64,000 nucleotides of DNA from Chloroflexota bacterium. Its GTDB lineage: Bacteria; Chloroflexota; Dehalococcoidia; JACPQD01. Shown here piece after piece: positions 1 to 64,000 of this stretch; position 1 is the stretch's first letter, and each line of letters starts with the position of its first letter. Under the pieces are notes generated by a model. It searched no databases. It saw only the letters and a program-made list of their open reading frames with translations, and was not told the DNA's origin. The position numbers were made by a program, and so were the translations under genes. The stretch is from positions 1-64,000 of the forward strand of contig JACPQD010000021.1 in assembly GCA_016190665.1 (NCBI GenBank), written 5' to 3'.

Positions 1-356
1 ATGTTTCCAATGGCCATCGTTCTCTGTCCACTCCCTCAACACAGTTGGATTACCACCTTCCGGGTGTGAACATTCTACACTATTTCGGCCTGAATTACGC
101 TCGTTCTACCTTCCAACATCAATTTCACTCACTGATTGGGGTCTCCCTTGCCCCTCTTCCCTCTCCCACGCTATACTGAAACCATCCTTCAACCAAGAGG
201 GGCAAGGCGCCAGCCATGAAACTCAACGTCAGCGTGTTCGAGAGGGTAGCCACAGGCGTCCCGGGATCATGCTGCCACGGGGAGGACTCTCTCCAGGACA
301 ACGAGAGACTGTAATTGCGCCTCGAGCGATCCCATTCCACAGCGGAGAACGAGCCA
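1..356. other. Left-edge stretch without a supported gene
   Basis: No coding region is supported here. The ORFs listed on either strand are low-complexity shadows of the downstream DUF362 gene and match nothing I recognise. The stretch presumably holds the promoter and leader of the DUF362 genes, but I see no convincing -35/-10 pair. Confidence 0.5.
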
Positions 357-1418
357 GTGACGAACACTACCCGCCGGGACTTCCTTCGCAAAATCATGGT
401 GGCTCTGGGCGGTCTGACCGGCGCCTCATTCTTTGGCAACTGCGTCCCCAAGGAGATTACGTCGCCACCGCCCACCGCCATCCCGCCCACTGTCGGCCCA
501 ACCTTATCGCCAACGCAGACAGTATCGCCTCCCACGGGGACTTCTGTCCCAACTTCGCCCACAGTGGCAGCAACCGCTACCTCAATGGCTGCCCCGAAGG
601 CGGCGCCGGAACTGGTGGTCGTCCGGAGTGGAGAGCCGGAGCAACTGGTGCGCCGCGCCGTGGCCGCGCTGGGCGGCATCGAGCGCTTCGTTAGGCCCGG
701 CAACGACGTTATCATCAAGCCCAATATCTGCGTTGCCTACCATACCTATGAGTACGCCGCCACCACCAATCCCTGGGTGGTGGGCGCGCTGGTGAGGATG
801 TGCCTGGAGGGGGGCGCGAAACGCGTCCGCGTCATGGACCTCCCCTTTGGCGGCTCCCCTGAGGAGGCTTATGTGAAAAGCGGCATTCGGGAGCAGGTGG
901 AGGCGGCAGGCGGCCAGATGGAGCTGATGTCATCCTTCAAGTATGTCTCGGTAGATATCCCCGAAGGCAGGGAGCTGAAGCAGGCCACCATCTATGCTGA
1001 CGTCCTTGAGGCTGATGTCCTGATCAACGTGCCCATAGCCAAGAATCACGGCCTGTCCCGCCTGACCCTGGGCATGAAGAACCTCATGGGCGTGATGACC
1101 AACCGGGAACGCCCTTTGATGCACCGCAGCCTGGGGCAGCGCCTGCCCGATCTGTCGACTCGCATCAAACCTACGCTGAATGTCATCGACGCAGTGCGCA
1201 TCCTGACCGCGAACGGTCCCACTGGCGGCAACCTGGCCGACGTCAAGAAACTGGATACCATCATCGCCAGCACCGACATCGTGGCGGCGGACACCTATGC
1301 CGCTACTCTCTTCGGCATGAAGCCCGCTGATCTTCCCTATATCACCACCGCTGCGGCCAGGGGACTGGGCAGGAGCGATCTGGCCAGCCTGAGGATCGAA
1401 GAGGTGTCCGCCGGCTAG
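357..1418 (+). CDS. Tat-exported DUF362 domain protein (copy 1)
   Basis: DUF362-family protein of about 353 aa, function unknown. I use the GTG at 357 rather than the ORF-track start, because the paralogue at 1584 begins with the matching MTDTSRRDFLRR. The N-terminus carries a twin-arginine motif (TRRDFLRK) and a hydrophobic stretch ending at FFGNC, a possible lipobox, followed by a Pro/Thr/Ser-rich linker (about residues 35-80). The DUF362 domain fills the rest, with conserved blocks GNDVIIKPNICVAYHTYEYA, NVPIAKNHGLSRLT and GMKNLMGVM. It heads a probable operon with its paralogue and a membrane polyferredoxin, suggesting an exported protein working with an electron-transfer module. The domain contains no obvious Fe-S motif of its own. 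Family assignment is firm; role is inference. Confidence 0.85.
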   Translation: MTNTTRRDFLRKIMVALGGLTGASFFGNCVPKEITSPPPTAIPPTVGPTLSPTQTVSPPTGTSVPTSPTVAATATSMAAPKAAPELVVVRSGEPEQLVRRAVAALGGIERFVRPGNDVIIKPNICVAYHTYEYAATTNPWVVGALVRMCLEGGAKRVRVMDLPFGGSPEEAYVKSGIREQVEAAGGQMELMSSFKYVSVDIPEGRELKQATIYADVLEADVLINVPIAKNHGLSRLTLGMKNLMGVMTNRERPLMHRSLGQRLPDLSTRIKPTLNVIDAVRILTANGPTGGNLADVKKLDTIIASTDIVAADTYAATLFGMKPADLPYITTAAARGLGRSDLASLRIEEVSAG

Positions 1419-1583
1419 CCATTGTTGCAGCCCTTTCCTGGACAGGGGTCATGAAACTTTTCTTCCAGTTCCATTGTAATAGTAAATAAGCCCGCCCGCA
1501 CACGGAGGGAAGGCCGGGAACGATCCCCTGCACAACGGATCCCGCGGTGGCTACCGTACGGCTGAAAGAGGAGCTGGAACGCC

Positions 1584-2612
1584 ATGACTGACACTTCACG
1601 TCGAGACTTCCTGCGCCGGATGCTGATGGGGTTGGGTGGCTTGGTGGGTGTCCCGCTGTTAGGATCGTGCACGTCCAGGGAGGTGGCCGCGCCTGTGGTC
1701 GCACCGCCGCTGCCCACAGTCGCACCTCCCCCCTCGATTCCGACGGCTGCGCCTGCGGCCACCGCAACCAGCGTCCCGGCTACCCCCAAGCCCTCCCCTG
1801 AGCTGGTTGTGGCGCGCGGCGGGGACGACCCGGAACTGCTGGTGCGGCGCGCTGTGGCGGCGCTGGGTGGGATCGATCGTTTCGTGAAGCCGGGCAACGA
1901 CGTCATCGTCAAGCCCAACATCTGCGTCGCTTATCACACCTATGAATACGCTGCCACCACTAACCCCTGGGTGGTGCGCGCCCTGGTCAAGATGTCTCTG
2001 GAGGCGGGCGCGCGCCGTGTGCGCGTCATGGACTTCCCCAACGGCGGCACGGCTGACGTGGCCTATGTGAAGAGCGGCATCGCGGAGCAGGTGGAGGCGG
2101 CGGGAGGGCATATGGAGTATATGTCCAGCTTCAAGTATGTCTTCGCCGACATACCCGAAGGCAGGGACATCCGCAAGTGGGAGATCTATGAGGATATCCT
2201 GAAGGCGGACGTTGTCATCAACGTCCCGATAGCCAAAGACCACCGCCTGGCGAAGCTCACCATGGGTATGAAGAACCTCATGGGCGTCTTGCGCAAAGAG
2301 ACTCGGAACCAGATGCACAATAATCAGGGACAGCGACTGGCGGATGTAGCCAGTCGCATCCGACCAACGCTGACCATCGTCGATGCGGTGCGCATCCTGG
2401 TGGCCCACGGGCCCAACGGCGGCAATCTCGCCGATGTAAGGAAGCTGGACACCGTCATCGCCAGCCCCGACTTCGTGGCCGCTGACAGCTACGGCGCGAC
2501 GCTCTTCGACATGAAGCCCAGCGATCTCGGTTACATCGAGGCGGCCACCGCCATGGGCTTGGGCAAGAGCAACCTGGCCAGTCTCAGGATCGAGGAGATA
2601 GCTGTTGCCTAG
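1584..2612 (+). CDS. Tat lipoprotein with DUF362 domain (copy 2)
   Basis: Second DUF362 protein (342 aa), close paralogue of the preceding gene across the whole domain, evidently a tandem duplication. The ATG follows a GAGGAG-type ribosome site. The N-terminus has SRRDFLRRM plus LLGSC, so it is likely a Tat-exported lipoprotein; a Pro/Ala-rich linker leads into the DUF362 domain (about residues 75-340, with KPNICVAYHTYEY and MKNLMGVL). Its stop overlaps the TTG start of the NapH-like gene by 8 bp, so the two are translationally coupled. This argues that the exported DUF362 protein and the membrane ferredoxin act together in redox chemistry at the outer face of the membrane. The substrate is unknown. 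Confidence 0.87.
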   Translation: MTDTSRRDFLRRMLMGLGGLVGVPLLGSCTSREVAAPVVAPPLPTVAPPPSIPTAAPAATATSVPATPKPSPELVVARGGDDPELLVRRAVAALGGIDRFVKPGNDVIVKPNICVAYHTYEYAATTNPWVVRALVKMSLEAGARRVRVMDFPNGGTADVAYVKSGIAEQVEAAGGHMEYMSSFKYVFADIPEGRDIRKWEIYEDILKADVVINVPIAKDHRLAKLTMGMKNLMGVLRKETRNQMHNNQGQRLADVASRIRPTLTIVDAVRILVAHGPNGGNLADVRKLDTVIASPDFVAADSYGATLFDMKPSDLGYIEAATAMGLGKSNLASLRIEEIAVA

Positions 2613-4152
2613 CGGCAAACCGAATGCCGGCTGGCTGTGGGGCGGCTGGCCGCGGCTCCGCAAGACCGTCCAATGGGTCGCCTTCTTCCTTTTCGTCGTG
2701 CTTTTCGTGTGGTCGCGCCGTGGCGGCTGGGACCCAGACCTCGTTAACATCCCTATGCGGCTGGACCCCCTGGCGATGTTGGCCAACGCCCTGGCCAGCC
2801 GCACCTTTCTCGCTTCCTCAGCCCTGGCGCTGACAACCCTGGCGCTGGCCCTTCTCTTCGGGAGGGCGTGGTGTGGGTGGCTCTGTCCTCTGGGCAAGAC
2901 ACTGGACCTGTTTTCGCTGCGGCGCTGGCGGGGGAAGCGTCCCACGCCGCCTGACGCCTGGCGCGCCGGGAAGTACGCCATCTTGCTGACCATCCTGGCG
3001 GCGGCGCTCTTCGCCAACCTCACGCTTATGTTCCTCGATCCCTTGACCCTGGTTTTCCGTACTTTGACCGTCAGTGTCTGGCCCTCCGTCGACCAACTGG
3101 TCACTTCAATGGAAGCCGCGCTGTATCAGGCGTCTTTCCTGCGGCCCGCCCTGTCCGCCTTCGAAAGCCTAGTGCGGCCCAAGATACTCCCTCCGGATGC
3201 CGCCTTCTATCGCTTCGCGTGGCTCTACGCCGCAATCTTTGCCGGGATAGTCCTTCTCAATCTGGTGGCGCAACGGTTCTGGTGCCGCTACCTCTGCCCA
3301 CTGGGTGCTCTGCTGGGACTGCTCAGCAAGGTGGCCATCGTGCGGCGACAGGTGACGGGCAAGTGCGACCAGTGCAACGCCTGCGCGCAGGTCTGTCCGA
3401 CTGGCACGATCCAGCCGGCAAAGGGGTACGCCAGCGACCCCAGCGAATGTACCATGTGCCTGGAGTGCATGAAGGTCTGCCAGCAGAGCGCCGTTGCCTT
3501 CATGCCGCAGCGCTCGCTGGCCCAGTGGAATCGCTACGATCCGGGCCGAAGGCAGGCTGTCGCCGGCTTCGGCGTGGCCGTCGCCGGCATAACGCTGTTT
3601 CGCAGCGACTTCAACGCCCGGCGGGAGAGTCCCTGGCTTATCCGCCCGCCTGGAGCCAGGGAGAACGACCTGCTGTCCAAATGTATCCGTTGCGGCGAGT
3701 GTTTCCGCGCCTGTCCCACCAGCGCTATTCAGCCGGCGATATGGGAGGCCGGGATGGAGGGGCTCTGGACGCCCACGCTGGCGATGAGGCTGGGCTACTG
3801 CGATTACTCGTGCAACGCTTGCGGCCTGGTGTGCCCTGTGCAGGCGATCCCCCGCCTGAGCCTCGAGGAGAAGCGGGAGAAGGTCATTGGCTTCGCCTAC
3901 ATCGACGAAAACCGCTGCATCCCCTGGACGGACTACCGCGACTGCATTGTCTGCGAGGAGATGTGCCCGGTGCCCGAGAAAGCTGTCGTGCTGGAAAGGG
4001 TGGAGGTGCGGAATCCGGATGGCAAGCTGGTGAGCCTGCAACTGCCCCGTGTGGTCCGGGAACGGTGCATAGGATGCGGCATATGCGAGTACCAGTGCCC
4101 TGTTAACGGCGAGGCTGCGATTGGGGTTTACGTGCCTGGCGCGGTCGTGTGA
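2605..4152 (+). CDS. NapH/MauN-like membrane polyferredoxin
   Basis: Membrane-bound [4Fe-4S] protein of 515 aa. Start is TTG at 2605, inside the end of the DUF362 gene, with GAGGAG about 8 nt upstream. Hydrophobic segments lie near residues 22-40, 65-90, 125-145 and 205-225. NapH-type cysteine signatures follow segments 2 and 4 (GRAWCGWLCPLGK and CRYLCPLGALLG). The C-terminal half carries successive ferredoxin motifs CDQCNACAQVCP, CTMCLECMKVCQ, CIRCGECFRACP, CNACGLVCP, CIVCEEMCP and CIGCGICEYQCP, enough for at least four clusters. Related NapH and MauN proteins pass electrons between the quinone pool and partner enzymes. Coupling to DUF362 genes suggests electron delivery to or from those exported proteins (inference). 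Confidence 0.88.
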   Translation: MPSGKPNAGWLWGGWPRLRKTVQWVAFFLFVVLFVWSRRGGWDPDLVNIPMRLDPLAMLANALASRTFLASSALALTTLALALLFGRAWCGWLCPLGKTLDLFSLRRWRGKRPTPPDAWRAGKYAILLTILAAALFANLTLMFLDPLTLVFRTLTVSVWPSVDQLVTSMEAALYQASFLRPALSAFESLVRPKILPPDAAFYRFAWLYAAIFAGIVLLNLVAQRFWCRYLCPLGALLGLLSKVAIVRRQVTGKCDQCNACAQVCPTGTIQPAKGYASDPSECTMCLECMKVCQQSAVAFMPQRSLAQWNRYDPGRRQAVAGFGVAVAGITLFRSDFNARRESPWLIRPPGARENDLLSKCIRCGECFRACPTSAIQPAIWEAGMEGLWTPTLAMRLGYCDYSCNACGLVCPVQAIPRLSLEEKREKVIGFAYIDENRCIPWTDYRDCIVCEEMCPVPEKAVVLERVEVRNPDGKLVSLQLPRVVRERCIGCGICEYQCPVNGEAAIGVYVPGAVV

Positions 4153-4190
4153 GCCTTTGCCAGCCAGCATATCCTGGATATCGAAAGCAA

Positions 4191-4222
4191 GGCGACCGTC
4201 CCGACACGTCGGGGCGGTCGCC
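4191..4222. terminator. Bidirectional hairpin between convergent genes
   Basis: GGCGACCG(T)CCC and GGG(G)CGGTCGCC form a strong stem with a short loop, exactly between the convergent NapH-like gene and the response regulator. There is no clear U-tract, so it is a likely bidirectional terminator or an insulating hairpin. Confidence 0.6.
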
Positions 4223-4243
4223 TGTTCCACGCCGGACCAGGCT

Positions 4244-4900
4244 CTAGCTATCCATCGCGATGAGCCCTTTGCGAATGGCGTACTTGATAAGGTCAGTCCG
4301 GCTATGGACGTCGAGTTTCGACATGATCCTCTCTCTATGGCCCAGGACCGTCTTGACGCTTATGCACAGCAGGGTCGCTATCTCTCGATTGGCGCGCCCC
4401 TCAGCGACATACCGGAGCACTTCCCTTTCCCTCTCGGTCAGGCTATCGTAGGGGTCTTCGTCCGCTCGCTGCAGATAGTCCTTCACCATCCACTTGGCCA
4501 TGGAAGGATGAAGGAAGGCATCTCCTTGATTCACCGAACGGATGGCGGCCACCAGTTCCACCGGGCCTGCCTTCTTGGGCACGTAGCCAGAAGCTCCAGC
4601 CTTGATGCTGGATAGGGCGTATTCTTTGTTGTCGTACTGAGTCAGCATCAGCACCTTTGCCTTTGGGTTGGCCTTGGTGATGCGCCGTGTGGCCTCCAGC
4701 CCATCTATGAGCGGCATGGCGATGTCCATTAGCACCACATCCGGCTGCAGTTCGCTCGTCATCTCCACAGCTTCCTTGCCGTTGGAGGCCTCCCCGATGA
4801 CCTCTATGTCCTCTTCCAACTCCAGCAGCGCGCGAATGCCGCTGCGCACGATGGAATGGTCATCCGATATCAGCACGCGTATCTTAGTATTCGTTACCAT
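4244..4900 (-). CDS. NarL/FixJ-family response regulator
   Basis: Response regulator of 218 aa. The receiver domain (residues 1-120) shows the acidic pair SDD near the N-terminus, the phospho-acceptor Asp at about residue 59 (VVLMDIAMPLID) and the conserved Lys in VPKKAG. The C-terminal LuxR-type helix-turn-helix (about 150-215) begins LTEREREVLRYVAEG and contains VKTVLGHRERIMSKLDV. Its ATG directly follows the stop codon of the histidine kinase gene (TAGATG), so the pair is co-translated and is a cognate two-component system. The signal and target genes cannot be read from sequence; the cobalamin operon and the redox genes next door are the nearest candidates. Confidence 0.93.
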   Translation of the reverse strand: MVTNTKIRVLISDDHSIVRSGIRALLELEEDIEVIGEASNGKEAVEMTSELQPDVVLMDIAMPLIDGLEATRRITKANPKAKVLMLTQYDNKEYALSSIKAGASGYVPKKAGPVELVAAIRSVNQGDAFLHPSMAKWMVKDYLQRADEDPYDSLTEREREVLRYVAEGRANREIATLLCISVKTVLGHRERIMSKLDVHSRTDLIKYAIRKGLIAMDS

Positions 4901-6499
4901 CTAAGTCGTTGGGATCTCCACATGAATGCGGGTCCCCCTCCCTTCTTTGGATTCAATAGTGAGATTTCCGCTCAGCAGCTCCGCCCTTTCCTTCATGCCC
5001 AGCAAGCCAAATCCGCGGCCTGTCTCCTGCGAAATCGTGACCTCCTTCGGACGAAAGCCGACGCCATCATCGACAATGGTGACGGCGACGCCTCGCTCCT
5101 TGAACTCGAGGGTCACCTGCACTCGCCGGGCGCTGGCATGCCTTACTATGTTGGTTATCGCCTCTTGAGTGATCCTGAACAAGGCAATCTCGACCTGCGG
5201 CAATAGGGCGCGGGCCGCTCCTATGGTCTCGAAGGATACCTCTATCTCCCCTTCGTCAAGATGTTTATCTGTGAGCCACTCTATCGCCGGTATGAGCCCG
5301 AGATCATCCAGCAGGGTCGGACGGAGCTCATACACCACCCTGTTGATCTCGTCCAGCATCTTGACTGTCAATGACTGGATCTCGTCGAACTTTCTCTTTA
5401 TACCGGCATCGCGAGGCAGCGCCGCCGATACGGCGGCCACTTTCAGGGCCAGGCCAGTGAGCGACTGGCTTACGTCGTCGTGCAGCCCGCGGGCGATCCT
5501 CCTGCGCTCTTCCTCCTCTATGGAGATAATCTGACGCAGCAGTTCGCGCACGCTCTCCTCCTTCTCCCGGATCTCCTTGTAGAGCATGGCGTTCTCAATG
5601 GCGATAGCCACCTGATTGCTCAGGCTGTTGACGAGCATGATGTTCCTGTTGGTGAAGCCCTGATCGTCCTTGGTGGAGAGGTTTAATACGCCCAGAACCT
5701 TGTCCTTGGATATCAGGGGAATGGAGGCAAAGGCTCTCAAGCCCTCCCGGGCTACTACAGGGCGATTGACCCGAGAGTCCTTGGCAATATCGTCGACGTA
5801 GATTGGCTCCTTGAGCGCAGCCGCTCTTCCGGCGATGCCCTCGCCCATTTTCAGCCTCTTCATCCCTCGAAGGTAAGCCGCGGAAAGTCCGCGATACACC
5901 CTGTAAGACAAAACGTTGGTGGTCGGATCCAGGAGGAGTATCCCGCCCACCTTGCCCCGGACCAGGGCGAGCGCCTTGTCCAGAGCGATTTCCAGAATCG
6001 TGTCCAGGTCCAGGGACTGGCTCATGGCGCTGACAATATCGTTGAGCATGAGGAAGTTGGCTTTCTCCTGCCTGGTTTGCTCTTCCAGCAGCTTCAGCTC
6101 AGTGACGTCCCGGACGATCAGCGCAAAGCCGTAGATATCGCCGCTCTCATCCCTCAGGGGTGAGGCCGCCACATCCGAAAAGGTCTCGCCCTGTCCGGTG
6201 TCGGGGACGCCTGCGTGAGTATGGGTGGAACGCGCCGATTTCCCGCTCTCCCATGCGGTCCGAACAGGGCACTCGTGAAATGGGTCATTGCAGGGATCCG
6301 ATCGTCCGTGAGAGACCTCGTAGCAGCACTTGCCGATGATCTCGGGCTTCGTTAGATTGTACCTTCGCAGCACGCTGGCGTTGGCATCCATAATGCGATA
6401 GTACCTGTCGATGATCATGACCTCGTCGTCCAGGCTATCGATAAAATCAGAAGAGCAGACTTCGCTCTGCCCCGTCAATTCTCGCGCCGTTTGGGGCAT
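4901..6499 (-). CDS. Sensor histidine kinase, NarX type (PAS-GAF-HisKA_3)
   Basis: Soluble sensor kinase of about 532 aa. The ATG at 6499 (MPQTARELTG) is preferred over the longer ORF because it follows GGAAAGGGTGAA. A PAS domain spans about residues 20-140 and includes a cysteine-containing stretch (CCYEVSHGRSDPC, HECPV) that could bind a metal or Fe-S cluster. A GAF domain spans about 150-310. The HisKA_3 dimerisation helix carries the phospho-acceptor His in ARGLHDDVSQSL, and the HATPase domain has DDGVGF and GFGLLGMKERAELL. No transmembrane segment is visible, so the signal is probably cytoplasmic, perhaps redox or gas related. It partners with the adjacent response regulator. Confidence 0.9.
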   Translation of the reverse strand: MPQTARELTGQSEVCSSDFIDSLDDEVMIIDRYYRIMDANASVLRRYNLTKPEIIGKCCYEVSHGRSDPCNDPFHECPVRTAWESGKSARSTHTHAGVPDTGQGETFSDVAASPLRDESGDIYGFALIVRDVTELKLLEEQTRQEKANFLMLNDIVSAMSQSLDLDTILEIALDKALALVRGKVGGILLLDPTTNVLSYRVYRGLSAAYLRGMKRLKMGEGIAGRAAALKEPIYVDDIAKDSRVNRPVVAREGLRAFASIPLISKDKVLGVLNLSTKDDQGFTNRNIMLVNSLSNQVAIAIENAMLYKEIREKEESVRELLRQIISIEEEERRRIARGLHDDVSQSLTGLALKVAAVSAALPRDAGIKRKFDEIQSLTVKMLDEINRVVYELRPTLLDDLGLIPAIEWLTDKHLDEGEIEVSFETIGAARALLPQVEIALFRITQEAITNIVRHASARRVQVTLEFKERGVAVTIVDDGVGFRPKEVTISQETGRGFGLLGMKERAELLSGNLTIESKEGRGTRIHVEIPTT

Positions 6500-6669
6500 T
6501 TCACCCTTTCCTGTCAGGGCCATGCGTACTGCACACATATTATTACACAGTTTTGAGCAAAACGGTCGAGTTAACCTTGCGGTCGCCGCAATAATGAGAG
6601 CGCAGGACTTCGCTGATTTCTCACGACAGGGGGAATGTTACCACAGGGCGAAAGAAATCTCAAGTTATG

Positions 6670-7620
6670 TCATGAGGGAGATTCGTGCCCGGCTGGAGCC
6701 CCTGACCCAATCCTCATGCCTCCGCCCACGAGGTCCAGGAGCAAACTGGCCTCCGCATCTGGGAAAGTCTTTCGCGCCCGTTCCAGGGCGAAGGCGCCCT
6801 TGCCAGACCGTTTGTCAAGGAGGACACCGACTACAGTGCCGCTGTGCGCGGCGTTGACGCCGACGGCCCCAACCGCCGCAGCGAAATCAAGCACCTGATT
6901 CAGATGAGGCTTGAAGAGTATCTCCTGGTTCAGCAGAGCGCTCAGGGTCGCGCCTTTGCCCACGAGCGCCGGGTCCCCCAAAGCGACGCCACGGCGCACC
7001 AACTCGAGCGCCTCGCTGATCTCCGAGCGCATTGCCCGGAGTGCAGCGCTCCTATCAATGCAGTTAAACTCCAGCGTATCAACGACGCCGCCGAAGTCCA
7101 GAGCCACAATCTCGATGGGTGGCGGCGGGCCCAACTCCACATGGAAGCTGCCTCGACGGTGGTCGAACAGGGAAATGCCTGGCAGCATAACCCCATCGCT
7201 CGGCTCTATGGAGACGGCCAGCCTGGCGATAGCCTCACCTGGCAGGGCCACGCCCAGGGCGGCGGCGGTAGCTGCGATGGCGGCGGACACGTCCGCAGTG
7301 CTGCTGGCCATGCCCTTGCCGCGAGGCAGGACGCTCTCCACCGTCAGCTCGGCGCTCAGTTCCTCCTTGCCCAGATGAACTAGCGTGGCCTTGACGGCAG
7401 CGAGCGACTTCTGGCAATCGCCGGGACCACTGATCACCGAACTCTGGCATCGCTTCAGAACTACCGACACTCTGGAGTACAGGTTCACCGGGCAGGTCAC
7501 CAGGAAATGGGTCCCATCAAGACAGCCCTGCACCAGCTCGCCGCAGGCGCCCGGGGCTGTCGCTGCCGCTGAACCGACAAGGCTGCCGGGCAATCGACGG
7601 GTCTTCTTAAGGAGGGTCAT
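6670..7620 (-). CDS. pduX: L-threonine kinase (GHMP family, PduX-like)
   Basis: GHMP-superfamily kinase of 316 aa. It shows the ATP-binding motif PRGKGMASSTAD (about residues 100-111) and an N-terminal APGACGELVQG block typical of PduX-type kinases. PduX phosphorylates L-threonine to O-phospho-L-threonine, the substrate of the CobD decarboxylase that makes aminopropanol phosphate for the cobalamin nucleotide loop. It is the last gene of the cobalamin operon, its start overlapping the end of cobU by 14 bp. That neighbourhood supports threonine kinase over homoserine kinase or mevalonate-type members of the superfamily. Confidence 0.85.
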   Translation of the reverse strand: MTLLKKTRRLPGSLVGSAAATAPGACGELVQGCLDGTHFLVTCPVNLYSRVSVVLKRCQSSVISGPGDCQKSLAAVKATLVHLGKEELSAELTVESVLPRGKGMASSTADVSAAIAATAAALGVALPGEAIARLAVSIEPSDGVMLPGISLFDHRRGSFHVELGPPPPIEIVALDFGGVVDTLEFNCIDRSAALRAMRSEISEALELVRRGVALGDPALVGKGATLSALLNQEILFKPHLNQVLDFAAAVGAVGVNAAHSGTVVGVLLDKRSGKGAFALERARKTFPDAEASLLLDLVGGGMRIGSGAPAGHESPS

Positions 7621-8194
7621 CTTTGTTCCTTAACTTGGACGCCAGCGTTTTCAACTCCAACGCGAGACCGGCGATGGCTAGATACGCGCGGTCGGCCCGG
7701 GACGCCACGAGCTGATTGACGCGCCCCAGGATATCCTGGAACTGCCTGCCCAGGGGATAGGGAGGGACCAGTCCCATCCCCACCTCATTCGTTACCACAA
7801 TCAGCGTCGCCCTGCCCTTCTGGTAACAATCTAGAAGCTCCTGTGTGGCCCTCAGCACAGCGGACTCCAGGTCAACCTCGCTCATCCTCTCGCCATCTCG
7901 AAGCAACAAATTGCTGACCCACAGGCCAAGGCAGTCCACCAGGACCACATCGTGGTCGTTGACACCGCCGACCACGCTGGCCAAGTCGAAAGGCTCCTCG
8001 ATGGTAGTCCAGCTCTCAGGACGGGCGTCGCGATGGCAGCGGATGCGCGCCGCCATCTCCGGGTCGCGGGCCTCCGCCGTGGCGATGAAGAGGACGCGAG
8101 ATGTCGGCCCGCCTTCAGCGGACGCCAGCCGCTGGGCGAAGGCGCTCTTCCCGCTGCGAGCGCCGCCCAGCACCAGGATAAGTTGCTTCGTCAT
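7607..8194 (-). CDS. cobU: Adenosylcobinamide kinase / guanylyltransferase
   Basis: CobU/CobP-type bifunctional enzyme of 195 aa. I use ATG 8194 (MTKQLILVLGG), whose ATGA overlaps the stop of cobD, rather than the longer ORF start. The P-loop GGARSGKSAFAQ lies at the N-terminus, and IRCHRDARPESW contains the His that is guanylylated in this family. VIVVTNEVGMGLVP-like sequence (VVTNEVGMGLVPPYPLGR) matches the conserved family block. It phosphorylates adenosylcobinamide and transfers GMP to give adenosyl-GDP-cobinamide, the substrate for CobS. Overlaps on both sides indicate tight operon coupling. Confidence 0.93.
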   Translation of the reverse strand: MTKQLILVLGGARSGKSAFAQRLASAEGGPTSRVLFIATAEARDPEMAARIRCHRDARPESWTTIEEPFDLASVVGGVNDHDVVLVDCLGLWVSNLLLRDGERMSEVDLESAVLRATQELLDCYQKGRATLIVVTNEVGMGLVPPYPLGRQFQDILGRVNQLVASRADRAYLAIAGLALELKTLASKLRNKDDPP

Positions 8195-9291
8195 TCCACC
8201 GCCGCGACGGTCCCCTCGTTGAGGACGTCTTTCAGAGCAGTCAGCAGAACGGCGCATTCCGCTTTACGCCGAATAGCGATGCGGATATATCTCGGCAGGC
8301 CAAAGGAAGTGCAGTCGCGCACGCAAATGCCCTTGCCCAGAAGCTGGCGGCGCACTGAAGACGCCTCGCCCACCTCCACCAGGACGAAGTTGGCCGAAGG
8401 CGGAAGGAACCTGAGCCGCAGCGCTTGCAACTCCCGGACGATAAGGTCTCTCGCCCCCCCGACGCACCGCTGCGCCTTGATCAGGTGTTCCTGGTCAGAC
8501 AAGGAGGCTAGACCCCCTGCCTGCGCCGCCGCGTTGACGCTCCAGGTTGGCTGGCGCGAGAAAAGGAGCTGCGCCACACCTGGCGGGCATAGAGCGTATC
8601 CCAGGCGCAGTCCGGTCAGAGCGTAATCCTTGGTCATGGAGCGCAGCAGCATCACGTTCCCCGAAGCAAGGAGTTCAGTGGCGTCCCAGGCGCTGTCGAC
8701 GAAGGAAACGTAGGCTTCGTCCAGGACCAGCATTCCGGGCCGAGCCGCTTCTGCCAGCTCCTCAACTTCCCTGCGCTCCAAGTAGACGCCCGTGGGGTTG
8801 TTAGGATTGCAGAGGAAGACCAGCCCGGGCTTCAGGTCCCTGACGGTCCGGCAGGATTCCTGTATGTCCCAGGAGAAGCCGCGACCTTCCTCCGCGGAAA
8901 TAGTATGGAGGCTCGCACCCGCTACGCGGCAAGCCGCCTCGTATTCGCCGAAGGTGGGGCCGAGGACGACCGCCTCATCTCCCGCGCTCAAACAGGAGCT
9001 GGCAGTCAGATGGATAAGATCCGTGGAGCCGTTGCCGGGAACAATCTGTTCCATCGCGACACCGGTGACGGCCGCCAGCGCCTCTCTGAGCTCCAGGCTC
9101 TCAGGGTCCGGATAGTACGCCAGGTCCAACCTTGCCACCGCCTCTTTGACCTTCGGCGATGGCCCAAGAGGGTTGACGCTGCTGCTGAAATCGATGATGT
9201 GGTCAAGACCGAGAAGCCGCAACTCTCGGACGCCAAGCCCCCCATGGACCGGTTTTTGGATTAGCAAAGGTTTACTATCGCAAGACGCCAT
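8191..9291 (-). CDS. cobD: L-threonine-O-3-phosphate decarboxylase, HisC-like
   Basis: PLP-dependent class I/II aminotransferase fold, 366 aa. The PLP Lys is in SMTKDYALTGLRLGY; other family blocks are NPNNPTGVYL, LVLDEAYVSF and an early HGG. On sequence alone HisC (histidinol-phosphate aminotransferase) is an alternative, but its position between cbiB and cobU, with overlaps of 17 bp and 4 bp, makes threonine-phosphate decarboxylase (CobD) the better call. It would supply (R)-1-amino-2-propanol phosphate to CbiB, using the phosphothreonine made by the PduX-like kinase at the end of the operon. Confidence 0.87.
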   Translation of the reverse strand: MASCDSKPLLIQKPVHGGLGVRELRLLGLDHIIDFSSSVNPLGPSPKVKEAVARLDLAYYPDPESLELREALAAVTGVAMEQIVPGNGSTDLIHLTASSCLSAGDEAVVLGPTFGEYEAACRVAGASLHTISAEEGRGFSWDIQESCRTVRDLKPGLVFLCNPNNPTGVYLERREVEELAEAARPGMLVLDEAYVSFVDSAWDATELLASGNVMLLRSMTKDYALTGLRLGYALCPPGVAQLLFSRQPTWSVNAAAQAGGLASLSDQEHLIKAQRCVGGARDLIVRELQALRLRFLPPSANFVLVEVGEASSVRRQLLGKGICVRDCTSFGLPRYIRIAIRRKAECAVLLTALKDVLNEGTVAAVE

Positions 9292-10234
9292 AACGCAACA
9301 CCAGAATGCCTAAGGCCAGCAAAAAAGATAACGCCGCTACCGAATGCAGGATTCCAACCGAGACCATGATGTCTCGAGGCTCGACGGGTCGGATAGGATC
9401 TCCCAGCTCGTAGTGCCCCACCTTTCGCAGTCGAACGCCCAGCGTGCCCGCCATAGCGCTCATGGTCCAGCCGGCATTGGGGCTTTCCGTCTTGCCGTGA
9501 TCGCGCCACATCGTTTGCCAGGCCCGCCAGGCTGCCGCCAGTCCCAGGCCGCAAGTCGAAAGGACCAGCAGCAGTGCGGAGAGGCGCGATGGGACAAGGT
9601 TAAGGAGGTCGTCCAGCCGAGCGGCCGCCTTCCCCAGGTACTCGTAGCGCTGATGGTAGCCTATCATGCTGTCGAGAGTATTGACAGCTCGGTAGGCTAC
9701 CGCCCCGGGCAGCCCAAAGAGCGCAAAGGCCAGCCAGGGAGCTACGAAGGCGTCGGTTGTGTTCTCGGCGACTGACTCCACCGCTGCCGAAGCTATCAAC
9801 TCCGGTGAGAGGCCAGAGGTATCCCGGCTGACCAGGCTCTTGAGTCCTTCCCTGGCCTCCTCCACTCGTCCCCCCTCGAGGCTGCGACGCACCATTGTGG
9901 CTGCCCTGCTCAACCCGCTAACGGCGAAACTGCCCTTCAGGAGGCATGCGCCTACGAGAATGTAGGCAAGTGTGCCGATGAAAGCCTGGCTTTTGACCAG
10001 AGCATAAGCGGCCAGAGCGAACGCAGCCGGAATCAGGACTGCCATGGCAACCCCGTAGACCAGCGGCGCCGCCTTGCCTGCGCGGGGAGCGCGCTTTTCG
10101 GTGAAGGAGACGAGGTGACCCATAGCGCTGACCGGATGCAGGCGCTTCGGCTCGCCCAGGGCCACATCCCAGAACACGGCCAACGTGAGCATTGCCGCCT
10201 CCGCCAGAACGTCTCCGCCAAGAAGACCCAGCAA
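9275..10234 (-). CDS. cbiB: Adenosylcobinamide-phosphate synthase
   Basis: Integral membrane protein of 319 aa in the CbiB/CobD family. The N-terminal signature GEPKRLHPVSAMGHLVSFTEK-type block (GDP-x-RPxHPV-x-MG in the family) and the later DAFVAPWLAFALFGLPGA block with VNTLDSMIGY are diagnostic. Several hydrophobic segments are visible at the N-terminus, around residues 50-95, 150-175 and at the C-terminus. It amidates the cobyric acid side chain with aminopropanol phosphate. Its start is 2 bp downstream of the cobS stop and it overlaps the start of cobD by 17 bp. Confidence 0.93.
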   Translation of the reverse strand: MLGLLGGDVLAEAAMLTLAVFWDVALGEPKRLHPVSAMGHLVSFTEKRAPRAGKAAPLVYGVAMAVLIPAAFALAAYALVKSQAFIGTLAYILVGACLLKGSFAVSGLSRAATMVRRSLEGGRVEEAREGLKSLVSRDTSGLSPELIASAAVESVAENTTDAFVAPWLAFALFGLPGAVAYRAVNTLDSMIGYHQRYEYLGKAAARLDDLLNLVPSRLSALLLVLSTCGLGLAAAWRAWQTMWRDHGKTESPNAGWTMSAMAGTLGVRLRKVGHYELGDPIRPVEPRDIMVSVGILHSVAALSFLLALGILVLRYGVLR

Positions 10235-10236
10235 GG

Positions 10237-11013
10237 CTAGGACAAGGCCCTCAGCGCCTGAGGCAGCGAAGACACGAGTCCCGCTGAGGCCAGAGGAACG
10301 ACCGCGACGAGAACGAACACCTCGACCACCTCATTCACCGCGCCGTAGGCGTCTCCGGTGAGCCCGCCCAGCAGCCTGCTCATCCATCTCCCCAGGAGCC
10401 ATGCCAGGAGCGATGCTGATACGAAAAGGACCAACCCGGCGACCCCAGCGAGGGCGAGCGAGCCTACGAGGGCGATAGCCCCGGCGATCAGGACTGCGAG
10501 CGAAGTAGCGCCATCGTGGAAGGCTGCCCCCAGGCCCTGTGGCCTGGCGTAGGGGAAGGCGCGAACGACGAGCACCATGGCCCATCGCGAGAGGGCCGGA
10601 AATAGCACGAGCGCGGGCAGTCTCTCCGGCAGAGGCAGGGAGAAGAGGGCAGTCCATTTCAAGAGGACAAGGGCTACCCCACCAGCCACGGCAAAGGCCC
10701 CTACCGCGTGGTCCCGCATGATCTCGAGTCTTCGCTCTTTGGTAGCGCCGCCAAAGCTGTCGCAAGTGTCAAGGAAGCCCTCCACATGCATAGCGCCCGT
10801 GAGGACCAACAGGACGGCCAGCAGCAGCGCGCCGGTCAAGGGCCCTGGCCATAGGCGAGCCAGGCCAGCGTCCAGGCCAGCCAGCGCTCCGCCTATCAGC
10901 AGCCCCACCAAAGGAAAGTAGGCCAGGGAAGCGCCCATCTCCTTTGCCTCGGGCTCGACTCGAGCGAGGGGCAAGACTGTTAGAAATCCTAGCGCAGTAA
11001 GCAGAGCTGTCAA
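10237..11013 (-). CDS. cobS: Adenosylcobinamide-GDP ribazoletransferase (cobalamin synthase)
   Basis: CobS family membrane enzyme, about 258 aa. The ORF-track start adds an unlikely hydrophilic extension that runs into a dispersed repeat. TTG 11013 (aligning as MTALLTALGFLTVLPLAR) with AGGTG just upstream gives a normal family length. The motif GAMHVEGFLDTCDSFGG is the Asp-rich signature for Mg and substrate binding, and at least six hydrophobic segments are present. It joins alpha-ribazole (phosphate) to adenosyl-GDP-cobinamide as the final assembly step. It follows cobT after a 337-bp repeat-containing gap, so it may rely on read-through or on its own weak promoter. Confidence 0.9.
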   Translation of the reverse strand: MTALLTALGFLTVLPLARVEPEAKEMGASLAYFPLVGLLIGGALAGLDAGLARLWPGPLTGALLLAVLLVLTGAMHVEGFLDTCDSFGGATKERRLEIMRDHAVGAFAVAGGVALVLLKWTALFSLPLPERLPALVLFPALSRWAMVLVVRAFPYARPQGLGAAFHDGATSLAVLIAGAIALVGSLALAGVAGLVLFVSASLLAWLLGRWMSRLLGGLTGDAYGAVNEVVEVFVLVAVVPLASAGLVSSLPQALRALS

Positions 11014-11350
11014 CTTACACCTGACACCGCGAGGCCGGAAGCAAAATAATATACATTTTGCGCCCAGCTTTGAGCCAACATAAGCCTTACTTTTCTCTTG
11101 ATTAACCACGAACTGGACGAAATACACGAAATTTGACTTCTTCCGCGTGGTTGGTGGATTTCGTGGTCTCATCTCTCGTGTCTTCAGCCATCAACCTGCT
11201 GATTGCTAAGATCTGAAAGCTGACTGCTGACCGCTAAAAGCCCTTCTTTTCGTGTGGTTCGTGTATTTCGTGTTGAACGTCCCTGTCCATCCTCGCGAGG
11301 CCTCCTGAGCGCCAAGAGCTGAATGCTGATCGCTGAAAGCTTAAACTATC
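11014..11350. repeat. Repeat-bearing gap inside the cobalamin operon
   Basis: This 337-bp stretch between cobT and cobS has no gene. It contains an imperfect inverted repeat of the AACCACGAA...ACACGAAATACACGAAA family (about 11101-11170), a second half-element (about 11246-11276), and degenerate GCTGATTGCTAA / GCTGACTGCTGACCGCTAAA direct repeats. The same family recurs at 31.2 kb and related pieces at 24.8 kb. Confidence 0.7.
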
Positions 11351-12409
11351 CTACTCGCTCTTCTCCGAGACGCCCGCGTCGGCGAAGGTCGCCATCTCAG
11401 CGAGACAGCGGGCCGCTGCCTCGACGATGTTCATGGCCAGGGCGCCGCCGGTGCCCTCGCCCAGCCTCAAGTCCAGGTTCAGCAGCGGCTTGAGCCCCAG
11501 GTGGGCGAGCATCGCCTGGTGGCCGGGCTCCACAGAGAGATGAGAGGCTATGAAATAGTCGCGCCCATTGGGGCAAAGGCCGTGAGCGATGAGAGCCGCC
11601 GCTCCGGAAATGAAGCCGTCCAGGACGACGACCCGCCGGCTGGCCGCGGTCCCGAGTATGACGCCAGCCAGGACGCCGATCTCGAACCCGCCGACTTTCG
11701 TCAGCACGTCGAGCGCGTCCGAAGGATCGGGATGGTTCACCTCCAGCGCCCTTCTTACCACCGCCGCCTTGTGCCGCTGGGCCTCGTCCGAAATGCCCGT
11801 TCCGCGCCCGGTCACAACTTCAGGATCTTTTCCGGAGATAGCGGCGACGATGGCGCTGGAGGGCGTAGTATTGGCGATGCCCATGTCACCGGTGCCTATC
11901 AGGTCGGCTCCCCCCTCAATCTCTCGCTGCGCTAGAGCGATGCCCGTTTCGAGGGCCTTGATCGCCTCCTCTCTGGTCATGGCTGGCCCCTTCGCCATGT
12001 TATTGGTACCCCGACCGACCTTCGCGGAGTAGAGATCGGGATGTTCGGGGAGATCCCCGACCACGCCAGCATCCACAATGACCACCTTAGCGCCCGCCTG
12101 CCGAGCCAGCACGTTGATGCCCGCCCCGCCGCGCAGGAAGTTCAGCACCATCTGGGCTGTCACCTCTTGAGGATAGGCGCTCACCCCCTCGGCAGCCACG
12201 CCGTGGTCCCCGGCAGCCAGGATGATGACCCTGCCGCCCAACCTGGGGATCGGCGTGCCCAGGATTCCGGCCAACTGGATCGAAACCTCTTCTAGCCGCC
12301 CCAGGGCGCCCAGAGGCTTGGTCAGGGTATCTTGACGTTGCCTCGCCGCCGCCATCGCCGTCTCGTCGAGGCCGCCTATAGCCTTGATTGTCCGGTCTAA
12401 CAAACCCAA
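11351..12409 (-). CDS. cobT: Nicotinate-nucleotide:dimethylbenzimidazole phosphoribosyltransferase
   Basis: CobT family enzyme, 352 aa, the usual length. Visible blocks are AAGDHGVAAEGVSAYPQEVT, GGAGINVLARQ, GDMGIANTTPSSA (nucleotide-binding loop) and the C-terminal LGEGTGGALAM, which holds the catalytic Glu of the family. It activates the lower-ligand base to alpha-ribazole phosphate for CobS. Its start overlaps the end of cbiA by 13 bp. No bluB or other base-synthesis gene is in the window, so the dimethylbenzimidazole or alternative base probably comes from elsewhere. Confidence 0.95.
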   Translation of the reverse strand: MGLLDRTIKAIGGLDETAMAAARQRQDTLTKPLGALGRLEEVSIQLAGILGTPIPRLGGRVIILAAGDHGVAAEGVSAYPQEVTAQMVLNFLRGGAGINVLARQAGAKVVIVDAGVVGDLPEHPDLYSAKVGRGTNNMAKGPAMTREEAIKALETGIALAQREIEGGADLIGTGDMGIANTTPSSAIVAAISGKDPEVVTGRGTGISDEAQRHKAAVVRRALEVNHPDPSDALDVLTKVGGFEIGVLAGVILGTAASRRVVVLDGFISGAAALIAHGLCPNGRDYFIASHLSVEPGHQAMLAHLGLKPLLNLDLRLGEGTGGALAMNIVEAAARCLAEMATFADAGVSEKSE

Positions 12410-13770
12410 CTTGCGTTCCCCTTTCTGAATTCACAACAGCTCTCGACGAAGCGCCGAGGCATGACAGGTGAGCTGCCCATATGCAGATGCACATAGGAGG
12501 CTAGAACATTGCGGAGGCGGAAGCCTTCCTTACCGCCCTTCTCCACGAGCTCGTAGGCGTTGGGCTCGCCGCCCTTCATAACAGACCAGTGGAACTCGTG
12601 GCCGCGCACCGTCTCTCCCCGCCGAAGTAGCGGCCCGTCGCTCAAGGCGCGCACAGTGCGGTAGCCGAGGCTGAGACGGGGGCTATCCAGGCGGGAGGAG
12701 ACGGGTAAAACGCCGACCATGGGATATTCCCTTCCTTCCATATCGGTTGTGGACTCTCCCAGGTACATCAGCCCGCCGCACTCGGCATAAATGGGCACTC
12801 CTGTTTTCGCCGCCTTCCTGAGGGACGCCAGCATCGCCCGGTTCGCGGAAAGCTCTGAAGCGTAGATCTCCGGGAAGCCCCCTCCCAGGTAGACACCCGA
12901 GATATTCGCGGGCAATCCGGTGTCCTCGATGGGGCTGAAGGAGGCAAGCTCCGCCCCCCAGGCCTCTAGCAGGTCGAGGCTGTCTTGATAATAGAAGCTG
13001 AAGGCCTTATCCGTAGCCACCGCGATGCCGACCCGAGCCGGGACCTTCCAAGAGGGGAAGAGGCTCCGCTCGGCGCTGGGCGGCTCTCCTTCTCCGGCGA
13101 GAGAGATAAGGCGCGGAATATCAAGAGTGGCCTCCGCCTGAGAGATCAGACGGTGGAGGAACTCCTCATTCTCGACTCCCTCAACCGTAGGGATAAGCCC
13201 AAGGTGGCGCTCCGGCAGCGTCAGGTCCTTGCGGCGGGGTATGAATCCCACCACCGGCACGCCAGTCGCCTGCTCTATCGATTCCTGGCACATTCGGTAG
13301 TGTCCGTCGCTTCCGATGCGGTTGAGGATGACCCCTCTGAGCCGCAGCGCCGGATCGAAATGCAGATACCCCAGAACGATAGCCGCTACGCTCCGCGCCG
13401 CCCGCCCGGCATCCACAACCAGCACTACGGGGGCGCCGAGCAACTTCGCCAATTCGGCGGTGCTGCCCTCCTCGCCCGCGGACGAACGCCCATCATACAG
13501 TCCCATGACGCCCTCAATGACGCCGATATCCTTGCCCGCCATGGCCCGGTGGAAAAGATCGAGGACCGAAGTTTGGGGGAGCAGCCAGGTATCCAGGTTG
13601 CGTGAAGGACATCCCGTCGCCCAGGTATGATACGTGGGATCGATGTAATCAGGACCGGCTTTGAAGGCCTGAACTTTAAGGCCGCGCCGAGCCAGGCTGC
13701 CCATGACGGCGGTGGCGATCGTGGTCTTCCCCACGCCGCTGGTCGCGCCGGCAATGACCACGAGTTTCAC
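12397..13770 (-). CDS. cbiA: Cobyrinate a,c-diamide synthase
   Basis: CbiA/CobB family amidotransferase, about 457 aa. GTG 13770 is chosen because GAAGGAGG lies just upstream and the protein then begins directly with the P-loop strand KLVVIAGATSGVGKTT; the ORF-track ATG adds a non-homologous extension. The N-terminal synthetase domain binds ATP and cobyrinate. The C-terminal glutaminase domain carries the nucleophilic Cys in YAECGGLMYLGE, with the His residues near HEFHWS and YVHLHMGS. It amidates side chains a and c. As first gene of the operon it lies directly downstream of the riboswitch and terminator, so its expression should fall when cobalamin is plentiful. Confidence 0.94.
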   Translation of the reverse strand: MKLVVIAGATSGVGKTTIATAVMGSLARRGLKVQAFKAGPDYIDPTYHTWATGCPSRNLDTWLLPQTSVLDLFHRAMAGKDIGVIEGVMGLYDGRSSAGEEGSTAELAKLLGAPVVLVVDAGRAARSVAAIVLGYLHFDPALRLRGVILNRIGSDGHYRMCQESIEQATGVPVVGFIPRRKDLTLPERHLGLIPTVEGVENEEFLHRLISQAEATLDIPRLISLAGEGEPPSAERSLFPSWKVPARVGIAVATDKAFSFYYQDSLDLLEAWGAELASFSPIEDTGLPANISGVYLGGGFPEIYASELSANRAMLASLRKAAKTGVPIYAECGGLMYLGESTTDMEGREYPMVGVLPVSSRLDSPRLSLGYRTVRALSDGPLLRRGETVRGHEFHWSVMKGGEPNAYELVEKGGKEGFRLRNVLASYVHLHMGSSPVMPRRFVESCCEFRKGNASWVC

Positions 13771-13914
13771 CCTTGGCCCCCTCCTTCTGCAAAAATGACT
13801 TGCGAACGCCGCGCTAAAGGCGCCCATCCCTGGGGGACAAGACCCGAGTCTGTCTGGACTCCGTCAGGATTCGGGCCCCTGCACGGCGGCGCTCAGGGAA
13901 GACTTTCGCCCCAA

Positions 13915-13945
13915 CAAAAAAATACCCCCACCTCTTCGGTGGGGG
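13915..13945 (-). terminator. Intrinsic terminator of the cobalamin riboswitch
   Basis: On the minus strand CCCCCACC-GAAGA-GGTGGGGG is followed by TATTTTTTTG, a textbook Rho-independent terminator. It sits between the riboswitch core and cbiA, making it the likely expression platform: ligand-bound aptamer would favour this terminator. Confidence 0.9.
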
Positions 13946-13959
13946 AACCAAGCGACTGA

Positions 13960-14130
13960 GATTCCCGATCCCTCTCCCGCGGAGGTCTGCAGGATAATCG
14001 GGGGTGGAGGTTCTGGCTCTTGGCCCCCGTTGCATCGAGGCCAATGACAGCGGCGCGGCCGCGTCGGATTCTCGCCGACTTGCTCTCCGGTCAGCCCGCA
14101 GTTGCCTTTGGGCGACCCCCGGCTACCTAT
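13960..14130 (-). promoter_or_regulatory. Cobalamin (AdoCbl) riboswitch
   Basis: The minus-strand RNA contains the cobalamin riboswitch core GGCGAGAATCCGAC followed by GCGGCCGCGCCGCTGT, preceded by AAAGGCAACTGCGGG (AAGGGAA-like box) and followed by AGCCAGAACCTCCACC, which resembles the B12 box. It starts about 10 nt after a strong promoter and ends just before an intrinsic terminator, upstream of cbiA. Exact outer boundaries are approximate. The placement predicts transcriptional attenuation of the whole cob operon by cobalamin. Confidence 0.85.
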
Positions 14131-14145
14131 TCATTTCGAGGGCTT

Positions 14146-14174
14146 AGTATATATCAGCGATGACTGGAAGTCAA
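14146..14174 (-). promoter_or_regulatory. Sigma-70 promoter of the cobalamin operon
   Basis: Minus-strand TTGACT, 17-bp spacer, TATACT. Transcription would begin near 14138 and run directly into the cobalamin riboswitch. Confidence 0.8.
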
Positions 14175-14202
14175 ATCGGTGTGGAACAGACCCCGCTCAC
14201 CG

Positions 14203-15237
14203 CTACAATCTTATGGCCTTGGTCTGCGCCCGACTGGTGCCGAAAGTGGGCATGCAGGCGATGTGGTACGGCTGAGGCGCACCCGCCACGACCAGGACGA
14301 TATCCTCGGGTCGCTTGACGGGCCGCACCAGGCCCTTATCCACCCACATGATTTTCTTCTCCCGACGTTCCTTGGGGAACCTGTCTTCGGGGACCCCGGA
14401 CTGATCGTAGATGGTCTGCTTCACATCCTCCTTGGAGTACCCCTCGGACTTGAAGAGCGCCGCGTGACCGGAGGCGAGCACCACCGTCGGCTGGCCGCCG
14501 CCGAGGAACATGTCGTTGCTCCCCATCTGGGCCAGGGTATTGCCGATAAGCATCAGGATCTCGTCGCTGAACCTGACCCCCGCCGTCAGGATGTTAGTGG
14601 TCCCCGACATGCCCACCACCGTGACGGCGCTATCCTCCCTCTCGAATCCCCGCTCCACGTGAAGCGGGTCCCAGACGCTTCCCTCCTCGTCCTCTCCGAA
14701 GCAGAGGGTGTACTTGGCCGGCTGACCATGCACTGCTTTGTCCACTGGCCCCGGCGCGGCGCCGCCGATGTTAAGCAGGAGAAACCTTATCGCCCGCCCG
14801 ATGGTCGCATTGGCGCGCCAGCCCTGGCCGAGGCAGTTGGCGCCACAATTTATGTCAAGCTTCTTCCGGACCGGACCGTTGACAATCGTGGCCGGCGCCA
14901 CCGGGTTGGTCGTCGCCTGAATCCCGTTCAGATTGAAGTCCGGCTCGCACATGGCCTCCAGCGCAGCAATGATCACCGGAGCGTAGCTGGGAAGACAGCC
15001 AGCCATGACGGCGTTTATGGCTATCTTCTCCACCGTCGCCTTGCCCAGCGCTGGAGGAACGCGCACGATCAACTCGCCCGGGTCGCGGCCAATCTCCTGG
15101 AGCATGGCGGCTACCTTTTCCTCGGTGGGCGCGACTATCGGGAGGCCGTCGGTCCAGCCTCTTCTGTAGGCAAGCTCGTTTATGGCGTCGGAGGAATCGG
15201 GGACGTCTACCCTCTTAGATTTCAGCCCTTCAACCAT
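14203..15237 (-). CDS. UGSC-partner protein, copy 1 (uncharacterised family)
   Basis: Uncharacterised protein of about 344 aa. ATG 15237 is preferred because GAAAGGAG lies upstream. It is homologous to the protein at 23615 and to the C-terminal two-thirds of the fusion at 61095. Shared blocks are RGWTDGLP (near the N-terminus), ATVEKIAINAVMAGC, NLNGIQATT, ATIVNGP, RANATIGRAIRFLLLNIGG and DPLHVERGFE. No signal peptide, membrane segment or cofactor motif is evident; conserved Cys (AVMAGC) and His residues could be functional. It lies 118 bp downstream of a UGSC selenoprotein gene in the same direction, and the fusion elsewhere implies the two products work together. I cannot assign a reaction. 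Confidence 0.82.
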   Translation of the reverse strand: MVEGLKSKRVDVPDSSDAINELAYRRGWTDGLPIVAPTEEKVAAMLQEIGRDPGELIVRVPPALGKATVEKIAINAVMAGCLPSYAPVIIAALEAMCEPDFNLNGIQATTNPVAPATIVNGPVRKKLDINCGANCLGQGWRANATIGRAIRFLLLNIGGAAPGPVDKAVHGQPAKYTLCFGEDEEGSVWDPLHVERGFEREDSAVTVVGMSGTTNILTAGVRFSDEILMLIGNTLAQMGSNDMFLGGGQPTVVLASGHAALFKSEGYSKEDVKQTIYDQSGVPEDRFPKERREKKIMWVDKGLVRPVKRPEDIVLVVAGAPQPYHIACMPTFGTSRAQTKAIRL

Positions 15238-15276
15238 CGAAGAGACTCCTTTCAATAAACGTGGTGACTCTTCCTG

Positions 15277-15345
15277 CACCGCAGAGGCACAGAGTCCGCT
15301 GAGTCCTTACTGATTTCTCTCTGTGCCCTCCGCGTCTCTGCGGTG
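15277..15345. repeat. Intergenic inverted repeat, CACCGCAGAG family
   Basis: CACCGCAGAGGCACAGAG on the left is mirrored by CTCTGTGCC...CTCTGCGGTG on the right, giving an imperfect palindrome of about 70 bp between the selenoprotein and partner genes. Elements of this look are widely dispersed in intergenic DNA of several phyla. Confidence 0.75.
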
Positions 15346-15355
15346 AAAATTGGGG

Positions 15356-15913
15356 CTATCTGCTCACCGCAGGCTTCGCCGCCCGGCGCGTCAGCTTAGC
15401 GACAATCTCATCGAAGTGGGCATCGACGTCAGCCCTGACCTTATCCTCCGGTAAATACTCGAGGTCGCGGTGCAGGGAGACGATGGGCAGGTTACCCATC
15501 CCTCTGGCCTTCGCCGATGCGTTGGCCAGCGCCGTAAAGCCCTCGGTAATGAGGGTCACCGCCGGTATGCCTCTCTTCTCCATCTGGATGCCGTCGTGGA
15601 TACTCCACGCTGTGCAGGAGCCTCAGTTGCCGAGGCCGACAATGGCCAGGTCGCATTTCTTGGCCAGGTCCTCGATGATTTCGTCGGGCGCGGGCTGGCT
15701 GCCGGACTTCTTCCTCCAGATGATCTCCGCTGGCCTGTATTTCTGGTTGAGGAGTTCCTGTATCCTGGTGAGGGCCACGTTCAGGCTCCACCAGCCGTTG
15801 TCGATGAATCCGATCACCTTGCCGTTGAGGTCGCCCACGGGGGCGGCGAGAGCGATTTCCTCCTCCTCGGGCTCCGCCGTGGGGTCCAGAATCTGGGTCA
15901 TCTTGACTGACAT
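15356..15913 (-). CDS. UGSC-family selenoprotein, copy 1 (UGA read as Sec97)
   Basis: The two ORF-track pieces (15623-15913 and 15356-15583) are one frame interrupted only by TGA at 15625-15623. Read through, it gives a 185-aa protein with GLGNUGSCT, the signature of what is known as the UGSC family of (seleno)proteins. A hairpin (CGTGG-AGTAT-CCACG) begins 13 nt after the UGA, right for a bacterial SECIS. The N-terminal part includes GKVIGFIDNGWWS; after the U come HDGIQMEKRGIPAVTLITE and a mixed C-terminal region. The UxxC arrangement resembles the redox motif of glycine reductase protein B (UGTCT, from memory). It precedes its partner gene on the same strand, behind promoter 15962-15990. 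Confidence 0.85.
15595..15609 (-). promoter_or_regulatory. Candidate bacterial SECIS hairpin (copy 1)
   Basis: CGTGG-AGTAT-CCACG, 5 bp with a 5-nt loop, starting 13 nt after the in-frame UGA. The position matches bacterial SECIS elements that lie inside the coding region. Confidence 0.55.
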
Positions 15914-16010
15914 CGCTTCCTCCTTCCAGTGCGAAAGTGGCTGGTACTCCTAACGAGCGCTAGCATATCTCATGCCCGGCGCAAAGTCAATAAGCGGCAA
16001 TTTGCCAGCC
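15914..16010 (-). promoter_or_regulatory. Promoter of the UGSC copy 1 / partner operon
   Basis: Within this gap the minus strand has TTGACT (15990-15985), 17-bp spacer, TATGCT (15967-15962), about 50 bp upstream of the selenoprotein start. It lies back to back with the plus-strand promoter at 16011. Confidence 0.7.
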
Positions 16011-16039
16011 TTGACAGCCGCCAGCCCCTTGTGTTAAAA
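16011..16039 (+). promoter_or_regulatory. Sigma-70 promoter upstream of mutase locus 1
   Basis: TTGACA, 17-bp spacer, TTAAAA. Predicted start near 16047. The transcript would meet a terminator-like hairpin about 70 nt later, before reaching the mutase genes. Confidence 0.65.
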
Positions 16040-16114
16040 GTAGTCATTGGCTGTCAGAGCACCTCTTGGTCAACCGACAACGCGGTCAGAAACGACTCCG
16101 CAGTCTGGCAGCAG

Positions 16115-16152
16115 CGACCTCCCCGCTTGAGTCGGAGGTCGTTTTCTTGCTT
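16115..16152 (+). terminator. Terminator/attenuator in leader of mutase locus 1
   Basis: CGACCTCC, 11-nt loop, GGAGGTCG, then TTTTCTTGCTTT. With the promoter at 16011 this defines a transcript of about 100 nt, either a small RNA or an attenuated leader. Similar CGACC/GGTCG hairpins followed by U-rich runs lie in the leaders of mutase locus 2 and of the crotonase operon. Confidence 0.7.
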
Positions 16153-16176
16153 TGGGACACAAATAGGAGGCCAGGC

Positions 16177-16498
16177 GGCCAACATCGCCTTCGACCGAGA
16201 GGCGGCCATCGCCGCCGCCATGCAAGGTAGAGGCGTCATCGGCGGGCTCCTCTACCCTGGCGGCGAATGGGCCAGGCCCAGGGCGGAACTGGACAAGAAG
16301 CCTGGGTATCGTAAGCCGGGGGATGCCGAGAGGGCGGAGGCGAGGAAGCTTCTGGCCGAGGCCGGCTTCGCCGATGGCTTCAAGTCCACCATCACTACCA
16401 GGCAGGGGTTTGTGGAGAGCGTGCGTCCGGAGATTTCTTCACAGGCTCTTCAGAAACTTCAACTGGCCACCGCCTCTTGTGGCACAAGGCGGTAGTAA
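16177..16498 (+). pseudogene. Remnant of a family-5 solute-binding protein
   Basis: The frame ending at 16495 translates to a fragment that matches the middle of the solute-binding lipoproteins found at 48-61 kb: AFDREAAIAAAMQGRG, then WARPRAELDKKPGYRKPGD, then AEARKLLAEAGFADGFKST. Intact relatives have the same AFDRQ...PGYRQPKDADVAEAKKLMAEAGF block in about 560 aa. Here about 100 aa survive, with no signal peptide, N-terminal lobe or C-terminal lobe, so it is a deletion remnant. It sits between the leader hairpin and the mutase pair, suggesting that locus 1 once had a transporter component as locus 2 does. Confidence 0.85.
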
Positions 16499-16593
16499 AG
16501 TTTCTCCACTTCGCACAGGGTTCACGGAACCCTGAAATACTCGGGATGTCAGATAAGATGGGCCCGAAAAGTCCTTTTCGACGGAGATGAGCA

Positions 16594-18036
16594 GTGGAAG
16601 TTAGAAACAGGAAATGGGACGAGGAAGTATTCCTCAGCGAATTGAAGAAGGTCCTGGACCTCTATCCTACGGGTCGCAGCGTCGACCTCAATGAGGCGCT
16701 GGAATTCCACAAGTCCATGCCGCCGGAGAAGAATGTTACCCACGCCTACAAGAAGGCGACCGAGCAGGGAAGGATTCTCGTGCAGCCGCGCGCGGGGACC
16801 GCGACGATTGACGAGATGGTCCGCTTTCTCACGGTACTTCAGAACGACGGTGGCGCGGATATCCTGCCTATGACGATAGATACCTATACGCGGCGGCTGC
16901 AGTTCAAAGAGGCCGAGGTGGGTCTTGAGGAGAGCCTGAGGAGCGGTCGCTCTCACCTTAATGGCTTCCCGGCCGCTATCCACGGCGTCGGCGGCTGCCG
17001 CCGCGTGGTCGATGCGGTGTCGCGGCCGGTCACCGTGCGCACAGCCACCGGCACGCCCCATTTTACCAATGCCATTGCCTTTGCCGGAGGAGTTACCGAA
17101 GCGGTGGGAGCCGGACTGGCCCTGGGGCCGCCGAACTCGCCTCAGCCCATCGCCAACTCGCTCTTCTATTTCCAGTTCGTCGAGCGACTCATCGGCTGGT
17201 TCGAGGAGCGCGGCGTCACTATTTGCATGGAGCAGGAGGGCGCCAATGCGACGGGCATCATGTGCCCGCCATCGCTCCAGGCAGCCTACGGCGCGATAGA
17301 CGTGCTGCTGGCGGCGGAGCAGGGAGTCAAGAGCCAGTTGGTGGCCTATTTCCAGAACAATTGCATCGTCCAGGACCTGGCGGGCATGAGGGTGCAGCGC
17401 CGTCTGGCGGAGAGGTCGCTGAAGAGGTTCGGGTATGACTACACCTTCCTGGGGCAGGCAGCCAATTCCTGGCGCGGCTGCTACCCCGAGGACGCCGCCA
17501 GGGCCTACGGGATAATTTCCATCTCTACAGCCATCGCCGCCTACGCTCACGTAACCAAGGTCAACCCTAAGTCCGTCGAGGAGGGTGTTGGCGCTCCCTC
17601 GCCAGAAGGTAACGCGGCGAGCTGTCGCTCCACGAGGCAAGTGCTGGACCAGATGCGGGGGCAGGAGTTCCCTGACTCACCGGAACTGCAACTCGAGGAG
17701 AGAATAATCGAGGCGGAGGCGACCTCCATCCTGGAGCGAGTGCTGGAGATCGGCGATGGAGACGTGGCGGTGGGTACTGTTAAGGCCTTCGAAAGCGGCG
17801 TCATCGAGCACCCCTACTGCTCTCACCGGGCCAACGCGGGCAAGGTGATGCTGGTGCGCGACAAGGCCGGTGGGGTGCGCTACCTGAGCCATGGCAACCT
17901 GCCGCTGCCCAGGGAGGCCATCGAGTACCATCAGGAAAAGATCCGCGAGAGGATGCAGGCGGATGGCCTGACAGAGTCCGAGATGGTGGTGGAAGATATC
18001 CGCAGCGTTCGAGCGCCGGTGAGAGGAAAAGTATGA
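16594..18036 (+). CDS. Glutamate-mutase-like epsilon subunit, copy 1
   Basis: Large subunit of a B12-dependent carbon-skeleton mutase, 480 aa, the usual size of glutamate mutase subunit E (GlmE). GTG 16594 is preceded by GGAG. Family blocks include QPRAGTATIDEM, GGADILPMTIDTYTRR, GRSHLNGFPAAIHGVGGCRR, GWFEERGV and VLLAAEQGVKSQLVAYFQNN. The segment that in true GlmE reads FEGGGISYNIPY (substrate Glu and Tyr residues, from memory) is TEAVGAGLALGPPN here, so the residues that hold the substrate amino group appear lost. The substrate is therefore probably not glutamate. Its stop overlaps the small-subunit start (ATGA), giving stoichiometric co-expression. Confidence 0.85.
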   Translation: MEVRNRKWDEEVFLSELKKVLDLYPTGRSVDLNEALEFHKSMPPEKNVTHAYKKATEQGRILVQPRAGTATIDEMVRFLTVLQNDGGADILPMTIDTYTRRLQFKEAEVGLEESLRSGRSHLNGFPAAIHGVGGCRRVVDAVSRPVTVRTATGTPHFTNAIAFAGGVTEAVGAGLALGPPNSPQPIANSLFYFQFVERLIGWFEERGVTICMEQEGANATGIMCPPSLQAAYGAIDVLLAAEQGVKSQLVAYFQNNCIVQDLAGMRVQRRLAERSLKRFGYDYTFLGQAANSWRGCYPEDAARAYGIISISTAIAAYAHVTKVNPKSVEEGVGAPSPEGNAASCRSTRQVLDQMRGQEFPDSPELQLEERIIEAEATSILERVLEIGDGDVAVGTVKAFESGVIEHPYCSHRANAGKVMLVRDKAGGVRYLSHGNLPLPREAIEYHQEKIRERMQADGLTESEMVVEDIRSVRAPVRGKV

Positions 18037-18467
18037 CAGAGCCGGAGAAGATGTATCACACGACAGTCGTGACCGGGGCGATGAATGACCTGCACGTCCT
18101 GGGTATCAAGGTGCTCGAATACTTCCTGGAGAAGGATGGCTTCAAGGTGGTCTTCGCCGGCGCATGGCTTACCCAGGAAGACTTCATCAAGGCGGCGATG
18201 GAGACGAACGCCAAGGCTATCCTGGTCTCCTCATCCTACGGCATGGGCGAGTTGGACTGCGCTGGCATGCGGGACAAGTGCCAAGAGGCGGGCATCGGCG
18301 ACATCATCCTCTACGCTGGCGGCAACCTTACGGTGACCCGCCAGCAGCAGCAGTGGGAGGACGTGGCCGCCCGATTCAGGGCCATGGGCTTCGACCGCGT
18401 CTATCCGCCCAGCGTGACGCCGGAGCAGGTGATCGAGGACTTGAAGACGGACCTGGGGCTGGCATAA
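18033..18467 (+). CDS. B12-binding small subunit of the mutase, copy 1
   Basis: B12-binding protein of 144 aa, homologous to glutamate mutase sigma subunit (GlmS). It carries the base-off/His-on motif DxHxxG as NDLHVLGIKV (His about residue 20), then VSSSYGMGE and YAGGNLTV, which form the nucleotide-tail pocket. ATGA overlap with the large subunit shows translational coupling. It is closely similar to the copy at 43618, indicating duplication of the mutase pair within about 25 kb. A short hairpin (CTCTCTCGC/GCGGGAGAG) follows the stop but lacks a U-tract. Confidence 0.92.
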   Translation: MTEPEKMYHTTVVTGAMNDLHVLGIKVLEYFLEKDGFKVVFAGAWLTQEDFIKAAMETNAKAILVSSSYGMGELDCAGMRDKCQEAGIGDIILYAGGNLTVTRQQQQWEDVAARFRAMGFDRVYPPSVTPEQVIEDLKTDLGLA

Positions 18468-18626
18468 CTCTCTCGCCCGAAGCGCATCCTGCGGGAGAGT
18501 AAGGAAAACCGTTGACTTTACCCTCCCCCGTGAGTAACCACGCAGTCCTCTAGGCCCGATCATTCTCGTCTCGATCGATATGATACTCTGTGATATGATT
18601 TGGTTGTGAACAGATGGGCAGTGATT

Positions 18627-19007
18627 ATGGATGGGGTGCCTACTATGACCACGAACTTGGATACCGACCTGATCACCATCGCCGAGGCCGCCAGGCGGCT
18701 TAGGGTCAGCGCGCTGACCATCAAACGCTGGATCGCCCAGGGGCGTCTTCTCGCTTACCGGGTAGGGCCAAGGCAGATCCGGATCAGGAGCGAGGATCTC
18801 CCCATGATCGTAAGTCTAGTAACCCCAAGCCCAAGGATTCTGGCCGCGGATAAGGAACAGCGCGATATTTGGGCGGGCTACGACCCGGAGAAGGTCAAGG
18901 ATGCCCTCCGCAAGAGCGCTGGGGCGCTAGCTGGAGTAGACCGCCATGCCCTGTTTCAGGATATCCACGCCGCTCGGCGGCAGGCAAGCAGAGGCCGCCC
19001 GGCGTAG
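18627..19007 (+). CDS. Helix-turn-helix antitoxin-like protein
   Basis: Protein of about 126 aa. The N-terminal half is an excisionase/MerR-like helix-turn-helix (TIAEAARRLRVSALTIKRWIAQGRLLAYRVG). The C-terminal half (YDPEKVKDALRKSAGALAG...) looks like the toxin-neutralising tail of antitoxins paired with PIN-domain toxins. Start could be ATG 18627 or 18645; neither has a strong ribosome site. It is followed 3 bp later by a PIN-domain toxin gene that is broken. Direct repeats GATATGAT...GATATGAT just upstream (18576-18598) overlap the promoter region and could be an autoregulatory operator. Confidence 0.7.
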   Translation: MDGVPTMTTNLDTDLITIAEAARRLRVSALTIKRWIAQGRLLAYRVGPRQIRIRSEDLPMIVSLVTPSPRILAADKEQRDIWAGYDPEKVKDALRKSAGALAGVDRHALFQDIHAARRQASRGRPA

Positions 19008-19010
19008 GCT

Positions 19011-19306
19011 ATGCGCTACCTCGTCGACACGGACTGGGTGATAGATCATCTCGATAACGCGGCGGAGGCCAGCGAGTTATTAGAGAGCTTGGCAGACGAG
19101 GGCTTCGCCATCAGCGTCATCACCTACATGGAAGCCTACGAAGGGCTCTTGCGATCTCATTCTCCCGCGCTACTCCCCTCCTTCAACGCTTTCGCGGAAG
19201 CGACGCCAGTGATCCCATTGTCGGCGCCCGTAGCACGCCGGTGCGCACCCGAAACCTCGACGATTACAATGATATCCCCGGTCTTCGCCTCCAGCACGTC
19301 ACCTAG
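19011..19306 (+). pseudogene. Broken VapC-type PIN-domain toxin
   Basis: The N-terminal part is a standard PIN toxin: RYLVDTDWVIDHLDN with the first catalytic Asp, then ISVITYMEAYEGLL with the conserved Glu. After PLSAPVARRCA the reading frame changes. The next frame encodes TRNLDDYNDIPGLRLQHVT followed by TAG at 19304, which is the normal C-terminus of such toxins. The central stretch holding the remaining acidic residues (usually a DxLIAATA block) is missing, so a deletion with frameshift has inactivated the nuclease. The ORF track continues in the wrong frame to 19340. The neighbouring antitoxin appears intact. Confidence 0.8.
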
Positions 19307-20652
19307 TTTTTCGGCACCTTCGCGTCGTCTCCCAGGATGACGGTGACGTCGGCCTGGCGAGCGGGGTCGTTCTTTGCTTTCACCTGGGAGGCAGGCACGC
19401 CGAGCATCTCAGCGAGGTAATTGGCCGTGTAGCGCTTGGCGGAGTAGTCGTAGATAATGGTCTCTTTGTAGCTCAGTGCGTCAGCATTGCCTGTGGTGAC
19501 CTGGGTCAGCCCCCGGCCCTGGAGATGTGAGGCGACCCTTCCCGCCAGTCCCGTCTTCGAGGTTCCGTTCAGGACGAGGATACTGGCATCCTCCTTCCTC
19601 AGCTTCGGATCGAAGAACATCTCGTTGATCAGCTCTTTGACCTTCTGGCGGTCGGGCACGACTACGTCGGCGCCGGCAGTAGTCAGCGTCGCGGTGAGAT
19701 ACTTCATGTCCAGAGAGCGGCTCATGATGCTCTCTGGATCGATTTCCCGGGCTATTGTGGCCAGGGTCAGGATCTCTGAAACGGACAGGTCCGTCTTGAC
19801 CGTGCCGCCGAGGTCGCCGATCAATGCGGGGAGCTTGGGGATAATACCCAGCTGCATAGCCCGATCCCTGATGGCCATGAGGAGCTCCTGCTGGTGTTTC
19901 ATCCTCCCGAAGTCGGCCCACTGGAAACGCGAACGCGCGTACCACAGGGCCTTCTCACCGTCCAGATGCTGCACTCCAGCCGGAATGTAGATGCTCATCG
20001 TCCCGAAATCACGCGTGGGATAATGCGGGTCGATCAACGGCTCTTTCATATCTATCGTGACACCGCCCAGGGTGTCGATTATGTTTTCGAACCCTTCAAA
20101 CTCGATGCTGGCGTAGTAGTGGGTCTTGACCCCCAGATTGCGTCGAATCGTCTCCATAGCCAAAGCCGGACCGCCGCCGGGATATTTATAGAAGTCGCCG
20201 TAGAAGTAGGCTGTGTTCACCCGGTCCTGGATGATTGATCCCTCCTTGTAGGGGATGTCCACCCAGAGATCGCGCGGGACGCCCAGGAGGCCGGCGCTCT
20301 TGCTGCCGGGGTCGATGGTGGCGATCAGTATGGTGTCGGTCCGGGTTGGGGCGTTGACTTCGTTGGGCCGACGGTCCACACCGAGGAGAAGGATGTTCAC
20401 TCTCTCCTCGTTCCGCCAGTCGGGGACATTCTCCCTCTTAGGGAGCACGCTCACCGGCAGCTCGGGACTGAGCCTCTGGACTACTTCAACAATCTCGATG
20501 ATCTCAATCGGCCACTCCGGCTGATACATCAGGCTGAAGGCGACACCGCCCCCACCAGCCAGCGCCGAAACCAGCAGGAGCAAGAGGACGACCAGCTTAA
20601 GCCTGTTCCTCCACCCCTTTTTCCGCTTGGTGCTGCCTGCGATAACCGTCAT
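19303..20652 (-). CDS. LytR-CpsA-Psr (LCP) family protein with LytR_C domain
   Basis: LCP-family protein of 449 aa. A short cytoplasmic N-terminus is followed by one membrane anchor (LKLVVLLLLLVSALAGGGG, about residues 18-40). The LCP domain (about 85-270) has the expected Arg and Asp residues: NILLLGVDRRP, RTDTILIATID, GLLGVPRDLWV and ALWYARSRFQ. The C-terminal LytR_C domain spans about 350-445 (ILVLNGTSKTGLAGRVASHL). LCP enzymes attach glycopolymers from undecaprenyl carriers to cell-envelope acceptors. The gene converges on the broken VapC locus with a 4-bp overlap, and no polymer-synthesis genes are nearby. Confidence 0.92.
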   Translation of the reverse strand: MTVIAGSTKRKKGWRNRLKLVVLLLLLVSALAGGGGVAFSLMYQPEWPIEIIEIVEVVQRLSPELPVSVLPKRENVPDWRNEERVNILLLGVDRRPNEVNAPTRTDTILIATIDPGSKSAGLLGVPRDLWVDIPYKEGSIIQDRVNTAYFYGDFYKYPGGGPALAMETIRRNLGVKTHYYASIEFEGFENIIDTLGGVTIDMKEPLIDPHYPTRDFGTMSIYIPAGVQHLDGEKALWYARSRFQWADFGRMKHQQELLMAIRDRAMQLGIIPKLPALIGDLGGTVKTDLSVSEILTLATIAREIDPESIMSRSLDMKYLTATLTTAGADVVVPDRQKVKELINEMFFDPKLRKEDASILVLNGTSKTGLAGRVASHLQGRGLTQVTTGNADALSYKETIIYDYSAKRYTANYLAEMLGVPASQVKAKNDPARQADVTVILGDDAKVPKN

Positions 20653-20756
20653 GCTCAGTTTTCTAGCGGCCTTGCCCTCAGCGCAGGTCGAACTGTGAGG
20701 GGAAAATCATCAGTGCTGAACCCTTCGACCGGAGCACGAGTGGGCGCTGACTCTGG

Positions 20757-21614
20757 CTAAGAAATACCCACAAACGGAGCATTCGCCTCGTCGATGGCCG
20801 CTTTCATTCCCCTCCTGTTTCTGACTTGAACAAAGTCGAAGTCGCCACGAGCGGGCTTTCGTAAGAGACTTTCAAGGTGCAACCTGCCCCAGTGGCGCCA
20901 CGCAGCGCCCAATCCCATTATATCGGAGGCCACCTGATTGCCCTCCAATCGCGCTACCTGTCCGTCCAGAGAGATGGCCACCATCTCTCTCGCCACCGCG
21001 TTGACTTCGTCATCCAGCCTCTCGACGGGCACGGCCCTCATGATCAGCCCCATGCTCTCCGCTTCTTTGCCGGTAATCAGCTCGCCGGTGAAGAGCATCT
21101 CAGTGGCGCGCTTCAGGCCGAGCAGGTGGCTCCACAGCGGCATGGGCGTGACCTGCCCCAGCCGCACTGCTGGCTCGCCGAACATGGCATCTTCAGTAGC
21201 GATGGCCACTTGACAGGACAAGGCTATCCAGCAGCCAGCATCCAGACAGTAGCCGTGAATCCGAGCGATGGTGTTCTTGGGGAGGCTGGCGATGCGCTGC
21301 CACCGCGCCTGATAGCGCTTCTGCCAGATGGCCTGCCGGGTCGCGGAGGCGCCTCTGGGCGGTTCGATATCAGAAGTCCCGACGCCGCTGGCATCCCGAC
21401 CTACGGAGAAGGCCCTTCCCGCCCCCTGGAAGATGACCACCTTGATATTGTCATCCTTCTCTACCCGGTCCAGAGCTGCATCCAGTTCCTCCAGCATGGC
21501 GTCGTTCATGGCGTTGAGTTTGTCGGGCCGATTTAAGAGTATGGTCGCGATCTGGTCTTGTCTGTCGAGGACTACAAAGTGCAATTTGAGGGCCTCCGAA
21601 ACAATCTGGGTCAC
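20757..21614 (-). CDS. Crotonase-family enoyl-CoA hydratase/isomerase
   Basis: Crotonase-fold protein, 285 aa. It shows NRPDKLNAMNDAMLEELDAA, the first oxyanion-hole block GAGRAFSVGRDASG, and the second block IHGYCLDAGCWIALSCQ. The usual GGG of the second oxyanion block is replaced by DAGC, and the segment after it reads MFGEPAVRLGQVTP. Both differ from housekeeping enoyl-CoA hydratase but match the next gene, so both likely act on the same uncommon acyl-CoA. It is the third gene of a minus-strand operon, its start overlapping the previous stop (ATGA). Substrate unknown. Confidence 0.85.
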   Translation of the reverse strand: MTQIVSEALKLHFVVLDRQDQIATILLNRPDKLNAMNDAMLEELDAALDRVEKDDNIKVVIFQGAGRAFSVGRDASGVGTSDIEPPRGASATRQAIWQKRYQARWQRIASLPKNTIARIHGYCLDAGCWIALSCQVAIATEDAMFGEPAVRLGQVTPMPLWSHLLGLKRATEMLFTGELITGKEAESMGLIMRAVPVERLDDEVNAVAREMVAISLDGQVARLEGNQVASDIMGLGAAWRHWGRLHLESLLRKPARGDFDFVQVRNRRGMKAAIDEANAPFVGIS

Positions 21615-22465
21615 CTCTTGTTGAAATACGGCAGGCTCTTGAAAGGCGCGTTGGCCTCTTTGATGGCCGCCTTCAGTCCCTTCTCGTCGCGCACGTCGAG
21701 AAAGCTAAACTCATCCACCACAGGTTGTATGGCTCCAAACAGGTGTAGCTCGGAGCAGTACCTCCAGGCTGCGCCCAGGCCTTTCATGTCCATCCCCTGG
21801 TGCAGGCCCTCTTTCATCGTGACGACCAGACCGGGAGGAAGGGTGGCCATGGCCCTGGCCAGCTTCCTGGTGGCGGCCGCAAGTCTGCCGCGGGCCACGG
21901 CGCGGGTGACGAGGCCCAGCCTTTCGGCTTGCTTTCCATCTACCGTCCGTCCCGTGTAAAGGAACTCCTTGGCCTTCTTGACTCCCAGGATCAAGCTCCA
22001 GAGTGGCATGGGGGTGACATGCCCAATCCTGACCGCTGGATCGCCCAACTGGGCCGTCTCGGCAGCGATGGTGAAATCGCAGACCATGGCGAGATAGAGC
22101 CCCCAATCGAGACAGTGACCCTGGACCTGAGCGATGGTCACCTTGGGCAGTTCGAAAAGGCGCTGCCATCGGGCCTGGTGGCGCCGCTCCGCGTCCAGGA
22201 ACTGAGTATAGTAGGGTCGCTTCCGCCAATCGGGGGGTAGGGTCTCCGACGTTCCATCGGCGCTCATGTCCCTGCCCACGGAGAAAGAACGGCCGGCGCC
22301 CTTGAAGACCAGAACCCTGATGGCGTCATCCTTCTCGGCGTCATAGACAGCGGCGTCAAACTCGTGGAGCAGGGCATCGTTCATAGCGTTAAGCTTCTCC
22401 GGACGGTCGAAGCAGATGCTGGCAATCGGGCCAACCTTCTCAAGAAGGATCTTCTCATATGACAT
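21611..22465 (-). CDS. Crotonase-family enoyl-CoA hydratase/isomerase
   Basis: Crotonase-fold protein, 284 aa, close paralogue of the downstream gene. Blocks: FDRPEKLNAMNDALLHEFDAA, GAGRSFSVGRDMSAD, VQGHCLDWGLYLAMVCDFTI and QLGDPAVRIGHVTPMPLW. The second oxyanion block has WG in place of the common GG. It is the middle gene of the operon and overlaps its neighbour by 4 bp. The shared HVTPMPLWS / QVTPMPLWS motif ties the two together, perhaps as heteromeric or sequential enzymes (inference). Confidence 0.85.
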   Translation of the reverse strand: MSYEKILLEKVGPIASICFDRPEKLNAMNDALLHEFDAAVYDAEKDDAIRVLVFKGAGRSFSVGRDMSADGTSETLPPDWRKRPYYTQFLDAERRHQARWQRLFELPKVTIAQVQGHCLDWGLYLAMVCDFTIAAETAQLGDPAVRIGHVTPMPLWSLILGVKKAKEFLYTGRTVDGKQAERLGLVTRAVARGRLAAATRKLARAMATLPPGLVVTMKEGLHQGMDMKGLGAAWRYCSELHLFGAIQPVVDEFSFLDVRDEKGLKAAIKEANAPFKSLPYFNKR

Positions 22466-22479
22466 GCCGTTCCCCGTTT

Positions 22480-23322
22480 CTAGCCGGCTGCTCGAGCGAG
22501 TTCCGCCGACCGGCGGGCCTCGATGGTCGCCTTAACGCCGAAATCTCGACGGCTCTTGAAGAAGCTGTATTCGCCGGGCCGCATACGCTGCAGTGTCCCC
22601 ATGGCGTGCATCAGGTTGGATACACGCCTCGCCGCGCTCAGCGACGCCAGGTCCAGCAGCCCATTCACCGAGTTCTTGTTGAGCTCCAGGGCGTCCGCCG
22701 GCATGCGACTGATAGCCTGGGCCAGGTCCTCCACCGCTTCCTCCAGCCTGTCTATGGGCACGGCGCGGTTAATCATTCCCAGATTCTCAGCATCCTTCCC
22801 CGAAAGGTGGAAAGCTACGTTCCGCCTCCCCAGGCCCGTCGGCCAGGCTGCCAGAGGGATATAGCAGGCTATGTTCACCACCGGGGCGCCCTGCCCCTCG
22901 AAGTGAGTGTCCTCCGCGGCGATGGTGATGTCGCACATGAGCTGAAGGTTGTAGGCGCCGTGGATGCAGTACCCGTGCACCTGGGCAATGAGCGGCTTGG
23001 GATAGTTGAAGACGTAGTCGTAGAAAGCGGAGAGGTGGCGCTCCTCCCTCCGCATGAGCACACGCACAGAAGGCCGCCGCTTCGCACCGGGGGCCAATCC
23101 GATATCCAGGCCCACCTCGCCGATATCGTGGCCGGCGCTGAAACAAAGCCCGGCGCCTTTTATGATGATCACCCTGACCTGCTCATCCGAGATCGCGGTC
23201 CTCAAGGCGTCCATGATCTCGTCCATGCAGCGCCAGCTCAGGAGGTTACGCTTCTCCGGCCGGTTCAGTATCAGCCGGCCTATGCGCCCGTCCTTCTCGT
23301 AGATGATATCTTGATAGGCCAT
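22480..23322 (-). CDS. Crotonase-family enoyl-CoA hydratase/isomerase, first gene of operon
   Basis: Crotonase-fold protein, about 280 aa. ATG 23322 (MAYQDIIYEKDG) follows GGAGAACGAGGC and is preferred to the longer ORF. Oxyanion blocks are KGAGLCFSAGHDIGEVG and VHGYCIHGAYNLQLMCD; the segment FEGQGAPVVNIACYIPLAAW departs from the classical active-site glutamates. It is more distant from the other two crotonases, so the operon may encode successive steps. Upstream lie a long leader hairpin and a sigma-70 promoter, in a divergent arrangement with the UGSC-partner gene. Confidence 0.85.
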   Translation of the reverse strand: MAYQDIIYEKDGRIGRLILNRPEKRNLLSWRCMDEIMDALRTAISDEQVRVIIIKGAGLCFSAGHDIGEVGLDIGLAPGAKRRPSVRVLMRREERHLSAFYDYVFNYPKPLIAQVHGYCIHGAYNLQLMCDITIAAEDTHFEGQGAPVVNIACYIPLAAWPTGLGRRNVAFHLSGKDAENLGMINRAVPIDRLEEAVEDLAQAISRMPADALELNKNSVNGLLDLASLSAARRVSNLMHAMGTLQRMRPGEYSFFKSRRDFGVKATIEARRSAELARAAG

Positions 23323-23356
23323 GCCTCGTTCTCCTGAAGAGGCCCACGCAATAAGA

Positions 23357-23391
23357 CGCCGACCCTTCTGTCCCCCAGAAGAAGGTCGGCG
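23357..23391 (-). promoter_or_regulatory. Leader hairpin of the crotonase operon
   Basis: Minus strand CGCCGACC-TT-CTTCTG, 5-nt loop, CAGAAGGGTCGGCG, then TCTTATTG. This 14-bp stem with a small bulge lies between promoter 23452-23480 and the first crotonase, and looks like an attenuator. It shares the CCGACC/GGTCGG core with hairpins ahead of both mutase loci. Confidence 0.55.
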
Positions 23392-23451
23392 CAAGGGTCG
23401 AGTCTATGATTGGCTGCCAGTATTCAAGTGTCCTCCCGCGCATGTCAATGC

Positions 23452-23480
23452 ATACTACACTTTTGCTTCCGGACTGTCAA
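23452..23480 (-). promoter_or_regulatory. Sigma-70 promoter of the crotonase operon
   Basis: Minus strand TTGACA, 17-bp spacer, TAGTAT. Start predicted near 23445, giving a leader of about 120 nt. Confidence 0.75.
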
Positions 23481-23515
23481 GGCCAACGATGGTGAGGTTG
23501 CCAACTCCGCTTGAC

Positions 23516-23545
23516 TTGACATCGTCGCGTGCCAAATGCTACCAT
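23516..23545 (+). promoter_or_regulatory. Sigma-70 promoter of the partner 2 / UGSC 2 genes
   Basis: TTGACA, 18-bp spacer, TACCAT, about 70 bp upstream of the ATG at 23615. It is divergent from the crotonase promoter, so the selenoprotein pair and crotonase operon may be co-regulated. Confidence 0.55.
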
Positions 23546-23614
23546 ACCGCCCGCATATGACGTGAGTTGTCGGGAACCGTTTGGTTCATGATGCTGAAAT
23601 CAGAGGGGAGTTGT

Positions 23615-24670
23615 ATGGAGCTCAAGTCTGAACGAATCGATATTGCCGACTACTTCGAGTGGCTGGAACTGGCCTTCCAGCGGCGCTGGACGGACGGCCT
23701 TCCCGTGGCGCCGCCGACGGCAGCCAAGGTCGAGGAGATGGTGGCCTACGCGAAACGAGACCCGAGCGACGTTATTGGCAAGATCCCGCCGAAGTACGGG
23801 ATAGCGACCATAGAGAAGCTGGCCATCAATGCGGTGATGGGAGGCTGCCTGAAGGAGTACTTCCCGGTGGTGATCGCCGCCGTGGAGGCCATGCTGGAGC
23901 CGGAGTTCAACCTTAATGGCATTCAGACGACTACCCACTGTAACGAGCCGCTGACCATCGTCAACGGCCCCATTGTCGCGGAGATTGGGATGAAGACGCG
24001 AGAAGCGGTCTTCGGCGGCGGCGGAGCGCGGGCCAACGGGGCCATTGGTCGAGCCGTCCGGCTGGTCCTCTGGAACCTGGGCGGGTGCTACCCGGGAGAG
24101 CCGGACAAGACGACCTTTTCGCACCCGGGGAGGTGGACCTACTGCATCGCTGAAGACGAGGAGGGCAGCCCCTGGGAACCGCTGCATGTCGAGCGAGGCT
24201 TGCCGCCGGGCAGCAGTGCGGTGACGGTTTTCTCGTGCGAGGCGCCCCACAGCATCTTCTGCGCAGGTACGCCCCGTCAGCTCCTGGCCCGCGTCTGCTA
24301 CGCCATGGCTACTACGGCCAGCAACAATTTCCATTTTCAAGGCCAGATGCTCCTGGCCATCAACTCGGAGCACGCCGCCACGTTCAAAGCGGAAGGTTGG
24401 TCCAAGGCTGACATCAAAGCCTACGTGTGGGAGCATGCCCGCGTCCCGCTGGGCAGGATAAAGGAGGGGCTCTTTGTCAGGGAGTACGCGGCTCGTTCCT
24501 ATCCGAAGTGGATCGATGTGGATGGTGTGGAGGACATGGTCCCCATCGGCGTTAGGCCGGATGAGATACACATCGTCGTCGCCGGCGGCCCCGGCAAGTT
24601 CTGCATGTGTTGCCCCAGTTGGGGGCACGACGGTGGCAACGCGGTGACAAAGCCGATACGCCTGCCCTAG
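23615..24670 (+). CDS. UGSC-partner protein, copy 2 (uncharacterised family)
   Basis: Uncharacterised protein of 351 aa. ATG 23615 follows GGGGAG with good spacing and is preferred over the upstream ORF start. It shares with copy 1 (14203) and with the fusion (61095) the blocks RRWTDGLPVAPPT, IATIEKLAINAVMGGC, NLNGIQTTTH, LTIVNGP, RANGAIGRAVRLVLWNLGG and EPLHVERGL. The C-terminus has a CMCCPSWG cysteine cluster that the other copies lack (copy 1 has ACMPTFG), a possible metal or redox site. It is followed 193 bp later by the second UGSC selenoprotein gene. Cytoplasmic by prediction; reaction unknown. Confidence 0.82.
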   Translation: MELKSERIDIADYFEWLELAFQRRWTDGLPVAPPTAAKVEEMVAYAKRDPSDVIGKIPPKYGIATIEKLAINAVMGGCLKEYFPVVIAAVEAMLEPEFNLNGIQTTTHCNEPLTIVNGPIVAEIGMKTREAVFGGGGARANGAIGRAVRLVLWNLGGCYPGEPDKTTFSHPGRWTYCIAEDEEGSPWEPLHVERGLPPGSSAVTVFSCEAPHSIFCAGTPRQLLARVCYAMATTASNNFHFQGQMLLAINSEHAATFKAEGWSKADIKAYVWEHARVPLGRIKEGLFVREYAARSYPKWIDVDGVEDMVPIGVRPDEIHIVVAGGPGKFCMCCPSWGHDGGNAVTKPIRLP

Positions 24671-24863
24671 CCGAAGGGGAACCACGGACCCCGATGGCAT
24701 CGGGGCGGATAAACACGAGCGAACATGGATAGACAGGATGGACAAATCAGCGATCAGCGATCAGCAATCCTTGATTTTCGATTTTTGATTGGGGATCATC
24801 GATTGAGCAGCGGTCCTGAATCAGCAATCAGCAATCGCCAATCAGCAATGCAGAGGGGGCGCT
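24671..24863. repeat. Degenerate short-repeat spacer between partner 2 and UGSC 2
   Basis: Noncoding. It contains fragments of the ACCACGGA...AACACG family followed by many variants of ATCAGCGATCAGCAATC (about 24745-24850). The same AGCAATC-type units occur in the 11.0-11.35 kb gap. Ends at the ribosome site of the selenoprotein gene (AGAGGGGG). Confidence 0.65.
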
Positions 24864-25436
24864 ATGGTTGAGACATTGCGAATGACGGTACTCAGTCCCG
24901 AGGCCGATGTTGAGACTGTGAGGGTCCAGTCGTGCCGGAGGCTGGATAGCCTTGAGGGTAAAGTTATAGGGCTGATAGAGAACGGCTTTGACGGGGCTGA
25001 TTATTACATGAGGGCCTTGGAGGACAGGCTCCACCAGGTCTTTCCCAGGATCGAGACTGTTTACGTGCAGAAGCCCGATCCAACTCGCCCGGCCGCCGGA
25101 GAGATGTACGAGGAGGCGCTGAAGAAATGTGACGCTGTGATAGTGGGGGTGGGGGGCTGAGGCTCCTGCACGTCGGGCTGTACGCACGACGCCATCGCCA
25201 TAGAGAAACGGGGGCTGCCGGCCGTGGCCGTGATCCACGATTACTTTGAGGGGGCCTCCCGAGCTCAAGCCAAGCTGCTGGGCATTGATGACCTGAAGAT
25301 CGCCGCCTTGCGGAGGCCGCGCGCCACTGATACTGAGGAGATGAGACGCGAAGCGGTGAAGATGCTTTTCGAGCAGGTGGTCAACTGCCTGACGGCTGCC
25401 GCTGAACCGGAAGCGGCGATGGCGCCAGAGGGCTAG
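24864..25436 (+). CDS. UGSC-family selenoprotein, copy 2 (UGA read as Sec99)
   Basis: ORF 24864-25160 ends in TGA, but the same frame continues open to TAG at 25436. Read through, it is a 190-aa protein with VGVGGUGSCTSGCTHDAI, the UGSC signature plus an extra Cys three residues further on. A hairpin CGTCG-(11 nt)-CGACG starts 10 nt after the UGA. The N-terminal region has LEGKVIGLIENGFDGADYY, and post-U sequence IEKRGLPAVAVIHDYFEG parallels copy 1. The short ORF-track piece at 25224 is its C-terminal part. Sec insertion needs SelA-D, absent from this window, so the reading rests on frame conservation, the hairpin and two paralogues with the same architecture. Confidence 0.87.
25171..25191 (+). 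promoter_or_regulatory. Candidate bacterial SECIS hairpin (copy 2)
   Basis: CGTCG, loop GGCTGTACGCA, CGACG, beginning 10 nt downstream of the in-frame UGA. Size and distance fit an intragenic bacterial SECIS. Confidence 0.55.
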
Positions 25437-25543
25437 CCGGGTACGCGCGTCTTAGGCGGTAGTACGGCCTCACGCCCTCCAGGCGTCCACCGTTCGAATA
25501 TTGACGGGTAGGTTCTGAACGTCCTAATACATGATTCAAACTA

Positions 25544-25571
25544 TTGACAGGTCAGATGGCGGCCTTATAGT
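25544..25571 (+). promoter_or_regulatory. Sigma-70 promoter of the SnoaL-like gene
   Basis: TTGACA, 16-bp spacer, TATAGT, about 30 bp upstream of the ATG at 25604; the ribosome site GAAAGGGG lies between. Confidence 0.65.
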
Positions 25572-25603
25572 AATTGCATCACTTCTGTTAGAAAGGGGTA
25601 GCT

Positions 25604-26017
25604 ATGTTGGAGCAGAATAAAGCCCTGTACCGGCGATGGGTGGAGGAAATACTGAAGAAGAAGGATCTCGGGGCAATTGAGCAGTTTGTCTCCCCGACTC
25701 TCGTGGACCATGATGCTCCACCGGGTTTTCCTCAGGGTCTAGAGGGAGTCAGGCAACTCTTAAGCGCCTATCTGGTCGCTTTCCCTGATCTCGATGCCAC
25801 CATTGAGGATCTAATCGCCGAAGGGGACAAAGTAGTGGCGCGGGTCACGTACAGTGGTACACATAAGGGTGACTTTATGGGCATCGCCCCGACAGGCAAG
25901 CGAATAACAACGAAGGGAATCGAGATTGTGCGCATCACCGGAGATAAGGTGGTCGAGCACTGGGAAAGCTTTGATATGCTGGGTATGATGCAGCAGCTTG
26001 GTGTCGTGCCGAAGTAA
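25604..26017 (+). CDS. SnoaL-like ester cyclase family protein
   Basis: Small protein of 137 aa with the NTF2-like/SnoaL fold. Recognisable blocks are LYRRWVEEI, TLVDHDAPPGFPQGLEGVRQ, FPDLDATIEDLIAEGDKVVARVTYSGTHKG and KGIEIVRITGDKVVEHWESFDMLGMMQQLG. These proteins act as cyclases, isomerases or hydrolases on small hydrophobic ligands; many are uncharacterised. The gene is monocistronic, with its own promoter, between the UGSC pair and tRNA-Asp, and nothing nearby points to a substrate. Confidence 0.85.
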   Translation: MLEQNKALYRRWVEEILKKKDLGAIEQFVSPTLVDHDAPPGFPQGLEGVRQLLSAYLVAFPDLDATIEDLIAEGDKVVARVTYSGTHKGDFMGIAPTGKRITTKGIEIVRITGDKVVEHWESFDMLGMMQQLGVVPK

Positions 26018-26196
26018 GGCCGAGCGGCAGCAAACCCCAAGTGAGTCAGAGTCTAGAGGTCTTCAATCTCGCCCCCAGGAGGTTCCTACCAGAGGGCGCC
26101 GTTTTGGGCGGCGCCGGCTTCCTCGGCAGGGTCCCCTGGGGCAATCTCCTTTTGTGGAGACCGCTCGCAAGCCCTGACGAGACCTGATCCGCCGCC

Positions 26197-26225
26197 TTGA
26201 CACTGAGGCCGGGTATTGATAGAAT
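26197..26225 (+). promoter_or_regulatory. Promoter of tRNA-Asp
   Basis: TTGACA, 17-bp spacer, TAGAAT, about 60 bp upstream of the tRNA. Confidence 0.7.
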
Positions 26226-26288
26226 GACCTTAGGCGCTCCCTGGTGAACTGGCTTCCCAAAGCGCCTGTTTTGTCTTTGTTGGTCTTC

Positions 26289-26362
26289 GGCCCCGTGGTG
26301 TAGCGGTCAAACATGCCACCCTGTCACGGTGGAGATCGTGGGTTCGAATCCCATCGGGGTCG
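26289..26362 (+). tRNA. tRNA-Asp (GTC)
   Basis: Cloverleaf with acceptor GGCCCCG/CGGGGTC (one G-U), anticodon stem CCACC/GGTGG, loop CTGTCAC giving anticodon GTC, and T-loop GGTTCGAATCC. CCA is not encoded (GCTT follows). It is flanked by its own promoter and an intrinsic terminator. Confidence 0.96.
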
Positions 26363-26383
26363 CTTCAAAGGACGCTGGAAACA

Positions 26384-26412
26384 GACGGGCTCCATCGGGC
26401 CCGTCTTTTTTT
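26384..26412 (+). terminator. Intrinsic terminator after tRNA-Asp
   Basis: GACGGGC, loop TCCATCGG, GCCCGTC followed by a run of seven or eight T. Strong Rho-independent terminator. Confidence 0.92.
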
Positions 26413-26597
26413 GGTAGCGCGCCCGTGGTTGTCACCGAAAACGCCAAGGACTACCCTACGGAGGACGTCGCCACGATGGGCTTGCGAGAAGCCTAGGGTC
26501 CTTGTCTCCAGAATCGGCCAGGAAGGCAGACGCTGGTCCCTTGGTCAGACTATCTCAGTGCGTCGGTCGATATTCGGCCATTGAAGAGGAACTCGTC

Positions 26598-27731
26598 TTG
26601 GATTTCAATCTCACCCGGGAACAGGAAATGGTGCGCGCCCTGGCGCGGGAGTTCGCCCGGGAGGAACTGGAACCCAGGGCGCTGGATCTGGACAAGAAAG
26701 GCGAATTCCCCCTCGAACTGGCGCGAAGGATTGGCGAGCTTGGCTTTATGGGGCTGATCGCCTCGAAGGAGTATGGGGGGACTGCCCTGGGCCACCTGGC
26801 GCGGGCCATCGTTATCGAGGAGGTCTCCAAAGTCTACGCACCACTCGGTTTTTACCTGGAAAGCTGCGGCGTGGTCGTCTATTTGCTGGGGGCCTTCGCA
26901 ACCGAGGATCAGAAGAGAGAGTATCTCCCTGGCCTCTGCCGCGGAGACAAGATAGCCGCTTTCGCCCTTACCGAGGCGAGCGGCGGTTCGGACGTGACCG
27001 CATTGCAGGCCAGCGCCAGAGTCGTGGATGGCGGCTACGTTCTGAACGGACGGAAGACCTTCATTAGCCTGGCGGGGGTCGCCGACGTGGTGGTCATCAT
27101 CGCGCGAATGGGGGAGTCCTTCGGCGCTTTTGTTGTGGATGAGGGGACGTCTGGGTTCGAGATAACCCGTGAGGAGGCGCACTTCGGGCTCCGGGGCATA
27201 CCGATGAACGAGTTAGCGCTGACCGATTGCCGGATACCGGGCGAGAACCTTCTCGGCCGGGAAGGCCAGGGTCTGGCCATCGCCATCGCTGGTGTGTCTG
27301 CGGCCGGGCGCACGGGCACGGCGGCCATCGCCTTGGGGATCGCTGGCGGCTGCTACGAGGCCGCCTTGAAGTTCTCCAGGGAGCGCAAGCTCTATGGCAA
27401 TCCCATCGCGGAGTTGCAGGGCGTCCAGTTCATGCTGGTAGACTCGAGCACGGAGATCGAGGCCGCCCGATGGCTGGTGTACAAAGCGGCTGGCCTCCAG
27501 GATGAGGGAAGGACCCCCCGTGAGCTAGCCATCGACATTGCCAGAGCCAAGCTGTTCGCCGGCGAGACTGCAGTCCGAGCGGCCGCCAACGCCATCCGCG
27601 TCATGGGCGGCTACGGAACGACGCCGGAGTACCGCGTGGTGCAGCGGTTCCGTGACGCCATCGAGATACTGCCGAGCTGCGGCACTCAGGAGATAATGAA
27701 GGTCACTATCGGCCGGGGCATTCTGGGCTGA
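26598..27731 (+). CDS. Acyl-CoA dehydrogenase
   Basis: Flavin acyl-CoA dehydrogenase of about 377 aa. TTG 26598 (giving MDFNLTREQEMVRALARE) with GAAGAGGAA upstream matches the family N-terminus; the longer ORF-track start is unlikely. FAD and substrate blocks are CAFALTEASGGSD-like (FALTEASGGSDVTALQ), NGRKTFISLAG and FGLRGIPMNELAL. Near the C-terminus, where MCAD-type enzymes have YEGTSQI with the catalytic Glu, this protein has LPSCGTQEIM, so the base is Cys or lies elsewhere as in isovaleryl-CoA dehydrogenase. Electrons would go to the EtfAB encoded 3 kb away. Substrate unknown. Confidence 0.88.
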   Translation: MDFNLTREQEMVRALAREFAREELEPRALDLDKKGEFPLELARRIGELGFMGLIASKEYGGTALGHLARAIVIEEVSKVYAPLGFYLESCGVVVYLLGAFATEDQKREYLPGLCRGDKIAAFALTEASGGSDVTALQASARVVDGGYVLNGRKTFISLAGVADVVVIIARMGESFGAFVVDEGTSGFEITREEAHFGLRGIPMNELALTDCRIPGENLLGREGQGLAIAIAGVSAAGRTGTAAIALGIAGGCYEAALKFSRERKLYGNPIAELQGVQFMLVDSSTEIEAARWLVYKAAGLQDEGRTPRELAIDIARAKLFAGETAVRAAANAIRVMGGYGTTPEYRVVQRFRDAIEILPSCGTQEIMKVTIGRGILG

Positions 27732-27746
27732 CCGCAGGTTTGGAAT

Positions 27747-27797
27747 GCGCAGGTCCCGACGCATCGGGATCCCGAGGGAGTCGGGACTTGCCTGCGC
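27747..27797. repeat. Long intergenic hairpin
   Basis: GCGCAGGTCCCGAC...GTCGGGACTTGCCTGCGC with a smaller ATCGGGATCCCGA palindrome in its loop, between the convergent acyl-CoA dehydrogenase and multicopper oxidase remnant. It could be a bidirectional terminator or a dispersed palindrome. Confidence 0.6.
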
Positions 27798-27855
27798 TTT
27801 CAAAGCGGCGGCAAGCGCCGCACTCCACATTGCATGCTCGCCTTCTCGCTCCCTG

Positions 27856-28730
27856 CTAACGCATCTGCCCCATCCCAGCATCTCCGGGCGCCTGTTCCGT
27901 GGTCTTCCTGTCTCCCATCGTCCCCGTGGATTCGGGCGTTCCATCCGCTATTTCCCACATCCCCATCATGCCGATATCCTCGTGCTCCAGGATGTGGCAA
28001 TGGAACATGGCCATGCCAGTGAAGTCCTTGACCGGAACCAGCAGGGTTGCGCTGCCCCAGCCGGGCACCACCACAACATCCTTCCATGCTGGACAAGACG
28101 TATACAGGTTCGTATAGTCAAGGTCGCCGCCGTTTATGGATAGGACCTGAAAAGGCGTCATGTGCAGATGGAAGGGGTGGTCCATCATGGAGTAGTTGAC
28201 GATCTGCCAGACCTCGTATTTGTCCAGCTTGGAGCTGACGACCAGCGGTCTGACATCGAAGTCCTGGCCGTTAATGTACCCTCGGCTCATGTTCATGCTG
28301 AGGACCAGAGTTCGCTGCGAAAGAGTGGCAAGGTTAACGGCCGGCCTCTTCGCGTCGGGGTTGACCACGTCCGGCAAATTGTCGGATACCACGTTGCCCT
28401 TCAGGGTTACCGTCATGAGCGTAACCGGCATACCCATGCCCATACCTCCCAAGCCCCCCATGCCCGCCATACCGCCCATTCCCGTCATGCCGCACATTCC
28501 CGTCGTTCCCATGCCGTTCATGCTGTTGAGTCCGAAGGCGCTGCTGCCCATGTTGCCAAAAGCCCCGGGCATTTCAGGGAAACCCGGCACGGTCGGGGGA
28601 CGGCGCCGTTCGGCATTCCGGCGCCACCGAAGACGCCTGGGTTGTACATGTCCGTGCCCGGCATGTAGCCCATCATGCCCATGCCACCCGGTCCCATCAT
28701 GCCACCCATTCCGCCACCTCCCATGCACAT
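27856..28730 (-). pseudogene. Truncated, frameshifted multicopper oxidase
   Basis: The C-terminal cupredoxin domain is clear: MDHPFHLHMTPFQV and MFHCHILEHEDIGMMG carry the type 1 and trinuclear copper ligands. The first two cupredoxin domains of a normal ~500-aa enzyme are missing. Upstream is a Met/Gly-rich segment in another frame (MCMGGGGMGGMMGPGGMG... to NGAVP). It joins PTVPGFPEMPGAFG if one C is added to a 5-C run near 28597. So either a sequencing error in a homopolymer or a real frameshift separates them. It may be a decayed copper oxidase, or a one-domain Met-rich copper protein if the frameshift is an error. Confidence 0.75.
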
Positions 28731-28758
28731 ACCGCAACCACGGCTAACAGGACACCTG

Positions 28759-28796
28759 AACAGAAATCGCCACGAGAGCTCGCGGCGATTTCTGTT
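28759..28796. terminator. Hairpin downstream of acyl-CoA dehydrogenase
   Basis: AACAGAAATCGCC and GGCGATTTCTGTT form a perfect 13-bp stem with a 12-nt loop, just after the stop of the minus-strand acyl-CoA dehydrogenase. A-rich and U-rich arms make it terminator-like. Confidence 0.65.
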
Positions 28797-28828
28797 ATTC
28801 CTGCATTGTGTGGGCGGTTGTAGACGCT

Positions 28829-29989
28829 CTATCTGAAGGCGTCTAAGCCCAAAGCATCGCGGCCCAAGATCAGGCGGTGTATCTCGCTGGTGCCGCCGAA
28901 GATGGTCGGGCCCATGACATCTCGGAAGTGGCGCTCCACGGGGAACTCGTCGCAGTAGCCGTACGCGCCGTGGATCTTTATGGCGTTGGTGCTGGCCCGC
29001 AAGGCCGCTTCGGTGCTGAAAAGCTTGGCTATAGAGGCCTCTCGCTCACAGGGCAGGCCCTTGTCCTTCAGGTAGCCAAGTCTCAGGTAAAGCAGCCGCG
29101 AAGCCTCGGCGTCCACCAGCATATTGGCGATCATCTCCTGGACTAGCTGGAAAGAGCCGATGGGCTTGCCGAACTGGGACCGCTCTTTAGCGTACTTGGC
29201 ACTGGCGTCAGCGCAGGCTTGAATTATCCCGGTGCAAGCCGCTGAAAGGCTGTACCTGACGTTCGCTATTCCTGACACCGTGGTCTGGAAGCCGCGCCCT
29301 ACCTGGCCGATGACGTTGTCTTTCGGTACACGGACGTCCTGGAGCTTGACTTCGCATGTCGGGCAGGCGTGCAGTCCCGTCTTGCCTTCAATGTCCTTCA
29401 CGGAGAGGCCCGGCGTACCCTTTTCCACCAGAATGAGAGCCAGCCCCCTCAGTCCTTTGCTCTTGTCCGTTTGGCAGAGCACCATCAATATATCAGCCGA
29501 GCTCGCGTTGGTTATCCATGTCTTCGCGCCGCTGATAACCCACGAATCGCCGTCCAACTCCGCCTTGGTCTCTACGGAGAGGGCGTCGCTGCCCACGTTC
29601 GGCTCCACGGCGCAGACGCAGCCGGTGATCTCAGCCTTGGCCAGCCTGGGTAGGTACTTCTGTTTCTGCTCATCGGTGCCGAAGTAAACTAATGGCATCT
29701 GGACGAGGGCAACGTGGACAAGGTTGACGATAAGAGACAAGGAAAACCAGGCACCCCCGATCTCCTCACAGATGAGCCCGTGGGTCACCCAATCCATTCC
29801 GGCGCCCCCGTATTCCCGGGGCGCCGTAGTGGAGGTGAGCCCGAGGGCGGCCATCTTCTTGATGATCGCGGCGGGATACTTGTGCGCTCTCTCGTGCTCT
29901 CTGATCACCTCCGGAGTCAGCTCCCGCTGTATGAAATCACGGGTTACCTTGCGGACCATCTCCTGTTGCTTCGTCAGCTCGAAATCCAT
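28829..29989 (-). CDS. Acyl-CoA dehydrogenase
   Basis: Acyl-CoA dehydrogenase, 386 aa, normal length. Blocks: MDFELTKQQEMVRKVTRDF, CAVEPNVGSDALSVETKA, SGAKTWITNASSADI and KTGLHACPTCEVKLQDV. The C-terminal substrate block is GPTIFGGTSEIHRLILGRDAL; the catalytic Glu of the MCAD type is Gly here, so the base must come from another helix as in isovaleryl-CoA dehydrogenase. It is the nearest gene to etfAB on the same strand (155 bp downstream of etfA), so it is likely their electron donor. A repeat lies between them. Confidence 0.9.
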   Translation of the reverse strand: MDFELTKQQEMVRKVTRDFIQRELTPEVIREHERAHKYPAAIIKKMAALGLTSTTAPREYGGAGMDWVTHGLICEEIGGAWFSLSLIVNLVHVALVQMPLVYFGTDEQKQKYLPRLAKAEITGCVCAVEPNVGSDALSVETKAELDGDSWVISGAKTWITNASSADILMVLCQTDKSKGLRGLALILVEKGTPGLSVKDIEGKTGLHACPTCEVKLQDVRVPKDNVIGQVGRGFQTTVSGIANVRYSLSAACTGIIQACADASAKYAKERSQFGKPIGSFQLVQEMIANMLVDAEASRLLYLRLGYLKDKGLPCEREASIAKLFSTEAALRASTNAIKIHGAYGYCDEFPVERHFRDVMGPTIFGGTSEIHRLILGRDALGLDAFR

Positions 29990-30011
29990 TCCTCTCTCCT
30001 TGTAAAGATAG

Positions 30012-30133
30012 AACCACTGATTAACACGGATGGACTCGGATGACGTCTAGAGAACAGTCCTGAGTTCCTGTCTCAGCGATAAGACCTCAGTGTGCTGTCC
30101 CAATCTGGGTAAATTCGTGTCCATCCGTGGTTC
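30012..30133. repeat. Inverted repeat, ACCACGGATGGACACG family
   Basis: AACCACTGATTAACACGGATGGAC on the left and AATTCGTGTCCATCCGTGGTT on the right form an imperfect palindrome with a long spacer, in the gap between etfA and the acyl-CoA dehydrogenase. Confidence 0.7.
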
Positions 30134-30144
30134 CGCATCCGTCT

Positions 30145-31155
30145 CTACCCGTGGCTCCTGGCCTGCCTCAGCTTCTCGGTCAACGCCGGGACTATCTGAT
30201 GCAAGTCGCCGACCACAGCGTAATGCGCGACTTGAAATATCGCCGCCTCCGGATTGCTGTTGATGGCCACTATCACCTCTGAGCCCCTTATCCCGGCCAC
30301 GTGCTGCACGGCCCCGGATATGCCACAGGCGAGGTACAGTTTGGGCGACACCGTCTTCCCTGTCTGGCCGACCTGATGGGTACTGGAAATCCAGCCCGCG
30401 TCCACGACATCGCGGGAGGCGCCCAGCTCGGCGCCCAGCTCTCTGGCCAGGTCCTCCAGGACCTTGAATCTCTCGGGTGCGCCCACTCCACTGCCCCCAG
30501 CAACTATCAGCTCCGCCTCTTCCAGGTTGACGCTGTCCCTGGCTTCCTTCACCCTCGCAAGGACTCTTACTCGGAGGTCCTTGTCCTCCAGCCTTACGGG
30601 TATGGCAATGACCTCGCCCTCTCGGGCGGGGTCTGGCGCCAGCGGCTTCATCACACGGGGGCGCACCGTCGCTATTTGTGGTCTGTGCTCCGGAGTGACG
30701 ATGGTGGCGATGAGGTTGCCGCCGAAGGCGGGACGCGTCTGGACCAGCAGGCGTTGTTCCCTGTCGATGTCTAGGCCCGTGCAGTCCGCAGTCAAGCCTG
30801 TGTTTAGCCTCTGGGCGACCCTTGGCGCCAGGTCCCGGCCGAGATAGGTGGCGCCCACAATAAATATCTCGGGTTTTCGGTCCAGGACCTCTTTGGCTAC
30901 CACCCGGGCATAGGTGTCCGTCCGGTAGTGCTCTAGCTCAGGATGGTCGGCCAGGAATACCTTGTCGGCGCCATAGGCGATGAGCTTCCTACTCATCTCA
31001 CCCACGCCCGAACCGAGCAGGATGGCGGCCAGCGCCACGCCCAGGGCATCGGCCAGCTCCCTGCCCTTGCCCAGCAGCTCGAAAGTGACGCGACGCAGCT
31101 CGCCTTCCCGGTGCTCGGCAAGCACCCATACGCCCCTGTACTCCTGGATGCTCAT
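30145..31155 (-). CDS. etfA: Electron transfer flavoprotein alpha subunit
   Basis: EtfA, 336 aa. The N-terminal domain begins with VWVLAEHREGELRRVTFELLGKGRELA. The FAD-binding C-terminal domain contains GGSGVGAPERF, SSTHQVGQTGKTVSPKLYLACGISGAVQH and INSNPEAAIF, all hallmark EtfA sequences. With EtfB it accepts electrons from acyl-CoA dehydrogenases and passes them to the quinone pool or, in bifurcating types, to ferredoxin. Separated from etfB by 118 bp that contain an inverted repeat, still in the same direction. Confidence 0.96.
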   Translation of the reverse strand: MSIQEYRGVWVLAEHREGELRRVTFELLGKGRELADALGVALAAILLGSGVGEMSRKLIAYGADKVFLADHPELEHYRTDTYARVVAKEVLDRKPEIFIVGATYLGRDLAPRVAQRLNTGLTADCTGLDIDREQRLLVQTRPAFGGNLIATIVTPEHRPQIATVRPRVMKPLAPDPAREGEVIAIPVRLEDKDLRVRVLARVKEARDSVNLEEAELIVAGGSGVGAPERFKVLEDLARELGAELGASRDVVDAGWISSTHQVGQTGKTVSPKLYLACGISGAVQHVAGIRGSEVIVAINSNPEAAIFQVAHYAVVGDLHQIVPALTEKLRQARSHG

Positions 31156-31185
31156 TGCTGGTAACCTCTACTGGATTCCATTGCT

Positions 31186-31252
31186 AACCACGAACCACAC
31201 GAAATACACGAAATCCAAGACCTCTCGGTGTGGTTCGTGCATTTCGTGCTTT
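31186..31252. repeat. Inverted repeat, AACCACGAACCACACGAAATACACG family
   Basis: AACCACGAACCACACGAAATACACGAAAT, spacer, GTGTGGTTCGTGCATTTCGTG: an imperfect palindrome between etfB and etfA. It is nearly identical to the elements at 11.1-11.3 kb. Confidence 0.8.
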
Positions 31253-31273
31253 GTCCCGTTCGTCCGACAGGCG

Positions 31274-32059
31274 CTACACAAAGTGCTTCTCTTCAAGTAT
31301 CGCCAGCAGCTTCTGAACGATTTCCTCCACCGGTCCCCGGACAAACTCGACGTTCCCTGCCGCGAGTTCCGGCGGACCGGCCCGTCGTATCCTGGTCGGC
31401 GACCCGCGCAGGCCGATCTTATTCCTGTCCGCATCGATATCTTCGGCGTGCCAGGTCTCGATTTCCTTCTCATAGGCGTTCATTATGTCAATCATGCTGG
31501 GCAAGCGAGGCACATTAAGGTCCTTGACGACCGTGAGCAGAGCGGGCATCTTCGTCTCCAGCAGCTCGTAGCCATCCTCCAGGGACCGTTTCACTCTGAG
31601 CGTGGCCCCGTCAACCTCAACCTCGCGCACGTAGGTGATCTGAGGCAGGTCAAGAAACTCGGCCAGCTCAGGGCCCACTTGGGCGGTGTCCCCGTCGATT
31701 GCCTGCCGTCCGCATAGAAGCAAATCGAAGGGAGCCAGCTTCTTGAGGGCGCTGCCCAGGGCGTAGGATGTTGCCGACGTGTCGGCGCCGGCAAAGGCCC
31801 TATCGGTCAGCAATATTGCCCGATCGGCGCCCATAGCTATGGCCTCTCGAAGGGCTTCCTCGGCCTGAGGTGGCCCCATGGATATCACCGCGACCGCGGC
31901 GCCATGCTTCTCCTTGAGACGCACTGCCTCCTCGATAGCGTTTTTGTCTTCGGGGTTAATTATGCTGGGAACGCCTTCGCGAATGAGGGAGCCTGTCTTC
32001 GGGTCTATGCGCACCTGCTGCGTATCTGGCACCTGTTTGATACACACGACAATGTTCAA
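31274..32059 (-). CDS. etfB: Electron transfer flavoprotein beta subunit
   Basis: EtfB, 261 aa. Start is TTG 32059 with GGAGAG upstream, giving MNIVVCIKQVPDTQQVRID. The AMP/nucleotide loop region has LLTDRAFAGADTSATSYAL and LLLCGRQAIDGDTAQVGPELAEFL, the EtfB signature; later LPSMIDIMNAYEKEIETW. It is the first gene of the etfBA-acyl-CoA dehydrogenase group and lies divergent from the MaoC-like/CoA-transferase genes. Confidence 0.96.
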   Translation of the reverse strand: MNIVVCIKQVPDTQQVRIDPKTGSLIREGVPSIINPEDKNAIEEAVRLKEKHGAAVAVISMGPPQAEEALREAIAMGADRAILLTDRAFAGADTSATSYALGSALKKLAPFDLLLCGRQAIDGDTAQVGPELAEFLDLPQITYVREVEVDGATLRVKRSLEDGYELLETKMPALLTVVKDLNVPRLPSMIDIMNAYEKEIETWHAEDIDADRNKIGLRGSPTRIRRAGPPELAAGNVEFVRGPVEEIVQKLLAILEEKHFV

Positions 32060-32151
32060 ATCAACTCTCCTTCGCTGGCCATGCTATTCGCCGCGAAGAC
32101 GAAGCAGGTCATCGAACGGTTTCGGAGCCGTCTCTCTCGGACATGCCAATC

Positions 32152-32181
32152 TATGCTATGCCCTGTCGGTTTCTAAGTCAA
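32152..32181 (-). promoter_or_regulatory. Promoter of etfBA
   Basis: Minus strand TTGACT, 18-bp spacer, TAGCAT, about 95 bp upstream of the etfB TTG start, divergent from the promoter at 32200. Confidence 0.55.
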
Positions 32182-32199
32182 GTTTGCCGACACGACCGG

Positions 32200-32228
32200 T
32201 TGACAGCCTCTCTCGGCGATGCTAACAT
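32200..32228 (+). promoter_or_regulatory. Promoter of the MaoC-like/CoA-transferase operon
   Basis: TTGACA, 17-bp spacer, TAACAT. The -10 covers ATG 32227, which rules that codon out as the translation start and supports ATG 32278. Confidence 0.7.
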
Positions 32229-32277
32229 GGCCGACATCGACAAGAGTCAGCGTCACCTTCAAGGAGGTTACTGTTCC

Positions 32278-33396
32278 ATGGTACTTGGGCAGGGCAGGAT
32301 AACTGAGGAAGGGTTGGCCGAACTCAGAAGACGCCTCGGCATGTTCATACGCACCCGGCAGTTTAATACGGAGGCGACCCGGGACGCCATCCGGCATTTC
32401 GCCGATGGAATAGGGGATCCGAATCCGCTGTTTCGGGACGCGGAATACGCCCGGAAGACGCGCTGGGGCCACATTATCGCCCCGCCTTGCTTCCTCTATA
32501 GCGTCTACTCCTGCGCGGGAAGGGCTGGCGGCTTGCCTGGCGTTCACGGCCTTCACGGCGGCAACGACTGGGAGTTCTTCAGGGCCATAAACGTGGGCGA
32601 CCAGATCACCGCCCAGGACCAGTTCACCGATCTAGTGGAGAAAGAGAGTACCTATGCTCGCAGGACCGTGATCCAGTACAGCGTGGCCCACTACCGGAAC
32701 CAGAGCGGGGATATTATCGCCAAGACTACCGGCTGGCAGCTTAGAGCGGAGCGAAGGGCGGCGCAGGAGGGCGGCAAGTACAGGGAGCTGACTCCCTACA
32801 GGTACTCGGAGCAGGAGCTCCAGCATATCGAGGAGCAGGTGCTCTCCGAGGAGATAAGGGGGGCGCCGCCACGCTTCTGGGAGGACGTTCATGAGGGCGA
32901 TACGCTGGCCCCGGTAGTGAAGGGGCCCCTATCCCGAAACGACATGATGGCCTGGACCGTGGGATGGGGTGGGGCAAGCGGCATAGTCGCCCACGGCATT
33001 GCGCTACGCACCTTCCGCCGGCATCCTGCCTGGGGTTACCGGGACCCCGGCACGGGCACTATGGAGCCCATCCGTGAAGTGCATTACTCCTCTTCCCCGG
33101 CGGGGTCCATCGGGGTGCAAGTCGCCTATGACATAGGGGCGCAAAGGATCTCCTGGCTAGGCAATCTCATGACCCATTGGATAGGCGATGACGGCGTATT
33201 GAAGAAGCTCTATGCGGAGCTGAGGATCTTCAACATCCTGGGCGATACGACGTGGTGCAGGGGAAAGGTGGCCCGGAAATACGTGGAAAGCGGCGACCAC
33301 CTGGTCGACTGCGAGATTTGGGCGGAAAATCAACGAGGGCAAGTTACGAGTCCGGGGCGGGCGACGGTGGCCCTGCCTTCGAGGGCGGGGAGTTAG
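32278..33396 (+). CDS. MaoC/FAS1-like double-hotdog dehydratase
   Basis: Protein of about 372 aa with two hotdog-type domains. ATG 32278 follows AAGGAGG at good spacing. The first domain (about residues 20-170) resembles the FAS1-like dehydratase/MaoC N-terminal domain: RHFADGIGDPNPLFRDAEYA and GHIIAPPCFL. The second (about 215-370) includes FWEDVHEGDTLAPVVKGPLSRNDM, HYSSSPAGSIGVQ and WCRGKVARKY. Such proteins hydrate or dehydrate 3-hydroxyacyl-CoA or methylmalyl/mesaconyl-type CoA esters. It heads an operon with two class III CoA-transferases and a crotonase. This suggests CoA activation and beta-oxidation-like processing of an unusual acid; the substrate is not evident. Confidence 0.82.
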   Translation: MVLGQGRITEEGLAELRRRLGMFIRTRQFNTEATRDAIRHFADGIGDPNPLFRDAEYARKTRWGHIIAPPCFLYSVYSCAGRAGGLPGVHGLHGGNDWEFFRAINVGDQITAQDQFTDLVEKESTYARRTVIQYSVAHYRNQSGDIIAKTTGWQLRAERRAAQEGGKYRELTPYRYSEQELQHIEEQVLSEEIRGAPPRFWEDVHEGDTLAPVVKGPLSRNDMMAWTVGWGGASGIVAHGIALRTFRRHPAWGYRDPGTGTMEPIREVHYSSSPAGSIGVQVAYDIGAQRISWLGNLMTHWIGDDGVLKKLYAELRIFNILGDTTWCRGKVARKYVESGDHLVDCEIWAENQRGQVTSPGRATVALPSRAGS

Positions 33397-33505
33397 AGAG
33401 GTCGCGCGACCTCGTCGGAGTCGCGACGCTGCCGTCGCTCAACATTCAGTAACATGGCGGTCAGTGTCGTCGCCGTTGTCGACGGTTAGAGAGTAAGGTG
33501 GAAAC

Positions 33506-34762
33506 ATCGAAGAAGCGACTTCCAGGAAAACCGGCGACAATGTTTCCTGCCTGGCGGGTCTGAAAATCCTTGATCTAACCCACCATATCGCTGGGCCTTA
33601 CTGCACGGCCCTTCTGGCCGGGTTCGGGGCTGAAGTCCTCAAGATCGAAAGGCCCTCCACTGGTGACCACGCCAGGGCCGTCGGCCCGTTCCCTGACGAT
33701 AGACCACATCCTGAGAAGAGCGGCCTCTTCCTGCACCTCAATGCGGGTAAGAGGAGCATCACTCTGAACCTCAAGACCGCCACAGGAAGGGATATCCTGA
33801 AAAGGCTGGCCCGAGAATACGATGTGGTGGTGGAGAGTTTCGCGCCCCGTGTGATGCCTGGCCTGGGGCTGTCCTACGAAACCCTCGCGGGCCTGAATCC
33901 GCGCCTGATAGTGACCTCCCTCTCTAATTTCGGGCAGGATGGTCCCTATCGTGACTGGAAGGCCCAGGATATCACTGAGTACGCCCTCGGCGGCCTGATG
34001 TACGTGATAGGCGACCCTGACCGAGAGCCCCTGAAGTCTGGGGGGTCACAGGCCCAATATCAGGCAGGCCTGGTGGCTGCCATCGGCACCATGGCGGCGC
34101 TCAACTGCCGGGATGTCAGCGGACTGGGACAGCACGTGGACATCTCCATCATGGAGAGCGTGTTGAATCTTGTGGCCCGCCTGATGACCATCTATTTTTA
34201 TGAGGGCGTGAACGGGCTCCGTAACGGCAGCCGCTACATGCGGCGCAGCGATAGTTGCCATACTCGGAACCACCCCACGGGGATCTATCCATGCAAGGAT
34301 GGCTACATCGGTCTCGCCGCCCAAACCCAGGCTCAGTGGGAATCCCTCTGTGTCATGATGGAGCGGGCCGACCTCTTGACGGACGAACGGTTCAAAGATG
34401 CTTCTTCTCGTGGCGTTCACGCCGATGAAGTGGACGCCATCATCGCCGACTGGCTCAAGGATAAGTCGCCAGGGGATGCCTTCGAACTCGGCGGTTCCTG
34501 CCGGGTGCCCTTCGGTATAGTGAATTCGATTGCCGACTTGTTCGACGACGCGCAGTTGCGCGAGAGAGCGTATTTCCAGGAGGTCGAGCATGCCGTTGCC
34601 GGGAAGCTTAGGTATCCAGGCGCTCCTTTTCGCATGGCAGAAAGCGCCTGGCGCCCGGGCCGGGCGCCTCTGCTCGGCGAGCACAACGAGGAGACCTTCT
34701 GCCAGCGCCTGGGGTACAGCCGGCAAGATCTGGTGCGTCTGCGGCAGGCAGGCATAATCTAG
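33506..34762 (+). CDS. Class III (CaiB/BaiF) CoA-transferase, apparent ATC start
   Basis: CoA-transferase of about 418 aa. The ORF track starts at 33824, but homology extends upstream in the same frame: LAGLKILDLTHHIAGPYCTALLAGFGAEVLKIE is the normal N-terminus. The frame opens after TAA at 33494 with no ATG, GTG or TTG before that block. ATC 33506 lies 5-6 nt after AAGGTGG and is the best start, making a rare AUC initiation or a base-call error likely. Family blocks include TSLSNFGQDGPYRDWKAQDI, NHPTGIYPCKDGYIGLAAQTQAQW and GVNGLRNGS. The active-site Asp is expected in QHVDISIMESV. It is followed 3 bp later by a second family member, suggesting a heteromeric pair. Confidence 0.82.
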   Translation: MEEATSRKTGDNVSCLAGLKILDLTHHIAGPYCTALLAGFGAEVLKIERPSTGDHARAVGPFPDDRPHPEKSGLFLHLNAGKRSITLNLKTATGRDILKRLAREYDVVVESFAPRVMPGLGLSYETLAGLNPRLIVTSLSNFGQDGPYRDWKAQDITEYALGGLMYVIGDPDREPLKSGGSQAQYQAGLVAAIGTMAALNCRDVSGLGQHVDISIMESVLNLVARLMTIYFYEGVNGLRNGSRYMRRSDSCHTRNHPTGIYPCKDGYIGLAAQTQAQWESLCVMMERADLLTDERFKDASSRGVHADEVDAIIADWLKDKSPGDAFELGGSCRVPFGIVNSIADLFDDAQLRERAYFQEVEHAVAGKLRYPGAPFRMAESAWRPGRAPLLGEHNEETFCQRLGYSRQDLVRLRQAGII

Positions 34763-34765
34763 GAC

Positions 34766-36013
34766 ATGGCTATGTTGGCACTTGAAGGACTCAGGGTTAT
34801 CGACCTGACGACGGTCTGGGCGGGGCCGCTGGGTACGCAGTTCCTGGGGGACCTGGGGGCGGAGGTCATCAAAGTGGAGTCCTGCGCCTACCCGGATATG
34901 CTGCGCGGCTTTGCCGCCCCGCCGTCGAAACCTGGAGAGCGTTTCTGGGATAGGGGTGGGTACTTCCACACTTTGAATCGCAACAAGTATGGCGTCACCC
35001 TGGACTTGCGGGATGACCTTGGAAAGCGCGCCTTCAGGGCGCTAGTAAGAATCGCCGACGTTGTCATCGAGAACTTCAGCCTTCGGGTAATGAGAAACCT
35101 GGGGTTGGACTACCTGGCGCTTCGGGCTGTCAAGCCGGACCTCATAATGGTCTCCATGCCAGGCTATGGCGCTTCTGGCCCGTATAAGGATTATCCCGCG
35201 TGGGGTGAGACTATCGACCCCACGTCCGGCCTGGCCAGCATCACCGGGTATTTGGATGGACCCCCAATGCGTTCCGGGGTGGCCTATGGCGATCCTATTG
35301 CCGGTGTGTACGCCGCGCTCGCCGTCCTTATGGCAGCCTATCAGCGGCGGCGGACGGGCGAGGGACAGTATGTGGACGTATCCCACCTCGAAGGGCTAAT
35401 CCGGCTTCTGGGAGAGGCCGTCATGGATTACTCAATGAACGGAAGGGTATGGGGAAGACTGGGCAACCGGCATCTCCTTATGGTGCCACACGGCTGCTAC
35501 CGCTGCCGAGGGGAGGATAGGTGGATCGCTATCGCCGTGGCTTCAGATCAAGAATGGTCTTCCTTCTGCGGCGCCATCGGACAGCCGGAATGGACCCGAG
35601 ACGCGCGGTTCGTCACCAGCGCCGGCCGCCTGGCGAACGAGGATGAGTTGGATCGGCTCATCGAGAGTTGGACACGGCAACGCGATCACCGCGAGGCGAC
35701 GCGCGTACTTCAGGAGGCTGGCGTTGCCGCCGGGGCCGTGCTCACCGCCGAGGATCTTTGCCACGACCCCCACATCGTGGCGCGTGGTATCGTGCAGCAG
35801 GTTGCCCATTGCGAGACCGGCCCGGGGCTGCTGCCCGGGACGACCATCAAGCTGTCGCGCACGCCGGGCGGCATACGGAAGGCGGCGCCGTGCTTGGGAG
35901 AAGATAACGAATATGTGCTGGGCGAGTTGGTGGGGATGTCAGCGGAAGATGTGGCTGAGCTAGCTGACCGTGGGGTTATTGGGACCGCGCCGCTGGACAC
36001 CGGAAGGACATGA
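34766..36013 (+). CDS. Class III (CaiB/BaiF) CoA-transferase
   Basis: CoA-transferase of 415 aa. N-terminal block LEGLRVIDLTTVWAGPLGTQFLGDLGAEVIKVE; the catalytic Asp lies in GQYVDVSHLEGLIRLLGEAVMD; also MPGYGASGPYKDYPAWGETIDP and HGCYRCRGEDRWIAIAV. It is paired with the preceding gene (3-bp spacing), as in heteromeric benzylsuccinate or succinyl-CoA:acid CoA-transferases (BbsEF-type), although separate homodimers are possible. It would swap CoA from a donor thioester to a carboxylic acid before the MaoC-like and crotonase steps. ATG 34772 is an alternative start. Confidence 0.9.
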   Translation: MAMLALEGLRVIDLTTVWAGPLGTQFLGDLGAEVIKVESCAYPDMLRGFAAPPSKPGERFWDRGGYFHTLNRNKYGVTLDLRDDLGKRAFRALVRIADVVIENFSLRVMRNLGLDYLALRAVKPDLIMVSMPGYGASGPYKDYPAWGETIDPTSGLASITGYLDGPPMRSGVAYGDPIAGVYAALAVLMAAYQRRRTGEGQYVDVSHLEGLIRLLGEAVMDYSMNGRVWGRLGNRHLLMVPHGCYRCRGEDRWIAIAVASDQEWSSFCGAIGQPEWTRDARFVTSAGRLANEDELDRLIESWTRQRDHREATRVLQEAGVAAGAVLTAEDLCHDPHIVARGIVQQVAHCETGPGLLPGTTIKLSRTPGGIRKAAPCLGEDNEYVLGELVGMSAEDVAELADRGVIGTAPLDTGRT

Positions 36014-36047
36014 TTGCCAGGCTTAGATTTCGTTGCAGGAGGCCAAA

Positions 36048-36818
36048 GTGTCTGTTGTTCTCTATGAAAAGAGGGGTAACGTTGCCTACGTTACTGTTAA
36101 CCGCCCGGAGGCGATGAATGCTCTAAGCCAGGAGGTGAAGGCGCGTCTCGCTGATGCCTGGGATGCGATCGAGAACGACCGCGATGTCTGGGCGGCGATT
36201 GTCACTGGCGCGGGAGACAAGGCATTCTCGGCTGGGGCAGACCTCAAGGAAATGGGGAAGCGCCTCCACGGGCCTGATTCGTGGGAGGTATGGAGGCCTT
36301 GAGGCCTCACGGGTGGGGTGGAGGTCTCCAAACCCCTCATCGCAGCAATAAACGGCTACTGCCTGGCTGGCGGCCAAGAGTTGGCCCTGGCCTGTGACAT
36401 CAGGATTGCCTCCGATACGGCGCATTTTGGCGCCCCGGAGGTGAAACGGGGCATACTTCATGGCTACGGGGCGTTGCGTCTGGTCCATGCTATCCCCATG
36501 GCCAGCGCCATGGAGATGCTGCTGACTGGGGAGATGATTGATGCGCAGGAGGCGCTACGCATAGGGCTGGTGAGCCGAGTTGTCCCCCAGGTTCAGTTGA
36601 TGTCGACGGCCGAGGCGATCGCCCAGCGCATCTGCGAGAACAGCGCGGTGGCGGTGCGCGCGATCAAGGACCTGGCCTATCGCGGACTGGGGATGCCCCT
36701 GGAACACGGACTGCGCTATTATGCTCACGTCAACCGGCTGGTGCACGCGTCCGAGGATGCCAGGGAGGGGCCGCGCGCCTTCACTGAGAAGCGGAAGGCG
36801 GACTTCAAAGGCCGGTGA
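36048..36818 (+). pseudogene. Crotonase-family gene interrupted by an in-frame TGA
   Basis: The GTG at 36048 follows AGGAGG. The frame runs 84 codons to TGA at 36300-36302 and then continues open, same frame, to 36818. Together the halves make one 256-residue crotonase: NRPEAMNALSQEV, SAGADLKEMGKR, WEVWRP[stop]GLTGGVEVSKP, INGYCLAGGQELALACD, FGAPEVKRG. The TGA sits between the first and second oxyanion blocks. It lacks the UxxC context and a convincing hairpin, so Sec is unlikely; a TGG or CGA to TGA change or base-call error is simplest. The second half alone lacks the first oxyanion block and would be inactive. It is last in the MaoC/CoA-transferase operon. Confidence 0.8.
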
Positions 36819-36857
36819 GGCTGGTCGACGATTTCAGGAAGCGGGGTGGGCGCAAAG

Positions 36858-36890
36858 AGACCGCAGCGGTCTCCGAGACCGCTGCGGTCT
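36858..36890. terminator. Bidirectional terminator hairpin
   Basis: AGACCGCAGCGGTC-TCCGA-GACCGCTGCGGTCT: a perfect 14-bp stem between the convergent crotonase and repeat-protein genes, followed on the plus strand by TTGCC. Confidence 0.7.
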
Positions 36891-36942
36891 TGCCGACGAT
36901 CACCAGGTCGGCACTTCGGCTGGGAGTGGTTGGGCTCGTAGC

Positions 36943-38211
36943 CTACCAGATGGTACGGCCGCCCAGCCCCATCATACCCTGACCAGGGGCGAATCCCTGA
37001 CTGCCGGCGCCAGGGGAGTTCCAGTCGCCACGACCCCGTCCCATCATTCCGGGGCCAGGGGCGAATCCCTGAGTGCCAGCGCCAGGGGAGTTCCAGTTGC
37101 CACGGCCACGTCCCATCATGCCCGGGCCGGGCATGGCGCCAACGCCGCCGTCCCACTGGCCGCGCATGCCCAAGCCGCGCCCCGCACGACCGAATCCGGT
37201 CCGCTCCACCATCGCTTTGACCCGTTCGGCTATGCCCTGCAGTCGGGCATCGGCCTGCGCCTGGGTTATGCGGCCTTCCGCCACGAGCTTGGCCAGTTGG
37301 GCCTTGAAGTCGGCCACGATGGTGTCGATGAGCTTCTGCTCACTGACCCCTTTGGCCTGAGCGATCTGGGCCAGGGACTTCCCCGCCTTGAGCTCGGTCA
37401 AGATCTGGTCGCGCGTCATGCCCAGGAGCTGAGTTACGGCGTCAGAGAGAAACCCGAAGCCACCCCACGCGCCGTGCATGCCGCCGGCGCGGCCGAAGCC
37501 GGTGCGCTCCACCATTGCCTTGACGCGGTCAGCGATACCCTGCAATCGGGCATCGGCCTGGGCCTGGGTTATGCGGCCCTCCGCCACGAGTTTCGCCAGT
37601 TGGGCCTTGAAGTCGGCCACGATGGTGTCGATGAGCTTCTGCTCGCTGACGCCCTTGGCCTGAGCGATCTGGGCCAGGGACTTGCCCGCTTTCAGCTCAG
37701 TCAGGACCTGTTCGCGGGTCATGCCCAGGAGCCGCGTCACGGCGTCAGAGAGAAACCCGAAGCCACCCCACGCGCCGTGCATGCCGCCGGCGCGGCCGAA
37801 GCCGGTGCGCTCCACCATTGCCTTGACCCTGGCCTCAATATTCTGAAGGCGCGCATCCCTCTGGGCCGCAGTGATCTTGCCCTCGGTTACGAGCTTATTC
37901 AGTTGGGCCTTGAAGTCGGCAACGATGGTGTCGATGAGCTTCTGCTCGCTGATGCCCTTGGCCTGAGCGATCTGGGCCAGGGACTTGCCCGCCTTCAGTT
38001 CGGTCAGGACCTGGTCGCGGGTCATGCCCAGGAGCTGGAGCACAGCATCGGAAAGAAAGCCATGGCCGATTCCGCCCATACCGTGCTCCTCCACTCCTGT
38101 CGTGGACGGTGGAGCCGGCGCCCGATCGGCGGCCAGGACTGTTCCGGCCAGAAGCCCGATGACCGCCATCGCGATCAGGGCCACCCCTCCCACCTTGAAC
38201 CATTTCATCAT
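36943..38211 (-). CDS. Exported tandem-repeat protein (3 x 101 aa) with Met/Gly-rich tail
   Basis: Protein of 422 aa with a signal peptide (MMKWFKVGGVALIAMAVIGLLAGTVLAA). ATG 38211 follows GGAGAACG. Three repeats of about 101 aa follow, each FLSDAV-(T/L)-(Q/R)LLGMTR..., LKAGKSLAQIAQAKG, IVADFKAQL, RVKAMVERTGFGRA. The repeats are charged, helix-forming and lack cysteines; each resembles a DUF2680-type helical unit. The tail has two or three copies of GPGMMGRGRG-(N/D)-WNSPGAG. It is 3' of a DUF5667 protein and ECF sigma factor on the same strand, so it is a probable target or member of that regulon. Function unknown; perhaps an envelope or metal-responsive protein. Confidence 0.82.
   Translation of the reverse strand: MMKWFKVGGVALIAMAVIGLLAGTVLAADRAPAPPSTTGVEEHGMGGIGHGFLSDAVLQLLGMTRDQVLTELKAGKSLAQIAQAKGISEQKLIDTIVADFKAQLNKLVTEGKITAAQRDARLQNIEARVKAMVERTGFGRAGGMHGAWGGFGFLSDAVTRLLGMTREQVLTELKAGKSLAQIAQAKGVSEQKLIDTIVADFKAQLAKLVAEGRITQAQADARLQGIADRVKAMVERTGFGRAGGMHGAWGGFGFLSDAVTQLLGMTRDQILTELKAGKSLAQIAQAKGVSEQKLIDTIVADFKAQLAKLVAEGRITQAQADARLQGIAERVKAMVERTGFGRAGRGLGMRGQWDGGVGAMPGPGMMGRGRGNWNSPGAGTQGFAPGPGMMGRGRGDWNSPGAGSQGFAPGQGMMGLGGRTIW
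37203..38100. repeat. Tandem 303-bp coding repeats
   Basis: The landmark GCTCCACCAT(C/T)GC recurs at 37203, 37506 and 37809, an exact 303-bp (101-codon) period. Units 1 and 2 (by coordinate) are almost identical at DNA level, including GTGTCGATGAGCTTCTGCTC; the third is more diverged, implying recent unequal duplication. Confidence 0.88.
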
Positions 38212-38287
38212 AGTCCGTTCTCCTCTCTGCATTTATGATTTATGTCGAATCGGCCAGCCGCGGTTCCGACCGATACGCTACGCTTGC

Positions 38288-39529
38288 TCAAGGTCGGCCA
38301 CCCGTACCTCGACCCATCCCCGGCCCCATACCCGATGGAGGCTGCCATGTGGGCGGTTGAGAAGCGCCGCCCAGCGTTGTCGGGCCAGCGCCCGGCCCCA
38401 TCATGCCGGGTCCCCATCCGCTCGAAGGCTGCCGTGGGGGAGCCTGGCGCTGCGCATCCGTTGTGCCGGCCCCCTGTCCGGCGCCGGGTCCCATCATCCC
38501 AGGTCCCGCATCGGACGGGGGTTGTGGGTTCGAGTCATTCTGTGATTGTCCCGGCCCCATCATCCCTGGACCCGGGTCCGGGGCAAGCTGAGGGCCACGA
38601 CCTTGGGGCCAATTCCGTGGCCCGGCCCCTGGATATCTGCTCTCGGGGCTGGAGGGAGCGGGCGCCCCATCGAGACCACCGGCGCTGCCAGGTCCGCCGG
38701 GGGCTCTGCCCATCCACCGCCTCATGCGGCTCCACTGACTTCGCACCCTCTCCAGGTTGCCGCCGGACGCGGTGAGCGCAGTCTCATAGCCGCGTTCGGA
38801 GACAAGCATCGCGCGTTGCAAGGAAGGCCGGGCCTGTTCGGGGGCTTTGTCCATCACATTCTCAAGGACGGACATGTGCCTGACAGCATTTATCTCCAGA
38901 AGGTCATGGAGCTTCTGCTTATCTCGCCTGCTGAAGATGCGCTCATTGGCGATCGCGCCGGTGGCTGCTGCCTCCTTAACCGTCGCCAGGTGGTGATCGA
39001 GGCGCTCGGTAAGATCGCCCATGGAGGTGGGTCTGCCCAACTCCGCCAGGGCGGTCAACTCCCGAACTCGGTTGTCAACGAAACTCATGTGAAGGATTAT
39101 CCTGCTTGCCTCCGAAGGGGTCACAGCCAACTGAACGTTTTCCGTAGCAACCTTGATTCCGTAAAGCGGGTCGCCGGGGAGGCTGCCGTTTGCGGCGCCC
39201 ACGGTGCCCCCACCTATGAGGAAGACGACCGCTACCGCGGCTGCGGCCGGCGCCCAGCGGCGCCGCCATCCGAAGATCAGGGGTCTGCCGCCGGAGGCGG
39301 GCTTCTTGCGGCGGCTCATGGCCATCTGAAGCCGGTAACGGGTTTGGGCTTTGAAATCTGCCGTTGGCTCCATGCCAGCTACTCGACTCAGCGATTTTGC
39401 CACCTGCAAGAGAGGGAACAACTCGGCCTCCCTGCCAGGGAAGTCCTTAAGGCAAGCGTCGAGGCTCTCGCCCCTCAAGTAGATACGGTCTATGCATTCG
39501 TCCAGTATGTCTTGAATCTCTCTAGTCAT
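38288..39529 (-). CDS. DUF5667-domain membrane protein (anti-sigma-like)
   Basis: Protein of 413 aa. The N-terminal cytoplasmic part (about residues 1-85: ILDECIDRIYLRGESLDACLKDFPGREAEL) resembles the sigma-interacting region found with ECF factors in Chloroflexota. One membrane segment follows (WAPAAAAVAVVFLIGGGTVGAA, about 92-113). The external DUF5667 domain begins GSLPGDPLYGIKVATENVQLAV. The C-terminal third is a low-complexity Gly/Pro/Met/Gln region (PGPGMMGPGQ...), similar in style to the tail of the downstream repeat protein. It lies 34 bp downstream of the ECF sigma gene, the standard arrangement of a sigma factor and its membrane regulator. Confidence 0.82.
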   Translation of the reverse strand: MTREIQDILDECIDRIYLRGESLDACLKDFPGREAELFPLLQVAKSLSRVAGMEPTADFKAQTRYRLQMAMSRRKKPASGGRPLIFGWRRRWAPAAAAVAVVFLIGGGTVGAANGSLPGDPLYGIKVATENVQLAVTPSEASRIILHMSFVDNRVRELTALAELGRPTSMGDLTERLDHHLATVKEAAATGAIANERIFSRRDKQKLHDLLEINAVRHMSVLENVMDKAPEQARPSLQRAMLVSERGYETALTASGGNLERVRSQWSRMRRWMGRAPGGPGSAGGLDGAPAPSSPESRYPGAGPRNWPQGRGPQLAPDPGPGMMGPGQSQNDSNPQPPSDAGPGMMGPGAGQGAGTTDAQRQAPPRQPSSGWGPGMMGPGAGPTTLGGASQPPTWQPPSGMGPGMGRGTGGRP

Positions 39530-39563
39530 GCGTATTCTCCTCGATCCCGTCCACGCTCTTCTT

Positions 39564-40139
39564 TCAAGCTGGACTGCCTGCGAGGCAGCGTCTGAGAGTA
39601 ACCAGGGCGCTATGCTGCAATGCCTTGACGGCGCCTTCTGACTTTCCCATAATCGCCGCCACCTCTGCGCTGGAGAGTTCGCCGGCGAAGCGGAAGGAAA
39701 TCACCTGTCTTTGGGCTTCGGTGAGCCGCTTGATGGCGGCGGCCAACTCCTGCAAGGTCACCTTCAACTCCACCAACTCCAATGGCCCCGGCTCCTTGCT
39801 GGGAATCGCCTCGATGAGGGGCGCCATTTCAGCTCTGGACCGCCTCCTGATAAGGTCCACCACCAGATTGTGGGCTATTCTGAAGAGCCAGGAGGAAAAA
39901 GGCATGCCGCGCCACCTGTAGTTGCCAATCGACTCAAGGGCTTTCAAAAAGACCTGCTCGGTCAGGTCTTCCGCGTCGGCCTTGTTGCCCAATCTGAGGA
40001 AGGCGTATCGATATATCTTGTCAAAGTACTTCTCGTACAGCTGAGCAAAGGCATCGGAGTCACCGGCTTGTGCTCGGTGGACAGTTTCCTGCTCGCTGCA
40101 AGCCTGCGGAGTCGCCGGCGTCTGGTGGTGTTCTCTCAT
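39564..40139 (-). CDS. ECF-type RNA polymerase sigma factor
   Basis: Sigma-70 family ECF factor, about 191 aa from ATG 40139 (MREHHQTPATPQ). GTG 40142 is also possible, and the longer ORF is improbable. Region 2: FAQLYEKYFDKIYRYAFLRLGNKADAEDLTEQVFLKALESI with YRWRGMPFSSWLFRIAHNLVVDLIRRRSR. Region 4: LTEAQRQVISFRFAGELSSAEVAAIMGKSEGAVKALQHSALVTLRR. It is followed by the DUF5667 regulator and the repeat protein on the same strand, forming a likely envelope-stress or metal-response regulon. Its stimulus is unknown. Confidence 0.93.
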   Translation of the reverse strand: MREHHQTPATPQACSEQETVHRAQAGDSDAFAQLYEKYFDKIYRYAFLRLGNKADAEDLTEQVFLKALESIGNYRWRGMPFSSWLFRIAHNLVVDLIRRRSRAEMAPLIEAIPSKEPGPLELVELKVTLQELAAAIKRLTEAQRQVISFRFAGELSSAEVAAIMGKSEGAVKALQHSALVTLRRCLAGSPA

Positions 40140-40447
40140 CACCCTACTTCGTACCAGGTTAATGCACTTTGGGGAGCGCCCCGACCGCGACCGGCCGTCC
40201 GTCAGGTTGTTTTGAATGGTTCTGCTTTTTATAACGTAGATACCAGCCAAAGGTTAGGAGAGAGGTTGGACGGCTTTCGAAAGTGCGTTGAAATCCTCAG
40301 TCGGCTCGGCTCACAGCGCCGGCAATACGAGGCGGCGAAGTTGACACTCCCCTCGAATATAGCATACGATATTGCTCAGGGGGAGCGACAGTGGCGACCG
40401 GGAGGAGGACTCACGTCAACTCGCGAGTCGTCAACGTCCAGGGATTT
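40140..40447 (+). promoter_or_regulatory. Gap between ECF sigma gene and tRNA-Thr, with tRNA promoter
   Basis: No gene. The plus strand has TTGACA (40341-40346), 18-bp spacer, TACGAT (40365-40370), the likely promoter of tRNA-Thr about 75 bp downstream. I see no clear ECF-type promoter for the sigma gene. Confidence 0.5.
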
Positions 40448-40522
40448 GCCAGCGTAGCTCAGGGGTAGAGCAGCGGTTTCGTAAACCGCCGGTCGTCGGT
40501 TCGAATCCGACCGCTGGCTCCA
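40448..40522 (+). tRNA. tRNA-Thr (CGT)
   Basis: Acceptor GCCAGCG/CGCTGGC, D-arm GCTCAGGGGTAGAGC, anticodon stem GCGGT/ACCGC with loop TTCGTAA (anticodon CGT), T-arm GTCGGTTCGAATCCGAC. Unlike tRNA-Asp it encodes the 3' CCA. Confidence 0.96.
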
Positions 40523-40746
40523 GATGGCGTCCTGCGGGAAACTGCGTGGCTCAGACAGGACACGGGAAACGCAGTTCTCTAGCGCCTCAAGAAACCGCGT
40601 GTCGTTTCCACATCAATGAGGGTTCAAGTCTAATTCCTCTCCCGCGCGTAACTATCTCCACACAAGATAACGGTCGCAGGCGAGCCAACTTCGAAAGACG
40701 GCTCGCGGACTGTTGTGGACATGGCATGTCGCCGCCGCAGGAACAG

Positions 40747-41658
40747 TCATACGGCGCGGCGTCCTCTATTCCTTTCCTCAGCCCCGGATTCAATGGCAGC
40801 GATAAGTGACTGCATCTCAGGGGTGAGCACCTTGCCGGACCGTTGTACCAGGAAGTAGCGCCTTGTGCGAGGGAATCCCTCGACGTCGAGCACGCAGAGG
40901 CGCCGGTCCTCCAGTTCCTCGGCGACTATCGACCTGGGCAGGATGCCAATACCAACCCCTGCGCGGCAGAGCTGCTTGATCATATCGTGCCTGTTGACTT
41001 CGACTGCGATTCTAAAGCGAATGCCGTACTCGGATTCGATCGCATCGATCTCCTGTCTTGACGAGCTCCCCTTCAAGGAGACGATGAGGGGTTCGCGGCT
41101 GAGCTCGCTAACCGAAATCAAGCCAGATTTTTCGAGCGGATGGCCTGCCCGCGCGACAACCACCAGAGCGTCTGAGAGGATCAGCTTGGTCTGGAAACCC
41201 GGGAACCCTCCGAATCCTGTGGCCAGGAGAAAATCCACGCCGTCCTGTTGAAGGAGGTCCCGCATTTGCTCATGCGTTCCCTGCATAATAGTGAGGCTGA
41301 CGTGTGGGTGCTCTGACATCCACTGGGCTAGAACGTTGGGCAAGAGATAGCCTCCGAAATGTGTGCCAGCTCCAATTGTGATATGGCCGGACATGGGCTC
41401 CTTCTCTTCCGCGATCGTTTGCTCCGCCAGCTTCTTGAAGAAGGCAACTTGAGCCGCATATTCGAAGACAGCTCTGCCCGCCTTAGTCGGGGCAACCCCT
41501 TTCCCTTGCCGCTCCAACAACTTGAGCCCACATTGTCTTTCCAGGCTTCTGACGGACTTGTACACCACTGGTTGCGAAATGCCAAGCTCCTCAGCCGCCC
41601 AGGTATAATTTCCGTTCTTGGCAACAGTGAAGAAATATACAAATTGATTTAGATTCAT
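40747..41658 (-). CDS. LysR-family transcriptional regulator
   Basis: LysR-type regulator, 303 aa. The N-terminal winged helix-turn-helix is NLNQFVYFFTVAKNGNYTWAAEELGISQPVVYKSVRSLERQCG. The effector-binding domain starts near residue 92 (SGHITIGAGTHFGGYLLPNVLAQW) and includes GVGIGILPRSIVAEEL. It has a strong ribosome site (AGGAGGTAATATAATTATG). It is transcribed divergently from the mutase/glycyl-radical locus, with its own -10 inside a perfect palindrome. So it very likely represses itself and activates the plus-strand operon in response to a pathway intermediate, a small carboxylic acid by family precedent. Confidence 0.93.
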   Translation of the reverse strand: MNLNQFVYFFTVAKNGNYTWAAEELGISQPVVYKSVRSLERQCGLKLLERQGKGVAPTKAGRAVFEYAAQVAFFKKLAEQTIAEEKEPMSGHITIGAGTHFGGYLLPNVLAQWMSEHPHVSLTIMQGTHEQMRDLLQQDGVDFLLATGFGGFPGFQTKLILSDALVVVARAGHPLEKSGLISVSELSREPLIVSLKGSSSRQEIDAIESEYGIRFRIAVEVNRHDMIKQLCRAGVGIGILPRSIVAEELEDRRLCVLDVEGFPRTRRYFLVQRSGKVLTPEMQSLIAAIESGAEERNRGRRAV

Positions 41659-41678
41659 AATTATATTACCTCCTTTTT

Positions 41679-41697
41679 GCTATAGAGATTATAGCAC
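41679..41697. promoter_or_regulatory. LysR operator palindrome
   Basis: TGCTATA-GAGAT-TATAGCA, a perfect 7-bp inverted repeat with the T-N11-A form of LysR sites. It overlaps the TATAAT -10 of the regulator gene (minus strand, 41694-41689), fitting autorepression, and lies next to the plus-strand -35 at 41706. Confidence 0.7.
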
Positions 41698-41705
41698 CTT
41701 GCACC

Positions 41706-41734
41706 TTGACAGCAAAATTCAGAGGGTATATGCT
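41706..41734 (+). promoter_or_regulatory. Promoter of mutase locus 2
   Basis: TTGACA, 17-bp spacer, TATGCT. Start predicted near 41741. The -35 overlaps the divergent regulator promoter, so one LysR complex could control both directions. Confidence 0.72.
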
Positions 41735-41907
41735 ATGGATGCTCAAAAGCAGCATCCACGGGCGAGTAACTGAATCAGTATAATAGATCATTGAAATTAC
41801 CGAATACCGTCATTATTGTGCCATATTGTGTTTAGCACGTGCGGGTATCTGTCACGGCGTATTATCCATAGTCTGCCCAGGTTCCTTCAGGAGAAGATGA
41901 TGTTATG

Positions 41908-41956
41908 TAGGCCGACCTCGCGGACATCGAGCCAGCAGGTCGGCCTATACGTTTCT
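41908..41956 (+). terminator. Leader hairpin/attenuator of mutase locus 2
   Basis: TAGGCCGACCT, 18-nt loop, AGGTCGGCCTA: a perfect 11-bp stem followed by TACGTTTCTT. It lies about 165 nt after the promoter and 226 bp before the mutase gene. The core and U-rich trailer resemble the hairpins at 16115 and 23357. Confidence 0.6.
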
Positions 41957-42172
41957 TAGCCGGCGTCGAAAGTAAGATTGGTCCGGGAGATAGGGACGAA
42001 GCTTTTAGATTTGAGTGTCGTGCTTATCGGCGAGCGGCAAGCATTGCGCTCTGGCCTGAGGTCAGGAATTAGTGTGCGGGGCCTTCTGTGATAGCGGGAG
42101 GGACCAGTACCGGCTGGCTGGCGAGATAGGCCAGGGCCTCGACGATTTCAAAGTTGAACGAAAGGGCATAGG

Positions 42173-43624
42173 ATGGAGTCGGAGGTCAGAAATAAGAAAT
42201 GGGATGAAGACGTGCTGCGGAGCATGCTTGCGGAGGTGCTGCGCCTCTATCCCACTGGTCAAGACGTGGATCTGGAGGAAGCGGTAGAGTACCACCGGTC
42301 TATGCCGCCCGCGAAGAACGTCACATATGTCTACCAGGAGGCAGAGAAGGAAGGAAAAGTTCTCATACAGCCTAGGGCGGGGACAGCGACCATAGAGGAT
42401 ATGATCGCGCTACTGCGGTGTCTTCAAGACGAGGGGGGCGCCGATATCCTCCCCATGACCGTCGACACCTATACCCGAAGGATGCAGTTCCGGCAAGCGG
42501 AGATCGGTCTGGAAGAGAGCAAACGGACGGGGCGGTCGCACCTTAACGGCTTTCCTGCCGCGATCCATGGAGTGGCAGGCTGTCGCCGCGTCGTTGAGGC
42601 CGTGTCTCGCCCGGTGACCTTCCGAACGGCTACAGGCACACCTCAGTTCAACGACGCGATCGCCTTCGCCGGAGGCGCCACTGAATGTGGTGGAGGGGCG
42701 GTGGCTCTCGGCATTCCCAACAGCCCGCAACCTGTCGCGGTCTCGATCCGCAACTACCAGTTTGTAAATCGGCTGATGGGTTGGTTCGAGGAACGGGGAG
42801 TCACCATCTGTATGGAGCAGAAAGGATGCAACGCCACAGGGATCATGTGTCCCCCCTCTCTCCAAGCCGCTTACGGCGTCATCGATGTGTTGCTGGCTGC
42901 GGAACAGGGAGTTAAGAGCCAATTGGTCGCTTACTTTCAGAACAACTGCGTCATTCAGGACATTGCTGGGATGAGGGTGCAACGCAGGCTCGCCGAGCGT
43001 TACCTGAACAGATTTGGCTACAAGGATACTTACCTGGGCCAGGCTGCCAACTCCTGGCGGGGGTGCTACCCCGAAGACCTCGCCAAGGGCTATGGCATCA
43101 TCTCCGTCTCCACCGCCATCGCCGCCTATGGGGGGGTGGTCAAGGTCTGCCCCAAATCTGTGGAGGAGGGCCTTGGAGCGTCCTCGAAGGAGGCCAATGC
43201 AGCGAGTTGCCGTTCCACGCGACAGGTCCTCGACGTGATGCGAGGGCAGCAGTTCCCCCGATGTCCCGAGCTGGAGTTGGAGGAGGCCATGATCGAATCG
43301 GAAGCTACAGCGGTCGTGGAAAGGGTTCTGGACATTGGCGACGGCGACATCGCCGTCGGCACTGTTCGAGCGTTCGAGTCCGGCGTCATCGAATACCCCT
43401 ACTGTTCGCACAAGAGCAACGCGGGAAAAGTGATTCTCGTGAGGGACAAGGAGGGGGCGGTGCGCTACCTGAATCCCGGCTATCTGCCCCTGCCTAAGGA
43501 GGCTGTCCAGTATCACCAGGAGAGAATACGCGAAAGACAGTGCCTCGAAGGTGTGAAAGAGTCTGAGATGGTGGTCGACGACATACGGTGCGTTCGATCG
43601 CCTGTGAGAGCGGTATCATGGTAG
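42173..43624 (+). CDS. Glutamate-mutase-like epsilon subunit, copy 2
   Basis: Large subunit of a B12-dependent mutase, 483 aa, closely similar to the copy at 16594 along its length (QPRAGTATIEDM, GGADILPMTVDTYTRR, GRSHLNGFPAAIHGV, FQNNCVIQDIAGMRVQRRLAER). In the substrate segment it reads TECGGGAVALGIPN where classical GlmE has FEGGGISYNIPY (from memory): Cys replaces the Glu thought to bind the amino group, and the Tyr residues are absent. The two copies differ from each other exactly here (EAVGAG against ECGGGA), which suggests separate substrates. It starts the LysR-controlled operon and overlaps the small subunit by 7 bp. Confidence 0.87.
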   Translation: MESEVRNKKWDEDVLRSMLAEVLRLYPTGQDVDLEEAVEYHRSMPPAKNVTYVYQEAEKEGKVLIQPRAGTATIEDMIALLRCLQDEGGADILPMTVDTYTRRMQFRQAEIGLEESKRTGRSHLNGFPAAIHGVAGCRRVVEAVSRPVTFRTATGTPQFNDAIAFAGGATECGGGAVALGIPNSPQPVAVSIRNYQFVNRLMGWFEERGVTICMEQKGCNATGIMCPPSLQAAYGVIDVLLAAEQGVKSQLVAYFQNNCVIQDIAGMRVQRRLAERYLNRFGYKDTYLGQAANSWRGCYPEDLAKGYGIISVSTAIAAYGGVVKVCPKSVEEGLGASSKEANAASCRSTRQVLDVMRGQQFPRCPELELEEAMIESEATAVVERVLDIGDGDIAVGTVRAFESGVIEYPYCSHKSNAGKVILVRDKEGAVRYLNPGYLPLPKEAVQYHQERIRERQCLEGVKESEMVVDDIRCVRSPVRAVSW

Positions 43625-44061
43625 AGTCTCAAGCGGACGAGAAGAAGTACCATACGACAGTGGTCACCGGGGCCCTCAACGATCTGCATGTTCTGGGAAT
43701 CAAGGTCCTGGAGTACTTCCTGGAGAAGGAAGGCTTTAGGGTGGTCTTTGCCGGAGCATGGCTGACTCAGGAGGACTTTATCAAGGCGGCGATCGAAACG
43801 GATGCCAGTGCCGTTCTGGTTTCCTCCTCCTACGGGATGGCGGAGATAGACTGCGCCGGGATGCGCGAGAAGTGTCGGGAGTCCGGCATTGGCGATCTAC
43901 TGCTCTACGCGGGGGGAAACGTGACAGTCACTCGCCAGCAACAGAGCTGGGAGGACGTGGCTGCTCGCTTTAGGAACATGGGCTTCGACAGGGTCTATCC
44001 GCCGAGCGTCACTCCCGAGCAGGTCATTGCGGACCTGAAGGCTGACCTGGCGCTGCCCTGA
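43618..44061 (+). CDS. B12-binding small subunit of the mutase, copy 2
   Basis: B12-binding protein of 147 aa. ATG 43618 lies within the end of the large-subunit gene, and KYHTTVVTGALNDLHVLGIKV aligns with copy 1; the ORF-track start upstream is not supported. DxHxxG is present as DLHVLG, then VSSSYGMAE and YAGGNVTV for the cofactor tail. Followed 44 bp later by the glycyl radical enzyme on the same strand, so both radical enzymes belong to one transcript. Confidence 0.93.
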   Translation: MVESQADEKKYHTTVVTGALNDLHVLGIKVLEYFLEKEGFRVVFAGAWLTQEDFIKAAIETDASAVLVSSSYGMAEIDCAGMREKCRESGIGDLLLYAGGNVTVTRQQQSWEDVAARFRNMGFDRVYPPSVTPEQVIADLKADLALP

Positions 44062-44105
44062 ACGGATATTTCGGATATTACGTCTGGTCACTGAAGGAGG
44101 TCGAA

Positions 44106-46562
44106 ATGCCGTCGCCAAGAATCGTGGAAATGAAGAAGGAACACGTTCCGAAGTACTACGTCGGGGATGACTTCAGCAAGCCGGTCCGTTTTTCCGTCTT
44201 GAGGAGCCGGTACTACACGGAGACATGGAAGGAAACTGAGGGAGAGCCCATTTCCGTTCGAAGAGCCAAGGCCCTTGCTCGGTACCTGGACAACATGCCG
44301 CTCTATATCCGGCCTTTCGAGCTCATTGTTGGCTTCCATGCGGAGGACCCCCACTGCTTGCCCCTTTGTATAGAGGGCTGGGATCAAAGAAGCGTCACCC
44401 AGTACATCAATGCCGGTCGTTGCAAATCGGAAGACCTGGACGAATGGCATGAGTTGATCGAGTATTGGAAGCCACGCAGTCTCGGCACGTTGGTTCGAAA
44501 CCAGATAACGCACAGGGACTTCCTGATCGGCGCCGCCAGGAACAGGTACATGGAGGCGCTGCCAGGCGAAACTGGCTCACGCACTCAACCGGACCATGAC
44601 ACCTATTTGGAAACGGGCCTGAACCAGATTGTGGAGACGCTGTATGGAAAGCTGGCTGACCTCAACAGCCAGTGGGAGGCCACCACGGGCGGAACCCAGG
44701 CGGTGGAGATCCGCAAGAAGATCTACGACCTTCGGGCAATGATCATCTCGGCTGAGGCCGTGCTTCGTTGGGCCAAGCGGTACAGTCGACTGGCCAAAGA
44801 GATGGCCGACAATGAGGCGGACCCGGAGCGGAAGAAGGAGCTGGAGCAGATATCGGAGATATGCGCCTGGGTGCCCGGCAATCCACCGCGCACGTTCTGG
44901 GAGGCCCTGCAGAGCCATTGGCTGGCGTATCTGGCCTATCACATCATTGAGGTCATGTGCCACGGCACTTCCATGCGGACCGACCAGGTCTTCTGGCCCT
45001 GGTATGAGAAGGATGTCCTGATCGATAAGTCCCTGCCACGCCAGAAGGCGTTGGATCTGATGGAGGAGTATCTCCTTCATGTGGATGAGCTGGGTCGGCC
45101 AGCCCCGGCCCATCGTCGCAGGACTGCTCAAGGCAACAATTTCTTGGCCACCTACACATTGGGAGGCGTGAAGGCTAAGGACGGGAGCGACGCCTGCAAC
45201 GAATTGACCATCCTGATTCTGGATGCCCTGGACGATTTGAGGGTGAGCCATCCTGACCACAAGTTCAGGTGGCATCCGAGGGTTAACCCAAGAGTCTGGA
45301 AGCGCGTGGTTGAAGTGGTAAGGAGCGGACTCGGTCAGCCGTCCATCAAGAACGACGAGGTGGTGATTGGAGCGCTGATGGACCACTATGGGTTCACCCT
45401 GGAGGAGGCCAGGAGTTGGGCAGTTGTCGGCTGCGTGGCCCCCGCCCCGACCATCCACTGGGGCCGCGCGAGAAGAGACGCTTACGGGGCCAATGCCTTG
45501 AAGCCTCTCGAGCTGACTTTGAATAACGGCGTCGATCCCCTCCTCGGACACGAACCCGAGGAATTCCGAAATGATAAGATCCTGCAAGCTTTGGCGGAAG
45601 ACCCCCGGATAGGGCCGCCAACCGGGGATCCTGCGGAATTCCGTTCCTTTGAGGAGTTGCTTGAAGCCTATCGACAACAGATGAGGTGGATGGTGCGGAA
45701 GGCATCGGCCATCAAGACCATCTACGAGCATATGAATAACGAGCATATCAAGCGTCCGTTTGCCTCCTGTCTCTTCCATCGCTCCCTTGATGCTTGCCGG
45801 GACATCATGGACGTCTACGATAAAGGCATGCCGTGGATGAACTGCGCGGGGACGGTTGACGCTGCTGACACGCTTATCTCGCTCAAGAAGCTGGTCTTCG
45901 ATGACAAGAAGTACACTATGGCGGAGGTATTGAAGGCGATTCGGGCCAACTGGGAAGGCTACGAAGAGATGCGGCGAGATTTCATCAATGCGCCCAAGTT
46001 CGGGAATGATGATGCCTACGCGGATGAAATAGCCAGGTGGGTTTACTCGATGATAGCGGACGAGATGGCCCAAGCTAGAGACGTTTCGAATCAGTCTCCC
46101 ATGCGATCAGGTCTCGTCGTCTCGCGCATGTTCCAGCTTGCACCCCACGTGGGCGCCATGCCGAATGGCAGGAAGGCCGGTGACTGGCTAGGCGACGGAG
46201 GCGTCAGCCCCCACGCCAAATATGACAGGAGCGGGCCGATGGCGGCGATATTGTCTGCTGCAAAGATAGACCACCGCAAGCACAAGGCGAACCTGTTCAA
46301 CCAGAAGCTGACTCCCGCGAGTGTGGCGGGAGAGGCGGGGTTGAGAAAGCTTCAGAACTACATAGAGACGGCCATGCACCTGGGACTCGACATGATCCAG
46401 TTCAATGTAATCGATGTGGGGACCTTGAAGGAAGCGCAGGCGCGTCCTGAGAAGCATGCCGAGCTGGTGGTGCGGGTCTCGGGGTTCAACGCACACTTTG
46501 TTGACCTTAACCGGTTTGTGCAGGACTCCATCATAGAGAGGACCGAGCACGCGCTCGCGTAG
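44106..46562 (+). CDS. Glycyl radical enzyme (pyruvate formate-lyase family)
   Basis: Glycyl radical enzyme of 818 aa, typical length. ATG follows AAGGAGG. The active-site Cys is Cys443 in AVVGCVAPAP and the radical Gly is Gly793 in RVSGFNAHFVDLNRFVQDSIIERTEHA. HPRVNPRVWKRVVEVVRSG and MPNGRKAGDWLGDGGVSP are family blocks. The Cys motif GCVAP differs from the GCVE of choline lyase and diol dehydratases, so the substrate is open; dehydratase, C-C lyase or arylacetate-type chemistry are all possible. No radical-SAM activating enzyme lies in the window. The enzyme is oxygen-sensitive by nature, indicating anaerobic operation. Confidence 0.92.
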   Translation: MPSPRIVEMKKEHVPKYYVGDDFSKPVRFSVLRSRYYTETWKETEGEPISVRRAKALARYLDNMPLYIRPFELIVGFHAEDPHCLPLCIEGWDQRSVTQYINAGRCKSEDLDEWHELIEYWKPRSLGTLVRNQITHRDFLIGAARNRYMEALPGETGSRTQPDHDTYLETGLNQIVETLYGKLADLNSQWEATTGGTQAVEIRKKIYDLRAMIISAEAVLRWAKRYSRLAKEMADNEADPERKKELEQISEICAWVPGNPPRTFWEALQSHWLAYLAYHIIEVMCHGTSMRTDQVFWPWYEKDVLIDKSLPRQKALDLMEEYLLHVDELGRPAPAHRRRTAQGNNFLATYTLGGVKAKDGSDACNELTILILDALDDLRVSHPDHKFRWHPRVNPRVWKRVVEVVRSGLGQPSIKNDEVVIGALMDHYGFTLEEARSWAVVGCVAPAPTIHWGRARRDAYGANALKPLELTLNNGVDPLLGHEPEEFRNDKILQALAEDPRIGPPTGDPAEFRSFEELLEAYRQQMRWMVRKASAIKTIYEHMNNEHIKRPFASCLFHRSLDACRDIMDVYDKGMPWMNCAGTVDAADTLISLKKLVFDDKKYTMAEVLKAIRANWEGYEEMRRDFINAPKFGNDDAYADEIARWVYSMIADEMAQARDVSNQSPMRSGLVVSRMFQLAPHVGAMPNGRKAGDWLGDGGVSPHAKYDRSGPMAAILSAAKIDHRKHKANLFNQKLTPASVAGEAGLRKLQNYIETAMHLGLDMIQFNVIDVGTLKEAQARPEKHAELVVRVSGFNAHFVDLNRFVQDSIIERTEHALA

Positions 46563-46567
46563 CGTCC

Positions 46568-46594
46568 GGGGGCGGTCCTCACAGGATCGCCCCC
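46568..46594. terminator. Terminator-like hairpin after the glycyl radical enzyme
   Basis: GGGGGCGGTCC-TCACA-GGATCGCCCCC, an 11-bp stem with one G-U, 6 bp after the stop. No U-tract follows. Confidence 0.6.
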
Positions 46595-46679
46595 AGCACT
46601 GTCCGATTGAGATTGGACCGCGCGTGACCATCATGTTTCCTGTCCCCTCCGCGGGAGAGGGCTAGGTCTGGCCAGACAG

Positions 46680-46707
46680 TTGACGGGAAAGTGTTGTCGG
46701 ATATCAT
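46680..46707 (+). promoter_or_regulatory. Promoter upstream of MmgE/PrpD 1
   Basis: TTGACG, 16-bp spacer, TATCAT, about 150 bp before the gene. With the preceding hairpin it suggests a separate transcript for the genes that follow. Confidence 0.5.
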
Positions 46708-46857
46708 TGGGATCGCCCGTTCTACATAGCTCAGCAGGACGGACACTGAGAATTTGGCGAACACGCGCTCTTAAAGTGACTGTCGGGGGGTTATGGTAGC
46801 AGATTGAAAGCTCCGAGATATTCAAGTTCCGACCTGATCCCTGAGGGAGGTCCTTTG

Positions 46858-48219
46858 ATGGGCGTTACTGAACAGTTGGCAGCTTTCATGGTGGAGACTC
46901 GCTTCGAGGAGATTCCTGGCGAGGTAATAGGCCTGACCAAGAAGTTCTTCCTCGATTGCCTTGGTACGGCGCTGGCCGGGTCCCGGGAAGAACCGGGACG
47001 AATCATCACCGAGTACACACGCGAGATCGGTGGCAGTCCTGAGTCGACTTTGGTTGGCAGCGGCTTTCGGACTTCCGCGGCCAACGCGGCGCTGGCCAAC
47101 GGCCTTATGGCCCACGTCCTCGATTTCGACGACTCAGGCTTTTCCCATCCCACCGGTTGCATTCTGCCCGTCCTTCTCTCGATGGGTGAGAAGCTGAGGG
47201 CCTCTGGCAGAGAGGTGCTGACTGCTCATGTGATGGGCTACGAATGCTTTGGCAAGCTGTCCTACTGTTCCCGACCCTATGAGCGCGACCTGCGAGCGCG
47301 AGGCTACCATCCCAGCCCTCTCTGGGGATCCATGGGCGCTGCCGCTGCCGCCGCTAAGCTGCTGAGGCTGGACGTCGACAGGACCCGGATGGCGCTCGGC
47401 CTGGCGGGCTCTCAGGCAGCGGGGCTTACCGAGAACTTCGGCACTATGACCAAGGGCTTTCACAGTGGAAACGCGGCGAGGGCCGGTGTACTGGCAGCTT
47501 TACTCGTAGGCAAGGGATACACGGCCAGCCAGGAAATCATTGAAGGAAAACACGGCCTGTATCACGCGGTGGTGGGCGAAGGCAACTATGACCTGGGCAG
47601 AGTTACGGAGAATCTGGGGAAGACCTGGGAGGTGGTGACGCCTGGGTTGTCGGTGAAGCGCTACCCCTGCTGTGCCGGCAACCTGCGCGCCCTCGACGCC
47701 GTGCTCGGCATAGTCAGGGAGCACAATGTTTCCTTCAGCGACGTTGAGTCGGTGGAAGTCGAGATAAGCGCTCAGCGCCGCGACACGCTTCGTTTCGATA
47801 AGCCTGCCTGTGGCTTCCAGGGTAAGTTCAGCATGGAATACAACATGGCGGCCGCCATTCTGGATGGGAAAGTGGATATCGAGACCTATCACGATGCGAA
47901 GGCCCATTCCTCTGAGATGAAGGAGGCGCTGAGCAAGGTTCGCGTAATCGTCAGGACGGACTGGGCGTGGGATGTGGGGAAGCGGCGGAGCCCCGTCAAG
48001 GTCAGGATGAGGGACGGGCGCGAGTTCCTTAATGAGGTGGAAAAGCCAAGGGGTCATCCCGAGAATCCTCTGACAGATGAGGAGTTGCACGCCAAGTTCC
48101 GGTACTGTGCGGGTAGGGCGGGCCTGTCGGAGGATAAGACTGAAGGCACGATTGAGCTCGTGCAGAGGCTTGAGACGCTTGGGGACATCACTTCTATCAT
48201 GGAGAGTGTTACCGCGTAG
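46858..48219 (+). CDS. MmgE/PrpD family protein 1
   Basis: MmgE/PrpD-family protein, 453 aa. ATG 46858 follows GGGAGGT; the longer ORF start is not supported. Blocks: KKFFLDCLGTALAGS, NALANGLMAHVLDFDD-like (NAALANGLMAHVLDFDDSG), KGFHSGNAARAGVLAALLVGKGY and KRYPCCAGNLRALDAVLG. The family includes 2-methylcitrate dehydratase, cis-aconitate decarboxylase and iminodisuccinate epimerase, all acting on di- or tricarboxylates. One of three paralogues within 9 kb; they are diverged enough to have distinct substrates. It lies after the glycyl radical enzyme and before a solute-binding lipoprotein. Confidence 0.88.
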   Translation: MGVTEQLAAFMVETRFEEIPGEVIGLTKKFFLDCLGTALAGSREEPGRIITEYTREIGGSPESTLVGSGFRTSAANAALANGLMAHVLDFDDSGFSHPTGCILPVLLSMGEKLRASGREVLTAHVMGYECFGKLSYCSRPYERDLRARGYHPSPLWGSMGAAAAAAKLLRLDVDRTRMALGLAGSQAAGLTENFGTMTKGFHSGNAARAGVLAALLVGKGYTASQEIIEGKHGLYHAVVGEGNYDLGRVTENLGKTWEVVTPGLSVKRYPCCAGNLRALDAVLGIVREHNVSFSDVESVEVEISAQRRDTLRFDKPACGFQGKFSMEYNMAAAILDGKVDIETYHDAKAHSSEMKEALSKVRVIVRTDWAWDVGKRRSPVKVRMRDGREFLNEVEKPRGHPENPLTDEELHAKFRYCAGRAGLSEDKTEGTIELVQRLETLGDITSIMESVTA

Positions 48220-48378
48220 ACCTGATCCAGCGAATCGATCGGGCATCGGTACCGCCAAGAGATGCACGTGGTAGTCCCCTGGAGCGGCAATCCAGGACCG
48301 CGTGATGGTGCATGTAGGACCGGCCCGTCCTGCTGAGTGATCGGCTTGTGGCTTTCTGGAAGTTGGAGGTGCGCCGAA

Positions 48379-50067
48379 ATGTCGACGAAGAAGCTATTCT
48401 CTCTGCCTGGTTGGGTATCCGTTTTCGCCCTGCTGTTCATGAGCTGTGCGCCAGCGGCCACGCCCGCTCCCGCCGGCAAGGCGGCGGAATCCCCCGTCTC
48501 GTATCCGAAGACTGGAGTGACCTCTGCAGCCCCATCACCGACTCCCAAGTCGCCGTCGGAGCAATCAAGGTACGGCGGGACGTTGAAGCACAGTCTCAGG
48601 GTCGATGAGAACACATTGGACGTACATGTGACAGGTAGGAGCCAGGCTTACGGTCAGGCCGGACCAGCCTACAACGGCCTGGTGACATACGATTCAGAGG
48701 ATAGCCGGAAGATCATCCCGGACCTGGCGGAAAGCTACCAGGTCAGCACGGACGGCAAGAAGATCACATTCCGCCTCAACAAGAATATCAAATGGCACGA
48801 TGGCAAGGCCTTCAGCTCCGAGGATGTTAAGTTCAATTTTCAGCGTTGGATGAAGCCTCCGCAAGGTGTCACCATCGCCCGCAAAGAGCTGGCAGCGCCT
48901 GTGGAACGGGTGGAGACGCCTGACCCCAATACGGTGGAAATCCATCTGGCGTACCCAAGCCCCTCTTTTATGGCTGGGATCGCCACTCCTTCAGCGGTGA
49001 TGCTGCCTCCGCAATATCTTAAGGACCACAAGACGATGGAATTCACTGTCCTGGGCACCGGACCTTTCAAGTTGCAGAGGTACAATCGGGGCGCGAGCTT
49101 GGAGTATGTGAAGAATAGGGACTACTTCGTACGGGGGCGTCCCTACCTGGATAGGCTCAGTTTCTATATGATCCCCGATGAGATGGCCAGGTTTGCTGCT
49201 TTCCGAACTGGACAGATCAGGACGATGTTCATCGCCTCGATGACCATGACCGTCACTCATGGCGAGGTCCTCAAGAGAGAGATGAGCGACAAGGTGAGTG
49301 TGGCTCGCTTGCCTGGTATGACCATTTTCTTCCTCTTTCTCAGTGTCAACCGTCCGCCCTTCAATGACGTCAGGGTTCGACAGGCGGTGGATATGGCATT
49401 GGACCGAAAAAAGGGCCTGGACGTGGTCGAGGGCAGAGGCGAGCTTTCCGGTCCAATGATCCCTGGGCCGTGGGCGCTGCCGAATGAAGAGTTGCTGCAG
49501 AGGCCCGGGTATCGCGGGGTAAGCGCGGCGAACATCGAGACGGCGAAGGCCATGCTAGCCGAGGCTGGATATCCCAAAGGTCTACAAACCGACGGAATGA
49601 TACAGACCTCATACACTACGCAGATGGCCTTCATCAAAGACCAGCTCAAGGCTATAGGCATCGACGTCTCCATAAAGGTCGTCGATGTGGCCACTATGGA
49701 GAGTCGCCAATTGACGAAAGATTATGGCATGACCTTCAACGGCAATTCGCAGCCCCTTGATGACCCCGATCTGTACCTCTCCTTCTCCACATCGGACGGA
49801 GGCAGAAATTACAGCGGCTTCAGTGACAAGGAGGTAGACGATTGGTACAAAGAGCAGTCAAGGACCGTGGACCCGGCGAAGCGTAAGGACATTGTCTTGA
49901 AGTTTCAGAGAAAGGTATTAGACCTGGCTCCATCTCCTATCCTTTATCACGGCCTCTATGAGGTCCCCTATTGGAAATGCGTGAAGGGATACTATCCCGA
50001 GAAGGCGCTGGGCGCCAGCTACGGTGTGAAGAAGGACCAAATCTGGCTGGCTGAAGGTTGCGGGTAA
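48379..50067 (+). CDS. Family-5 extracellular solute-binding lipoprotein
   Basis: ABC-transporter substrate-binding protein (SBP_bac_5), about 562 aa. ATG 48379 follows GGAGGTG. Lipoprotein signal ends LLFMSC, then a Pro/Ala/Ser linker and SRYGGTLKHSLRVDE. Lobe blocks: KIIPDLAESYQVSTDGKKITFRL, KWHDGKAFSSEDVKFNF, LGTGPFKLQRYNRGASLEYVKN, DVRVRQAVDMALDRKKG. The family binds peptides, but also sugars, nickel or small organic solutes. No permease or ATPase gene accompanies it here, so it must share a transporter or act as a ligand sensor/scavenger. It is the most diverged of the four copies in this block. Confidence 0.92.
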   Translation: MSTKKLFSLPGWVSVFALLFMSCAPAATPAPAGKAAESPVSYPKTGVTSAAPSPTPKSPSEQSRYGGTLKHSLRVDENTLDVHVTGRSQAYGQAGPAYNGLVTYDSEDSRKIIPDLAESYQVSTDGKKITFRLNKNIKWHDGKAFSSEDVKFNFQRWMKPPQGVTIARKELAAPVERVETPDPNTVEIHLAYPSPSFMAGIATPSAVMLPPQYLKDHKTMEFTVLGTGPFKLQRYNRGASLEYVKNRDYFVRGRPYLDRLSFYMIPDEMARFAAFRTGQIRTMFIASMTMTVTHGEVLKREMSDKVSVARLPGMTIFFLFLSVNRPPFNDVRVRQAVDMALDRKKGLDVVEGRGELSGPMIPGPWALPNEELLQRPGYRGVSAANIETAKAMLAEAGYPKGLQTDGMIQTSYTTQMAFIKDQLKAIGIDVSIKVVDVATMESRQLTKDYGMTFNGNSQPLDDPDLYLSFSTSDGGRNYSGFSDKEVDDWYKEQSRTVDPAKRKDIVLKFQRKVLDLAPSPILYHGLYEVPYWKCVKGYYPEKALGASYGVKKDQIWLAEGCG

Positions 50068-50417
50068 GCGCGGCACCCCATCGAGTTCATGAGTGTCTAT
50101 CAGTACGCAAATAGGTTTGGCACGTGGCCGGCGCTTCATTCCTGTCATCCCGGAGTGGCGGGGAGGTGGGGCTGGGTGGCTCCGCGAAGGATCTTTCGCT
50201 CCTGCATCATCAGGCCCAAGATCCTTCGCTATCGGGATGACAATGCAGTGCACGGCTGCGCGCCTTGAGTTCACTGCCCACGAGTCCGATGTGAGCCGTT
50301 TTCATCCCCTCACTTCGTTCAGGGGAGGCTCCTGGTGGTGCCGGCGTCAGCCGCCACCGACGATTCAAATGATATTTCGCAAACGCCACACTAGGTTGAG
50401 TGAAGGAGGAGAAGCTT
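50068..50417. repeat. Intergenic palindromic repeat (TGTCATCCCG family)
   Basis: Gene-free 350 bp. It holds an imperfect inverted repeat from about 50143 to 50242: TGTCATCCCG at the left mirrored by CGGGATGACA at the right, enclosing GAAGGATCTTTCGC and AAGATCCTTCGC. This is a dispersed-repeat type seen widely in bacteria. A ribosome site (AAGGAGG) for the next gene closes the region. Confidence 0.75.
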
Positions 50418-51788
50418 TTGGACGCAGCAGTAGCCTTTGCCAAACTGGCTGCACAACAGAGGTACGAGGATCTTCCACCGGCCGCCGTTGACCTGGCGAA
50501 AAAGGATATCCTCGACACCCTGGGCACCACTCTCGCCGGGAGCGCTGCCGAGGGAGCGGAAGAACTAGTTGGCCTCATCAAAGAGCATGGAGGAAAGCCA
50601 GAGAGCTCCGTCGTGGGGCACTGGTTCAAAGTTCCCTCGCCCCAGGCCGCGCTGGTCAACGGTTACATGGCCCGCAGCGTCGACTACGATGATACCCACG
50701 ACGTGGCTTCGTTGCATGCCGGTGGCACAGTGGTCAGCGCCGCCTTTGCCGTTGCGGAAGCCAGGGGCGGCATCAGCGGCAAGGAGTTCATAACTGCTGT
50801 TGCGCTCGGAGTTGATATGGTCTGCCGAATGGGGATGGCGAAACAGGAGGGGCGTTCGGCGGGCTGGACAGGTACACCGCTCTATGGTTACTTCGGGTCC
50901 ACGCTGGCCTCAGCGCGAGTCTTGGGCCTCACCGAAGAACAGACGATTAGCGCGTTGGGAATAGCTTACGGGCAGGCGGCCGGCACCTTGCTTGAGATCA
51001 AGGAACGTGTACTGACCAAGAACCTCGACATCGGGGCTGCCGCGCGGGCAGGGGTATTCTCCGCGTTGGCAGCCCAGAGGGGCATCACCGGCGCGCGAAA
51101 TTGCCTGGAAGACGAAATGGGGCTGTTCCATGTATACCATCGCGGGAACTACGATCCCAAGCACCTGACGGATGAGCTGGGCAAGCGGTTCGAGATAGCC
51201 CACCTCAGTTTCAAGCCCTATCCCTGCTGCCGTCGAAACCAGCCTTTTGTTGACCTGGCGATACAGTTCTTTCGGGAACGCAAGATAAGGCCGGAAGATG
51301 TGGAGGAAGTGATTGCCCACATCGATCACGAGCCTCATCTGGAGTTCCACCCGGTTGAGGAGAAACAGAACCCTAGGACTATCACCGATGCGCAGTTCAG
51401 CATACCGTATTGCATTGCAGTTGCTCTCGCCAGAGGCGCTGTGGGACTGGACGACTTCACCGAATCTGCGATCAAGGACCAAAGGATCATCGCCCTGGCG
51501 CGCAAGGTGGTTCCCAAGCTGGATGTCTCGCTTTTCCGACCTCAGGAGCTTTGCCCGGCCGTGCTTGAGGTCAGAACCAGAGATGGTGCGTACTTAGAGC
51601 GAGTCGAACACGCCTATGGCACTCCCCTGAATCCAATGAGCATGGAGTCCCTGGTTGAGAAATTCAGAGACTGCGCTTTACATGCTAAGAAGAAGGCAAG
51701 CGTGGACCGTATCGCCGAGGCCACCGACATGGTGTCTAACCTGGAGAATGTGCGCGACGTTACAGAGGTTATGCGCCTTCTCAGCTGA
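50418..51788 (+). CDS. MmgE/PrpD family protein 2
   Basis: MmgE/PrpD-family protein, about 456 aa. TTG 50418 (MDAAVAFAKLAAQQRYEDLP) lies 8 nt after AGGAGG; the ORF-track GTG 50400 overlaps the ribosome site and is less likely. Blocks: VDLAKKDILDTLGTTLAGS, VNGYMARSVDYDDTHD, DIGAAARAGVFSALAAQRGI and SFKPYPCCRRNQPFVDLA. The KPYPCC motif is shared with copy 1 (KRYPCC). Family members dehydrate or isomerise carboxylates. It is followed by the flavoprotein on the same strand 120 bp later. Confidence 0.88.
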   Translation: MDAAVAFAKLAAQQRYEDLPPAAVDLAKKDILDTLGTTLAGSAAEGAEELVGLIKEHGGKPESSVVGHWFKVPSPQAALVNGYMARSVDYDDTHDVASLHAGGTVVSAAFAVAEARGGISGKEFITAVALGVDMVCRMGMAKQEGRSAGWTGTPLYGYFGSTLASARVLGLTEEQTISALGIAYGQAAGTLLEIKERVLTKNLDIGAAARAGVFSALAAQRGITGARNCLEDEMGLFHVYHRGNYDPKHLTDELGKRFEIAHLSFKPYPCCRRNQPFVDLAIQFFRERKIRPEDVEEVIAHIDHEPHLEFHPVEEKQNPRTITDAQFSIPYCIAVALARGAVGLDDFTESAIKDQRIIALARKVVPKLDVSLFRPQELCPAVLEVRTRDGAYLERVEHAYGTPLNPMSMESLVEKFRDCALHAKKKASVDRIAEATDMVSNLENVRDVTEVMRLLS

Positions 51789-51908
51789 GGGCGACCGTGG
51801 GCAAACCATTCTCGGGAAAGAGGCGGGAGCCGCTCAGCGGCGCCATCTGGCTTCAGCCGGCGCAGATTAGCGGCAGGCACGAAGATAGGCAAATTCGCGG
51901 GAGGTGAT

Positions 51909-53435
51909 TTGGTGCTCGTACGCAGTGGGGTGTCCTGGGACAAGACCAGCGATGTGGTCATCATAGGTTACGGTATTGGTGGCGCCGTCTCCGCCATAAC
52001 CGCGGCGGAGAGCGGTGCAGAGGCAATCATCCTGGAGAAGCAGTCTCCTGAGACGAAGCACAACAATACCAGCATGTCTGGCGGCATCTACATCACTCCG
52101 CCGGATGTCCAGAGCGGCCTGGAATACATGACTGCCCTCTGTCGGGTTGCTGGCATGCCGAATATGTTATGGACAGATAGAGCCATCATAAGGGCGTGGG
52201 CTGAGTACGCGGCCACCGGTCGGCAGTGGGTCGAGGAAAGGGGAGGCAGCATATTTCCGAACCCAGGCGTGGGGGAGCACCCGCAACTGCCCGGTGGGGC
52301 GATGCTGTCCAAACACCGTTTCCGGGGCATGGGAATCGGCCTGGCTCGCTTTCTCGACGATCAGGTGAAAGCGAAGAAGGTATCTGTCCTGTACGAAACC
52401 CGAGCGGTTCGCCTGCTGACGAACCTCAGAGGAAGAGTGGTAGGAGTCGAGGCCGAAACCACGCAAAATGGGCAGACCAGGAGGCTGCGTATCAGAGCGT
52501 CCAGGGCCGTTGTGCTGGCTCCAGGGGGGTTTGAGTACGATGAGGAGACGAAGCTCAACTATCTGAGAGTGTATCCGACGTATTTCACGGGCAGCGCGGC
52601 GCTAACAGGCGACGGCATAAGAATGGCGCTGGACGTGGGAGCGCAACTCTGGCACATGAATTGTGTCTCGGCACGGCTTGTCATGAAGTTCCCCGGTATC
52701 GCCAATGCTTTCACTCCTGACCACCTTGGCAAAGCCGCCCTGGGCAAAGGGCCCGGAAAGGGCGATGAGGCCATCCCAGTCACTTCTGGCTACATCATTG
52801 TGGATGGGGATGGCAGGAGATACACCTCCGAGAACATAGCTGGGCACGCCCTCTACTACGAGCTTGCGCTCTTCGACACGCACCGCCTGGTCTATCCCCG
52901 AGTACCGAGCTATATCATTTTCGACCGCAGGCGACTGGAGAATGGCCCTCTTCCTCTCGTCACCTCTGGCCCGGCCGGACAAACCGGGATTTACCGGTGG
53001 AGCGCTGACAACGGCAAAGAGGTGGAACGAGGCTGGATCAAGACCGCGGATACGGTGCGCGGTCTTGCCAGGAAGGTGGGCATATCAGCGGAGGCCCTCG
53101 AGAGAACGGTGAAGACTTTCAACCGCTATTGTGAAAAAGGCAAGGATCCGGATTTTAGCAGAAAAACGAAGGAGCTCATACCGCTGGAGAGCGCCCCGTA
53201 CTGCGCCGTGGACCTGTGGCCGGGAGGGCCGAACACCCAGGGTGGGCCGCGACGGAATAGCAGGGGCCAGATTCTCAACGCCGATGGCAAACCCATTCCC
53301 GGGCTCTACGGTTGCGGCGAGCTGGGGTCAGTTTACGGCATGCTCTATCCCGGAGGGGGAGGGAACATCACCGAAGGCTTCGCCTTCGGGCGAATCGTTG
53401 GGGAGAACGCAGCTCGGGAGAAGGGCGTATCGTAA
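51909..53435 (+). CDS. FAD-dependent fumarate-reductase/ketosteroid-dehydrogenase type flavoprotein
   Basis: Flavoprotein of about 508 aa. TTG 51909 or GTG 51912 follows GGGAGGTG. The Rossmann FAD motif is DVVIIGYGIGGAVSAITAAESG; the ribityl block is HNNTSMSGGIYITPP; the C-terminal FAD block reads GLYGCGELGSVYGMLYPGGGGNITEGFAFGR. The middle resembles the catalytic cap domain of fumarate reductases and 3-ketosteroid dehydrogenases. No heme or Fe-S motif and no signal peptide are seen, so it is a soluble cytoplasmic oxidoreductase. In this cluster it could reduce an enoate, or oxidise a product, of the PrpD-type enzymes. Substrate unproven. Confidence 0.9.
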   Translation: MVLVRSGVSWDKTSDVVIIGYGIGGAVSAITAAESGAEAIILEKQSPETKHNNTSMSGGIYITPPDVQSGLEYMTALCRVAGMPNMLWTDRAIIRAWAEYAATGRQWVEERGGSIFPNPGVGEHPQLPGGAMLSKHRFRGMGIGLARFLDDQVKAKKVSVLYETRAVRLLTNLRGRVVGVEAETTQNGQTRRLRIRASRAVVLAPGGFEYDEETKLNYLRVYPTYFTGSAALTGDGIRMALDVGAQLWHMNCVSARLVMKFPGIANAFTPDHLGKAALGKGPGKGDEAIPVTSGYIIVDGDGRRYTSENIAGHALYYELALFDTHRLVYPRVPSYIIFDRRRLENGPLPLVTSGPAGQTGIYRWSADNGKEVERGWIKTADTVRGLARKVGISAEALERTVKTFNRYCEKGKDPDFSRKTKELIPLESAPYCAVDLWPGGPNTQGGPRRNSRGQILNADGKPIPGLYGCGELGSVYGMLYPGGGGNITEGFAFGRIVGENAAREKGVS

Positions 53436-53451
53436 GACTAAGCGAGGCAGG

Positions 53452-53986
53452 CGGTCGCCGTCAGAAACGCCGACTATCATGTGAAGGGGCGACCGTACTT
53501 GGCTGGCATAACCGTGTATGTGATCAGAGATGACTCCACTCGATTCGCGGCGTTGCGGACCGGAAGGGCTCTCTACCTGCCCTATCCGGTATTAAGGCTA
53601 AACACGTTGTGATGCCCACAGCCGCTTATGATGAGGCCTTGACTCGTGGGGTCTTCGACGCTCACGTGCACGGGACGGCGACAGCCATCGATGACCCAGA
53701 CCTGCGGTTCGGCGAGAACTACGTGACTGGCGCGGGGAGGAACTACGGAAAATACAGTAACCCTAGGATAGACGAACTGTTCGTAAAGCAGTCACAGACA
53801 TTAGATTTCGGTGCGCACAAAAAGCTGGTCCGGGACATGCTGATGATACTCCAGGAAGACAACCCCGATGCGCCGCTCAGCTGGGGCATGATGCAGATTG
53901 CCCACAGTTCTCGCCTGAAGAACTACAAGATAGCATCGTCTACGTTTATTAACAATAGGTACCAGGAGGCATGGCTTGCTGAATAG
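53452..53986 (+). pseudogene. Remnant of a family-5 solute-binding protein
   Basis: Two pieces of a solute-binding protein in different frames. The first (53460-53580) reads NADYHVKGRPYLAGITVYVIRDD, then TRFAALRTGRALYLPYP, matching the middle of the protein at 55685. It then jumps to GIKAKHVVMPTAAYDEALTRG and continues in the frame of ORF 53609 to a normal C-terminus (NYKIASSTFINNRYQEAWLAE). About 150 codons are deleted at the junction and the whole N-terminal lobe is missing. It is closest to the 55685 and 59383 copies, indicating repeated duplication and loss in this cluster. Confidence 0.88.
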
Positions 53987-54015
53987 CCAGGCTGGCATGG
54001 GCCGAGTGGATCAGC

Positions 54016-55458
54016 ATGAATGAGAAAGAGGCTCTGGAACATCCGACAAGGGCGCTGGCACGCTTTGTCGTCGAGATGAAGTACGATGATCTTCCGTCGC
54101 CGGTAATCCGCGAGGCGAAGCGCCTCATCCTGGATGTTGTCGGCAATGCTATGGCCGGTTCTGTCACCGAGATCGGCGCTATCGCCTTGAAATATGTGCG
54201 GCTCTTGGGAGGGAGGCCGGACTGCACCATAATTGGCGCCGGAGAGAAAACTTCGGTGCTAAGTGCCGCCTACGCAAATTCCCGGCTTGGCGATGCCCTG
54301 GATGCCACTGACATGACTCTGAATTTCGGCCATATTGGTACACCCGTGGTGGCCTCGGCGTTGGCTTTCTCTGAACTGGAAGGCGCCTCCGGCAAGGACC
54401 TGATAGCCGCGGTGGCGCTGGGCTTTGAGGTAGGGGCGAGGCTATCAGGCTCCGTGGCCATCCCTAGCCTGGGCTCCGGTGCGGAGTCCAGCGTTCTGCG
54501 CAACCGCATGCCCTTTGGTGCGCTTGGAGCAGCCTCGGCAGCCGGTAGGGTGATGGGATTCGATGAGGAGAGGCTGATGACCGCCTACAGTATCGCCGGC
54601 GCCAACGCCTCTTTGGCCACCACGCGGTGGACGGAGGCCGCTGCGCTACCGTTGACCAAGTACGGCGATGCTGGCCTGCAGGCTTCAGACGGCGGTATGG
54701 GGGCGTTGATGGCTGGCTGCGGGATGACGGCGTACCAGGGGATCCTCGATGGTGAGAATGGACTCTGGAAGCTAAGGGGCACTGGCGCTTGCGATTTCAA
54801 TGTAATGGTCGGTGGGCTTGGCGAGAAATGGTACTTCCCTGAGATTGGCTATAAGCCCTGGCCAAGCGTCCAGCGCACGAGGCACGCGTTGACACTGTTC
54901 ACCAGGATAATCAGCGAGAACCAAATTAGAGCGGAGGAGATAGAGAGCGTCCTCATTCGCACGAACTCTGTCGGCGCCTCCGCGCGTTTTGCCGACAAGA
55001 ATCCTATCGGTATGGTGAGCTGCGAGTTCAATCAGCCCCACGCTATTGCCATGGCGGCCCTGGGTGTCAAACGAGGGGCGGACTGGTATTCACCAGAGAT
55101 AATCAATGATGCTCGAGTGCGTGCCCTGAGAGAGAAAGTTGACGTTGGAGTAGAGCCGAGGACAAAAGAAAAGAAAACGTGGCCTTTAGAGGACCAACTT
55201 AGAAAGGAGCCAACCAGCATCCTGGTTGCCGCCAGAGGTAAGACTTTCGAAGGCTACACGGAGTACGCCAAAGGCGACCCCTGGACTGAGGAAACCTATT
55301 TTAGTGACGATGACCTGCGGGCGAAGTTCAGGGATTTGGCGTCCTCATTGAGCATCGCTTCGACGAGTTGGCGAAAGAGGATAGAAGAGATCATTGATAC
55401 GATAGCGCGGCTGGAGCAGGTTGAGGTAGCCGATCTTGTGCGGTTGTTTAGCATCTGA
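54016..55458 (+). CDS. MmgE/PrpD family protein 3
   Basis: MmgE/PrpD-family protein, 480 aa, somewhat longer than the other two copies. Blocks: REAKRLILDVVGNAMAGS, NSRLGDALDATDMTLNFGHIG, LQASDGGMGALMAGCGMTAYQGI and EIGYKPWPSVQRTRHALTLF. The KPWPSVQ motif replaces the KPYPCC of copies 1 and 2, so the active-site surroundings differ. Its ATG follows a weak ribosome site, 29 bp after the solute-binding-protein remnant. Likely a dehydratase, epimerase or decarboxylase of a carboxylate; precise role unknown. Confidence 0.87.
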   Translation: MNEKEALEHPTRALARFVVEMKYDDLPSPVIREAKRLILDVVGNAMAGSVTEIGAIALKYVRLLGGRPDCTIIGAGEKTSVLSAAYANSRLGDALDATDMTLNFGHIGTPVVASALAFSELEGASGKDLIAAVALGFEVGARLSGSVAIPSLGSGAESSVLRNRMPFGALGAASAAGRVMGFDEERLMTAYSIAGANASLATTRWTEAAALPLTKYGDAGLQASDGGMGALMAGCGMTAYQGILDGENGLWKLRGTGACDFNVMVGGLGEKWYFPEIGYKPWPSVQRTRHALTLFTRIISENQIRAEEIESVLIRTNSVGASARFADKNPIGMVSCEFNQPHAIAMAALGVKRGADWYSPEIINDARVRALREKVDVGVEPRTKEKKTWPLEDQLRKEPTSILVAARGKTFEGYTEYAKGDPWTEETYFSDDDLRAKFRDLASSLSIASTSWRKRIEEIIDTIARLEQVEVADLVRLFSI

Positions 55459-55684
55459 GAGATTCTTGAGCCCAACGAGATGACGGCGCACGGATACGGT
55501 GTGTCGGTCAAGCTTGTTGGAATTCTCGCGTGACGGCCTGGAGATGCTTCAACGAGTTGAAGGAGTGGGAGTCGGGGAGGACGATATACTCCAGCCACAA
55601 GTTCCATGACGTGTGGATTTCGCGCTAGCAGATAATCACGCGTCTTTGTGCTTCCTCGGTTAGTGTGTCAGGGGAGGTGCCACT
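55459..55684. other. Spacer with no recognised gene
   Basis: A short frame ending at TAG 55628 gives ELKEWESGRTIYSSHKFHDVW, which I do not recognise; it may be gene debris. A ribosome site (GGGGAGGTG) for the next lipoprotein ends the spacer. Confidence 0.35.
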
Positions 55685-57385
55685 ATGTGGGCCAACAGAT
55701 GCTTCGTCATATCGAGCTGCTTGACGGCCTTGGCGCTTTTGTCGGCGAGTTGCGCCACGAAGGCTGAGCCGACAAGGCAAGCAGTCCAGCAGTCCGGCGA
55801 GACCAAGTCAACCCTGCCGACGCTGAAGCCGGCACCGTCTCCTTCGGCGCCAGCGACACCAACGCCGAAGCCGGCGTCAGACCAGCCCAGATATGGCGGT
55901 GTGCTGACATGGGCGCAGGAAGCCGATGCAGCGACCTTCGATATCCATCAAGAGTCGGGGGGGCAACACCCGCTCACTCTCACGCCCAGCTACAACGGGT
56001 TGCTCCAATTCGATCCTCTTTCCTGGCCGGACGCAAAGATAGTTCCCGACCTGGCCGAAAGCTGGCAGATAAGCTCCGACGGTCTGGAGTACACCTTCCG
56101 GCTCAAGACTGGAGTGAAATGGCACGATGGCACGGCGTTCAGCAGCGAAGATGTCAAGATCAGCCTCGATAGGGTCCGCGAGCCGCCAAAGGGAGTCCGT
56201 AGCCCGCGAGCAGCTGCCCTCGCCTCCGTCACTCAGGTGGAGGCCGCTGCTCCCAATGTTGCCCGGATGCGCCTTAAGTATCCGAGCGCCGCGCTTTCCG
56301 CGATACTGGCAACGGATTGGCTAGCCATCCTCCCCAAGCACATTATCGAAGCCAAGGGCGACATGAAACGGGACATCCTGGGGACAGGTCCCTTCAAATT
56401 CAAAGCATATATGCCTGGCACCAGCCTTGAGTACAGCAAGAACGGCGACTATTTTGTGAGGGGCCGGCCCTACCTGGAGGGCATAACCATATACATAATC
56501 AGGGACGATTCCACGCGATTTGCCGCCCTGCGAACCGGTAGAGTTCCCTACCTTCCTCATCCCAGCGGTGTGAACGCGACCCAAGCTCAAATGGCGCAGG
56601 CGGACCGGAATTTGGTGGTGCAGTCCACGTGGGTGCCTAGCCTCTCTCACCTCCGCATGAACTTGCAAAGGGCGCCATGGTCAGATCCTCGGTTGCGCCG
56701 CGCCGTGAGCTTGGCTCTTGACCGACAGGCGTACATAAAAGCGGTGATGCAGGGCGCTGGCCTCATCGCGGCCCGCATGCCGTCGAAGGGACCCTGGGGA
56801 ATACCCGAGGACGAGTTGCTGCAAATGCCTGGCTACAGGCAACCGAAGGATGCCGACATCGTTGAGGCGAAGAGGCTCATGGCGGAGGCCGGCTTCTCCC
56901 AGGGATTCGAAACCACGGTGCTGGCCAGACCCGAAAGGTCGCACCAGGCACGGGCGACATTCATTGTGGCTGAGCTGGCAAAGCTCGGAATCAAAGCGGC
57001 CATGGTCGTAAGAGAGAGCGCCGCCTTCGATGACACCCTCATCCGAGGCGCGTTTGACACCCAGGCTCACGGCCCAGCCGTCGCTATCGACGACCCCGAT
57101 CTGAGGTATGGGGAGCATTACGTGACCGGCGCAGGAAGAAACTATGGGAAATACAGCCACGCGAAGTTCGACGACCTTTATGATAAGCAGTCACGAGCCG
57201 TCGATATCAACGAGCGGAAGAGGCTGGTCCGCGAGATGGAGACGGTGCTCATGGAGGACAACCCGGATGTCGCGATCGCCTGGCAGGTCGTAATGATCGC
57301 CCACAGTATGCGATTGAGGAACTACAAGATAGCTTCTTCTGCCTACATCAACAACCGGCACCAGGAGGTCTGGTTGGCCGGTTAG
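55685..57385 (+). CDS. Family-5 extracellular solute-binding lipoprotein
   Basis: SBP_bac_5 lipoprotein, 566 aa, with signal ending LALLSASC and a Thr/Pro/Ser linker. Blocks: YGGVLTWAQEADAATFDIHQE, IVPDLAESWQISSDGLEYTFRLKTGVKWHDG, LGTGPFKFKAYMPGTSLEYSKNGDYFV, PGYRQPKDADIVEAKRLMAEAGF and a C-terminus NNRHQEVWLAG. It is most like the 59383 copy and the 53452 remnant. DIHQESGGQH and DPDLRYGEHY are conserved with those and mark a subfamily. No permease or ATPase genes nearby. Probably delivers the pathway substrate or a related solute. Confidence 0.93.
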   Translation: MWANRCFVISSCLTALALLSASCATKAEPTRQAVQQSGETKSTLPTLKPAPSPSAPATPTPKPASDQPRYGGVLTWAQEADAATFDIHQESGGQHPLTLTPSYNGLLQFDPLSWPDAKIVPDLAESWQISSDGLEYTFRLKTGVKWHDGTAFSSEDVKISLDRVREPPKGVRSPRAAALASVTQVEAAAPNVARMRLKYPSAALSAILATDWLAILPKHIIEAKGDMKRDILGTGPFKFKAYMPGTSLEYSKNGDYFVRGRPYLEGITIYIIRDDSTRFAALRTGRVPYLPHPSGVNATQAQMAQADRNLVVQSTWVPSLSHLRMNLQRAPWSDPRLRRAVSLALDRQAYIKAVMQGAGLIAARMPSKGPWGIPEDELLQMPGYRQPKDADIVEAKRLMAEAGFSQGFETTVLARPERSHQARATFIVAELAKLGIKAAMVVRESAAFDDTLIRGAFDTQAHGPAVAIDDPDLRYGEHYVTGAGRNYGKYSHAKFDDLYDKQSRAVDINERKRLVREMETVLMEDNPDVAIAWQVVMIAHSMRLRNYKIASSAYINNRHQEVWLAG

Positions 57386-57452
57386 CCCTTGAAATCTTGG
57401 GCCGGGACTTTTCAAGGTGGTAAGAAGGGCACGTAAAAGGAAGGAGGTTGCA

Positions 57453-59135
57453 ATGCATGGGAGAAGGCTGTTCTTTGGTTGCCTGATGGTTTTCGGACTC
57501 CTGGTTGCCGGGTGCGCCCCGGCGGCGCCACAGACCGCATTGGATAAGCCAGGGGACGCCGCCGCCAGACCCCCGGCAACGGCGGCAGCCGCCGCTCCTC
57601 TTTTGCCTTCACCGAGTCCAAAGGCGTCATCAGTAGAGCCGAGGTATGGCGGCATCCTCACCAGAGTGATGGACGCCGATATCGACCACTATGACGTGCA
57701 GCAAGCTCAGATGGCGAATTTCTCCCAGGTCCTCTTCAACGTTTACCAGGGCCTCGTGCGCCTCCATCCGCTTGAGCATCAGAAGATAGTGCCCGAACTC
57801 GCCGAGGGATGGGAGCTGAGCCCTGACGGCAAGACCTACACCTTCAAGTTCCGGAAGGATATCAAGTGGCACGATGGCAAGCTCTTGACGATGGAGGATA
57901 TCAAATATAGCCTCGAAAGGATTCAAAAGCCGAAGGAATTCAAGAGCATTTCGCCGCGCGGGGAAGGTCTGGTTGCGGCCATGGATACCGCGGAGATAGT
58001 TGGCGCCGATTCGGTCAAGGTCACCACCAAGTATCCCAGCGCTTCCTTCCTGCGCAACATAGCGACTGGCTGGGTAGCCATAGAGCCCAAACATATCCTG
58101 ACTGCAAGGGGCGACATGAGACGCGATGCCGTGGGGACTGGCCCCTTCAAGCTGAAAGAGGCCAGACCTGGGGTGAGTGTTGAGCTGGCAAAGAACACGG
58201 ACTACTTTACCAAGGGCACACCCTATCTCGACGGGCTGAAGTTCTATGTCGTCAGGGACGGCGCTACTCGCTTCAGCGCTTTTCGCACGGGGCAAGTCCA
58301 TATGACCTTCGTCGGCGCCAAGGGCCTCTCAGCCGTGGAGTCAGAGATCGTCAGGCGAGACATGGCAGATAAGGCTGTTGTCTATGAGCATGACTCTCAG
58401 ACGCGTTTCACTGTTGCTTTCAATATGGAACGGAAGCCGTGGGATGACGCCAGGCTGAGGAGAGCCGTCGACCTCGTTTTCGACCGGCAAGCGGCTATCA
58501 AGGTGAATGGCAAGGGCAATATCGGTTCCATGTTTGTGGCGCCCTGGGGAACGAAACTGGAGGAGGTAGGGAAGCTCCCTGGCTACCGCCAGCCGAAGGA
58601 TGCCGATGTGGCCGAGGCAAAGAAGCTGATGGCTGAGGCTGGTTTCGCTGCGGGCCTAAAGACCACGCTCCTGGCCCGGGCTGCGGAATCCACCGTCCGA
58701 CAAGGGGAGGTTGCCAAGGACCAGTTGGCAAAGATCGGTATCGATGCTGAACTGGTGTTGGTGCAGCAGGCCGACATAGACGATCGCTTCAAGCGGCGAG
58801 CTTTTGATCTCTTCTCCTACAATTTTACTGATGCCACTGGTGACCCCGATGAGACGCTCTACACGTATTATGCGACTGGAGGAAGCCGCAACTACGGTGG
58901 CTTCAGCGATAAGTCTACGGACGAGCTAATCCAGAAGCAGGCGCGGACCTTGGACAGGGCGCAGCGCGAGGCGATCCTGGCGCAGATAGAGACGAGGAAC
59001 GCTGAACTCGCTCCCATGGTCATCATCTTCTGGGACCTCTATCAGACCGGCGCCTGGAAACAAGTGAAAGGCTTCAGACCGGGACCCGGGCCGCACCCCT
59101 GGGGAAAGTTTGATCAAGTCTGGCTGACTCAATGA
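57453..59135 (+). CDS. Family-5 extracellular solute-binding lipoprotein
   Basis: SBP_bac_5 lipoprotein, 560 aa; ATG 57453 follows AAGGAGG. Lipobox LLVAGC, then Ala/Pro-rich linker and RYGGILTRVMDADIDHYDVQQ. Blocks: KIVPELAEGWELSPDGKTYTFKF, KWHDGKLLTMEDIKYSLERI, VGTGPFKLKEARPGVSVELAKN and GYRQPKDADVAEAKKLMAEAGF. The C-terminus (GPHPWGKFDQVWLTQ) resembles canonical peptide-binding relatives more than the neighbouring copies do, which end in NNRHQE. So its ligand may differ. Confidence 0.93.
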   Translation: MHGRRLFFGCLMVFGLLVAGCAPAAPQTALDKPGDAAARPPATAAAAAPLLPSPSPKASSVEPRYGGILTRVMDADIDHYDVQQAQMANFSQVLFNVYQGLVRLHPLEHQKIVPELAEGWELSPDGKTYTFKFRKDIKWHDGKLLTMEDIKYSLERIQKPKEFKSISPRGEGLVAAMDTAEIVGADSVKVTTKYPSASFLRNIATGWVAIEPKHILTARGDMRRDAVGTGPFKLKEARPGVSVELAKNTDYFTKGTPYLDGLKFYVVRDGATRFSAFRTGQVHMTFVGAKGLSAVESEIVRRDMADKAVVYEHDSQTRFTVAFNMERKPWDDARLRRAVDLVFDRQAAIKVNGKGNIGSMFVAPWGTKLEEVGKLPGYRQPKDADVAEAKKLMAEAGFAAGLKTTLLARAAESTVRQGEVAKDQLAKIGIDAELVLVQQADIDDRFKRRAFDLFSYNFTDATGDPDETLYTYYATGGSRNYGGFSDKSTDELIQKQARTLDRAQREAILAQIETRNAELAPMVIIFWDLYQTGAWKQVKGFRPGPGPHPWGKFDQVWLTQ

Positions 59136-59382
59136 CAACGCAGACCGGCTACTCTGGTACTTTAGGCCAGTAAGCAGGGAAATAAAGCCTCCGGTGAATT
59201 GGAGTGAGCTGCTCAGGCAGGCCGAGGATGACCTTGGCGCTCCTCCTGCCACGTAGCTCACCTGAACCGGGTACGGTGCCCTGGCCCTCAGCGAACCTGG
59301 GTATGAGACACATAGGGAGTTCTACCGGAACGAGAGTGATACTATTCGGGTGGACGCGAAGTCTCAGTCATGGGAGGGTTCG
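59136..59382. other. Spacer with no recognised gene
   Basis: About 250 bp. A short frame (VNWSELLRQAEDDLGAPPAT then stop) is present but I recognise nothing in it. It ends in the GGGAGG ribosome site of the next lipoprotein. Confidence 0.35.
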
Positions 59383-61056
59383 ATGATGCACGGAAATAGG
59401 GCGGTCATGGCGGTTAGCTCCCTGATAATTGTCGGCTTTCTATTAGCGGCCTGCGCGCCGATCATCGCGCAGAATCCAACGGCGACGCTGGCCTCGACAA
59501 CGCCCGCCGCTAAGCCCGGATCAGCACCAGCGACGCCTACGCCGAAGCCGGCTTCGGACCAACCCAGGTACGGTGGTGTCCTGACATGGGCAGACCTGGC
59601 CGAGCCCGCTAGTTTTGACCTTCACCAGGAATCCGCCGCCCAGCACGTACGCTATCTAATGCCCAGCTACAACGGATTGCTCCAGTATGACCCTCTGGCT
59701 TGGCCAGAGGCAAAGATAATACCAGACCTGGCAGGTAGCTGGGAGATAAGCTCCGATGGGCTCGAATACATCTTCAGGTTGAGGACTGGGGTAAAGTGGC
59801 ACGACGGGAAACCATTCACCAGCGAAGATGTCCAGGCGAGCATGGATAGGATCCTTAAACCTCCGAGAGGGACGCGGAGCCCCAGGCAAGGTTCGTTTCC
59901 TTTTATTGATAAGGTGGAAGCAACCGCTCCCGATGCGGTCAGAATCCGATTGCGCTATCCGAGCGCCTCGCTTTCTACCAACCTGGCAACGGATTGGCTT
60001 GCAGTACTCCCGAAGCACGTTATTGAAGCTAAAGGCGATATGAAACGGGACGTCGTGGGCACTGGTCCCTTCAGGTTCAAAGGATACTCTCCTGGGACGA
60101 GCTATGAGTATGTCAAGAACGAAGACTATTTCTTCAAGGGGCGCCCCCATTTGGATGGGATAAGGGCCTACGTGATAAGGGACGACGCGACCCGATTCGC
60201 CGCACTCAGAACCGGCAGGGTGCTCCTGTCCGACACGCGCATGAGTGCGAGCCAGGCCGAACTGGCCAAATCAGATCGAAATCTGGTGGTTCAGACCACT
60301 TGGCGTCCGAGTCTCTCGCGGGTCTCTATGAACTTTATGAGAACCCCGTGGCAGGAACCTCGCCTTCGCCGGGCCATCAGCCTCGCCTTCGACCGTCAAA
60401 CGTTCATAAAGACGGTGCTGGAAGGCGACGGGCTCCTCGGCGCTCCAATGCCTTCGAAAGGATCATGGGGAATACCCGAGGACGAGCTACTGAAGATGCC
60501 TGGCTACCGGCAGCCCAAGGACGCCGACATCGCTGAAGCCAGGAAGCTCCTGGCAGAGCTCGGTTTGCCGGAAGGATTCAAGCCCCAAGTTGTTGTCAGG
60601 TCAGAGGCGAAATACCAGAAGTACGGGACCTTCGTTCTGGCCGAACTCGGAAAGCTGGGTATCAGAGGTGAACTCGCCATAAAGGTGACAGCCGCCTTCG
60701 ATGAGACCCTCATGCGCGGCGCCTTTGACATGATGTCTCACAGCGAGGCTACGGCTATGGATGACCCGGACCTGAGGTTCGGCGACTTCTACATAAGTGC
60801 CGGAGGAAGGAACTACGGGAAATACAGTAATCCAAAGTTCGACGAGCTGTATGGGAAACAGTCCCGGATTTTGGATGTCAATGAACGGAAGAAACTGGTT
60901 CGTGAGATGCTGGACATACTTATGCAAGATAACCCTGACGTTCCGATTGCCTGGGGCATTATGCACATGGGCCAGAATTCGCGAGTGCGGAACAATAGAA
61001 TAGCTGCGTCCGCGCTGGTGAATAACCGGCATCAGGAGCTTTGGCTCGCGGATTAG
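59383..61056 (+). CDS. Family-5 extracellular solute-binding lipoprotein
   Basis: SBP_bac_5 lipoprotein, 557 aa. ATG 59383 (MMHGNRAVMAV) with GGGAGG upstream; lipobox GFLLAAC. Blocks: YGGVLTWADLAEPASFDLHQESAAQH, IIPDLAGSWEISSDGLEYIFRLRTGVKWHDG, VGTGPFRFKGYSPGTSYEYVKNEDYFF and PGYRQPKDADIAEARKLLAELG, ending NNRHQELWLAD. Close paralogue of 55685. It lies 38 bp upstream of the selenoprotein fusion, so the two are probably co-transcribed, which ties this lipoprotein to the selenoprotein system. Confidence 0.93.
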   Translation: MMHGNRAVMAVSSLIIVGFLLAACAPIIAQNPTATLASTTPAAKPGSAPATPTPKPASDQPRYGGVLTWADLAEPASFDLHQESAAQHVRYLMPSYNGLLQYDPLAWPEAKIIPDLAGSWEISSDGLEYIFRLRTGVKWHDGKPFTSEDVQASMDRILKPPRGTRSPRQGSFPFIDKVEATAPDAVRIRLRYPSASLSTNLATDWLAVLPKHVIEAKGDMKRDVVGTGPFRFKGYSPGTSYEYVKNEDYFFKGRPHLDGIRAYVIRDDATRFAALRTGRVLLSDTRMSASQAELAKSDRNLVVQTTWRPSLSRVSMNFMRTPWQEPRLRRAISLAFDRQTFIKTVLEGDGLLGAPMPSKGSWGIPEDELLKMPGYRQPKDADIAEARKLLAELGLPEGFKPQVVVRSEAKYQKYGTFVLAELGKLGIRGELAIKVTAAFDETLMRGAFDMMSHSEATAMDDPDLRFGDFYISAGGRNYGKYSNPKFDELYGKQSRILDVNERKKLVREMLDILMQDNPDVPIAWGIMHMGQNSRVRNNRIAASALVNNRHQELWLAD

Positions 61057-61094
61057 ACTTCCGAGAGCCTTCAATTATCGTTCGGGAGGCAGAG

Positions 61095-62768
61095 ATGTTC
61101 GGGCTTGAGGTCTTAAATCCGGTGGCGGTGAGCCAGGGAGAATTGGAGAAATACGCGCCCGCTCCCAGGCCGGATACCCTTAATGGTAAGACTGTGGGAC
61201 TTCTTTGGAACAGCAAGAGGGGCGGCGAGGTGGCACTTGCGAAGGCTGGGGAGCTTCTGCAGTCACGCTTTCGCGATGCTAAGCTCGTACGGTACGACGG
61301 TTCCGTTCATTGTGAGACGGAGCTGTTGAAGCAGGTCAAGAAAGATTGCGATGTGGTCATCGGTTCCACAGGTGATTGAGGTGCGTGTACGTCGTGGCTT
61401 GTCCACGACTTGGTCTTCCTTGAAAAGGAAGGCATTCCCACCGCGTGTATTGTCTCAAAGGGATTCGAAGCGGATGCCGAGGGAACCGCCAGAGCCTTTG
61501 GCTTGCCCTCTCTGCAATACGCCCTGGTTGCAGATGTCCTGACGGGGCTAGGTCCGGAAACGATTAAAGAAGAGGTTGCGGAAGCATTCCCGGAGATACT
61601 GAAAGCCCTAACGACAACTCCTGCGACGAGCAAGGCAGGACCGGCCACACCTATGAAGGTTGGGCCCGCCGACCGCGAACGGTTTGAGGGCGACGACTGG
61701 TACGATGCTTTTAAGAATATGAACCGGGCTTTTCTGGAGCGTGGGTGGAGCGATGGGTTGCCATTGATGCCCGCGACGGAGGAACAGGTAAGGCTCGTTC
61801 TCAGGGGAACTACCAGGGACCCACAGGATGTGGTGGCAATCCTGGCTCCTGGCAACGGGGTAGCCACAGTTGAGAAAATAGCCATTTGCGCTGCCATGGC
61901 TGGCTCTGACCCACGGTACTTGCCTGTACTGATAGCTGCCGTGGAGGCCATGTGCGCACCTGGCGTCTTTCTGAGAGCGATGGCGATGTCCACCACCCCC
62001 CACGCCCCCTTGCTTCTAGTGAACGGGCCCATTGCCAGGGAGCTCAAAATAAACTCCGGGCGGTGTGCTCTCGGGCCGGGCCCTCAGTCCCACGCCAATA
62101 TCACTATAGGCAGAGCATTGAGGCTTGTCCTGATGAATGTGGGCCATGCCTACCCGGGGAAGATGGACATGGATACCATAGGATCAAGCAGAAAGTTCAG
62201 CCTGTGCATGGCCGAGAACGAGGAGAAGAGCGGCTGGGCGCCTCTTCATATGGAAAAGGGATTCCCCCGGGAAGCCAGCACCGTCACCGTTTTCGTCACC
62301 AGGGACGAGATAGACGTCAACGACTTGGTGAACTGGACCCCCGAAGGCGTCCTGAATACTATCGCGGACTACACAGCAATCCCGGGCGGCGACTACGTAC
62401 ACCAGCTTCATCCAGGCGACGAAGACCCGCTCCGTGCTCTCGTGGTGTTATGTCCTGAGCATGCTCAAATAGTGGCCAGAGCCGGATGGGCCAAGAGTGC
62501 GGTGAAGGACTATCTTCATCAACACTCGCAAATTTCGGCCAAGAAGATTCTCAACAAAGCCAGGAGGAGGTCAGACAAGGTGCGGCCTCAGTGGCGATGG
62601 CTTCTTGAGTTGTCGGAGGATGCCGCGGAGCGCGTTCTCCTCCCCGTACTCAAGAGCCCGGAGCATTACGACATCGTGGTGGTGGGTGGCCCAGCAGGCA
62701 AGAGCCTGGTATTCCGTACCCTTGGGGCGGGTTCCACTGCGGCGATTAGGGACCGAAGCGCTATCTAG
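61095..62768 (+). CDS. Fused UGSC-type selenoprotein and partner protein (UGA read as Sec95)
   Basis: ATG 61095 opens a frame broken only by TGA at 61377-61379 and then open to 62768. Read through, it is a 557-aa protein. Residues 1 to about 185 are a UGSC-type domain: TLNGKTVGLLWNSKRGGE, then IGSTGDUGACTSWLVHDLVFLEKEGIP. This is a U-G-A-C variant of UGSC. A perfect 7-bp hairpin (GTCGTGG-CTTGT-CCACGAC) starts 11 nt after the UGA. Residues from about 205 form the partner domain (RGWSDGLPLMPAT, VATVEKIAICAAMAGS, LLLVNGP, ANITIGRALRLVLMNVGH, APLHMEKGF). Elsewhere in this window these are separate adjacent genes, so this is a natural fusion implying a complex or channelled reaction. Confidence 0.88.
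61391..61409 (+). promoter_or_regulatory. Candidate bacterial SECIS hairpin (fusion gene)
   Basis: GTCGTGG-CTTGT-CCACGAC: perfect 7-bp stem and 5-nt loop beginning 11 nt after the UGA. It is the strongest of the three candidate SECIS hairpins. Confidence 0.65.
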
Positions 62769-62800
62769 CTTCTTGAGCGGCGGTATCAGAGGAGAGATGC

Positions 62801-63049
62801 ATGGATGTACGAATTAAGATAGTAGTGGATAGCCTTGCCGGCGGCATCAGATCGGATGGCGGAGACCTAACACTGGTCAGCGTGTGCGATGGAATAGCAG
62901 AGGTGAATTACGTGATCCATCCCCACGCTTGTGATGAATGCCTTATGTCCGCGGATGAGCTCGCCGTGCTTTTGAAAGCCGCCTTGGAGGCTCAAGATCT
63001 TGGCATCAAGGATGTCGCGATAACTCTTCTGGACGAAAGACGTATCTAG
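62801..63049 (+). CDS. NifU C-terminal-like small protein
   Basis: Small protein of 82 aa. IRSDGGDLTLVSVCDGIAEV and HACDECLMSADELAVLLKAAL resemble the NifU/NfuA C-terminal domain, where the pattern is LxxDGGDvxLv...GaCxxCpmS. The CxxC (CDEC) with a nearby extra Cys would bind an Fe-S cluster or act as a thiol pair. It begins 32 bp after the selenoprotein fusion on the same strand, so it may supply Fe-S clusters or reducing power to that system (inference). The match is partial: the loop has HPHAC instead of the usual GAC, so it could be a specialised relative rather than a general scaffold. Confidence 0.65.
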   Translation: MDVRIKIVVDSLAGGIRSDGGDLTLVSVCDGIAEVNYVIHPHACDECLMSADELAVLLKAALEAQDLGIKDVAITLLDERRI

Positions 63050-63359
63050 GAGGAGGAATCATTGACTCTGCTGCTTTGGGGGCCTGATGTGGTTGGCAGA
63101 GAGGGCAGTGGTCGGTGCCTTCTCTGAACCGCTTCGCAAGCGTTGATGCGGGCCTGGTCATTTCAGGACTGGACACTCGGGGGCTGCAACCGGCAGTCCC
63201 GCAGGCAAACTTAACCGGCATGTTCCGCCTGGGGGGATGGCAGGAAGCGGGCTTGGTGAAACAAAGGGAGGAAACAAAGTTCTGAGAGCATAGGAAGCCC
63301 GCCCTATTGCAAAGTACTACTTTGAGAATACCGCCAGCAGACTTCGAGAGGTGCAATAG
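63050..63359 (+). other. Spacer with a strong ribosome site but no recognised gene
   Basis: AGGAGGAGGAATC directly after the NifU-like stop precedes TTG ACT CTG CTG..., a frame of only 21 codons before TGA. Nothing in the rest is recognisable; it may be a decayed gene or a leader peptide. No terminator is seen before the dehydrogenase. Confidence 0.4.
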
Positions 63360-64000
63360 ATGTCAAAGGTCAATGTCCTCGTCATTTCAAAGCAAGCCAT
63401 GCCTGAGGATTTCCTCCAGGAGATCGAGGCCGTGGACCCGAAGATCAAGGCGCGGGATGCGACCATGCTTCACGTGGAAGAGTGGCGCCGTAAAGGCGTC
63501 TCCTCTGCGTGGGTGTCTCGTCTGGAGCAGGAGGCGCAACGGGACCTCGCGCGCGGCGTACCGCCGCCCAAAGAAGGGGAAACGCTGGACTCAGCTCTCC
63601 AGGAGGCTGAGGTTATCTTCGTGTCTAACCTGTGTCCTCCCGACCTGGCCGTCCGCTCGCCGCGGCTCAAATGGGTCCACCTGGGCGGAACGGGCCTCGA
63701 CAGGTATCTCGGCTTGGATATCTTCGACGGCAGAGTAACCGTAACCAATAGCAAAGGGGTCCCGGCGATCGCCATCGCCGAGCAGATCATAGGCTACATG
63801 TTCATGCTCACCAAGAACGCCTTCCGGCTTTACGAGTGCAAGCGGGACAGGAGATGGGAGCGCTTCCCCAACGTCGAGCTGGCGGACAAGACAGCATGCG
63901 TCGTTGGCATGGGGGCCATCGGCACCCAGGTGGCCAAACTGGCAAAGGGCCTCGGTATGCGGGTAGTAGCGACAAGGCGCTCAGCCACCGAGCGGCAGTA
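63360..64000 (+). CDS. D-2-hydroxyacid dehydrogenase, C-terminus beyond window
   Basis: Start ATG 63360; about 213 codons are in the window and the frame is open at the right edge. The N-terminal substrate-binding part has VIFVSNLCPPDLAVRSPRLKWVHLGGTGLDRYL and VTVTNSKGVPAIAIAEQIIGYM. The NAD-binding motif is ACVVGMGAIGTQVAKLAKGLGM. The family reduces 2-ketoacids or oxidises D-2-hydroxyacids. The catalytic Arg, Glu and His lie beyond the edge. Its location after the PrpD/mutase/selenoprotein genes fits a role in 2-oxo or 2-hydroxy acid interconversion in the same pathway. Confidence 0.88.
   Translation, partial: MSKVNVLVISKQAMPEDFLQEIEAVDPKIKARDATMLHVEEWRRKGVSSAWVSRLEQEAQRDLARGVPPPKEGETLDSALQEAEVIFVSNLCPPDLAVRSPRLKWVHLGGTGLDRYLGLDIFDGRVTVTNSKGVPAIAIAEQIIGYMFMLTKNAFRLYECKRDRRWERFPNVELADKTACVVGMGAIGTQVAKLAKGLGMRVVATRRSATERQ

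Follow-up and report, generated by a model that had tools for sequence, protein, structure and literature searches.

A gene pair from a Dehalococcoidia genome is best read as a working AdoCbl carbon-skeleton mutase that belongs to the glutamate mutase family by structure and acts on a dicarboxylic acid, other than glutamate or 3-methylaspartate, that most likely lacks an alpha-amino group. We put the probability of this reading at a little under 0.6. It is the most likely one because the residues that handle glutamate's amino group and side carboxylate are lost. The proposed substrate is most likely of the glutarate/methylsuccinate type, possibly substituted. The window is the whole 64,000-nucleotide stretch analysed (contig JACPQD010000021.1), part of a 5.0-Mb draft genome that is 96.6% complete. 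It contains two copies of the pair:

16594..18036, + strand: large subunit, GlmE/MutE-like, copy 1, a TIM-barrel AdoCbl mutase (from profiles, alignment and model)
18033..18467, + strand: small B12-binding subunit, GlmS/MutS-like, copy 1 (144 aa, profile match)
42173..43624, + strand: large subunit, copy 2, with the same pocket changes (74% identical to copy 1)
43588..44061, + strand: small subunit, copy 2 (83% identical to copy 1)

Family and Integrity of the Mutase Pair

The large-subunit ORF named in a preliminary description of this DNA is present, has a GTG start, encodes 480 aa and overlaps the small-subunit ORF by 4 bp. It matches PF06368 (428 bits) and TIGR01503 (426.8 bits, cut-off 390.1), and the small subunit matches TIGR01501 (151.8 bits, cut-off 135.8). 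Curated models would call copy 1 a glutamate mutase/methylaspartate mutase. Over its full length the large subunit matches Clostridium cochlearium GlmE at 42% identity (E about 1e-120), and the small subunit aligns with GlmS. The base-off/His-on motif DxHxxG is kept as NDLHVLG in the small subunits of both window copies. The AlphaFold model of the large subunit (pLDDT 93.7) superimposes on 1cb7_B with a TM of 0.95 and an rmsd of 1.4 A. A TIM-barrel large subunit with a separate B12-binding small subunit defines the PF06368/PF02310 structural family, and copy 1 has both. By its substrate residues, copy 1 falls outside the glutamate mutases.

With C. cochlearium GlmES/MutES (1cb7, 1i9c, 6h9e) the pair shares the E+S organization, the TIM barrel, the Rossmann B12 domain, DxHxxG and the arginine claw. 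Unlike that enzyme, it has six replaced pocket residues, a predicted helix where the tyrosine loop lies, a new glutamate (E169), and SSS in place of SSL in the small subunit, a change also seen in the other small subunits found for its clade (see below). If the chemistry follows the classical enzyme, the small subunit would bind B12 base-off/His-on and the large subunit would hold the adenosyl group. Homolysis would then give a 5'-deoxyadenosyl radical that abstracts a substrate hydrogen, and a carboxylate-bearing fragment, on R66/R149, would migrate past an acrylate-like fragment on R100.

The GlmE/GlmS-type pair of copy 1 is intact and evolves under purifying selection. The dN/dS between copies 1 and 2 is about 0.07, with synonymous sites near saturation, so both pairs are maintained. 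Directly upstream of copy 1 lies a degraded gene:

16121..16483, + strand: remnant of an ABC substrate-binding protein (SBP_bac_5-like, family assigned by eye; found by tblastn)

Intact counterparts of the remnant (E 5e-22, about 50% identity over about 80 aa) immediately precede two sister mutases (L025, L023). Decay next door might suggest that the mutase is itself a decaying or non-catalytic copy, but its ORFs are intact, its codon bias is strong, its claw and B12 motifs are conserved, and the dN/dS is low. We consider this reading very improbable.

The Substrate Pocket

Pocket positions were mapped in an alignment of 50 family members with C. cochlearium GlmE numbering. The classical set consists of 24 GlmE sequences, defined by E171, Y177 and Y181; R66, R100 and R149 are also present in 24/24, and H150 is invariant there. 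In GlmE, the glycyl part of the substrate is bound by R66/R149 together with E171, which takes its amine; R100 and Y177 hold the acrylate part, Y177 at its carboxylate, and Y181 touches the methylaspartyl radical (PMC9545868). The roles that the preliminary description had assumed for E171, Y177, Y181 and the claw agree with this account.

Copy 1 keeps the whole claw (R66, R100, R149), and D96, N123, G68 and E330 are retained beside the claw and DxHxxG. Because the claw is intact, two carboxylates should still be held. The changes in copy 1 are Q147T, H150T, E171V, Y177L, H291N and the replacement of Y181 by P or N, depending on the placement of a one-residue gap. Position 171 is Val in copy 1 and Gly in copy 2, with Glu in none of the six clade members, and E171, Y177, Y181 and H150 are missing from all six. 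Columns 164-188 contain no Tyr in either window copy, and E169 is the sole acid there in copy 1. A small alignment shift therefore cannot bring back Y177 or Y181. The replaced block differs from that of classical GlmE by one residue in length:

17086..17142, + strand: block in place of the E171/Y177/Y181 substrate loop, codons of residues 165-183, GGVTEAVGAGLALGPPNSP (from the alignment; helix predicted at 174-181)
17098..17100, + strand: Glu169 codon (invariant in the clade; Ser, Asp or other residues elsewhere)

We compared the model of copy 1 with a control AlphaFold model of a Clostridium GlmE (pLDDT 95.0); both are ligand-free predictions, not observed structures, and share one set of aligned sequences. 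In both a strand starts at 169, so the register appears unshifted and residue 171 is Val. After the strand, the GlmE control has a loop at 172-186, whereas copy 1 has a helix at 174-181. The preliminary description had correctly noted that the substrate block is replaced. Its pairing of FEGGG with TEAVG, read from the first letter, sets Glu opposite Glu and is offset by two residues, as judged from the anchors G166 and T168 and from the models.

The replacements are concentrated in this part of the protein. Positions invariant in the classical set are lost at 12/24 sites in 147-183 versus 29/141 elsewhere (Fisher P = 0.004, a value somewhat flattered because three of the 147-183 positions defined the classical set). 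The loss of the Glu and Tyr residues had been anticipated in the preliminary description, which missed that E169 is invariant in the clade. E169 occurs in 6/6 clade members and in none of the other aligned sequences. Two residues ahead of 171 in the same strand, it could make contact with an amine. Residue 326 is Lys in both window copies and Arg in three other clade members.

Relatives and Genome Content

In a tree, the two window copies form a clade at 100/100 with three more proteins of their own genome and one from JdFR-54, a relative in the class Dehalococcoidia; the clade is separate from the clostridial glutamate mutases. An alignment-based contig scan gave 29 loci, of which only that of JdFR-54 falls in this clade, and a single-protein contig scan found no relative. 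Among 393 genomes of the class and 400 of the phylum sampled, we found no clade member beyond JdFR-54. The genome has eight PF06368 (MutE) loci, one of them a fragment, and a single MutL. Its several MutE paralogues carry differing pocket blocks, which point to divergent substrates; the E171/Y177/Y181 set is present in 0/7 full-length loci. No methylaspartate ammonia-lyase was found above the cut-off in the 96.6%-complete draft (best, a partial match of 20.5 bits, cut-off 27). The canonical substrate has probably been lost, given the lack of the glutamate motif in all seven full-length homologues, the missing ammonia-lyase, and the position of copy 2 beside a glycyl radical enzyme of the fumarate-adding type.

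Several observations count against the preferred reading: copy 1 scores above the cut-off of NCBI's curated equivalog model of methylaspartate mutase subunit E, E169 is invariant, and K326 varies in the clade. The pair could still be a glutamate/methylaspartate mutase that holds the amine through E169 and other rearranged residues, as passage of both the TIGR01503 and TIGR01501 cut-offs, the intact claw and the invariant E169 would suggest. We judge this improbable because Y177, Y181, H150, Q147 and H291 are lost as well and the ammonia-lyase is missing; the differing pocket blocks of the paralogues and the unshifted register also argue against it. One part of the preliminary claim of a new carbon-skeleton mutase stands, in that the glutamate-recognition residues, and probably the canonical substrate, are lost. 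The novel role itself we infer, since an amino substrate is still conceivable with an invariant E169 close to the missing E171.

In a second, distant clade of MutE homologues from Dehalococcoidia/Chloroflexota, R66 and R149 are gone and R100 is the only claw arginine left (L029, L031, L033, L034, L035 in G044; L030, L032, L036 in G007; L028:9868-11415 in G034; L065). Several of those in G044 are near UbiD-like and old-yellow-enzyme-like genes, as recognized by eye. These R100-only homologues may act on monocarboxylates.

Neighborhood of Copy 1

The neighborhood of copy 1 holds, besides the substrate-binding protein remnant, the following features on the other strand:

13986..14135, - strand: cobalamin riboswitch (RF00174, 40 bits, gathering threshold 31.5)
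15359..15913, - strand: UGSC-family protein with an in-frame TGA (VGLGN-U-GSC), divergent from copy 1 and not claimed for the mutase system

The riboswitch precedes a leftward series of cobalamin-biosynthesis genes from 13827 on (identities by eye from the ORFs); both are less than 3 kb from copy 1. This neighborhood gives no clue to the substrate, a further point against the preferred reading.

UGSC proteins are abundant in this genome. At least 150 UGSC-family (PF24696) loci are present (150 listed of 208 candidates), and 146 among the matches listed have an in-frame TGA. An association of UGSC proteins with the mutases was considered and rejected; with at least 150 of them in 5 Mb, chance alone would place several near the eight mutases. 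The window has three copies, at 15359-15913 (-), 24864-25433 (+) and 61107-62768 (+), and in each the TGA falls at the U position of U-G-[SA]-C. SelA and SelB are encoded on contig C84, and a selenocysteine tRNA was sought in the draft genome and not found. The largest prokaryotic selenoproteome has been given as 39 selenoprotein genes (2022 review, PMC9312934). A further family, with a W[ST]DGLP motif and no Pfam or NCBIfam match, accompanies UGSC proteins or is fused to them:

14203-15279, - strand: W[ST]DGLP-motif family
23567-24670, + strand: W[ST]DGLP-motif family
61107-62768, + strand: W[ST]DGLP-motif family, fused to a UGSC protein

Neighborhood of Copy 2

Copy 2 is followed by a glycyl radical enzyme, which starts 44 bp past the small subunit on the same strand:

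44106..46562, + strand: X-succinate-synthase-type glycyl radical enzyme (PF02901 and PF01228)
46804..48219, + strand: MmgE/PrpD-family protein, downstream of the glycyl radical enzyme (PF03972 and PF19305)

The best PDB matches of the glycyl radical enzyme are MasD (9o8u, E 4e-143) and TutD (4pkc, E 1e-135), the next being at 1e-100. A tree built with three reference proteins, in which branches are long, joins it to these two at 100/100 and sets it apart from the other glycyl radical enzymes. Like MasD and TutD it has the Cys-x-x-Pro active-site motif and the glycyl radical motif RVSGF. An Arg-Arg lies, in a gapped alignment region, within two residues of the position of the fumarate-binding Arg, which we take to be R508 of BSS. 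It is 34-35% identical to them, and no small accessory subunits or activase were recognized beside it in the window.

The direct mutase/glycyl radical enzyme tandem is the only strong functional link that we found, and it belongs to copy 2. The genome encodes three X-succinate-synthase-like enzymes, and only the neighbor of copy 2 adjoins a mutase (none at L111 or L113). MmgE/PrpD genes are near all three, the one at L113 recognized by eye. This is weak evidence, because the genome has about 50 such genes, three of them in the window (46804, 50400, 54016), and an association of MmgE/PrpD with the mutases is marginal for the same reason. The L111 cluster also holds an aconitase-type large-subunit gene and a small-subunit-like gene (L111:695-2481), and a radical-SAM activase-like gene (L113:2704-3654) adjoins the L113 enzyme. 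In all, 23 PFL-like glycyl radical enzymes are encoded in the 5-Mb genome (L066-L077, L100-L119), and 13 of the 23 share a single clade, whose active-site motif is of the GCSQ type.

Candidate Substrates

Two concrete substrate candidates emerge, each a version of the preferred reading, that of a mutase for another dicarboxylate. One is a hydroxy analogue, in which 2-hydroxyglutarate and 3-methylmalate, or a substituted version, would be interconverted; a hydroxyl would take the place of the amine and the base E171 would be needless. An intact claw with a lost amine contact is consistent with this, and the clostridial glutamate mutase reportedly turns over 2-hydroxyglutarate slowly. A 2-hydroxyacid dehydrogenase gene lies near a sister copy in L022, but beside that one only. 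MmgE/PrpD and aconitase-type hydro-lyases occur around copy 2 and the related glycyl radical enzymes, the proximity of MmgE/PrpD counting for little at its genomic frequency. On balance this substrate is possible, though taken by itself unlikely.

The other candidate applies foremost to copy 2, whose mutase would rearrange, as free acids, the adducts that the glycyl radical enzyme next to it would form with fumarate. The 44-bp tandem points to it, as do the small residues that replace E171, Y177 and Y181. Against it, the migrating fragment would be a non-captodative acetate radical, at a higher energetic cost; of the X-succinate-synthase-like enzymes, one in three adjoins a mutase, and copy 1 is near none. 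We hold this candidate to be doubtful. It does have a precedent in alkylsuccinate pathways, where a B12 mutase carries out the carbon-skeleton rearrangement (PMC9576796).

Relation to Known Systems and Significance

The mutases of alkylsuccinate degradation are of the methylmalonyl-CoA mutase type, and the rearrangement normally comes after CoA activation. They likewise perform a B12-dependent carbon-skeleton rearrangement, but are of another family (fold-search TM about 0.5, 12-15% identity to copy 1) and take CoA thioesters, whereas the claw of the window pair would bind free carboxylates. As a broader and frankly speculative idea, Dehalococcoidia may have a B12-dependent route that parallels alkylsuccinate degradation on free acids, in which a glycyl radical enzyme joins its substrate to fumarate and a re-specialized mutase rearranges the substituted succinate without CoA, and the mutase family may have radiated there into several substrate classes. 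We found no prior report of this variant in the literature on glutamate mutase with glycyl radical enzymes or Dehalococcoidia, and none joining methylaspartate mutase with alkylsuccinate synthase.

Glutamate mutase is generally regarded as a family with a single substrate. The well-supported clade described here retains the radical machinery and the carboxylate claw and has its recognition loop swapped, and PF06368 alone would be an unsafe basis for annotating glutamate fermentation. Together with the R100-only clade, it would offer a natural series for how carbon-skeleton mutases choose and stabilize migrating groups. Should the tandem of copy 2 reflect a functional link, anaerobic substrate activation would gain a new step.
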